NCBI GenBank assembly: GCA_020348925.1
Contig: CP070758.1
Location: 3,191,438 to 3,227,882, forward strand
Length of the DNA stretch: 36,445 nucleotides
Reading direction: 5' to 3'
From: Gemmatimonadota bacterium
Lineage (GTDB): Bacteria; JBHIER01; G020348925
Shown: positions 1-36,445 of the stretch, in pieces
Layout: each line of letters opens with the position of its first letter
Position numbering within the stretch: the stretch's first letter is position 1
Notes under the pieces: model-generated
Databases searched by the model: none
The model's input: only the letters and a program-made list of their open reading frames with translations
Told to the model about the DNA's origin: nothing
Program-made: the position numbers and the translations under genes

Positions 1-50
1 TCCCATCGGCCTTCGATTACGGCCGCTCGAATTTCATCAAGAAGTTGCAC
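1..50 (-). CDS. 5' end of a leftward gene, possible corrinoid (B12-binding) protein
   Basis: Only the first 16 codons lie in the window. On the minus strand a strong ribosome site, AGGGAGG, sits 6 nt before a GTG start at position 50. The reading frame then gives VQLLDEIRAAVIEGRW and runs off the left edge. The pattern LL-x-x-I-x-x-AVIEG is typical of the first helix of the small helical domain of methyltransferase-type corrinoid proteins (MtbC/MtaC-like), which precedes the cobalamin-binding domain. That assignment is inference from a very short stretch. It is transcribed divergently from the gene at 278. Confidence 0.35.
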   Translation of the reverse strand, partial: MQLLDEIRAAVIEGRW

Positions 51-210
51 TTCTATCCTCCCTGCTGTCACTTTGAATTTTCATCTCTCCTGAGGCACAC
101 GCACATCTTAACATATATAATTTAAACGATAATAATAATATACTTGAACTTCTTTTCCAAAGACTTTTTTAGGACTCCTCCAGGAAGAGGAGACCTGGGG
201 GAAAAATCCC

Positions 211-239
211 TTGACACCCCCTTCTTTTTTTTATATGCT
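211..239 (+). promoter_or_regulatory. Sigma70-type promoter for the gene at 278
   Basis: TTGACA at 211-216 and TATGCT at 234-239 are separated by 17 bp, predicting a start near 246 and a leader of about 30 nt. The rest of the divergent spacer (51-210) is AT-rich, especially 110-145, with no other clear feature. Confidence 0.5.
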
Positions 240-277
240 TTTGTCGTGACAACAGACAGCATGAAAGGATTGTGCGT

Positions 278-1168
278 ATGAAGAAAAAGAGTTGCGTCAG
301 ACTCATTTCAGAAACATGGTGGTTCCTGCTACTCATGATCACGTGGGGACCCATGTGTTTTTTCAATGTCTCGGTTGAAGCCCAGATTTTCAAGAGCGAG
401 GTTGCTCTCGATCTTACACAGCTGCCGGAGACGAAGAAAGAGAGGGTGGAGGGTCTTGATGATACAATCCGGGATTATATCGACAACTCCCAATGGTTTG
501 AAAATCCTCTGAGTTTTGAAATACCGATCACATTGACTATGAGCCTCCTGGATGCCAGCGCGCAATATGAGGATCGCTACTCGGCGCAACTTCAAGCTTC
601 AAACAATAGGGACATCCAGTTTAAAGACAGATTTTGTAAATTTCCGTATCAGATGAACGAACCCCTCTTCCGTGACGATAATAGCTATGATCCATTGACA
701 GGTCTCATCGACTTCTATATATACATGATCGTTGGTGCCGAGATGGACAAGCGAGCAATCCTTGGGGGGCAACCATCTTATGAGCAGGCTAAGAAAGTGT
801 GTCAAAATGCCATGTTCGGAGAGAGCATTTTCCACACAGGCTGGGATAAGCGAACCGAGCTCGTTGAGAAAATAGCGTCCGAAGAGTGGGAGACCATTCG
901 CAAGTTACATGCTATATTTTTCAGGGCAAAAATATACCATCAGGAAGGCAACGGGGCAAAAGCAAGAAGGTACTGTCGGGCTGTTGTCATTGAGTTGGGT
1001 AAAATGTTTGATGAAAATCAAGAAGACGAGAAAATGAAGGAATTTCTGAAATATCACTTTTTTGAATTCGGACCGCTTTTCGAGGAAGAAAAAGATCCGG
1101 CCCTTTTTCAGAGATTGATTGAGATGGATCCGGACCATCGCGAAGAATATGAAAAATACACCAAATGA
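278..1168 (+). CDS. Exported protein of DUF4835 type, possible type IX secretion accessory
   Basis: This 296-residue protein begins with a basic start (MKKK) and a hydrophobic stretch rich in W, F, L and M (about residues 14-31), read as a signal peptide or N-terminal anchor. ATG at 278 is preferred over GTG at 272 because AAAGGA lies about 8 nt upstream of it. The mature part has features I associate with DUF4835: an early IRDYIDNSQW segment, a central LTGLIDFYIYMIVG segment, the LGGQPSYEQAKKVCQNA segment, and a GWDKRTELVE segment before a helical C-terminus. From memory, members in Bacteroidota are linked to the type IX secretion machinery (PorD). That link is family knowledge and is not shown by the sequence. 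It has its own promoter at 211-239. Confidence 0.55.
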   Translation: MKKKSCVRLISETWWFLLLMITWGPMCFFNVSVEAQIFKSEVALDLTQLPETKKERVEGLDDTIRDYIDNSQWFENPLSFEIPITLTMSLLDASAQYEDRYSAQLQASNNRDIQFKDRFCKFPYQMNEPLFRDDNSYDPLTGLIDFYIYMIVGAEMDKRAILGGQPSYEQAKKVCQNAMFGESIFHTGWDKRTELVEKIASEEWETIRKLHAIFFRAKIYHQEGNGAKARRYCRAVVIELGKMFDENQEDEKMKEFLKYHFFEFGPLFEEEKDPALFQRLIEMDPDHREEYEKYTK

Positions 1169-1193
1169 TTGTGGAGAACTTTCACGAAAAAGC

Positions 1194-1221
1194 TTGCATT
1201 TGAAAAAATAGTATTTATACT
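1194..1221 (+). promoter_or_regulatory. Promoter of the 6S-like RNA
   Basis: TTGCAT at 1194-1199 and TATACT at 1216-1221 are 16 bp apart. The predicted start, near 1228, coincides with the first base of the long closing stem of the RNA below, which supports both calls. Confidence 0.5.
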
Positions 1222-1227
1222 TAGGGA

Positions 1228-1410
1228 AGAGGGCTAAAAAGAAAAACCTCTCGAATTTGACGTTTGAAGGTTGTCCCCGGAGGTTGAGGCTACTTGCCGT
1301 GACCCCTCGTTGGATCGGGGGCGAGCAACGACAAAAAACCGAAGGTGACTATAAAAACCCTTTACCGTATTGAGGTAGGGTGAGTTTTTCGAATTTAGCC
1401 CTCTTTTTCT
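1228..1410 (+). ncRNA. ssrS: Probable 6S RNA
   Basis: A region of about 180 nt between two genes has a long-range closing stem. GAGGGCTAAA at 1229-1238 pairs perfectly with TTTAGCCCTC at 1394-1403, and GAAAAAC at 1241-1247 pairs with GTTTTTC at 1384-1390. A T-rich tail follows at 1404-1413. The length and rod-like fold fit 6S RNA, which binds sigma70 RNA polymerase by mimicking an open promoter. Two internal stretches resemble the E. coli molecule: GTCCCCGGAG near 1273 (E. coli GUCCCCUGAG), and GCAACGACA followed by ACC near 1325 (E. coli GCGACGACA). The naming rests on remembered similarity. That it is a structured RNA is firmer. Ends are approximate. Confidence 0.62.
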
Positions 1411-1448
1411 TTTCTGGATATCGACCGTTCGTTGCAATTTTCACTCTT

Positions 1449-1478
1449 TTGATGATCGTCAAGAGCATAGCGTATGAT
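1449..1478 (+). promoter_or_regulatory. Possible promoter for the MBL-fold gene
   Basis: TTGATG at 1449-1454 and TATGAT at 1473-1478 are separated by 18 bp, about 64 nt before the ATG at 1542. The -35 is poor. It would explain separate expression of the hydrolase downstream of the 6S-like RNA. Confidence 0.22.
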
Positions 1479-1541
1479 CATCGATTATTCCGAAGCCGCC
1501 CCTGTATTCCTCATATCATCATGCGAGGTGAAGGTTTCATA

Positions 1542-2318
1542 ATGCCAAAATTCGTCGTCGTCGGATCGGCTTCCGGCATGCCCGTGCCCGAGAGAACCCA
1601 CGCTTCCCTTCTCCTTGATACTGAAAAACAATGCTATCTCTTCGATGCGGGTGAGGGATGTTCATCTTCTCTGTTACGATGTAGAATAAACCACCACAGG
1701 ATCGGTGTAATCTTCATATCGCACATGCATCCCGACCATTGCACCGGGTTGCCTATGCTTCTCCAAATGATGTACCTGGGACAAAGGACCGCTCCACTGG
1801 AAATTTACATTCCCCAAGAGGGGACTGTGGCTCTCGCAGAGTGGCTGTCCAATATTTATATCTTTCCGGAGAAACTCCCTTTTCCCACTACTATAGAACC
1901 CATTCACTCTGGGACTTTTTTTCTTAATAATACCGCCCTCACTATTACGGCCTTCTCGAACTCACACCTTCAAGGATATCGCGACCTTGTGTCGTCACAC
2001 TATCCCCAAAAAACTCTGGAGAGTTATTCCTTTAAAATTGAGTGGAATAAAAAGACCGTTGTCTACTCCGCGGATCTTTTCTCCTTGAACGACATCATCC
2101 CGTACAGTCAAAACATCGATCTTCTCTTCATCGAGGGAACTCATATAGACATTGAGGACATCCTCTCGTTTCTCGTAGAACAACATGTTCGGAAAACGGT
2201 TGTAACCCATATACCTCCGGAGCTCGAGGGTCAGGAAGATCACGTCCGTTCACTCGCATCAAAATTGGGGGTCGCTTCCATTCGTTTAGCTTTCGATGGA
2301 ATGGAGGTTTCACTGTAA
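1542..2318 (+). CDS. MBL-fold metallo-hydrolase (RNase Z-like)
   Basis: This 258-residue protein has the metallo-beta-lactamase fold signature. It begins with MPKFVVVGSASGMPVPERTH, which resembles the RNase Z/ElaC opening strand and a GTG/GSG-type loop. The metal motif HMHPDHCTG follows at residues 61-69 (HxHxDH), then DAGEG upstream of it, S-N-S-H-L, YSAD, EGTH and a final VVTHIPP strand that supplies the last histidine. Members hydrolyse phosphoesters, lactones or RNA. The substrate cannot be read here, and the length is that of a short stand-alone hydrolase rather than full tRNase Z. The frame is open upstream to 1380, but GAGGTGAAGG at 1525-1534 and domain alignment favour ATG 1542; the longer form would run through the 6S-like RNA. 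Confidence 0.75.
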   Translation: MPKFVVVGSASGMPVPERTHASLLLDTEKQCYLFDAGEGCSSSLLRCRINHHRIGVIFISHMHPDHCTGLPMLLQMMYLGQRTAPLEIYIPQEGTVALAEWLSNIYIFPEKLPFPTTIEPIHSGTFFLNNTALTITAFSNSHLQGYRDLVSSHYPQKTLESYSFKIEWNKKTVVYSADLFSLNDIIPYSQNIDLLFIEGTHIDIEDILSFLVEQHVRKTVVTHIPPELEGQEDHVRSLASKLGVASIRLAFDGMEVSL

Positions 2319-2657
2319 TAGTATTGTGCACCGCCCCCCTCTACAAAGCATTCTTTTAGAATCACCGGAATTCGACACAGCGTTGCTTTTTTGAGATTTT
2401 GTCTCTTCACACATAGATTCCTGTGCTTTTCGGATGATCCCATTTCACACGAAAATCACTATAAACGCACTCCGAAAAAGAGGTTGACAAGAGAATAAAA
2501 GTTCATATATTTAAGGATTCTTTTGGCCCCCACGGCTGCCGCTTGAAGGGAGATGGAGACTTTTCGTTTCTCATGTCAGCACATGAAGAGGAAGCAACAG
2601 GTATAGAAAAAGGCCGAAAGGAACGGAAAAATACTTGTTTTTCAGGGGATTCGTAAC
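2319..2657. other. Intergenic region with promoter and about 140-nt leader
   Basis: No credible gene is present in these 339 bases. The left part (2319-2480) shows nothing I can name; no convincing terminator follows the hydrolase. The right part carries the promoter at 2484-2511 and an untranslated leader of roughly 140 nt before the GTG at 2658. I do not recognise a riboswitch in it. The longest open frame from an ATG (2552) is 17 codons and has no coding character. Confidence 0.5.
2484..2511 (+). promoter_or_regulatory. Main promoter of the energy-metabolism gene train
   Basis: TTGACA at 2484-2489 and TATATT at 2506-2511 are 16 bp apart, near-consensus sigma70 elements in an AT-rich stretch. 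It is the best promoter seen before the GTPase gene and the only strong one before the long co-directional series that ends at 24876. Confidence 0.6.
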
Positions 2658-3974
2658 GTGAGCACGAAAAAAATTCGAATAATAATTATGGGTGCTGCGG
2701 GACGTGACTTTCACAACTTCAACGTCTGCTTCCGCGACAACGAGGCATATGACGTTATTGCCTTCACCGCAACCCAGATACCGAATATCGAAGGTCGGAA
2801 ATATCCGGCAGAATTGGCGGGTTCCCTCTACCCTGAGGGAATACCGATTCATTCCGAGGATGAACTCGTCGATCTTATCGTAAAAAAGAGAGCGGATGAG
2901 GCCATTTTTTCTTACAGCGATGTTTCACACGAATATGTGATGCACAAAGCCTCCGCTGTCATCGCAGCAGGGGCCAACTTCGTCTTCTTAGGCTCAGCGC
3001 CAACCCTCATCGAGAGTTCACGCCCCGTTGTCTCGATCTGTGCGGTTCGCACGGGGTGTGGCAAGAGCCAGACAACTCGAAGAGTCTGTGACATTTTGAA
3101 GGGGAAAGGAAAAAAGGTCGTCGTCATCCGCCATCCTATGCCATACGGTGACTTGTTGAAACAGAAAGTCCAGAGATTTGCATCATATGATGATCTTGAT
3201 ACACACGAATGCACCATAGAGGAGCGAGAGGAGTACGAGCCTCACATCGAACAGGGACGTATTGTCTACGCCGGTGTCGATTACGGGGCAATTTTGGAGG
3301 AAGCCGAGAAAGAAGCGGACGTCATCGTCTGGGACGGCGGCAATAATGATCTTCCTTTTTACAAACCCGATATTCATATCGTTGTGGCGGATCCACACAG
3401 AGCCGGCCATGAACTGCGGTATCATCCCGGAGAGGCGAATTTGAGAATGGCTCATGCCGTTGTCATAAATAAAGAGACGACTGCCGAGCATGCCAATATT
3501 GAAAAAGTGAAACACAACATTCAGGAAGCCAATCCAAATGCGATGATTGTGGACGCCGAGTCACCCATTTACATGGACGATCCATCGATTGTCAAGGGAA
3601 AACGGGTTTTGGTCGTTGAGGACGGACCCACGTTAACCCACGGCGAGATGAGCTACGGTGCCGGAACGATCGGGGCAAAAAAATTCGGAGCTGCCGAGCT
3701 TGTCGATCCACGCCCGTTCGCCATAGGCTCTATCGCCGAAACCTTCAGGAAGTACTCCCATATCGATGCACTCTTACCGGCCATGGGCTACGGTGAAACA
3801 CAGATCAAGGAACTGGAAAATACAATCAAGGCGGTGGATTGCGAGGCGGTCGTTATTGGCACACCCATAGATCTCCGTCGCATCATTTCCATCGATAAAC
3901 CTTCGGTTCGGGTCAAATACGAACTTCAGGAGATTGGAAAACCCAACCTGGAGGACGTCATGGCCGACATTTAA
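2658..3974 (+). CDS. P-loop GTPase of the COG2403 / cyclic 2,3-diphosphoglycerate synthetase-like family
   Basis: A 438-residue protein starting at GTG 2658, with CAGGGG about 8 nt upstream. The N-terminal third has a Rossmann-like dinucleotide-type loop (IIMGAAGRDFHNFN, residues 8-21). A Walker A loop follows at 129-140 (AVRTGCGKSQTTR) and a DGGNNDLPF segment near 228-236. This layout is that of COG2403 proteins, often annotated as GTPase or as cyclic 2,3-diphosphoglycerate synthetase by distant similarity to archaeal CpgS. In bacteria the biochemical role is not established. It is followed after 21 nt by carbamate kinase and then sucCD. A role coupled to carbamoyl-phosphate or acyl-phosphate metabolism is therefore possible, but this is inference. 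The protein looks full length. Confidence 0.7.
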   Translation: MSTKKIRIIIMGAAGRDFHNFNVCFRDNEAYDVIAFTATQIPNIEGRKYPAELAGSLYPEGIPIHSEDELVDLIVKKRADEAIFSYSDVSHEYVMHKASAVIAAGANFVFLGSAPTLIESSRPVVSICAVRTGCGKSQTTRRVCDILKGKGKKVVVIRHPMPYGDLLKQKVQRFASYDDLDTHECTIEEREEYEPHIEQGRIVYAGVDYGAILEEAEKEADVIVWDGGNNDLPFYKPDIHIVVADPHRAGHELRYHPGEANLRMAHAVVINKETTAEHANIEKVKHNIQEANPNAMIVDAESPIYMDDPSIVKGKRVLVVEDGPTLTHGEMSYGAGTIGAKKFGAAELVDPRPFAIGSIAETFRKYSHIDALLPAMGYGETQIKELENTIKAVDCEAVVIGTPIDLRRIISIDKPSVRVKYELQEIGKPNLEDVMADI

Positions 3975-3995
3975 GTCTTCGCGAGTTAAGAAATT

Positions 3996-4961
3996 ATGAA
4001 GCCGAAACTCAACGGAAAGACAGCCGTCGTGGCTTTGGGAGGAAACGCCATCTCGCCCAAAGGGCAGGAGGACTCCATTGCCAATCAGTTCCGTCGGACG
4101 CGGGAGAGCCTCCGGGAAATTATGAAGCTCATCAAAGTGGGATATCGCATGGCCATCACCCACGGCAACGGTCCCCAGGTTGGTAATGCACTCCTGAGAG
4201 TTGAACTGGCCCGTGGAAAAGCTCCCATTCTACCCCTCGGAATCTGTGTCGCGGATACAGAAGGCGGCATGGGGTACATGATCGAACAATCCCTCCAAAA
4301 TGGACTAAAATCGGCGGCAATCGATCGTGAGGTCGTGACCATCGTCACTCAAGTTGTTGTCGACCCGGGCGATCCTCTCTTTGATAAATACACGAAATTC
4401 GTCGGCCAGTTCTATTCGGAAGAAGAGATCAAGAATCTGGCGAAAAAAAACGGGTGGAAGGTGAAAGAGGACTCCGGAAGAGGGTGGCGCAGGGTTGTAC
4501 CATCCCCCAAACCGCTCCATATCGTGAACGCCAATGCCATTAAAAAATTGGTGGACGACGGCACAGTCGTCATCGCCGCGGGCGGCGGAGGGGTTCCGGT
4601 GTACATCGAAAACGGAAATATATTCGAAGGGGTTGATGCGGTCATCGACAAGGACCTGGCCTCGGCTGTCCTGGCCAAAGAGATCGGAGCCGAGGAGCTC
4701 ATTATCCTGACCGATATCGACCAGGTGGCCCTCAATTACGGAAAACCCGAACAAAAGTGGCTGGACTGTGTGACCGCCGATCAAGCTCACGAATACTTGC
4801 ATCAGGAGCATTTCCCATACGGCAGCATGGGGCCGAAGGTCAAAGCGGCCATCAATTTCATCGAATGGGGCGGGAAAAAAGTCATCATCACATCCATCGA
4901 AAAAGTGGAGGAAGCCATTCAGGGGAGAGCGGGGACAACGATTGTCCGTTCCTTACAATGA
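3996..4961 (+). CDS. arcC: Carbamate kinase
   Basis: This 321-residue protein matches the amino acid kinase fold and the usual carbamate kinase length (about 310). Visible motifs are VALGGNAI (residues 11-18), ITHGNGPQVGN (about 53-63), the DTEGGMGYMIEQ segment, AAGGGGVPVY (about 195-204), VDAVIDKDLAS, ILTDIDQV and the glycine-rich MGPKVKAA near the C-terminus. The enzyme interconverts carbamoyl phosphate plus ADP with carbamate plus ATP in the cytoplasm, and in fermenters it is the ATP-yielding step of arginine, agmatine or purine breakdown. No arginine deiminase or ornithine carbamoyltransferase is nearby. Its neighbours are a GTPase and succinyl-CoA synthetase, so the carbamoyl phosphate source is unknown. 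Confidence 0.92.
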   Translation: MKPKLNGKTAVVALGGNAISPKGQEDSIANQFRRTRESLREIMKLIKVGYRMAITHGNGPQVGNALLRVELARGKAPILPLGICVADTEGGMGYMIEQSLQNGLKSAAIDREVVTIVTQVVVDPGDPLFDKYTKFVGQFYSEEEIKNLAKKNGWKVKEDSGRGWRRVVPSPKPLHIVNANAIKKLVDDGTVVIAAGGGGVPVYIENGNIFEGVDAVIDKDLASAVLAKEIGAEELIILTDIDQVALNYGKPEQKWLDCVTADQAHEYLHQEHFPYGSMGPKVKAAINFIEWGGKKVIITSIEKVEEAIQGRAGTTIVRSLQ

Positions 4962-4997
4962 GTAAAAAGTACATTCTTTACTAAACGGCGGAAACCC

Positions 4998-6161
4998 ATG
5001 AAGATTCACGAATATCAAGCCAAGGAAATCTTAAAGAAGTTCGGCGTGGCAGTACCCGAAGGCAGCGTCGCCTTTACTGTTGAAGAAGCACAAAAGATCG
5101 CGGACGATTTGGGCGGCAGGGTCGTCGTCAAGGCTCAGATACACGCCGGAGGACGGGGTAAGGGCGGCGGGGTAAAACTGGCCAACAGCGCTCAGGAGGC
5201 CCAGGGGATCGCCCAGAACATGCTGGGCATGAAGCTGATCACTCCCCAAACCGGCCCCCAGGGAAAGGAAGTGAAGTGTCTTCTCATTGCGGAACAGATC
5301 GACATCCTCAACGAACTCTATGCGGGCATCGTCCTTGATCGAATACGCTCCCAGAATGTGTTCATGGTCTCAACGGAAGGCGGCGTGGAGATTGAAAAAG
5401 TGGCCGCTGAGACCCCTGAGAAAATCGTAAAGGAATACATCGATCCGGCGGTAGGTTTTCAACCCTTTCAGGCCAGAAAGTTGGCATACGCTCTCAACCT
5501 GGAGGGCGATCAGGTCAAAGCGTGCATCAAATTCCTCTTGGCGCTTTATACAGCCTACGAAGAGAGCGACGCATCATTGGCTGAGATCAATCCCCTGGTG
5601 GTAACCAAGGATGGGAGGGTCTTAGCCCTTGACGCCAAAATGAATTTTGACGACAACGCGCTCTATCGTCATCCTGAGGCCAAAGCGATGCGGGATCTCT
5701 CGGAGGAGGAGCCTTCCGAGGTCGAAGCCTCGAAATACAATCTCAACTATATCCGCCTGGATGGCGAGGTCGGCTGTGTAGTCAACGGCGCAGGTTTGGC
5801 CATGGCCACCATGGACATCATCAAGCTCGCCGGCGGAGAGCCGGCCAACTTCCTGGACGTGGGCGGTGTGGCCAGCTCCGAGACTGTCTCCAACGGATTC
5901 AACATCCTGCTTGCTCACCCCAAGTTGAAATCGGTTTTAATCAATATTTTTGGTGGCATCGTCCGGTGCGATCGTGTCGCTCAGGGTGTCGTCGATGCCC
6001 TTACAAAGGTCGAGGTTACTGTCCCAATCGTCGTGCGCTTGGAAGGCACGAACGCCGAACAGGCCAGGCAACTTCTCGAGGAATCACCCTTGGAGTTCAT
6101 TGTTGCCACCGACTTCAAAGACGCCGCTGAAAAAGCGGTGGCTGCGGCTCGAGGAGCATGA
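4998..6161 (+). CDS. sucC: Succinyl-CoA synthetase (ADP/GDP-forming), beta subunit
   Basis: A 387-residue protein of normal SucC length. It opens with [22 protein letters not shown], the typical ATP-grasp start. It has [20 protein letters not shown] (about 43-62) for nucleotide binding, EINPLVV for metal coordination (about 195-201), and the C-terminal CoA-ligase segment [17 protein letters not shown] near 314-330. With SucD it converts succinyl-CoA, ADP (or GDP) and phosphate to succinate, CoA and ATP (or GTP). Adjacent KorDABC genes, producers of succinyl-CoA from 2-oxoglutarate, support substrate-level phosphorylation as its physiological direction. ATG 4998 follows GGCGG; the gap to sucD is 43 nt. 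Confidence 0.95.
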
Positions 6162-6204
6162 CGTCGTATGCCAAGAACGGTTCTATTATGATGAGGTTCA
6201 AAAC

Positions 6205-7080
6205 ATGAGCATTTTAGTTGACGAGAATACAAAGCTGGCTGTTCAGGGGATCACCGGAGGAGAAGGATCCTTCCACACACGTCACATGATCGAATACGGC
6301 ACCAAGGTTGTGGCCGGCGTCGTGCCGGGGAAAAAGGGCCAGGAATTTGAAGGCGTGCCAATATACAATACAGTCGCGGAAGCCGTTGAGCACGAGGGAG
6401 CAAATGCTTCCGTCGTATTCGTACCCGCCCCCTTTGCCGCCGACGCGGTGATGGAAGCGGCTCAAGCCGGTGTGGAAGTTGTCGTCTGCATCACCGAAGG
6501 CATCCCTACGAAAAATATGATCAACGCCTATGAGTACCTGCGCCATCGGAAGACCCGCCTCATCGGCCCCAACTGCCCGGGCATCATCTCTCCGGGAAAA
6601 ACGAAAGTCGGTATCATGCCAGCCGCCATTCATCAGAAGGGCTCGGTTGGGGTCATCTCCAGAAGCGGCACGCTGACGTATGAAGCGGTCGATCAGTTGA
6701 CCCGTCTGGGACTGGGACAGACCACCTGCATCGGCATCGGTGGTGACCCGATCGTGGGATCTCAGTTCGTCGACCTCCTGCCCCTTTTCGAAGATGACCC
6801 GGAGACGGAAGCCGTGGTCCTCATTGGCGAGATCGGGGGCTCGGCCGAAGAACAGGCCGCTGAGCTGGTCAAAGATGGAAAGGTCAAAAAACCGGTCGTT
6901 GCCTTCGTGGCCGGCAAAACGGCACCCCCGGGGCGGAGAATGGGCCACGCCGGCGCCATCATTGCCGGCGGCAAAGGAACGGCCACGGAAAAGATTGCCG
7001 CACTGAAGGATGCCGGTGTCCAGGTCTGCGATAGCCCGGCCGTCATCGGACAGACCGTAGCCCAGGCTTTGGGCAAGTGA
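6205..7080 (+). CDS. sucD: Succinyl-CoA synthetase, alpha subunit
   Basis: A 291-residue protein, the usual SucD size. The frame is open from 5950 but that stretch overlaps sucC; ATG 6205 with ATGAGGTT upstream gives the family start [18 protein letters not shown]. The CoA-binding Rossmann motif ([12 protein letters not shown]) is near residues 13-24, [16 protein letters not shown] is near 125, and the catalytic phospho-histidine lies in [15 protein letters not shown] as His248. It pairs with SucC immediately upstream. The gene is followed by a 54-nt gap that contains a perfect palindrome at 7087-7100. Confidence 0.95.
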
Positions 7081-7086
7081 AAGAAT

Positions 7087-7100
7087 TGAAAACGTTTTCA
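7087..7100. promoter_or_regulatory. Perfect 14-bp palindrome of LacI-family operator (cre) type
   Basis: TGAAAACGTTTTCA is a perfect inverted repeat between sucD and the first oxidoreductase gene. It fits the central-CG consensus TGWNANCGNTNWCA of LacI/CcpA-family operators. No -10/-35 pair with proper spacing overlaps it, so if it is an operator it would act as a roadblock or control an unseen promoter. No regulator gene lies in the window. Confidence 0.35.
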
Positions 7101-7134
7101 TGTATATGTAGCGCCTGAAAGGGAGAAAAAGACG

Positions 7135-7413
7135 ATGAAAATGTGGCGCATACCTCTGGATGCAGACCGGATAGAGACCCCGCACGGTGAACTCCACATC
7201 ATCAAGGACCGCTGCAAGGGCTGCGCTTTCTGCGTTGAGTACTGCCCCAAGGACGTCCTCGAAATGTCCGAGGAGTTCAACGTCAAGGGGTATCATCCTC
7301 CGAAAGTCATGAAGGAGGCAGACTGCGTGAACTGCAGACTGTGCGAGATGCTCTGTCCGGAATTCGCCATATTCTGCACAAAGAAAGAAGCTGAAACGGT
7401 CTCAGAAAGTTAA
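7135..7413 (+). CDS. korD: 2-oxoacid:ferredoxin oxidoreductase, delta (ferredoxin) subunit 1
   Basis: A 92-residue protein with two 4Fe-4S motifs: CKGCAFCVEYCPKD, then CVNCRLCEMLCPEFAI. This is the small ferredoxin subunit of KorDABC/VorDABC enzymes, which passes electrons from the thiamine diphosphate site through two clusters to ferredoxin. AAAGGGAG upstream of ATG 7135 is a good ribosome site. It is first in the order D-A-B-C, typical of four-subunit enzymes. An inverted repeat (ATGAGAGA at 7430-7437, TCTCTCAT at 7457-7464) lies in the 82-nt gap to korA and could modulate mRNA processing; that is a weak suggestion. Confidence 0.9.
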   Translation: MKMWRIPLDADRIETPHGELHIIKDRCKGCAFCVEYCPKDVLEMSEEFNVKGYHPPKVMKEADCVNCRLCEMLCPEFAIFCTKKEAETVSES

Positions 7414-7495
7414 TTATTCAAAGAAAAAAATGAGAGATACAAGAGGGTGAGATTCGTCTCTCATCACTTCTCAACGCATAAGGGAGGTTACGACA

Positions 7496-8653
7496 TTGAA
7501 AGCAGATCCGAAAGGTGTCCTGACCGGGGCTCACTATCTGGATGGCGATCATGCCATCACCGAAGGTGCCTTAGCCGCCGGATGCCGATTTTTTGCGGGA
7601 TACCCTATCACGCCTTCAACGGAGACCGCCGAACGGTTCGCTGAACGGATCCCGACCATAGGCGGCGTCTTCATCCAGATGGAGGATGAACTGGGTTCCA
7701 TAGCGGCCGTTCTGGGGGCTGCGTGGGCCGGTCGAAAGGCCATGACCGTCACATCAGGCCCAGGCTTCTCTCTCATGATGGAGAATTTTGGATTGGGAGC
7801 CATGATGGAGGTCCCCTGCGTCATCGCCAACGTGCAGCGAGGCGGACCCAGCACCGGTCTGCCGACCCTCACCGGTCAGGCCGACATGATGCAGGTGCGG
7901 TGGGGTTCACACGGCGATTACGAGATCATTGCCCTGTCACCCAACTCTCCGCAGGAATGCTTCGAACTGACCATCAAAGCCTTCAATCTTTCCGAACAGT
8001 ATCGTGTCCCGACCTTCGTCATGACCGACGAGTGCGTCGGCCACATGACGGAGAAGGTGGTCATCCCCCCTGCCGACGAAATTGAGCTTACCCCTCGGAG
8101 ATGGTACGACGGGCCCAAGGATGAGTATCTTCCCTACCTACCTGATGATGACATGGTACCGCCAATCATCAAAGCGGGTGATGGATATCGAATTCATACC
8201 ACCGGTTTAACCCACGATGAGCGTGGATATCCGGTCATCAACGCAGAATGTCAGGAGAAATGTGTCCGCCGGCTGTTGGAGAAGATCCAGAAGCACGCTG
8301 ATAAGATTATCGAGATCGAAGAGGAGGCCACGAATAATGCCGAGGTCATCGTGATGTCTTACGGCATCACCTCCCGGGTGGCCTTGAAAGCCGTCGAGGA
8401 GGCCAGAAAAGCCGGGATCAGGGTCGGTATCCTCCGACTCATCACCGTCTGGCCTTTCCCTGAGAAACGCGTCAACGCCTTGTCAAAAAAGATTAAGGCA
8501 TGGGTCGTTCCCGAGATCAACTATGGACAGATGGTCCTCGAAGTGGAACGCTGTGCGGCCGGGCAAGCCAAGACAATTCATGTCCCCCATGGAGGCGGTT
8601 GGGTGCACGATCCGGCGGACATCCTCAAGGCCATAAAGGAGGCGGTACGATGA
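7496..8653 (+). CDS. korA: 2-oxoglutarate:ferredoxin oxidoreductase, alpha subunit 1
   Basis: A 385-residue protein starting at TTG 7496, chosen because AGGGAGGT at 7481-7488 is ideally spaced and no closer ATG exists. The N-terminal pyrimidine-binding domain shows ITEGALAAGCRFFAGYPITP and QMEDELGSIAAVLGAAWAG, then TSGPGFSLM and RGGPSTGLPT, all hallmarks of the alpha subunit of CoA-dependent 2-oxoacid:ferredoxin oxidoreductases. The C-terminal half is the transketolase C-like domain. Reaction: 2-oxoacid + CoA + oxidised ferredoxin to acyl-CoA + CO2 + reduced ferredoxin. Specificity for 2-oxoglutarate is inferred from adjacent sucCD; branched-chain 2-oxoacids remain possible. Its stop overlaps the korB start (ATGA). 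Confidence 0.9.
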   Translation: MKADPKGVLTGAHYLDGDHAITEGALAAGCRFFAGYPITPSTETAERFAERIPTIGGVFIQMEDELGSIAAVLGAAWAGRKAMTVTSGPGFSLMMENFGLGAMMEVPCVIANVQRGGPSTGLPTLTGQADMMQVRWGSHGDYEIIALSPNSPQECFELTIKAFNLSEQYRVPTFVMTDECVGHMTEKVVIPPADEIELTPRRWYDGPKDEYLPYLPDDDMVPPIIKAGDGYRIHTTGLTHDERGYPVINAECQEKCVRRLLEKIQKHADKIIEIEEEATNNAEVIVMSYGITSRVALKAVEEARKAGIRVGILRLITVWPFPEKRVNALSKKIKAWVVPEINYGQMVLEVERCAAGQAKTIHVPHGGGWVHDPADILKAIKEAVR

Positions 8654-9534
8654 AAGCGGTAGAAACGCCAGTCAAGAAAAAAGAGATCGATCATCCCATG
8701 GAACCCCTCCTGCGTATGGATCGGATTCCCCACATCTGGTGTCCCACATGCGGGATCGGAACGGCTGTCACGGCTTTCGTGGCTGCTATGGAGCAGCTCG
8801 AGATGAATCTCGATAAGGTTTGTGTCGTCTCCGGCATCGGATGCACGGGAAGAGTCGCGGGCTACATTAAGCTCGACTCTTTCCACACAACTCACGGTCG
8901 AGCGATCCCCTTTGCCACAGGTCTGGCTCTGGGAAACCCTGAATTGAAGGTCGTCGTCTTCAGCGGTGATGGGGATCTCATCGCCATCGGGGGAAACCAT
9001 TTTATCCATGCGGCCAGGCGGAATGTCGATCTGAAGGTTTTCTGTGTCAACAATTTCAACTACGCCATGACCGGCGGGCAGGTAGGACCGACGACGCCGC
9101 TCACCGCCAAAGGAACCACCGCTCCATACGGAGCTTTCGAGCACCCCTTCAACCTGCCTTACCTGGCCGAATCCTGCGGAGCCACCTACGTCGCTCGTTG
9201 GACCGCCCTCCACATCCGTCGCCTGACCAATTCCATGGCCGAGGCCCTGCAAAAGCCCGGATTCTCATTCATCGAAATCATCGCACCGTGTTCTACCCTG
9301 TACGCCCGGAGGAACAGGCTGGGGACCGGTCTCGATCTCATGAAATTTTATCACGACAACTCCGTCATCAAGCACGGCGCGGATACGAAAGATGTGGATA
9401 TTGAATTTCAAAAGGATATTGTCGTGGGTACCTTCGTCAACGAGGAAAGACCCACGTTCTTGGATGCCATGAACGAGAGATTAGGCCACGTTCTGGGTGA
9501 TAAATACGTAAAATACGGAGGTCAAGATGCCTGA
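8650..9534 (+). CDS. korB: 2-oxoglutarate:ferredoxin oxidoreductase, beta subunit 1
   Basis: A 294-residue thiamine-diphosphate-binding subunit. ATG 8650 overlaps the korA stop by 4 nt, preceded by GGAGGCGG. Visible features are IWCPTCGIGT (CxxC cluster ligands, about residues 28-37), VSGIGCTGR, THGRAIPFATGLAL, the ThDP/Mg motif GDGDLIAIGGNHF (about 112-124) with the downstream VNNFNYAMTGGQ, and PTTPLTAKGTTAPYG. It decarboxylates the 2-oxoacid and forms the hydroxyalkyl-ThDP radical together with KorA. The frame is open further upstream, but that part overlaps korA and is not needed for the domain. Confidence 0.9.
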   Translation: MKAVETPVKKKEIDHPMEPLLRMDRIPHIWCPTCGIGTAVTAFVAAMEQLEMNLDKVCVVSGIGCTGRVAGYIKLDSFHTTHGRAIPFATGLALGNPELKVVVFSGDGDLIAIGGNHFIHAARRNVDLKVFCVNNFNYAMTGGQVGPTTPLTAKGTTAPYGAFEHPFNLPYLAESCGATYVARWTALHIRRLTNSMAEALQKPGFSFIEIIAPCSTLYARRNRLGTGLDLMKFYHDNSVIKHGADTKDVDIEFQKDIVVGTFVNEERPTFLDAMNERLGHVLGDKYVKYGGQDA

Positions 9535-10132
9535 GATTCGTTTTTCCGGTTATGGTGGCCAGGGGATCATCCGCTCGGGATTCATCGTTGGAAAGGCATG
9601 CTCCCTGTACGATGAGAAACATGCGACATTGAACCAGGCTTTCGGACCTGAAGCCCGGGGAAGCGCCTGCAGCGCCCAGGTTGTCGTCTCCGACGACCGC
9701 GTTCTCTATCCTTATATCACCATTCCGGACATACTTGTGTCCATGTCTCAGGAGGCATACGACAAATTCGAACCCGAACTGCAGAAAAAAGGCCTCCTGC
9801 TGATCGACGAGGATCTGGTGAGACCAAAACCCATACGGGACAAAATCACCATGTACGCCATACCGGCCACCCGCATGGCCGAGGAGATGGGCAACAGAAT
9901 TTTCGCCAATCTGGTTATGCTCGGTTTTTTCACAGCCATGAGTGATGTTGTCTCGGCGGATGCCATGAGAAAAGCCATCCCCGGATCTGTTCCCGACAGA
10001 TTCCTCGATAAGAATTTGGAAGCTTTCAACAAAGGCTACGATTTCGGTATGGCGTTGAAAGGGGCAAAAAAGGAGCCCTCGCCTCAAAAGAAGGCTCAGG
10101 CTGAGCCGAAGGCTAAGGCCAAGAAGGCATAA
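9527..10132 (+). CDS. korC: 2-oxoglutarate:ferredoxin oxidoreductase, gamma subunit 1, with Lys/Ala tail
   Basis: A 201-residue gamma subunit whose ATG overlaps the end of korB by 8 nt. It starts with MPEIRFSGYGGQGIIRSGF and has the family segment ATLNQAFGPEARGSACSAQVVVSD, which binds at the alpha-subunit interface and helps position CoA. The body ends near residue 180. The last ~24 residues are a lysine/alanine/proline tail (ending EPKAKAKKA) that the second copy of this gene (21297) lacks. Similar basic low-complexity tails occur on MvhD and the HdrA-MvhD fusion in this locus. The tail's role is unknown. Confidence 0.88.
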   Translation: MPEIRFSGYGGQGIIRSGFIVGKACSLYDEKHATLNQAFGPEARGSACSAQVVVSDDRVLYPYITIPDILVSMSQEAYDKFEPELQKKGLLLIDEDLVRPKPIRDKITMYAIPATRMAEEMGNRIFANLVMLGFFTAMSDVVSADAMRKAIPGSVPDRFLDKNLEAFNKGYDFGMALKGAKKEPSPQKKAQAEPKAKAKKA

Positions 10133-10149
10133 CATCAGAGAGCGATCCA

Positions 10150-10623
10150 ATGGTTGAGATCAGTTTCGACTTCAAAGAAAAATTGGACACCACCATCGGT
10201 GGCGAGATGCACAGCTACTGTTTTCAGTGCGGCGCGTGCGTCGGGGACTGCCCCTCGGCGCGATACTCCAAACGTGGATTCAACCCGAGACGTATTGTGC
10301 TCCAGACCATAGTGGGTATGGAAGAGGTTCTGCTTGAAGAGGGATCCATCATCTGGGAGTGCACCAACTGTTACAACTGTTACGAGCGCTGTCCCCAGGA
10401 TGTCCGTCCCGTCGAGGTGATTACGGCGATGAAAAACATGGCCGCCAAGAGAGAGACGAACCCGGAAGATGTTCGCAGCATGGTCAAGACTGTGGAGACA
10501 AAGGGTATGACGACCGTGCTTACCGCCCTTGTCGATAAAAGGCGAGTGGATTTGGGGCTGAAGACATTGAAGGAGATTCCCGTCTCCGACATTCAAGAGC
10601 TATTGACTGAAAAAGAACGATAG
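10150..10623 (+). CDS. hdrC: Heterodisulfide reductase subunit C-like ferredoxin
   Basis: A 157-residue protein with two CxxCxxCxxxC cluster motifs: Cys24, 27, 30, 34 in CFQCGACVGDCP, and Cys71, 74, 77, 81 in CTNCYNCYERCPQD. Length and spacing match HdrC, the electron-transfer subunit that wires HdrA to HdrB in the soluble HdrABC complex. It follows korC after 17 nt and precedes hdrB by 9 nt, so it is clearly co-transcribed with both. In non-methanogens HdrBC-like pairs reduce a disulfide or other acceptor that is usually unknown. Confidence 0.88.
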   Translation: MVEISFDFKEKLDTTIGGEMHSYCFQCGACVGDCPSARYSKRGFNPRRIVLQTIVGMEEVLLEEGSIIWECTNCYNCYERCPQDVRPVEVITAMKNMAAKRETNPEDVRSMVKTVETKGMTTVLTALVDKRRVDLGLKTLKEIPVSDIQELLTEKER

Positions 10624-10632
10624 GACCCCGTT

Positions 10633-11514
10633 ATGAGTGAAGAGAAGAAATACGTCCCCTTTTTCGGGTGTATGATTTCCGTGAAATATCCTCAATTTGA
10701 AGCCGCGGTGAGGAAGACCATGTCCAAAGTGGGAATGACCCTCGTGGATCTCGACGGCTTCACCTGCTGCCCGGATCCGATCTATTTTAAGTCCTCGGAT
10801 AAGTTGACCTGGTTGACCATTGCGGCCAGGAACCTCTGCATCGCTGAGGAAGCCGGATTGGATATAACCACCATGTGCAGCGGATGCACGGCCACGCTTT
10901 CCGAGACGAGATATCATCTGGCTCACGATGAGGCTTTGAAAAAGAGGGTTAACCAGCGACTCAAAAAGATCGGGAAAGAATACAAGGGGACCGTCTCGGT
11001 GAGACACATCGTGACCGTTCTCCGGGACGACATCGGCATCGATAAGGTGGTTGCATCGGTCGTCAAACCGCTCAACGGTCTTCGCGTTGCTGTCCATTAC
11101 GGCTGCCATCTTCTCAAACCGAGTAAAATCATGCAGGTCGATGATCCCGACCGACCGACCATTCTGGAGAGACTTCTGGAGGCCATCGGCGCCGAGCCCG
11201 TTCAGCATGACGCCAATCTGCTGTGCTGCGGCAAAGCGTGCATGGAACCGGATATGCCCGCACAGATGACGTTCGACATACTCACTTCCATCAAGAGAAC
11301 GGACGTCGATTGCATGGGTCTCATCTGCCCGACCTGTTTCGACGCCTACGACCTGGGACAGATTAAAATTTCCAGACAATTCAAGACCAAGTTCGATATT
11401 CCCATCATTTACTACTTCCAGCTGCTGGGCTTAGCCCAAGGTCTGAGCCCTGAGGATGTGGGATTGAATATGCACAAAATCATGCCAGAACCCTTGCTGG
11501 CGAAAGTTGCGTGA
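10633..11514 (+). CDS. hdrB: Heterodisulfide reductase subunit B-like protein
   Basis: A 293-residue protein with two CCG-type cysteine domains. The first shows [11 protein letters not shown], a TCCPDP element and MCSGC; the second shows [17 protein letters not shown] and [12 protein letters not shown]. In HdrB these cysteines hold two non-cubane 4Fe-4S clusters that perform disulfide reduction. In the first domain the double Cys sits in TCCPDP rather than the common CCG, and the second keeps CCGKACM, so ligands appear present. The physiological disulfide is unknown; CoM-S-S-CoB is not expected outside methanogens. Gap to the hdrA1 ATG is 10 nt. Confidence 0.88.
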
Positions 11515-11524
11515 GTCTAGAACA

Positions 11525-14500
11525 ATGACTGAAACGGAAACCAAAGGCGTTCTTGTTATCGGCGGAGGAATTGCCGGGATCCAGGCCGCCCTCGATCTGG
11601 CCAACTCCCGGGTGAAGGTATACATGGTGGAGAAGGCACCCAGTCTGGGCGGCCGTATGGCCCAACTCGACAAGACCTTTCCCACCATGGACTGCTCCAT
11701 ATGAATTTTGGGGCCGAAGATGATGGATGTCGGTCGACATCCGAACATTGAGCTGTACACCTATTCGGAAGTCACTCACGTTGAGGGAAAAGCCGGCGAT
11801 TTCAGGGTGACGGTCCGCAGGCACCCGAGATACGTGGACGAAGACCTGTGCACAGGCTGCGGTCAGTGCTCCGACGCTTGTCCAATAGTGGTCCCCAACG
11901 AGTTCGATGCCGGGCTCGGAGCCCGTCGAGCGATTTACTCGCCCTTTTCTCAAGCAGTTCCAAACACCTTCGTCATCGACAGAGAATCGTGTCTCAACGA
12001 CGACTTCCTCGTCTGCGAAAATTGCAGAAAGGCATGCGAACGGGACGCCATCAATTATGATGTGGCACCACAGGACGTGACGATCAGCGTCGGTTCACTC
12101 ATTGTAGCCACAGGCATCGATGTCTTCGATCCGTACACGATGAAGACCTACGGGTACAGCGTTTCACAAAACATCCTCACCGGTCTCGAGTTCGAGCGCA
12201 TGCTCAACGCCTCCGGACCGACGCAGGGTCATGTCCTGCGACCGACGGATCGGCGGGTGCCGAAAAAGATCGCTTTTGTCCAGTGCGTCGGCGTTCGGGG
12301 TGAAAACGACTGCCAGTACTGTTCTCTGTTCTGCTGCATGAATTCGGTCAAAGATGCTTTGCTGGCCAAAGACCATGCCCCTGAGATCGAGGAGATCACC
12401 ATCTTTTACTCCGACATACGGGCCTTCGGGAAGGGATACGAATCATTCTACAATCGCACGAAAGAGCGAGATTATATCAAATATTTCAAGGGCAAACCAT
12501 CGAAGATCGTCGAAGATCCGGCATCTCATGATCTCACAATATATGTGGAGGACACACTGACTGGGAAACCTATGGAGGTCGTATCCGATATGGTCATTCT
12601 GGCTTCTGCCGGTCTGCCGTCTTCGGACACCTTGAAATTGGCAGACGTGTTAGGTATTGAACTGGGCCAGGATGGTTTCTTCAAGACGGAAAAGGAGAAC
12701 GCACAGCTCCTTCGCTCAACGAAGGAAGGCATCTTTCTTTGCGGGTGCGCTTCAGGCCCGGAAGACATCCCTGATTCCGTGGCTCAGGGCTCCGGAGCTG
12801 CCGCCGGTGCGGAAAAGTATGTGGCCGATTTCCGGCTGCCAGAAACCGAAGAGGAGATCACACCGATCGATGTGGGTGGTCCACCTCGCATTGGTGTTTT
12901 CCTGTGCCACTGTGGCATCAACATCGCCGGTGTTCTGGACATCGAAACAATGGAAGAATATGTGAGAAGCCTACCGAACGTCGTTCATGTTCAGAATGAT
13001 CTCTTCCTCTGTTCGGACGGGAGTCAGAAACTGCTTCAAGAAATGATCAAAGAGCACCGATTGAACCGGGTCGTATCCGCTGCCTGTACACCGAGGACCC
13101 ACGAGCCGATCTTTCAGGAGACGTGCGCCCGCATCGGGCTCAATCCATACCTCTTCGAGATGGTCAACGTGCGCGACCAGTGTTCCTGGGTTCATTCTCA
13201 AGAACCGCTTCTCGCCACACAGCGGGCCATGGATCAGATACGGATGGCCGTCGCCCGGGCCCAATGGCTCGAGCCTCTGGAACAAAAGGAGATCTCCGTG
13301 GAGGGATCGGTCCTCGTCATCGGGGGCGGCCCGGCAGGAATTCAGAGCGCCCTCGATCTGGATGCACAGGGGTTTCCGGTCACCTTGGTGGAAAAGGAAA
13401 AAGAGTTGGGTGGGCGATTGCGATTTTTGGACAGGCTCCTACCGGAAAATGTGCCGGCGGTGGATCTCCTCCAGCGCAAACTGGCTCAGCTAAAAGCCAG
13501 CGGTGTGAGGGTTTTTACCGAAACAGAGATCAAGGAAGTGGGCGGCTTTGTGGGAAACTTCGAAGTGAGCACGACGAAAGAAACGCTCAAAGTCGGTTCC
13601 ATTATTCTGGCCAGCGGCTCTGACGTGTACGATCCGAAGGATGAGTACGATTATGAAAAATACTCCAATGTGCTGACCAACATGGATCTGGAGGGGATTT
13701 TCGCCCAAACCGACGGTGGTGAGGCTCTCATCAACGGTACAAAACCCAAACGGGTGGCTTTCATCCAGTGTGTCGGCTCACGAAATGAGGACAATCCCCA
13801 CTGTTCCCGCATCTGCTGTCCGACAACGGTGAAACAGGCTCTCCGGTTCAGAGAACAGGGGACAGATGTTGCAGTGTTTTATCGCGACATGAGGACGGTG
13901 GGCCACGGGGCCGAGGAGCAGTACCGCGCAGCCCGGGGGGTGGGCGTCGTCTTCATTCGATACCCCGACGACCAGAAACCTGTGGTGACAAAAAGCGGAA
14001 AAGGTCTTCGCATTCAAGCCTTCGGGACAATGCTGAACGACACCGTGAATATGGAGGTGGATGCCGTCATTCTGGCCGCCGGAATGGTTCCCAAAGAGCC
14101 TGATACGAATACGTTCAAGGAGATGTTAAAAGTGCCCAGAAGCCCGGACGGTTTCATGATGGAGCGCCATCCGAAACTCGGGCCGGTGGAAACGACAACC
14201 GACGGGATTTTTCTGGCAGGCTGCGTGCAGAGTCCCAAAAGTGCGGCCGAATCCATGGCCCAGGCCTCGGCCGCGGCCGGCAAGGCGGCCTCCCTCGTCT
14301 GCCGGGAGAGGATCAAACTCGACCCGACCATCTGTAGGGTGAACGAAGCTCTCTGCCGGGGATGTAGAACGTGCGTCTCCATCTGTGATTTCCACGCGCC
14401 TGAATTGGTTGAGACATCTCCCGGAATTTTTGTAGCACGCATCAACGAAGCCTTGTGCAAAGGCTGCGGAACCTGCGCCGCCTGGTGTCCGACGGAGGCG

Positions 14501-14572
14501 ATCGCCGCCCAGCATTTCACCGATCAGCAGATCGAGGCCATGCTGGAGACGATGTTGGAGGAGGGATTATAG
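11525..14572 (+). CDS. hdrA: Selenoprotein HdrA, large two-lobed form (one in-frame TGA = Sec60)
   Basis: Read through one TGA at 11702-11704, this is a 1015-residue HdrA. Before the TGA comes the FAD motif [17 protein letters not shown] and [18 protein letters not shown]; after it, in the same frame, [15 protein letters not shown]. In Cys-type HdrA this is DCSxC-IL-x-PKM-x-x-VGRHPNI, so TGA replaces the conserved Cys. An 18-nt hairpin with GGTC loop lies 20 nt downstream (11725-11742). Next come a ferredoxin insert ([12 protein letters not shown]), a first flavin lobe, then near residue 395 an HdrA N-terminal domain ([16 protein letters not shown]-like [10 protein letters not shown]), a second FAD lobe ([17 protein letters not shown]) without the CxxC motif, and two C-terminal 4Fe-4S motifs (CRGCRTC, CKGCGTC). 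HdrA is the flavin centre that splits or merges electron pairs. The two-lobe form may hold two FADs. Confidence 0.9.
11702..11704 (+). other. Selenocysteine codon (TGA) of hdrA1, residue 60
   Basis: This TGA lies in an uninterrupted HdrA alignment, at the second Cys of the DCSxC motif. Neither frame nor domain is disturbed on either side, which argues against a pseudogene. Confidence 0.88.
11725..11742 (+). promoter_or_regulatory. Bacterial SECIS hairpin of hdrA1
   Basis: GGATGTCGGTCGACATCC folds as a perfect 7-bp stem with a GGTC loop, starting 20 nt after the TGA. A short stem whose loop carries GG (GGUC, as in E. coli fdhF) a small distance past the UGA is the SelB recognition pattern. 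It encodes the conserved DVGRHP residues, and the same 18 nt recur exactly in hdrA2. Confidence 0.78.
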
Positions 14573-14573
14573 A

Positions 14574-14652
14574 AGATCTGTCATTGCGAGCGAGAGCGAA
14601 GCAATCTCATGTTATCATTCTGCCCTCCTCACAGTGACATTTTCAAGATCTC
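14574..14652. repeat. Palindromic interspersed repeat (TGTCATTGCGAG type)
   Basis: The 108-nt gap between hdrA1 and mvhD holds a sequence with imperfect inverted ends: TGTCATTGCGAG at 14579-14590 versus TGTCACTGTGAG read on the other strand at the right end (14628-14639), both flanked by AGATC. The interior, GCGAAGCAATCTC, is the sequence seen in a widespread family of small bacterial palindromic repeats found between genes. It carries no gene. As an RNA it would form a long hairpin inside the operon transcript. Confidence 0.6.
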
Positions 14653-14680
14653 TAAGAAGCTCACATTATGGTAGAGAAAA

Positions 14681-15157
14681 ATGACTGAGAAAAAGACGAC
14701 AGCAAAGAAGAAAACAGCGAAGAAAACTGAGAAACAGAAATTCGTACCCAAAATAGTGGCTTTTGCCTGCAACTGGTGTTCCTATGCCGGGGCCGACAAT
14801 GCCGGCGTGAACCGCATCCAGTACTCACCTCATTTCCGGGTCATTCGCACCATGTGTTCGGGACGGGTCAAGCCGGCCTTTGTTCTGAAAGCCTTCGAGA
14901 TGGGAGCCGACGGGGTGCTCGTCTCCGGATGTCACTTCGGCGACTGCCACTATATCTTCGGAAATTATCGGGCTGTCGAGCTCTTTGAAAAGACAAAGAA
15001 ACTCGTTCATCTTTTGGGTCTGGAGGATGAGCGCCTTCGCCTGGAATGGGTCTCGGCCGCCGAGGGCATCCGATGGGCCGAACTGATCAACGAGTTCGTC
15101 GATCAGATCACGCGGCTGGGACCGAGTCCTCTTTCAGAAAATGGGAAAAAATCATGA
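14681..15157 (+). CDS. mvhD: MvhD-like electron-transfer subunit (2Fe-2S)
   Basis: A 158-residue protein with the MvhD family pattern: ACNWCSYAGADNAG (Cys30, Cys33), TMCSGR (Cys59) and SGCHFGDCH (Cys84, Cys89). These cysteines bind the 2Fe-2S cluster that carries electrons from a hydrogenase, formate dehydrogenase or other donor into HdrA. The first 20 residues are a Lys/Ala/Thr-rich tail (MTEKKTTAKKKTAKK) not part of the fold. No hydrogenase large subunit is nearby. The start lacks a strong ribosome site, perhaps because the repeat just upstream has replaced the original leader. Its stop overlaps the next start (ATGA at 15154). Confidence 0.9.
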   Translation: MTEKKTTAKKKTAKKTEKQKFVPKIVAFACNWCSYAGADNAGVNRIQYSPHFRVIRTMCSGRVKPAFVLKAFEMGADGVLVSGCHFGDCHYIFGNYRAVELFEKTKKLVHLLGLEDERLRLEWVSAAEGIRWAELINEFVDQITRLGPSPLSENGKKS

Positions 15158-16293
15158 TGAACATTGAAACGATCGCCAAAGCGACACACGTCAATGACTG
15201 TCTGGAGTGCGGCAAGTGCACGGCCAATTGCCCCATTTCGAGGTTCACCGACGCCTATTCACCCCGGCTCAATGTGGGCAGGTTCATTCAGGGCTACGCG
15301 GAGGAACTGTTGCAGGACGAACGCCTCTGGGATTGTCTCACCTGCGGCATGTGCAACGTCCGCTGCCCGGCCGATGTCAAATACACCGAGTTCATGAAGC
15401 GGATACGCCTTGAGGCGTTCCAGAACGGAAGGGAAGCTACGTGTTCCCACGGCGGTGCCATCCAATCCCTCATGCGAATCATGACGTCGCCGACCATGAA
15501 CCAGAATCGGCTGGAATGGGTGCCGAAGGAGTTCACATACTCCGATAAAGGGGAGCTGGTCTATTTCGTGGGGTGCCTGCCCTATTTCGACGCGTTCTTC
15601 ACCGATCTCGAGGTCAACACCCTGGACACGGCCAAAAGCGTTCTCAAGATCCTGAATCATCTCGATATCACGCCCGTGCTCCTGAAAAACGAGCGCTGCT
15701 GCGGCCACGATCTGCTCTGGTCCGGTGATTTGGAGAACTTTAAAAAGCTGGCGAAACACAATATTACCGAGATCAATAAGAGCGGTGCCAAGAGAGTGCT
15801 TTTCTCCTGCGCCGAAGGATACAGGACGTTTAAGCTCGATTATCCCGGATATGTCGATGGGTTTGACATCGATGTTGTCCATATTTCAGAATTCATGGCT
15901 GAACACATCTCCTCGAACGGACTGAAATTGAATCGATTCGATCGCAGGGTGACGTACCAGGATCCCTGCCGTCTGGGACGACACATGAACATCTACGATC
16001 CCCCCAGGGAAGTGATGAATAGCATACCGGGATTGGAACTGGTGGAGATGCGGAAGAACAGAAATACGGCCGTCTGCTGCGGGACGAGCGCCTGGATGAA
16101 TTGCAACCTGACCTCCAAGCAGATTCAGGCCTATCGTTTAAAGAGCGCCAAGACCACAGGCGCCGATCTCTTGGTCACCACTTGCCCCAAATGTTACATA
16201 CACTTCAAGTGTGCCCAGAAGGACGAAAACATCTCCGATCAGATCGGAATTGACATACAGGACTTAACTGTTTTAACAGCCTCAGTTTTGTGA
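15154..16293 (+). CDS. HdrD-like protein (fused HdrC and HdrB domains)
   Basis: A 379-residue soluble protein. The N-terminal HdrC-type half has Cys16, 19, 22, 26 (CLECGKCTANCP) and Cys61, 64, 67, 71 (CLTCGMCNVRCP). The C-terminal half has two CCG domains: FVGCLPYFD, ERCCGHD and FSCAEGY, then YQDPCRLGRH, AVCCGTSAW and TCPKC. This is the arrangement of HdrD and of GlpC/LutA-like ferredoxin-plus-CCG oxidoreductases. Position between mvhD and the HdrA-MvhD fusion suggests it is the catalytic partner of HdrA2, as HdrBC are of HdrA1. There is no membrane segment. ATG 15154 overlaps the mvhD stop; ATG 15157 is an alternative. Confidence 0.85.
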   Translation: MMNIETIAKATHVNDCLECGKCTANCPISRFTDAYSPRLNVGRFIQGYAEELLQDERLWDCLTCGMCNVRCPADVKYTEFMKRIRLEAFQNGREATCSHGGAIQSLMRIMTSPTMNQNRLEWVPKEFTYSDKGELVYFVGCLPYFDAFFTDLEVNTLDTAKSVLKILNHLDITPVLLKNERCCGHDLLWSGDLENFKKLAKHNITEINKSGAKRVLFSCAEGYRTFKLDYPGYVDGFDIDVVHISEFMAEHISSNGLKLNRFDRRVTYQDPCRLGRHMNIYDPPREVMNSIPGLELVEMRKNRNTAVCCGTSAWMNCNLTSKQIQAYRLKSAKTTGADLLVTTCPKCYIHFKCAQKDENISDQIGIDIQDLTVLTASVL

Positions 16294-16351
16294 GGTGAAT
16301 AAACGTAGAATCATATTGAAAACTCATGCAGCAAATTAGGGAGATAAGCTT

Positions 16352-18820
16352 ATGGTTGAAGATGAACGCCGAATAGGTGTCTTTGTTTGTGAGTGCGGAA
16401 TCAATATCTCCGCCACCGTCGATTGCGATGAGGTCACCGAGTACGCGAGAACCTTGCCCGATGTGGTCTTCTCCATCAAGAACAGATACACCTGTGCCGA
16501 ACCGGGCCAGGAGGAGATCAAAAGGTTTATCAAAGAGGAGAACCTCAATCGGGTCGTCGTCGCATCCTGCACACCTCGCATGCACGAGCCGACTTTCAGA
16601 CAGTGCTGCGCCGACGCCGGCCTCAACCCCTACCTCTTTGAGATGGCCAACATCCGGGAGCACTGCAGCTGGGTGCACCACGACAGAAAAGAGGCCACGA
16701 AAAAGGCGAAGGATACGATCAAGTTGGCCGTGGCACGGGCGAGAAAACTTGAATCACAGGAGGAGCTGACAGTCCCCGTCACCCAGGCCGCCCTCGTTGT
16801 CGGAGGCGGCATAGCCGGAATGCAGGCTTCCCTGGACCTGGCAGATGCCGGCTATCAAGTTTATCTTGTCGAGAAGGAGCCGACCATTGGGGGGTTGATG
16901 TCTTATATCAATAAGATCTTCCCCACAATGGACTGAGCGATATGAATCCTCGGTCCGAGGATGATGGATGTCGGTCGACATCCCAAGATTGAACTTCTCA
17001 CTTATTCGGAAATAGAAAACGTCACCGGTTACATCGGCAATTTTCATGTCAATGTTCGCAAGAAGGCCAGGTATGTGGATGAGGACGCCTGCACCGCCTG
17101 TGAAAAATGTGCCGAGGTGTGTCCTGTTGTGGCCTTCGACGAGCATCAATTGGGATTGGCCTCGAGGAAAGCCATATATATTCCCTTCCCCCAGTCTGTC
17201 CCGGCCTCATACCTCATCAACATGGAGGATTGTCTCGGCACCAATCCGATTGCCTGCGGGAAATGTTTGGAGGTCTGTGATCCGAAGTGCATTGATTACG
17301 ACGAGAAAGACAGTATCATCGAACTCGACGTCGGGGTCATCATTGTGGCCACGGGAATGGATGTGATCGACCCGACCGTTCTGGATGAATACCATTACAC
17401 GGAGTTCGAAAATGTCATGACTTCCTGGGAGTTCGAGATCCTGACAGGTCCCGGCTATGTGACCGGCAGCGAACTTCTCAGACCGACCGACCGCAAGGTT
17501 CCAAAATCCATCGGGTTTATCCAGTGCGTCGGTTCTCGGGACGATAAGAGAGGCCATCCTTACTGCAGCAACATCTGTTGCATGAATACGGTCAAAGACA
17601 CCCTCTACCTCAAGGAACATTACCCCGATATGGAATGCTACGTCTACTACATGGACATCCGAACCTTCGGAAAGCAATACGAAGACCTGTATAAACGCAG
17701 CAAGGAGATGGGCGTCAGGTACATCAGAGGCATCCCCGGTGACGTCGAGGAGGACCCGGAGACCAAGAACGTGATAGTGGCTGTGGAGAACACGACCACC
17801 GGAAAGCTTGAACATCACGAGCTGGATATGCTGGTGCTATCCGTCGGCGTCGAACCGCGGGTCGAGACGGCGGATATTCAGAAAATCTTGACCCTCTCGA
17901 AAGCCCCCGACGGTTTCCTGGCGGAAAGCCACTACCAGCTCAATCCCATCGATTCGCCGACCGGAGGCATCTTCCTAGCCGGATGCTGTGAATCACCCAA
18001 GGACGTGAAGGGATCCGTCACCCAGGCATCCGGTGCGGCAGCACGGGCGGAGCGGCTCCTCAGTCAGCGGAGGGTCAAGGTGGAGGCCATCACCTCCGAG
18101 ATCGATCCGGATCTGTGCACCTCGTGCGGTATCTGCGTGAAAGTCTGTCCCTATAAAGCCATCCGGATCGAAAAGAAGAAGGCTCCGGCGGAAGTTATTG
18201 AGGCGGCGTGCAAAGGGTGTGGCACCTGCGCTGCAGAGTGCAAGTTCGGAGCCATCACCATGAAACACTTCACCGACGATCAGATCCTCTCCATGATCGA
18301 TGCCATGCTCGAGGAGAAACCGGAGGAGAAGATCTGCACCTTTGCCTGCAACTGGTGCTCCTATGCCGGGGCGGATCTCGCAGGCCTCTCGAGAATCCAG
18401 TACCCGCCCAATGCGAGGATCATACGAACGATGTGCAGCGGCCGCGTGGATGAAAAATTCATCTGGTACGCTTTTCAGAAAGGTGCTCCGGTGGTCCTGG
18501 TTTCAGGTTGCCATTTCGTTGACTGCCACTACATCGATGCCAACAGGTGGACCCAGAAGCGGATTGAAAAAATATGGGACAAGCTGGAACAGAAGGGTAT
18601 TCGCCCCGAGCGGTTGCAGCTCGAGTGGTGCTCAGCTGCCGAAGCCAAGAGATGGCAAAGCATAATGCGTGCGGCCGAAAACTTGAGAAAAACAGTATCA
18701 AAGCAAGAGATTGAGGAGACGATACGGATCCTCAGCAATGGAGACAAACCAAAAACAAAGGCGAAGGCTGAGGCGAAGGGCAAGAAGAAGCCCAAAGTGA
18801 CAGCCGCTTCATCGGAATAA
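16352..18820 (+). CDS. hdrA: Selenoprotein HdrA-MvhD fusion with two in-frame TGA codons (Sec195, Sec198)
   Basis: Read through TGA at 16934 and TGA at 16943, the gene encodes 822 residues. Order: HdrA N-terminal domain (GVFVCECGIN, ASCTPRMHEP), FAD motif VVGGGIAGMQASLDL (about 150-164), the motif MD-U-A-I-U-IL where Cys-type HdrA has DCSxC-IL, then [13 protein letters not shown], a ferredoxin insert (CTACEKCAEVCP), the flavin-domain remainder (IQCVGSRDD), two C-terminal 4Fe-4S motifs ([23 protein letters not shown]), and from residue 662 a complete MvhD domain (CNWCSYAGAD, MCSGR, SGCHFVDCH). A Lys/Ala-rich tail ends it. Start and end halves are exactly in phase (16352 to 16961 is 203 codons). 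Both halves are conserved, so read-through is the economical explanation. AGGGAG precedes ATG 16352. Confidence 0.88.
16934..16945 (+). other. Two selenocysteine codons, TGA-GCG-ATA-TGA, residues 195 and 198
   Basis: Both cysteines of the HdrA DCSxC motif are TGA here. In hdrA1 only the second is. The U-x-x-U spacing is that of a redox or metal-ligand pair, and no frameshift is needed to join the flanking HdrA segments. Confidence 0.82.
16948..16960 (+). promoter_or_regulatory. Candidate SECIS hairpin for the first TGA of hdrA2
   Basis: CCTCGGTCCGAGG is a perfect short inverted repeat with GG at the 5' side of its loop. It begins 11 nt after the first TGA (the spacing remembered for E. coli fdhF) but only 2 nt after the second, so it can serve only the first. 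The matching part of hdrA1, which has a single TGA, lacks this hairpin. Confidence 0.55.
16966..16983 (+). promoter_or_regulatory. SECIS hairpin for the second TGA of hdrA2
   Basis: The same 18 nt as in hdrA1 (7-bp stem, GGTC loop) start 20 nt after the second TGA, identical spacing to hdrA1. It lies 29 nt after the first TGA. Confidence 0.75.
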
Positions 18821-18843
18821 ACGAAGAGAGGAGAAAGTCGTCT

Positions 18844-18978
18844 ATGGCTGAAGAAGCGAAGTTCAAGTGTTTGCGATGCGGACATGAATATACGGACACA
18901 TACACACCCGGAGTTCCCCAGGAACGGACCTGTCCAAAATGCACGAGCAACAGTGTCCGCCGGATGAAAGAGAAATAA
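18844..18978 (+). CDS. 44-residue zinc-ribbon protein
   Basis: A short gene with a strong ribosome site (GAGAGGAGAAAG, 18825-18836) and ATG at 18844. The product has CLRCGH near residues 9-14 and CPKC near 32-35, a two-knuckle CxxC...CxxC zinc ribbon of rubredoxin/FmdB-like size, and ends RRMKEK. It lies tightly between hdrA2 and the second ferredoxin gene, so it is probably co-expressed and may be an assembly factor or small redox/metal protein of the complex. No specific family is recognised. Confidence 0.7.
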   Translation: MAEEAKFKCLRCGHEYTDTYTPGVPQERTCPKCTSNSVRRMKEK

Positions 18979-19002
18979 ATCCCAAATACAAAGAAAAGAG
19001 GC

Positions 19003-19221
19003 ATGACTGAAAAAACTGCGAAGAAGAAGAGATCTCGCATCGTTGTGAAGAGAGAGTGGTGTAAAAACTGCGCTATCTGTGTCGAATTCTGTCCGAAAGA
19101 CGTCTTGGTCATGAAGGATGGATTCCCGGAAGTGGTCCATATTGAAAATTGTACGCTGTGCCAACTGTGCGAGCTGCGGTGTCCTGATTTTGCTATTGAA
19201 GTGTACGAAGATGAGACTTGA
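19003..19221 (+). CDS. 2-oxoacid:ferredoxin oxidoreductase, delta subunit 2
   Basis: A 72-residue double 4Fe-4S ferredoxin: CKNCAICVEFCPKD and CTLCQLCELRCPDFAI. It is shorter than the first copy (92 residues) because the N-terminal extension is replaced by a short basic stretch (TEKTAKKKRS). It heads the second D-A-B-C set and delivers electrons from the thiamine site to ferredoxin or directly to a partner. AAAGAGG precedes ATG 19003. Confidence 0.88.
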   Translation: MTEKTAKKKRSRIVVKREWCKNCAICVEFCPKDVLVMKDGFPEVVHIENCTLCQLCELRCPDFAIEVYEDET

Positions 19222-19246
19222 TTCTACATAAACCAACTGGAGACTC

Positions 19247-20392
19247 ATGGTAACGAAAGAAAAAAACCGAATACGAGTGATGACGGGCAATGAGGCCTGT
19301 GCGGAGGGTGCTCTGGCCGCGGGTTGTCGCTTTTTCGCCGGTTACCCCATAACCCCTTCTTCAGAGATCGCTGAGATCCTGTCGCGGGAACTTCCGAAAG
19401 TTGGCGGTAAGTTCATTCAGATGGAGGATGAGATCGCTGCCATGGGCGCCGTCATCGGTGCTTCCCTTGCCGGATCCAAATCCCTGACGGCTACGAGCGG
19501 ACCGGGCTTCTCGCTGAAACAGGAGAATATCGGATACGCATCGATGGCCGAAGTCCCGTGCGTCATCGTCAACGTCATGAGAGGCGGACCGAGCACAGGG
19601 TTGCCGACCCTTCCCTCGCAAAGTGACGTCATGCAGGCCCGCTGGGGCACCCACGGAGATCATCCGATCATTGCCTTGGCACCTTCGAGCGTGCGGGAGT
19701 CTTTTGACTGGACTGTGCGAGCTTTCAACCTATCCGAAACATACCGAGTACCGGTTGTTCTTCTCTTGGATGAAATTGTCGGCCATACCAGTGAAAAAGT
19801 TGTGCTTCCGGATACGAGCGAGATACAAATTGTGGAGCGCCAAAAGGGTGATCCGAAAAACAAGGATTACCTCCCCTATAAACAGACGGAATCGGATATT
19901 CCCCCCATGATCAGTTTCGGAGAGGGCATACGGTTTCACGTCACAGGTCTCTGTCACGATGAAACAGGATTCCCAACCAACGATTCCCAAAAGATCGACC
20001 TTCTGCTCCGTCGGCTCAATCGGAAAATCGAGCGTTATCGTGACCAGATCACCGACAACCAAAGGGATCAACTCGATGACGCGGATGTGGCCGTCTTTGC
20101 TTACGGTTCAACGTCCCGCTCTGCCCGCTGGGCTGTTCGCCGAGCCCGGGAAGAGGGTCTTCGTGTCGGTCTGTTTCGACCGATCGTCCTATGGCCATTT
20201 CCTGAGGATGAAGTGTTCTCCATCGCTCAAAAAGTGCATCACATCATTGTTCCGGAGATGAACCTGGGACAGATGGCTCACGAGGTGGAATGGGCCAGCC
20301 GAGGTTCGACCGACGTTATTCGAATCAACCGTATTGATGGTGATCCTGTGCGACCACAGGTCATCCTCGAAAAAATCAAAGAGGTTGCTTAG
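19247..20392 (+). CDS. 2-oxoacid:ferredoxin oxidoreductase, alpha subunit 2
   Basis: A 381-residue paralogue of the protein at 7496, sharing EGALAAGCRFFAGYPITPS, QMEDEIAAMGAVIGASLAG, TSGPGFSLK and RGGPSTGLPT. It carries the pyrimidine-binding and C-terminal transketolase-like domains. The copies are clearly diverged along their length, so they probably differ in 2-oxoacid preference (2-oxoglutarate versus branched-chain or other), which cannot be decided from motifs. ATG 19247 follows CTGGAGA. Confidence 0.86.
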   Translation: MVTKEKNRIRVMTGNEACAEGALAAGCRFFAGYPITPSSEIAEILSRELPKVGGKFIQMEDEIAAMGAVIGASLAGSKSLTATSGPGFSLKQENIGYASMAEVPCVIVNVMRGGPSTGLPTLPSQSDVMQARWGTHGDHPIIALAPSSVRESFDWTVRAFNLSETYRVPVVLLLDEIVGHTSEKVVLPDTSEIQIVERQKGDPKNKDYLPYKQTESDIPPMISFGEGIRFHVTGLCHDETGFPTNDSQKIDLLLRRLNRKIERYRDQITDNQRDQLDDADVAVFAYGSTSRSARWAVRRAREEGLRVGLFRPIVLWPFPEDEVFSIAQKVHHIIVPEMNLGQMAHEVEWASRGSTDVIRINRIDGDPVRPQVILEKIKEVA

Positions 20393-20393
20393 C

Positions 20394-21203
20394 ATGTTTG
20401 ATTACGGAGCCTATTTGCGCAAAGACAAATTTCCACTTATTTGGTGTTCCGGCTGCGGCGATGGAATTGCCCTGAAGGCAATGCTGCGGGCCATCGATCG
20501 GATCGGCCTCTCGAAAGATGAAATCGTCATGGTTTCCGGCATCGGTTGCTCGAGCCGGCTGCCCGGTTACGTCGATTTCAACACGCTGCACACCACTCAC
20601 GGTCGAGCGATTGCTTTCGCCACCGGTGTAAAGATGGCCAAACCGGAGCTTACCGTCATCGTGGTTACCGGCGACGGTGATGCTACAGCCATAGGTGGAA
20701 ATCATTATATACATGCGGCACGACGAAATATCGATCTGACGGTGATTCTATTCAACAACTGGATCTACGGCATGACAGGCGGTCAAGTTTCCCCCACAAC
20801 TCCCTTTGGCAAACGAGCCAGCACTGCTCCCTACGGCAGTACGGAAAACGCTTTCAACATCAGCGGTCTGGCCGAAGCTGCCGGGGCCAGTTTCGTCGCC
20901 AGAGAAACAGTATTCAGACCACAGGTTCTGGACAAGTTTATTGAAAAGGCTATCCGGAAAAAGGGATTTTCGGTCGTGGAGGTCTTCACACCCTGTCCGA
21001 CAACATACGGTCGCCGGAACAAAATGCGGTCTGTCATAGAAATGATGAATTGGCTCAAGGATCATGCTGTTCCGAAGAGCCGTGCCGAGAAAATGGACCC
21101 GCAAGAGCTGGAGGAAAAAATCATCACCGGAGTGCTTGTCGACCTCGATCTCCCCGAATACACCGAAGAGTATCAAAAGCTAATCGATCGAGTCAAGTCA
21201 TAA
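20394..21203 (+). CDS. 2-oxoacid:ferredoxin oxidoreductase, beta subunit 2
   Basis: A 269-residue thiamine-diphosphate subunit starting 1 nt after the alpha stop (TAG-C-ATG). It shows IWCSGCGDGIALKAM (CxxC ligands), VSGIGCSSRLPGY, THGRAIAFATGVKM, GDGDATAIGGNHY with NNWIYGMTGGQ (ThDP/Mg site), and PTTPFGKRASTAPYG. It is about 25 residues shorter than KorB1, mostly at the N-terminus. An open frame upstream of 20394 overlaps the alpha gene and is not part of the domain. Confidence 0.87.
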   Translation: MFDYGAYLRKDKFPLIWCSGCGDGIALKAMLRAIDRIGLSKDEIVMVSGIGCSSRLPGYVDFNTLHTTHGRAIAFATGVKMAKPELTVIVVTGDGDATAIGGNHYIHAARRNIDLTVILFNNWIYGMTGGQVSPTTPFGKRASTAPYGSTENAFNISGLAEAAGASFVARETVFRPQVLDKFIEKAIRKKGFSVVEVFTPCPTTYGRRNKMRSVIEMMNWLKDHAVPKSRAEKMDPQELEEKIITGVLVDLDLPEYTEEYQKLIDRVKS

Positions 21204-21296
21204 AACCGAATAACTGGTTTCGAAGGGAACGCAATAAACGAGGGAGGGGAAGAATCAGTTATTTTTTTATCTTTAATTACAGATAAGGAGAACGAC

Positions 21297-21842
21297 ATGA
21301 GCTTTCGAACCGAAATCCGACTAAGCGGTGAGGGTGGCCAGGGATTGGTTTTGGCTGGGAAAGTCTTGGCCGAAGCAGCGGCCATATATGACGACAAGAA
21401 CGCTACCCAAAGCCAATCCTACGGCCCTGAGGCGCGAGGAGGTGCGAGCCGTTCGGAGGTCATCATCTCCGATGATGAGATCGACTACCCCAAAGCGGTC
21501 AATTTGGATCTGCTCTTGGCCCTGACCCAGGAGTCCTGCAGTCGATATTGGAAGGATTTAAAGGACGACGGTATACTCCTCGTCGATTCAGATTCAGTCA
21601 AGGACATTCCTGAGGGTTCGTTCAAAGTATTCAAGGTACCGATCATTGCTATCGCAGAGCAGGAAGTCGGAAAAGCTCTGGTGGCAAATATCGTTGCCCT
21701 TGGGATCATCACCGGCCTGGCCAAGGTCGTCTCCGAGGAGGCAGTGGAAGCGGCAATCCTGGCGAGAGTCCCGAAGGGCACCGAGGAACTCAATGTGAAA
21801 GCCTTCAAAGCCGGATTACAGGCAGCCAAAGATCTCAGTTAA
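21297..21842 (+). CDS. 2-oxoacid:ferredoxin oxidoreductase, gamma subunit 2
   Basis: A 181-residue gamma subunit with IRLSGEGGQGLVLAGKVLAEA and the family segment ATQSQSYGPEARGGASRSEVIISD. AAGGAG lies 6 nt before ATG 21297. Unlike copy 1 it has no Lys/Ala tail. The 93-nt gap from the beta gene contains AATAACTG (near 21209) and CAGTTATT (near 21256) followed by a run of T, a possible attenuator with a long loop, weakly supported. Confidence 0.87.
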   Translation: MSFRTEIRLSGEGGQGLVLAGKVLAEAAAIYDDKNATQSQSYGPEARGGASRSEVIISDDEIDYPKAVNLDLLLALTQESCSRYWKDLKDDGILLVDSDSVKDIPEGSFKVFKVPIIAIAEQEVGKALVANIVALGIITGLAKVVSEEAVEAAILARVPKGTEELNVKAFKAGLQAAKDLS

Positions 21843-21870
21843 GAGGAAAATCACTTCCGAGGAAAAGAAC

Positions 21871-24800
21871 ATGTTCGATCCCTACACTCGACTCGAGGCC
21901 CGAGTCGGAGAACTGGGTAACCATCACCGAAAATATCTGAAGAACATATCAGCGCATAAGGACACGTTGATCGATCGCCTGGAAGCCTGCGGTAAGATCG
22001 ATCAGGTCCACTTCCGCCTGACCGCCCCCGATCTCGCCAGCGAAATGGACACGGTCATGGCCGTTGGCCGGAATGTGGAGGAGAAACTTACCTTTCTGGG
22101 CTGCTATTATGCCCTCCAGTTCCTCAACATGAACATCAGTGCCATCGATGTGCTTGCCCTCAATCTGGCAACTTCGGACGACAGGTATACCGTCTACAAA
22201 GGATTCATGAGACAGATTGGGAATGAGTTCAGGGCGCTAACCGCCTGTCACATGGATAAGCTCCTGAATCTCTTTCTCGACAAGAACGGCACCCCGGAAT
22301 ATGTGATCTGCGGGGTCGGCACGCGGGCCGATCAGGATGATATTGATGTGGGGATTATTGATGATGGATCGCGAAAACGAAAAGATCTTAACCTCGCCGT
22401 TGGTCGACTCCAGCACAGTATGCTCAAGCAGTCGGTTCCCCTCCACCTCTACCTCTCCGAACATGTCGGAACGCAGAGTTATTCCGCCTCGATCGCGGAG
22501 TATAACGACCTCCTCAAAAAAGAGATACAGGATTTCGTCATTATCACTGAGATGCTCGGGGCAGCCCCCATCACCGGAAGCAACCATCTCTTTCGAAAAT
22601 TCAGACGGGAGGTCACCCAGCGCTATTACTATCAGCGACAAGGTGACAACCGTTTCCATGAAGGCTATTTGCGGGGCCTGCTGGGCGAGGTCAGATCGCT
22701 CTTGATCAGGAGGATGAAGACGAACAGTATCAATCCCAAGGACGACGGTTTGCGGATGCTCAAGGGACTCCTCTTTGCAGGCAAATCCATTTTCAACATT
22801 CGAAAAGTCAATGCCTGGGATATTTTAAAACAGTTGGGGGAACGCGATCCCGACCATACGGAGATATTTCAAACTCTCGACAGATCCCTCACTTTTCTGG
22901 AAATGTTCAGATTTCTCTATCAGCTCTTCGTTGTTCAAGAGGACGAAATTTATGTGGGTGGAGAGGACACCATTTCGAACTTGCAATCCGTAGCCAAAGC
23001 CATGGGCTACCAGGATGTTGGGGTCATCAAAGCCTGGGATCACCTGCTCATCCACTACTATGAGCATATAGACGGCATAAAAGATCCCATCGAAATTCTT
23101 CTCAAGGACGTAATACGACATCTGGAGCGAATAAGTGTCTTCTCGGTAATGCTCAGCACACGTCAGCTTGAAACACAGTACGAGGGGAATTTGGTTATAG
23201 ATTTTCTAAAGGCTTCCCGTTTTTTCAGGGGGACGAAATTCTGGGACGATGTTCTGGGAGCCCTTGAAACAGGAGATGGACAACTTTTGGAGCGATTCGT
23301 AACCGACTTCAACTCCCTGGACACAGAACGAAGGATCAAATGGATCGCTCAGTACGCAGACTGGAGCAACTATGCTTTTATGGTCCTCATGAGGCTGCTC
23401 GTCATCCTGTATCAAAACAGGAAAAAGGTTGCTTCAGAAAAACTTTTTAACGAACTCAACGAAGCTTCACTGGAGGCGCTGAGCCAGAGTCATGATGTTA
23501 TTCACAGAATAACCCGTATCTTCAACCATTATCCGAAACTGGTCAATAATTACTTGTTGGCACTATCCGAGGAAGATCAACTCAGGTTTAAGAAGCTCCT
23601 TGAGGGAAATGTCTGGGAGGAGGAAGTGGCTCAGTTGAGAGATCACCTGGTGAATCTCTGTCAGCTTCATTGTTGTAGTAATAGATATTTCAAACGTTTT
23701 TTTCAAAGAATTATCAATGCGTATCCTGAATACATTCAATACTTGGATAATACGGATCGGTTAAAAGAGTTGGCCAAGGGTCTTTTCGGGAAGATCGATA
23801 ATCTGAAAACCTTTCGCGAAAAAAAAGATCAGCTTGGGCATTATCATGATATCGAATTCTTTCGGGTGGGCCTTGAGACATTGGCCGGTGCTCCTATAGA
23901 ACAAACCAACGCCGAGTTCACGGAATTTTCAGACAACTATCTTCAAACGCTTTTCGATATCTGTAAGCAGGAGGTGGAACAGGAACGCGAGGGAAAATTG
24001 AAGACGGAAGATCTCTTGGCCGTCTTTGCGGCAGGCGGACATGCCCGGGAACAAGCTTTCGATGATGACTACGATATTATTGTTCTTCTGAATTCAAGCG
24101 ATGAAGCCTTGAGAAAAAAATGTACAACCATCATCAGTAAGATGAATACCGAGCTTGTCAAACGGGGAACACTCCCCCACTTCCGTTTTGCGGAGCGGTA
24201 CGGCCACTACGTCACACTTTTTTCAGAACTCGAAGAACTCTTCGAAAGTAATAAAGAGGATTCATTTATCGACAAATCCCAAATTCTCGGAGCAAGAATG
24301 GTCGTGGGCAGCCGGAGATTCGGAAAAGCTTTTGAACAATTGATCATACAACCCCATATATACAATAAGAAAGATACCTATATTCAGCAGATGGCACAGG
24401 AGATTTTTGCTCGCCATGTGAATGAAAACGGGGTCAAGGAAGATGGTTTCAACATCAAAGAGAATAGCGGAGGACTCCGTGATATTGAAATGGTGATGCT
24501 CATGTACAAAGCAGCTCTTCATATTCAGACCCCCGTATCTATGAAATTGTTCGATGAGCTATCGGACAAGATTCCAGACAAAGGTTCTGAGCTGAAGCGG
24601 TTGTCCGGAATCTTCTCTTTTCTGAAACGCCTGCGCGACATATACCGCCTTACGGTGGCTGCCGAAGATACCATATACCTTCAAAACCTCGATAGGGTAT
24701 CACCCATTATGAATTTTAAGGATTCGTCGACACAGAGCGCTTCCCAGCAACTCATGATGGCATACAGAGAGAATATGAAACAGGGATGGTCTCTTGTTTC

Positions 24801-24876
24801 GGAGTTTATCTCGGATATCGGGCATCACCCTGCACGTGAGATAAGGGATACCGCAATCCAAGAGAACACCCCATGA
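21871..24876 (+). CDS. Large protein with two nucleotidyltransferase-like domains (GlnE/GlnD-related)
   Basis: A 1001-residue cytoplasmic protein. Two NTase-fold signatures are visible: GVGTRADQDDIDVGIID at 148-164 and AAGGHAREQAFDDDYDIIVL at 720-739, each a glycine loop followed by acidic metal ligands. Near 861-871, NIKENSGGLRDIE matches the KE-x-x-GGLRDIE element that follows the NTase domain in GlnD (PII uridylyltransferase) and GlnE (glutamine synthetase adenylyltransferase). The long middle part (about 260-700) is helical. A tandem NTase protein near 1000 residues recalls GlnE, but the GSxARxELxxxSDxDL motif is not exact, so I call only the superfamily. It starts 28 nt after the Kor gamma gene with GAGGAAAAG upstream, so it is co-transcribed with an enzyme set whose substrate may be 2-oxoglutarate. 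Confidence 0.6.
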   Translation: MFDPYTRLEARVGELGNHHRKYLKNISAHKDTLIDRLEACGKIDQVHFRLTAPDLASEMDTVMAVGRNVEEKLTFLGCYYALQFLNMNISAIDVLALNLATSDDRYTVYKGFMRQIGNEFRALTACHMDKLLNLFLDKNGTPEYVICGVGTRADQDDIDVGIIDDGSRKRKDLNLAVGRLQHSMLKQSVPLHLYLSEHVGTQSYSASIAEYNDLLKKEIQDFVIITEMLGAAPITGSNHLFRKFRREVTQRYYYQRQGDNRFHEGYLRGLLGEVRSLLIRRMKTNSINPKDDGLRMLKGLLFAGKSIFNIRKVNAWDILKQLGERDPDHTEIFQTLDRSLTFLEMFRFLYQLFVVQEDEIYVGGEDTISNLQSVAKAMGYQDVGVIKAWDHLLIHYYEHIDGIKDPIEILLKDVIRHLERISVFSVMLSTRQLETQYEGNLVIDFLKASRFFRGTKFWDDVLGALETGDGQLLERFVTDFNSLDTERRIKWIAQYADWSNYAFMVLMRLLVILYQNRKKVASEKLFNELNEASLEALSQSHDVIHRITRIFNHYPKLVNNYLLALSEEDQLRFKKLLEGNVWEEEVAQLRDHLVNLCQLHCCSNRYFKRFFQRIINAYPEYIQYLDNTDRLKELAKGLFGKIDNLKTFREKKDQLGHYHDIEFFRVGLETLAGAPIEQTNAEFTEFSDNYLQTLFDICKQEVEQEREGKLKTEDLLAVFAAGGHAREQAFDDDYDIIVLLNSSDEALRKKCTTIISKMNTELVKRGTLPHFRFAERYGHYVTLFSELEELFESNKEDSFIDKSQILGARMVVGSRRFGKAFEQLIIQPHIYNKKDTYIQQMAQEIFARHVNENGVKEDGFNIKENSGGLRDIEMVMLMYKAALHIQTPVSMKLFDELSDKIPDKGSELKRLSGIFSFLKRLRDIYRLTVAAEDTIYLQNLDRVSPIMNFKDSSTQSASQQLMMAYRENMKQGWSLVSEFISDIGHHPAREIRDTAIQENTP

Positions 24877-24886
24877 AAGAATTTTC

Positions 24887-24915
24887 TTGCAGAATGAGGA
24901 AGCAAACGTTATTAT
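24887..24915 (+). promoter_or_regulatory. Promoter of the ndk-yceD-rpmF-plsX-fab cluster
   Basis: TTGCAG at 24887-24892 and TATTAT at 24910-24915 are separated by 17 bp, giving a start near 24922 and a leader of about 24 nt before the ndk ATG. The surrounding 24905-24930 is A/T-rich. Confidence 0.5.
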
Positions 24916-24945
24916 TTTATTTATTTTTCAGGGAGTTTGACAGTA

Positions 24946-25389
24946 ATGATCGAACAAACACTCATGTTGATTAAACCTGATGGCGTCCGTTCAAACCGAA
25001 TCGGCCAAGTCATCAGCAGAATTGAAAAGGAGGGATTTCGTATTTGTGGCATGAAGATGCTTCGGCTTCAGCCTGAAACAGCGGCCGAATTCTATGCCGC
25101 GCATCGAGAAAAACCATTTTACGCCGATCTCCTCACTTTTATGGTTTCGGATCGCATCGTGGCTCTCGTTCTGGAGCGAGAGGAAGCTGTGACTCGTTTG
25201 AGGGAAGTCATCGGAGCCACAGATCCGGCCGAAGCAGCTGTGGGAACGATCCGAAAAAAATTGGCTTCAAACAAACAGGAAAACGTTGTGCATGCCTCCG
25301 ACTCTTTGAGCAATGCTCAGGTAGAGACGTCTTTCTTTTTCAGCCGTGAAGAGTTACTGTCCATGCTGAAGAAATCCACCATGCCGTAA
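24946..25389 (+). CDS. ndk: Nucleoside diphosphate kinase
   Basis: A 147-residue enzyme that equalises nucleoside triphosphate pools via a phospho-histidine. It opens with MIEQTLMLIKPDGVRSNRIG and carries catalytic His116 in NVVHASDS, the usual NxxHASDS motif. ATG 24946 is chosen over TTG 24937 because AGGGAG at 24930-24935 is correctly spaced only for the ATG. It is the first gene after a promoter and heads a ribosome/lipid gene cluster. Confidence 0.93.
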   Translation: MIEQTLMLIKPDGVRSNRIGQVISRIEKEGFRICGMKMLRLQPETAAEFYAAHREKPFYADLLTFMVSDRIVALVLEREEAVTRLREVIGATDPAEAAVGTIRKKLASNKQENVVHASDSLSNAQVETSFFFSREELLSMLKKSTMP

Positions 25390-25390
25390 C

Positions 25391-25903
25391 ATGTTGCACA
25401 TTATGAAGATCGATATTTTCAGTTTAACAGAAGGTGAGAATTCCTTTCAGTTTGAAGTAGACCTGACACTTGTTGACCTTCCAACGGAGCTTGAGTCGGA
25501 AATGCCTCTGAAGGTGAACGCAGGAGTGACGAAAAGGGGCACCAACCTCATCATAAAAGGCGATGTAACCTATCCGCTGAGCCTGGAATGCAATCGCTGT
25601 TTAGAGCTTTTCCAGCACAATCTGCAGGCTCCCTTGGAGGCCTACTTCGTTCTGGGGGAGAATGTCCCGGAACGAAAGGAGGACGGCGAGGTCATTCGAA
25701 TATCTCACACGGATCAGAGTCTCGACCTTATCGAGATCATCCGCGAGGCCATCCTCTTGGCTGTGCCCTACAAAGCTCTCTGTCGTGCTGATTGCAAGGG
25801 CCTCTGTTCCGTTTGCGGACGTAATCTGAACCAAGAACAATGCGATTGTATTACCCGCAGTCCGGATCCGCGGTGGGCCGTTTTGAAGGATTTCCAGAGG
25901 TAA
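25391..25903 (+). CDS. yceD: YceD/DUF177 family protein
   Basis: A 170-residue protein of the YceD family, linked by family knowledge to 23S rRNA accumulation and almost always encoded just before rpmF, as here. It has a central LECNRCLE and a C-terminal cysteine cluster (CRADCKGLCSVCGRN and CDC) that probably binds zinc, as in many anaerobes' versions. The start is uncertain: ATG 25391 lies 1 nt after the ndk stop and ATG 25403 is an alternative; neither has a good ribosome site, suggesting translational coupling to ndk. Confidence 0.82.
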   Translation: MLHIMKIDIFSLTEGENSFQFEVDLTLVDLPTELESEMPLKVNAGVTKRGTNLIIKGDVTYPLSLECNRCLELFQHNLQAPLEAYFVLGENVPERKEDGEVIRISHTDQSLDLIEIIREAILLAVPYKALCRADCKGLCSVCGRNLNQEQCDCITRSPDPRWAVLKDFQR

Positions 25904-25947
25904 TACGCTGCGCATTGATTTAAAAACGAAGTAAAAGGAGGAAGAAA

Positions 25948-26130
25948 TTGGCACTACCTAAGAAGAAAACATCGAAATCTCGTAGGGATAAAAGACGGGC
26001 ACACTGGAAGTTAACATCTCCGGCTCTGGCGCTATGTCCGCAGTGCAACCACCCGAAGTTGCCCCACCGGGTGTGTCCGAGTTGCGGCTCATACAGAGGT
26101 AGAAAGGTCATCGTGCCTCGCGAAGTTTAG
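25948..26130 (+). CDS. rpmF: Ribosomal protein bL32
   Basis: A 60-residue ribosomal protein with the bL32 start [20 protein letters not shown] and a zinc ribbon (LCPQCNHP and CPSCGSYRG). Translation begins at TTG 25948, fixed by AAAGGAGG at 25935-25942 and by the family N-terminus. It lies between yceD and plsX, the classic bacterial order. Confidence 0.95.
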
Positions 26131-26171
26131 TAGGATCTTTTCGAACGCAATCTACATTAGAGGACGACTGT

Positions 26172-27215
26172 ATGAAAATTGCTGTTGATGCTATGGGTGG
26201 AGATCATGCCCCGGATGCCATCATCAAGGGCGCTATTGAAGCGGCAAAACTGTTCAATGGCAATGTAGAAATTGCTCTCGTGGGGAATGGGCCGCTCTTG
26301 AGGGAGAAACTCTCCCATATTACCTATCGATACAGACCACAATCTGTGAGCATCGTCGAAGCCGCTGAGACGATTGAGATGGGTGAATCGCCGGTAGCCG
26401 CACTTCGAAAAAAGAGGAACTCCTCCCTTGTTGTGGCGATGGATTTACTGAAGACGGGCCAAGCCCAGGCTGTCGTCAGCGCTGGAAACACAGGTGCCGT
26501 CATGGCGAGTGCGCTCTTTACGACAGGACGGTTGGAAGGTGTGCATCGGCCGGCTATTGTCTCTGTGCTCCCGAATCAGAAAGGAATAACCCTGTTGATT
26601 GACGTGGGGGCGAATACAGATTGTAAACCCATCAATCTTCTTCAGTTCGGTATTATGGGAAGTCTCTATTATCGCCATATTTTTCGTTGCCCCAATCCAA
26701 GAGTCGGACTGCTCAACATTGGCGAGGAACGAACCAAGGGAAATGACCTGACCCTCGAAGCGTATCGTCTGCTATCGGAGAGTCAACTCAATTTCGTTGG
26801 TAATGTGGAAGGCCAAGATATTCTCAGCGGCGCAGCTGATGTCATTGTCTGCGATGGATTTCTCGGAAACGTCATTCTAAAATTCGCTGAGAGCATCGTC
26901 GGACTTGTCTCTTCAACAATCAAGGATAAAGTGGCCTCAAATGTGCGTTCAAAGCTGGGTGCATTTCTTCTGGCCCCGGCATTCGTGAAGTTTAAACGAA
27001 AACTTGATTACGAGGAGTACGGAGGAGCACCTCTTCTTGGTATTGATGGCGTGTGCGTCATTTGCCATGGGAGCTCTTCTCCCAAAGCAATTAAAAATGC
27101 CATAATTTTAGCCTTACGGATTGTCAATTCAGGAGTTAATAATCAGATCAAATACCAACTCCAAGCGATGAATACCGCGGTTCCAGTCACGGAAAACCAC
27201 AGAGTCCGCGTGTGA
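26172..27215 (+). CDS. plsX: Phosphate acyltransferase PlsX
   Basis: A 347-residue peripheral membrane enzyme that makes acyl-phosphate from acyl-ACP for phospholipid synthesis. It starts MKIAVDAMGGDHAPDAIIKG and has VSAGNTGAVMA, DVGANTDCKP, LLNIGEE-x-x-KGN and the late YGGAPLLGIDGVCVICHGSS segment, all typical. AGAGGACG precedes ATG 26172. The following gap (27216-27328) is where fabH usually lies; no FabH remnant is visible. Confidence 0.94.
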   Translation: MKIAVDAMGGDHAPDAIIKGAIEAAKLFNGNVEIALVGNGPLLREKLSHITYRYRPQSVSIVEAAETIEMGESPVAALRKKRNSSLVVAMDLLKTGQAQAVVSAGNTGAVMASALFTTGRLEGVHRPAIVSVLPNQKGITLLIDVGANTDCKPINLLQFGIMGSLYYRHIFRCPNPRVGLLNIGEERTKGNDLTLEAYRLLSESQLNFVGNVEGQDILSGAADVIVCDGFLGNVILKFAESIVGLVSSTIKDKVASNVRSKLGAFLLAPAFVKFKRKLDYEEYGGAPLLGIDGVCVICHGSSSPKAIKNAIILALRIVNSGVNNQIKYQLQAMNTAVPVTENHRVRV

Positions 27216-27328
27216 AGAACAGAACAATCGTATGACACCAGGCAATCGCCCATCTTGATTCGAGGAAAAGTGTGGCTTTAAAGAACAGAAACGCACAGCG
27301 TAGGGCATTCATTTCAAAATAGAGCACC

Positions 27329-28273
27329 ATGAAACGAATCGGATTTCTCTTCCCTGGACAGGGATCACAATATGTCGGCATGGGAAAGGACCTGCATGAA
27401 GCTTTTCCAATGATCCGAGAACTCTATAATAAGGCAAATGAAATTCTTGGATGTGATCTCGCGAAACTTTCCTTCGAGGGCCCCGAGGAGAAACTGCGTC
27501 AAACGCAATACACCCAGCCGTTAATCCTCGTCCATAGCCTGTGTGTCCTGTCGATTCTCGAAAGAGAAGGCTTCGAAGCCACGGCTGCTGCCGGCCATAG
27601 CTTGGGCGAGTATACGGCTCTGAAAGCGGCCGGTGCCCTCAGCTCCGAGGATGTTATTGATCTCGTGAAAAAGCGCGGGGAATACATGCAGCAGGCGGGT
27701 GAAGAACAGCCCGGCACCATGGCGGCCATCATCGGGCTTTCTCGAGATATCGTTGAAAGGATCTGTCAGGAGGCCGGTTCGGCGGGTCCGATTCAACCCG
27801 CCAATTTCAATTCTCCCGAACAGATCGCCGTCTCAGGGGCAAGAACCGCTGTCCACCGAGCCATCGACATGGCCAAAGCGATGGGGGCAACAAAAGCGGT
27901 CGAACTCTCCGTAGGGGGCGCTTTTCATTCAACTTTGATGGGAAGTGCCGCACAACGCATGGAGATCGCCCTGAAAACCGTTCACATCTCAACTGCCCGA
28001 ATCCCGGTCATTTCAAACTTTTCGGCCGAACCTGTGAAAGACCCGGAGGTCATTCGGACCTCCCTGGCGAAACAGATCGTCAATCCCGTTCTCTGGGATG
28101 ATTCGATAAATAGGATGCGACAATTGGACATCGATCACTATCTCGAAATTGGACCGGGTAAGGTCTTGCGTGGTCTGATGCGCAGAATCAACAGGGAAGC
28201 GGAGATACTCAGTCTCGGAGACGTGCCCGGCATTGAAAGTTTCTTAAAGGAATCGAAGACATGGGATATCTGA
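27329..28273 (+). CDS. fabD: Malonyl-CoA:ACP transacylase
   Basis: A 314-residue enzyme transferring malonyl groups from CoA to acyl carrier protein. It begins MKRIGFLFPGQGSQYVGMG and has the nucleophile Ser91 in GHSLGEY, the conserved R in KKRGEYMQ, and a GGAFHS histidine site near residue 200. The end overlaps fabG by 13 nt, indicating coupling. The ribosome site upstream of ATG 27329 is poor. Confidence 0.94.
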   Translation: MKRIGFLFPGQGSQYVGMGKDLHEAFPMIRELYNKANEILGCDLAKLSFEGPEEKLRQTQYTQPLILVHSLCVLSILEREGFEATAAAGHSLGEYTALKAAGALSSEDVIDLVKKRGEYMQQAGEEQPGTMAAIIGLSRDIVERICQEAGSAGPIQPANFNSPEQIAVSGARTAVHRAIDMAKAMGATKAVELSVGGAFHSTLMGSAAQRMEIALKTVHISTARIPVISNFSAEPVKDPEVIRTSLAKQIVNPVLWDDSINRMRQLDIDHYLEIGPGKVLRGLMRRINREAEILSLGDVPGIESFLKESKTWDI

Positions 28274-29007
28274 GCGATCAAGGCGCAATCGTCACCGGAG
28301 CAGCTCAAGGAATAGGACAGGCTATTGCCTTCAAACTTTCGGAACAAGGAGCACATGTCGTCGTCGCTGATCTGAACATTGGTGCGGCACACAGGACGGC
28401 TGCGGACATAGAAGCAAAAGGCGGAAAGGCCGTTGCTCTCGAAGTGAATGTGGCGCACCCCGAAAGCGTTACCTCCATGGTGGAGACAAGTACCCGCGTA
28501 CTACCCGGCATCGATATACTGGTCAATAATGCCGGTATTACGAGGGATAATTTGCTCGTAAGACTTGGGGATGATGATTGGGATTCTGTCCTCGACGTCA
28601 ACCTGAAAGGGGTTTTCTTTTGTACGAGGGCTGTGGCCAAAGTGATGATGAAACAGCGCAGGGGACGCATTGTGAACATTTCATCTGTGGTTGGTCTCAT
28701 CGGGAATCCTGGCCAGGCCAATTACGCGGCATCAAAAGCCGGAATTCTCGGTCTCACCAAGACGACGGCCCGAGAACTCGCTCCGCGCGGTATTACTGTC
28801 AACGCAGTAGCTCCTGGCTTCATCGAAACAGAAATGACACAATCTCTTCCCGAAAAAGCGGTAGAGGCTTTTCTCAATTCCATCCCCCTCGGACGGCCCG
28901 GACTGCCCGAGGATGTTGCCAAGGCGGTTGCGTTCTTGGCCTCTGAAGATGCATCGTATATTACAGGTCAGGTCATACATGTCGACGGTGGGATGGTCAT
29001 GACCTGA
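28261..29007 (+). CDS. fabG: 3-oxoacyl-ACP reductase
   Basis: A 248-residue short-chain dehydrogenase. It has the NADP(H) motif TGAAQGIGQAIA (residues 12-23), NNAG at 89-92, and the active-site set Asn114, Ser142, Tyr155 and Lys159 (ISS...YAASK), then APGFIETEMT and a C-terminal ITGQVIHVDGGMVM. It reduces 3-oxoacyl-ACP in fatty acid elongation. ATG 28261 lies within the fabD end, preceded by AAAGGAA. Confidence 0.93.
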   Translation: MGYLSDQGAIVTGAAQGIGQAIAFKLSEQGAHVVVADLNIGAAHRTAADIEAKGGKAVALEVNVAHPESVTSMVETSTRVLPGIDILVNNAGITRDNLLVRLGDDDWDSVLDVNLKGVFFCTRAVAKVMMKQRRGRIVNISSVVGLIGNPGQANYAASKAGILGLTKTTARELAPRGITVNAVAPGFIETEMTQSLPEKAVEAFLNSIPLGRPGLPEDVAKAVAFLASEDASYITGQVIHVDGGMVMT

Positions 29008-29015
29008 CCCGTATT

Positions 29016-29031
29016 TTTTGAACGTTCAAAA
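29016..29031. repeat. Perfect 16-bp palindrome downstream of fabG
   Basis: TTTTGAACGTTCAAAA is a perfect inverted repeat in the 95-nt fabG-acpP gap. The right half with flanks (GAACGTTCAAAAT) recurs at 31548-31560, so it may be part of a dispersed repeat rather than an operator. Confidence 0.35.
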
Positions 29032-29102
29032 TTGAAAGAGAAACAACATAATACGTTACTCGCACGAAATAACGACGGAACGGAAAAAAGGAGGTGATTT
29101 TT

Positions 29103-29342
29103 ATGGCATTGGAGGATAGAGTGAGAGATCTTATCGTTGATCAGCTGGGCGTGAGCCCGGATGAGGTGACGAGAGAGGCTTCGTTCATCGACGATTTGGG
29201 TGCCGATTCCCTCGATACGGTGGAGCTGATCATGGCTTTCGAAGAGGAGTTTGGTATCGAAATTCCTGACGAGGATGCGGAGAAGATGAGTACTGTTGGC
29301 GATGCCATTGAGTACTTGGAGAAACACGTCCAGGAGGAATAA
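29103..29342 (+). CDS. acpP: Acyl carrier protein
   Basis: A 79-residue acidic protein with the phosphopantetheine attachment Ser36 in [10 protein letters not shown]. It carries growing acyl chains between Fab enzymes. AAAAGGAGGT at 29086-29095 fixes ATG 29103; a GTG at 29094 lies inside that site and is rejected. Confidence 0.96.
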
Positions 29343-29372
29343 TGCCTTTTTCCCCAGAGGAGTGTGCGTCTT

Positions 29373-30614
29373 ATGGAAAACAGAGTCGTGGTCACAGGTT
29401 TGGGAGTTGTTACACCGGTTGGGAATACCGTCGATGACTTCTGGAAGTCATTGCAGCAGGGAAGAGGAGGGATCGGAAGAATCTCTCGCTTCGATGCCTC
29501 CGATATTGCCAACCAGATCGCTGCTGAAGTGAAGGGATTCGATCCGAGTCAGTCCATTGGTCCCAAAGAATTGCGCCGCATGGATCTGTATACTCAGTAC
29601 GCGGTGGTGTCCACTCAAGAGGCCGTGGCCGACGCCAACCTTGATATGCAGCAAGAGGATCCGAACAGAATTGGCGTTGTGGTGGGTTCAGGTATCGGGG
29701 GGATAGGTACATGGGAACGTCAGCACAAGATTTTATTGGAGAAGGGACCAAGTCGCATGAGCCCCCTCCTTGTACCCATGATGATATCGGACATTGCAGC
29801 AGGACATATCTCCATGATTTTTGGGATGAAGGGACCGAACTACGCCACCGTATCAGCTTGTGCCACCAGTGCCCATGCCATAACTGATGCTTGCCGCATT
29901 TTACAGCGGGGTGATGCCGACGTCATGATCGCCGGTGGATCAGAAGCACCGGTCACGCCCCTGGCCGTGGGTGGCTTCGCTTCCATGAAAGCAACGTCCA
30001 CTCGTAACGATGAGCCAGAAAAGGCGAGCAGACCGTTCGATGCTCAACGTGACGGTTTTATTCTTGGGGAAGGGGCAGGCGTAGTGGTTCTGGAAACACT
30101 CGACCACGCCAAGACTCGCGGCGCTCCTATATACTGCGAACTGGTTGGTTGTGGGATGACGGCCGATGCATACCACCTTACGGCACCCGCCCCGGGAGGA
30201 GAAGGAGCTGTCCGATCGATGAATATCGCCTTACAGGATGGTGGATTGGAACCAAGGGATATCGATTACATCAACGCTCACGGCACATCAACACCATTGA
30301 ACGACAAGTTCGAGACGATGGCCATTAAAACTGTTTTCGGGGATCACGCCCACGCGTTGAAAATCAGTTCCAATAAATCTATGGTCGGACATCTTTTGGG
30401 CGCCGCTGGTGTAGTCGAATGCATTGCTACCATCCTTACTATCAAACACTCCTTTATTCCACCGACGATCAATTACGAACATCCCGATCCCGAATGCGAT
30501 CTCGATTATACTCCGAATGAGGGCGTAGAGTACACTGTTCGCGCTGCCTTGTCCAACTCCTTCGGATTTGGTGGCCATAATGTCACTTTGGCGTTACAAT
30601 CTTTCGCCGAATGA
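29373..30614 (+). CDS. fabF: 3-oxoacyl-ACP synthase II
   Basis: A 413-residue condensing enzyme with active-site Cys163 in SACATSAH, His in NAHGTSTPLND and His in KSMVGHLLGAAG, the C-H-H triad of elongating ketoacyl synthases. ATG 29373 is chosen over GTG 29364 because AGAGGAG at 29356-29362 is too close to the GTG. With FabH absent from the cluster, initiation of chain synthesis must rely on a fabH elsewhere or on another route. Confidence 0.95.
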   Translation: MENRVVVTGLGVVTPVGNTVDDFWKSLQQGRGGIGRISRFDASDIANQIAAEVKGFDPSQSIGPKELRRMDLYTQYAVVSTQEAVADANLDMQQEDPNRIGVVVGSGIGGIGTWERQHKILLEKGPSRMSPLLVPMMISDIAAGHISMIFGMKGPNYATVSACATSAHAITDACRILQRGDADVMIAGGSEAPVTPLAVGGFASMKATSTRNDEPEKASRPFDAQRDGFILGEGAGVVVLETLDHAKTRGAPIYCELVGCGMTADAYHLTAPAPGGEGAVRSMNIALQDGGLEPRDIDYINAHGTSTPLNDKFETMAIKTVFGDHAHALKISSNKSMVGHLLGAAGVVECIATILTIKHSFIPPTINYEHPDPECDLDYTPNEGVEYTVRAALSNSFGFGGHNVTLALQSFAE

Positions 30615-30643
30615 ACAGCAGTAGCCATTCAGAACATCGAGAG

Positions 30644-30692
30644 GAACGAGAGGAAAGAGTATCAGACAGAACTCTCCCTCTCGTTTTCTTTT
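30644..30692 (+). terminator. Hairpin plus T-rich tail between fabF and rnc
   Basis: AACGAGAGGAAAGAGT at 30645-30660 pairs with ACTCTCCCTCTCGTT at 30671-30685 (about 15 bp with small irregularities, 10-nt loop), followed by TTCTTTT. It reads as a rho-independent terminator for the fab cluster. The rnc start lies only 3 nt after the tail, so a role in rnc control is also possible. Confidence 0.5.
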
Positions 30693-30695
30693 AAA

Positions 30696-31457
30696 ATGAA
30701 GTTACTTAATTCCATTTTGCACAAACGGTTCGGTCGTTCCCTCCCAAAATCGGACATACAGTCACATCTGAAAGATCTTCAAAAAGAAATTGGATATGTC
30801 TTTCGAGATTCCTCCCTGTTAACTATGGCCCTCGTCCACAGATCGTATACCCACATGAACGGTCACAGTACAATTCCGTCGAATGAGAGATTGGAATTTT
30901 TGGGTGATTCTGTGCTCAATATCGTTGTCACCGAGCACCTCTATCACACTTTCCCCGAAAAACAGGAGGGTGATCTTACACAGATCAAATCCCGTATCGT
31001 GAGTAAAAATGTCATTGCCGAAAAAGCAAAACAGTTGCGGTTAGGGCATTATCTCCTGTTAGGTCCGGGGGAGGAACAATCCGGCGGACGATCTCGCGCC
31101 TCACTTCTTGCGGATGGATTTGAAGCTTTATTAGGGGCCATGTTTCTCGACGGTGGTAAGAAGGCGGTTCAATCCTTTCTGAAGAAACATCTCTTTCACG
31201 ATTTGAATAGTATCATCTCAGCCGAGGAGCACACCAATTACAAGAGCCTCCTTTTGGAGCATTATCAAGGCGTGGGAAGCGGTCAGCCCGTGTACAAAAT
31301 AATTCAAGAGGCAGGTCCTGATCATGAAAAGGAGTTCACAGTCGTTGTCGAGGCTGAGGGTACGGTTCGAGGGACAGGGGTGGGCAGAAACAAAAGGGAA
31401 GCCGAACAAAAAGCTGCGAAGGAGGCACTGGAAAAGATTGGGGAGATCATGAAGTAA
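30696..31457 (+). CDS. rnc: Ribonuclease III
   Basis: A 253-residue double-strand-specific endoribonuclease. The RNase III signature NERLEFLGDSVLN is at 63-75, downstream acidic metal ligands lie in ADGFEALLGAMFLDGG, and a C-terminal dsRNA-binding domain covers about 176-243 (NYKSLLLEH, then GRNKREAEQKAAKEAL). Processes rRNA precursors and structured mRNAs. ATG 30696 has no Shine-Dalgarno sequence. In-frame extension upstream to 30615 offers no ATG, GTG or TTG, so the ATG is the only ordinary start, immediately after the hairpin tail. Confidence 0.93.
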   Translation: MKLLNSILHKRFGRSLPKSDIQSHLKDLQKEIGYVFRDSSLLTMALVHRSYTHMNGHSTIPSNERLEFLGDSVLNIVVTEHLYHTFPEKQEGDLTQIKSRIVSKNVIAEKAKQLRLGHYLLLGPGEEQSGGRSRASLLADGFEALLGAMFLDGGKKAVQSFLKKHLFHDLNSIISAEEHTNYKSLLLEHYQGVGSGQPVYKIIQEAGPDHEKEFTVVVEAEGTVRGTGVGRNKREAEQKAAKEALEKIGEIMK

Positions 31458-31464
31458 GCGATTA

Positions 31465-31490
31465 CCGTCTCAAGACGGGAATTTTGTTGC
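31465..31490 (+). terminator. Weak terminator-like hairpin after rnc
   Basis: CCGTCTCAAGACGG (31465-31478) forms a 5-bp stem with a TCAA loop, followed by GAATTTTGTT. The T-tract is short. A second small hairpin, CGGGC-CGTAA-GCCCG, follows at 31491-31505. Confidence 0.25.
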
Positions 31491-31516
31491 CGGGCCGTAA
31501 GCCCGATCGAGCTCAA

Positions 31517-31580
31517 CATTCGAAGTACGAAATCCAAAATCCGAACCGAACGTTCAAAATAGAAAAACTCGAATGAACAA
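31517..31580. repeat. Degenerate intergenic repeat of the CGAAATCC-AAAATCCGAA type
   Basis: The rnc-lipM gap carries ATTCGAAGTACGAAATCC, then AAAATCCGAACC and GAACGTTCAAAATAGAAA. Short tracts built of cgaaatcc and gttcaaaat units are familiar as dispersed non-coding debris in several candidate-phylum and deltaproteobacterial genomes. The remaining 31581-31710 shows nothing else. Confidence 0.3.
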
Positions 31581-31710
31581 CTTTGAAGTGCTGAGCGAAG
31601 GTATACTGTTTTGAAAAATTACTTATTTTGAGATTCGAATTTCGAGCTTCTTACACTCAAGTTGACACTCCAAACCTACTTTCTTCACCCATTCCTCGAA
31701 AGGAATCATC

Positions 31711-32514
31711 ATGGTTCGAAAGTGGCACTTCCTCAACACCGGACCTTCCCGGGGATGTTACAACATGGCAGTCGATGAAACGCTCCTGGGGATGGTTCTG
31801 TCTGGTCACAGGCCCACGACGGTTCGAGTGTATGGATGGAGACCGCGTGCTATTTCCGTCGGTTACGGGCAGCCTGTCCTGAAGGACATCGATATCGAAA
31901 AATGCGTTCGTGAAGGAGTAGATATCGTCCGACGGCTCACAGGCGGTAGAGCTGTGCTCCACGATGAGGAAGTGACATATTCAGTCGTTGCTCCTGAGAA
32001 TGGCCCAGGCATAGGCGGTACCATAACTGAGACCTACCGTCGTATCGGATTGGCCCTCATCTGCGGGTTGAAGCACGTAGGGTTGGAAGCAAACCTGCAT
32101 CGTGCGACCTCGATCGGCAGGCACAATCCTTCCTGCTTTTCCAGTGCAGGACGATACGAGATCGTATACCGGGGCAAGAAGTTGATCGGAAGCGCTCAAC
32201 GCCGTCTCGACGGCGTCATTCTTCAACACGGCTCGCTCCTTACCGGATCAGGCTACAGGGACCTCGCGAGGTTCCTCCGCTCGGACGGCCCCCCGACGCC
32301 AGTCGGCACATCCATGGGTCAGGTCACGACCCTATCGGAGGTCCTCGGCGACAAGCCGCAGTTCGATACCATCTGCGATGCACTGCGCAGGGGCTTTGAA
32401 GAAGCCTTCGGCTGTCGGTTGATTGAGCATAATCTGTCTGATGAGGAACAGGCATTGGTTGAAAAGTTGCGTCTCGAACGCTACGATAAAGATGACTGGA
32501 ACCTCCGCCGCTAA
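31711..32514 (+). CDS. Lipoyl-pathway acyltransferase of LipM/LplA type
   Basis: A 267-residue member of the biotin/lipoate protein ligase fold. It has NMAVDETLL (19-27), the ligand loop VRRLTGGRAVLHDEEVTYS (73-91), and SSAGRYEIVYRGKKLIGSAQ (144-163) with the conserved Lys157. Cys142 in PSCF sits where LipM octanoyltransferases have their catalytic cysteine, and the following GVILQHGSLL also matches LipM. So octanoyl transfer from ACP to a lipoyl domain such as GcvH is more likely than ATP-dependent lipoate ligation. Proximity to the fatty acid genes is compatible with octanoyl-ACP as donor. ATG 31711 is preceded by GAAAGGAA. Confidence 0.8.
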   Translation: MVRKWHFLNTGPSRGCYNMAVDETLLGMVLSGHRPTTVRVYGWRPRAISVGYGQPVLKDIDIEKCVREGVDIVRRLTGGRAVLHDEEVTYSVVAPENGPGIGGTITETYRRIGLALICGLKHVGLEANLHRATSIGRHNPSCFSSAGRYEIVYRGKKLIGSAQRRLDGVILQHGSLLTGSGYRDLARFLRSDGPPTPVGTSMGQVTTLSEVLGDKPQFDTICDALRRGFEEAFGCRLIEHNLSDEEQALVEKLRLERYDKDDWNLRR

Positions 32515-32943
32515 AAATCCCATCTTGAATAGAAATGTATACCAACAAAACATACTGTTGTGAGAAGACTGCCGATCGCCTCACAGGGGCCCGCATCTTC
32601 TTCAAGCCGACTCTTCTGTGCGAAGTATCATCCTGCCCCACCTGCACACTGTTGTGCAGCAAATTTTCGCTTCGGATCGGCCACGGCTGCCCTCCTTCCG
32701 GACGCTTCCAATAGTCATCATTTCTGAGAACAACCATAAAGATCCTTTTCCCTCAGCTTGTCCCATTTTTTGCTGAAGCGGAATAAACCTTGATCAACAT
32801 GTCAGGTCGCCCCCGATGTTCGGAAAGCATGGTGGCTGACACCAGACTGTTCCGGCCGTGATGACACTCTCTCTCCAGATCTGGGTCCGATGGGAGACAC
32901 GGCAGCCTGCCGGTGATTTCGTCTATCCGCGGAGGTCAACCCT
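32515..32943. other. Long intergenic stretch with no firm gene
   Basis: Between the lipoyl transferase stop and the convergent terminator there are about 430 bases. The only item with some coding character is the 59-codon cysteine-rich frame at 32535-32714. No repeat, RNA or promoter is recognised in the remainder. The minus-strand frame that crosses this area overlaps the transferase and looks random. Confidence 0.4.
32535..32714 (+). CDS. Doubtful 59-residue cysteine-rich ORF
   Basis: ATG 32535 to TAG 32714 gives 59 codons with seven or so cysteines, including a CC pair at residues 8-9 and a CPTC knuckle near the middle. Third positions are G/C-rich like neighbouring genes. There is no clear ribosome site, and no family is recognised. 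It could be a remnant, a small metal-binding protein or chance. Confidence 0.2.
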   Translation: MYTNKTYCCEKTADRLTGARIFFKPTLLCEVSSCPTCTLLCSKFSLRIGHGCPPSGRFQ

Positions 32944-32980
32944 CAAAAAAAACGGGGTGTCCCTTTATGAGACACCCCGG
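32944..32980 (-). terminator. Rho-independent terminator of the leftward surface-protein gene
   Basis: Read on the minus strand, a 9- to 10-bp GC-rich stem (CGGGGTGTC at 32971-32979, paired with GACACCCCG at 32953-32961) is followed by eight T's (32945-32952). It lies 48 nt past the stop of the gene at 33029. Confidence 0.8.
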
Positions 32981-33028
32981 AGAAGAGGTGACTGGCCGTG
33001 TTCCATCTTTCCTACGATAAGCCGCCCT

Positions 33029-36000
33029 CTACCTCAAAAGCGTCATCCGTCTTGATTGTACCTGTGTACCCGTCCTGAGCTGTGCAATATAAATGCCGGA
33101 GCTGAGCCGTCTGCCGAACCAATCCGTACCATTCCAAAAGATATTGTAGTTACCCACATCTTTTCGTTCATCAACAAGGCTTGCGACTTCCTGACCGAGT
33201 ATATTGTATACTTTTATCGTAACCCACCCACTCCTTGCTACGGTGAAGACTAAGTTCGTTTCTGGATTAAAGGGATTGGGATAGTCCTGAAACAAAGAGA
33301 ACTCTTGAGGCTTGACTCCGAGCTTCAACTCATTGCGACCGATCTCAATAGGCAGGGAAACTCCGTCCGCACTTACGGCAAGAGCCTCAGTGATGTGAAG
33401 CTGCTCTCCTTCTCTCAGTTTCTCGTGAGCAAGAAATTCAAGGATCACCATTGGACCCGTTCCCGAGGAAATACACTCACCGTCAAGACTATAGAGCAAT
33501 ACGGTGGCTTCTTCTCGGCCAAAGGCACTGGCCAATGTCATTTTTTCACCTCGTCCTGCATTCCGGATCGAGCGAATATCGACATGGCTCTCGAAGCCAA
33601 TTTTCATCTGGAATCCGGAGAGGGGTATGATACTCGTATATTCAATCGGTACGGTAAAGGTATTGCTCTCACTCTTTTCAACGGCGCCGACCTCAATGAG
33701 AGAGGGTGTGCATCCCATCTTGGCACCGGTTCCTCCCTGGTCGAGAATATTCGCAATGAGGTAGGTAACATCCAAAATATCGACGTCGCCATCTTTATTA
33801 CAATCCGCTGCACACAGCTCGTAACCCTGTGGTATATGAATATCCAGGATGATATTGACAATGATAACTGCATCCAAGACGTCGATACTCCCGTCCAGAT
33901 TCAGATCCCCGGAGGATGCTATTGCGGCCGTACCATTCTGGGTATTGATTGGAAGGGCAATCCCCAACCCATCCTGAAGTTCTGCGATATGAAAGTGAAG
34001 GGAACTCTGATCACCCCCTGAAGCCATGGTGTTCATGATCATTAAAATCTCGGCAATGGAACCTTCACCTCTGGGTAAGCTCTCACCGTTTCCGTCGTTA
34101 ACACGTATCACAATCTGGCCGTCTCGAGGTTTTGACCATTGAAAACTGCTCATTCCCGAACTTCGCGACGTGGGAGCAACATCCACGACATTCACGACCG
34201 TCGGATTATAAGATAATTCCGTGTATATGTGACATATCGTTTTCCCGTTGCTGTTGAGATCCATGTGCGCTCCGACCAAACCACCGGGCTCACCGCAGCA
34301 GTTGGGAAGTGCAAGCACAGCAGGCTGCGAATCAACGCCTGTGCCTTCAACAGTAGAGATTACTATTTCCTCATCAGGATCGTTGCTCCAGATTGAAATC
34401 GTGCACGACTCAAACCCCAGCTCCGAAGGACAATAGGTCACTTCTATGATTCTGCACCCCATTGGAGGAATTTCAAAGGGTACGACTGGAGTTTGGATGT
34501 CAAAATCAGTGCAATTTGAAAGTATCGAGCTTACGTTCAAAGGTGCAGTTCCGCTGTTGGACACACTCAATTGAACATCCTCGCATGACCCAACATGAAC
34601 ATCTCCGAAGTCATAGTCCTCGAATGAGATATCGATATCAGGAAGAGAACCGTTCGCTCCGTATCCTGACAGAGATACCGTCACAAAATTCTCATCAGGA
34701 TCATCGCTGCTGATGATCAGCACACCAGAGTGGTATCCTGTGGCTGATGGTGAGAAGGATACTGTCATGACAACACATTCCGAGGGATTTATCATCCACG
34801 GCAGAGCCGGTGAAGAAGCGCTGAACATCCCTATATCCAGATCTCTGCCAGACACAGTCAAGAGTGCATCACCCACATTGCACACGGATATCTCAGCGTA
34901 ACCAGTACTATTCATGGTAACATAACCGAAACTGTAACTGAGAGGACTAACTTCAATTGCCGGTATTTGTAACGAAGCCCCCTGTCCGACTACTGTGACA
35001 GACTTGGCGGGCTCATCAGGATCATTGCTGCTCAAGGTGAAGGAACACGTATATATCACATCCGAGACCGGACAACATTCAATGATCACATCGGCATACT
35101 CAGCCGAATCAAGATCAAGAGGAAAAGCGGGAGACGTAATCGTGTAACCCTGGCATCCCTGGCTGACAGGAGCCAAAGTCAATATTGCATTCCCAGTATT
35201 TCCAATTTGAAAAGTCCAGGAGACACAGTCGCCGACTGTGACCGATCCAAAATCATGATAGGTTTGTGAGACGTCAATATCAGGTTCCCCCTCAGAGTCG
35301 CAAGCATCGCCGATGCCATCCTGGTCTGAATCATTTTGATCCGGATTAAACGTAAAGGAACAGTTGTCCGCATCTCCGCAGACACCATCACCGTCCATAT
35401 CGTTTTGAGGATCAGCCGGACAGTTGTCACAGCCGTCAGGAATACCATCGCCATCAGCGTCCTGTAAATCGTCAAAACCGGGACAGATATCAAAACAATC
35501 TGCCACACCGTCCCAATCGCTGTCAGTGTCAGGCACACCGCAGCCACAAATACCAGGATTATTCTTGTCGGGATCGACAGGACAGTTATCGTTGCAGTCC
35601 GGTGTCCCATCACTGTCACTATCAGTGTCGGCGACATCACAACCACAGACTCCTAAATCTACCTTGTTCGGATCACTCGGACAATTATCATCACAATCCG
35701 GCGTCCCATCTCCATCGCTGTCAGTATCAACTACGCCACACCCACAGACTTCTGAATCTGTCTTCTCCGGATCAGCAGGGCAACCGTCGTTGCAATCGGG
35801 AACACCATCACCATCTGTGTCCGAATCAATCACACCACAACCACAAATACCAGGGTCAACTTTTAGCGGATCGTTTGGACAATTATCGCAGGCATTACCG
35901 AACCCATCTCCGTCCGAATCGAGTTGAGCAGGATTTGGGATTGTTGGACAGTTATCATCAGGATCACAGATTCCATCACCATCGCTCTCGGGACAACCAT

Positions 36001-36445
36001 CGCAAGCATCACCAATGCCATCAAAATCAGAATCTGTTTGACCCGGATTAAACGTAGAGGGACAATTGTCTCCATCACCACAAATACCATCATGGTCAAC
36101 ATCGTTCTGAGGATCGGCAGGACAACTGTCACAACCATCTGGAAAACCATCGAAGTCCGCATCCTGCAAATCATCATGGTCTGGACAGATGTCAAAACAA
36201 TCTGCCACACCATCCCCATCACTTTCGGTATCGGCGACACCGCAGCCGCATACGCCAGGATCCGTTTTAGCCGCATCAGCCGGGCAGCCGTCATTGCAGT
36301 CCGGCGTTCCGTCCCCATCGCCGTCCGTGTCGACCACGCCACACCCACACACTCCCGGATCCGTTTTGTTAGGATCAGCCGGACACCCATCATTACAGTC
36401 CGGTGTCCCATCCCCATCACTTTCGGTATCGGCGACACCGCAGCC
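33029..36445 (-). CDS. 5'-truncated modular surface protein: TSP type-3 repeats, choice-of-anchor domains, dockerin, type IX sorting domain
   Basis: The frame is open from the right edge to TAG at 33029, giving 1138 residues in the window; the true N-terminus is outside. Order from the edge: residues 1-384, thrombospondin type-3 calcium-binding repeats rich in DxDxDG and CGCG; about 385-740, three beta-sandwich domains of choice-of-anchor D/ASPM-Hydin type (DFGSVTVGD, SFGYVTMN, DFGDVHVG); a cohesin-like beta domain; a dockerin pair (GDLNLDGSIDVLDAVIIVN and DCNKDGDVDILDVTYLI); another cohesin-like domain; and a C-terminal sorting domain with LFQDYPNPFNPETNL, KVYNILGQEVASL and the SSGIY element. 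That C-terminus directs export and surface anchoring by the type IX system. Calcium binding by the Asp-rich repeats is family knowledge. It converges on the gene at 31711 and ends at a strong terminator. Confidence 0.88.
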   Translation of the reverse strand, partial: GCGVADTESDGDGTPDCNDGCPADPNKTDPGVCGCGVVDTDGDGDGTPDCNDGCPADAAKTDPGVCGCGVADTESDGDGVADCFDICPDHDDLQDADFDGFPDGCDSCPADPQNDVDHDGICGDGDNCPSTFNPGQTDSDFDGIGDACDGCPESDGDGICDPDDNCPTIPNPAQLDSDGDGFGNACDNCPNDPLKVDPGICGCGVIDSDTDGDGVPDCNDGCPADPEKTDSEVCGCGVVDTDSDGDGTPDCDDNCPSDPNKVDLGVCGCDVADTDSDSDGTPDCNDNCPVDPDKNNPGICGCGVPDTDSDWDGVADCFDICPGFDDLQDADGDGIPDGCDNCPADPQNDMDGDGVCGDADNCSFTFNPDQNDSDQDGIGDACDSEGEPDIDVSQTYHDFGSVTVGDCVSWTFQIGNTGNAILTLAPVSQGCQGYTITSPAFPLDLDSAEYADVIIECCPVSDVIYTCSFTLSSNDPDEPAKSVTVVGQGASLQIPAIEVSPLSYSFGYVTMNSTGYAEISVCNVGDALLTVSGRDLDIGMFSASSPALPWMINPSECVVMTVSFSPSATGYHSGVLIISSDDPDENFVTVSLSGYGANGSLPDIDISFEDYDFGDVHVGSCEDVQLSVSNSGTAPLNVSSILSNCTDFDIQTPVVPFEIPPMGCRIIEVTYCPSELGFESCTISIWSNDPDEEIVISTVEGTGVDSQPAVLALPNCCGEPGGLVGAHMDLNSNGKTICHIYTELSYNPTVVNVVDVAPTSRSSGMSSFQWSKPRDGQIVIRVNDGNGESLPRGEGSIAEILMIMNTMASGGDQSSLHFHIAELQDGLGIALPINTQNGTAAIASSGDLNLDGSIDVLDAVIIVNIILDIHIPQGYELCAADCNKDGDVDILDVTYLIANILDQGGTGAKMGCTPSLIEVGAVEKSESNTFTVPIEYTSIIPLSGFQMKIGFESHVDIRSIRNAGRGEKMTLASAFGREEATVLLYSLDGECISSGTGPMVILEFLAHEKLREGEQLHITEALAVSADGVSLPIEIGRNELKLGVKPQEFSLFQDYPNPFNPETNLVFTVARSGWVTIKVYNILGQEVASLVDERKDVGNYNIFWNGTDWFGRRLSSGIYIAQLRTGTQVQSRRMTLLR
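35294..36445 (-). repeat. Tandem thrombospondin type-3 coding repeats with a duplicated 85-residue block
   Basis: About 1.15 kb of repeated DNA. The basic unit is 33 codons (CGCGVxDTDSDGDGTPDCND, then CPADPxKxDPG). A larger 85-codon block beginning CGCGVADTESDGDGVADCFD and ending DGIGDACD occurs twice, once near each end. The right edge of the window repeats, base for base over more than 30 nt, the sequence around 36208-36246. Confidence 0.85.

Follow-up and report, generated by a model that had tools for sequence, protein, structure and literature searches.

NTx2, a GlnE/GlnD-related double nucleotidyltransferase encoded beside the gamma subunit of a 2-oxoacid:ferredoxin oxidoreductase in uncultured bacteria

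A double nucleotidyltransferase (NTase) protein, here named NTx2, is encoded directly after korG2, the gamma subunit gene of a 2-oxoacid:ferredoxin oxidoreductase (Kor), in the window, i.e. the whole analysed DNA stretch of 36,445 nt. NTx2 has two conserved modules and a GlnE-like fold, and its gene adjoins korG and co-occurs with it in other genomes. As the adjacency to kor recurs in many uncultured phyla, NTx2, a distant relative of the enzymes which regulate nitrogen metabolism, probably serves as a hitherto undescribed on/off switch of 2-oxoglutarate:ferredoxin oxidoreductase. We see an even chance that it is a bifunctional protein nucleotidyltransferase which reversibly modifies the adjacent Kor, most likely at KorG.

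Locus and neighbouring genes

The NTx2 reading frame codes for 1001 amino acids and opens with ATG (Table 1). It begins 28 nt after the Kor gamma gene, as the sequence-only reading had stated, since korG2 ends with the stop codon TAA at 21842; the purine-rich GAGGAAAAG precedes the start. The set 5' of NTx2 is a genuine korA-korB-korG set, with POR_N/PFOR_II, TPP_enzyme_C and POR all matched. Farther upstream, the window contains genes for both succinyl-CoA ligase subunits, another kor set and two Hdr clusters, and the linkage to sucCD suggests that KorABG is specific for 2-oxoglutarate. The genome consists of a single contig of 5.04 Mb with seven POR-gamma genes, and korG2 is the one among them directly before NTx2. 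An ndk gene downstream of NTx2 was also found in KSB1 and Caldithrix loci.

Table 1 Features of the NTx2 locus, with positions in the window
Feature	Position	Strand	Remarks
korA2, 2-oxoacid:ferredoxin oxidoreductase alpha	19247..20392	+	POR_N, PFOR_II
korB2, beta subunit	20394..21203	+	TPP_enzyme_C; ORF opens at 20334, ATG likely at 20394
korG2, gamma subunit, proposed partner/substrate of NTx2	21297..21842	+	POR domain; K22, T37, R52
NTx2, two NTase+GlnD_UR_UTase-type modules with an all-helical middle between them	21871..24876	+	
N-terminal module of NTx2, residues 67-430	22069..23160	+	metal-binding D157/D159, E197, K290/R295; shortened glycine loop
Helical linker of NTx2, residues 431-644	23161..23802	+	without Pfam family; modelled entirely as helices with high pLDDT
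C-terminal module of NTx2, residues 645-985	23803..24825	+	GG(x)R...D733-x-D735; KENSGGLRDIE; PF08335 match
ndk, nucleoside diphosphate kinase, 3' of NTx2	24937..25389	+	

Further features of the window were recorded. Both HdrA genes (11460-14572 and 16352-18820) carry in-frame TGA at the conserved CxxC, and HdrA2 reads FPTMD-TGA-AI-TGA-ILGPRMMDVG. The two codons of HdrA2 are probably a double selenocysteine (UxxU). A tRNA-Sec above the Rfam cut-off was detected in the same genome, and HdrA is split in the same way in many relatives. The minus strand codes at 33029-36352 for a protein of 1107 aa with thrombospondin type 3 repeats, ASH/HYDIN-like domains, a dockerin and a C terminus resembling a secretion tail. 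At 1380-2318 (plus strand) a protein with metallo-beta-lactamase fold is encoded, which is RNase Z-like by eye; nothing links it to NTx2. RNase Z was reported as a deAMPylase (PMC12663964).

Modules, family and fold of NTx2

A GlnE/GlnD-like double NTase with motifs about 570 residues apart had been proposed from the sequence, and two complete modules were indeed found. Motif 1 is GVGTRADQDDIDVG (G148-D159), and motif 2, AGGHAREQAFDDDYD (G722-D735), lies 574 residues past it. The element KENSGGLRDIE comprises residues 863-873, and K290/R295 of the N-terminal module are the counterpart of this KExxGGLRD element. D157, D159, E197, K290, R295, D733, D735, K863, G867, G868 and D871 were identical in all 62 aligned homologs, so the motifs do not occur by chance. 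The invariance of all four aspartates of both DxD motifs in this alignment argues that both sites work. Furthermore, the two halves of NTx2 are duplicates (residues 67-417 against the C-terminal module, hhalign E 3.6e-29). The glycine loop is shortened in the N-terminal module (G150 to D157) compared with the C-terminal one (G722 to D733). Thus, the functions of the two sites probably differ, a division of labour which is suggested here by loop length in the sequence.

GlnD_UR_UTase (PF08335) was the one domain found in the Pfam scan of NTx2, at residues 856-971 (E 1.1e-12, 48.6 bits against a cut-off of 21). This domain with KxxxGGxRD, together with the NTase signature GG...DxD, places NTx2 in the GlnD/GlnE-type superfamily, and the protein is predicted to be an NMP transferase acting on protein side chains. 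An AlphaFold model was obtained with a mean pLDDT of 89.9 and a pTM of 0.80. The only PDB matches at E <= 1e-3 in the fold search were the N and C domains of E. coli GlnE (5.9e-9 and 7.1e-8) and DrrA (5e-4), so that the likeness to GlnE first noticed in the motifs holds for the fold as well. The GlnE structures 1v4a and 3k7d were also matched by the NTx2 family profile. The helical middle showed a weak resemblance to helical-repeat scaffolds, and no significant match was obtained in the viral fold library. GlnE and DrrA are enzymes AMPylating or de-AMPylating proteins, and GlnE has a two-module layout in which the modules have opposing activities (PMC12409994).

Distribution and linkage to korG

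Two surveys were evaluated. Among 290 genomes from across the domain a strong NTx2 homolog was present in 15, the genome of the window included, and 79 NTx2 loci were found in a scan covering 84,980 species genomes. With a single-sequence query of genome contigs no matches were obtained; an alignment query was required. The homologs show 26-55% identity and belong to uncultured lineages of many phyla. The record titles of the 79 loci name KSB1, Zixibacteria, WOR-3/Stahlbacteria, Marinimicrobia, Calditrichota, TA06, Latescibacterota, Eisenbacteria, Coatesbacteria and others, and some of these labels may be misbinned because all sources are MAGs.

Upstream of NTx2, on the same strand and within 3 kb, korG was found at 55 of the 79 loci, a count that does not represent independent events, since the relatives share ancestry. 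The spacing is usually 10-150 nt, otherwise about 760 nt with one gene between. Several of the 24 loci without upstream korG are cut by contig ends. The gene order varies. Besides korA-korB-korG-NT, as in the window, korA-korG-NT-korB (L041, L042, L119 and L121) and Hdr genes followed by korG-NT, with korA-korB missing in the stretch retrieved (L082, L109, L112, L114, L115, L120 and L122), were found. Across these orders korG is the constant partner, even where korA-korB has split off. In Eisenbacteria (L036/L124) the C terminus of the NTx2 homolog is fused to an HdrC-like 4Fe-4S domain. With the 55 korG-linked loci and this one fusion, the suspected tie to Kor, and sometimes to Hdr, was substantiated.

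Other neighbours were found in smaller groups. In KSB1/Calditrichota, about seven homologs are oriented divergently to sdhAB instead of lying beside korG, and SdhA and SdhB were confirmed for L077. The divergent members in genomes G076 and G219 adjoin fabG. At L043 and L044, divergent homologs adjoin fabG and a protein of about 105 aa, and the fabG neighbourhood possibly marks another NTx2 target in those lineages. The homolog at L034/L062 (G198) is interrupted by one in-frame TAG, for which a mutation, an error of assembly or another cause may be responsible.

Directly before NTx2, about 18 loci of WOR-3, TA06, KSB1 and Zixibacteria encode a protein of 243 aa (e.g. L060, 6273-7001), which is absent from the window. 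It has an invariant G-A...W-D-x-D and a match to DUF6036 that stays below the cut-off. The model of this protein (pLDDT 90) resembles JHP933, a putative NTase from H. pylori, and to a lesser degree the MenAT1 complex. According to these fold matches, a third NTase joins the NTx2 system in those lineages.

Residues of KorG associated with NTx2

A KorG2 match of at least 200 bits was present in 12 of the 15 NTx2 carriers and in 9 of the 275 other genomes; the Fisher P of 2e-13 ignores shared ancestry, hence does not count independent events, and the thresholds were chosen after the list had been seen. Close Kor homologs are also held by genomes free of NTx2. When Kor subunits with and without NTx2 were compared, no position differed in KorA, and the only differing positions were residues 22, 37 and 52 of KorG and weaker ones in KorB. 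At these three KorG positions nearly all NTx2-linked loci encode K-T-R, and genomes that lack NTx2 encode V/I-V-K. K-T-R is present in KorG proteins with 54-57% identity to that of the window where NTx2 occurs, but absent in those with 61-65% identity where it does not. Genome G045, in which NTx2 is linked to sdh and not to korG, still has K-T-R, whereas G076, G091 and G219 have the ordinary KorG residues despite NTx2. On a KorG tree built without these columns the three residues arose by about one or two changes, which cannot prove co-selection. K22, T37 and R52 thus serve as a marker and indicate candidate contacts, but they are no proof. An acceptor tyrosine specific to NTx2-linked Kor was found neither in KorB nor in KorG, where the conservation of tyrosines does not depend on the presence of NTx2.

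A degenerate KorG is encoded at L112, L114, L115 and L120. These copies have lost the GGQG motif and kept K22 and R52; they are located between Hdr clusters, with no korA-korB nearby. Perhaps they are non-catalytic adaptors.

Proposed role

Kor runs either way, in the oxidative or the reductive TCA cycle. To our knowledge, no covalent control of this enzyme has been described, and the open-access literature yielded nothing relevant on nucleotidyltransferases linked to Kor, nor on its nucleotidylation or adenylylation. By analogy to GlnE, NTx2 would transfer an NMP, probably AMP, onto the hydroxyl of a side chain with one NTase module and take it off again with the other. The C-terminal module with its complete GG..R..DxD loop would be the likelier transferase, and the N-terminal module, with shortened loop and invariant DxD, the likelier remover. 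The gamma subunit KorG would be the most likely partner. The helical middle may couple the two sites and take in a metabolite or redox signal; 2-oxoglutarate is a plausible candidate solely in being the substrate of the enzyme encoded next to NTx2. The nucleotide on KorG might tune 2-oxoglutarate oxidation or reductive synthesis.

A wider reading, which we put forward tentatively and with somewhat less than even confidence, is that many uncultured phyla possess a dedicated, PII-independent reversible nucleotidylation switch acting on 2-oxoglutarate:ferredoxin oxidoreductase via KorG. It would represent a third, independently duplicated GlnE/GlnD branch and would extend in some lineages to the Hdr-linked degenerate KorG.

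NTx2 could also be a protein NTase of the Kor cluster with a target other than KorG, e.g. succinate dehydrogenase, a subunit of Hdr or a number of TCA-cycle redox enzymes. The HdrC-like fusion, the Hdr genes flanking several korG-NTx2 loci and the divergent sdh genes agree with such a target. We regard it as unlikely, as linkage to Hdr or sdh is seen in a minority of loci, korG is the neighbour found most often and the one most resistant to rearrangement, and the sdh-linked G045 retains the K-T-R KorG.

Less probable still is a maturation or assembly factor of Kor, which would bind nucleotide without stable nucleotidylation of a protein, or a modifier of small molecules. Its long helical middle with the weak likeness to scaffolds and the constant link to one subunit would suit an assembly factor. 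Against this, both DxD sites are fully conserved, the sole solved structures within the E-value limit belong to enzymes acting on protein side chains, and close homologs of Kor exist in genomes lacking NTx2.

If the switch on Kor is real, GlnE-type control reaches beyond nitrogen metabolism to a redox enzyme of central carbon metabolism. The conserved GlnE-related partner would be a specific, testable candidate for the control of Kor. Furthermore, a family of about 1000 aa from many poorly known phyla, in which public profiles see one weak domain, would receive an annotation.

Relation to GlnE, GlnD and other known systems

GlnE adenylylates glutamine synthetase (GS) under PII control. Neither PII nor GlnE was found in the genome of the window, so the glnE and glnB genes to be looked for elsewhere in it did not turn up; three GS genes are present. 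Among the 15 carriers, of which some genomes are incomplete, a PII-like match was obtained in four (three above the cut-off) and GlnE in two. Hence, the idea of a reporter of the nitrogen or PII state was not upheld, PII and GlnE being absent here and in most carriers and an ACT domain being absent from NTx2. A replacement of GlnE/GlnD where PII is absent, acting on GS or another nitrogen protein and linked to Kor merely through 2-oxoglutarate metabolism, would fit the shared superfamily, the two-module layout and the GS genes without GlnE and PII. We consider it very improbable: among the loci examined, none had a recognisable glnA or glnB neighbour, and G006 and G091 hold true GlnE and PII together with NTx2.

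That NTx2 is simply a diverged GlnE or GlnD, for which its PF08335 match and the NCBIfam GlnD and GlnE matches could be quoted, is hardly credible and was rejected because of its profile scores and domain content as well as the module tree and the gap in scores. The NCBIfam GlnE equivalog gave 20.6 bits (cut-off 625) and the GlnD model TIGR01693 57 bits (cut-off 519.4), both far below the cut-offs. The GlnE NTase domain PF03710 was matched neither in the Pfam scan of NTx2 nor in its genome, and HD phosphohydrolase and ACT domains were not detected in the Pfam scan of NTx2. In a module tree, which is unrooted and has three GlnE sequences and long branches, the NTx2 halves group together (SH-aLRT 99), as do the GlnE halves (99), with GlnD apart. 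The NTx2 halves are thus each other's closest modules in this tree and not orthologous to the N and C modules of GlnE. The NTx2 family profile gave 478-1434 bits for members compared with 39-119 for GlnE/GlnD. The judgement of the sequence-only reading that this is no ordinary GlnE was therefore supported: there is no full-length GlnE match, and glnA/glnB do not stand beside NTx2 in relatives.

The C-terminal module of NTx2 aligns to GlnD with E 1e-28, or 5e-23 for the NTase and UR region, and to the C module of GlnE with E 5e-18; the N-terminal module is more remote. With GlnE (PF03710+PF08335; PDB 1v4a, 3k7d) NTx2 shares the fold, the size of about 1000 aa and the arrangement of two NTase+helical modules around a helical region. 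It differs by the missing PF03710 match, the independent duplication of its modules, the absence of PII and of linkage to GS, and by being encoded with korG. GlnD, the PII uridylyltransferase/uridylyl-removing enzyme, resembles the C-terminal module in KExxGGLRD and a similar spacing of the glycine loop, but has one NTase module instead of two as well as HD and ACT domains, and its partner PII is absent from the NTx2 genome. The AMPylase domain of DrrA/SidM (PDB 6yx5) has a protein-AMPylating NTase fold (E 5e-4), yet it is remote, a single domain of an effector from an unrelated context. The putative nucleotidyltransferases of DUF294 (PF03445) gave a borderline weak match of 21.0 bits to the C module of the homolog L124, whereas the protein of the window has no PF03445 match. 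A known kind of chemistry would be at work; what appears to be new is the branch, the partner and the independence from PII.
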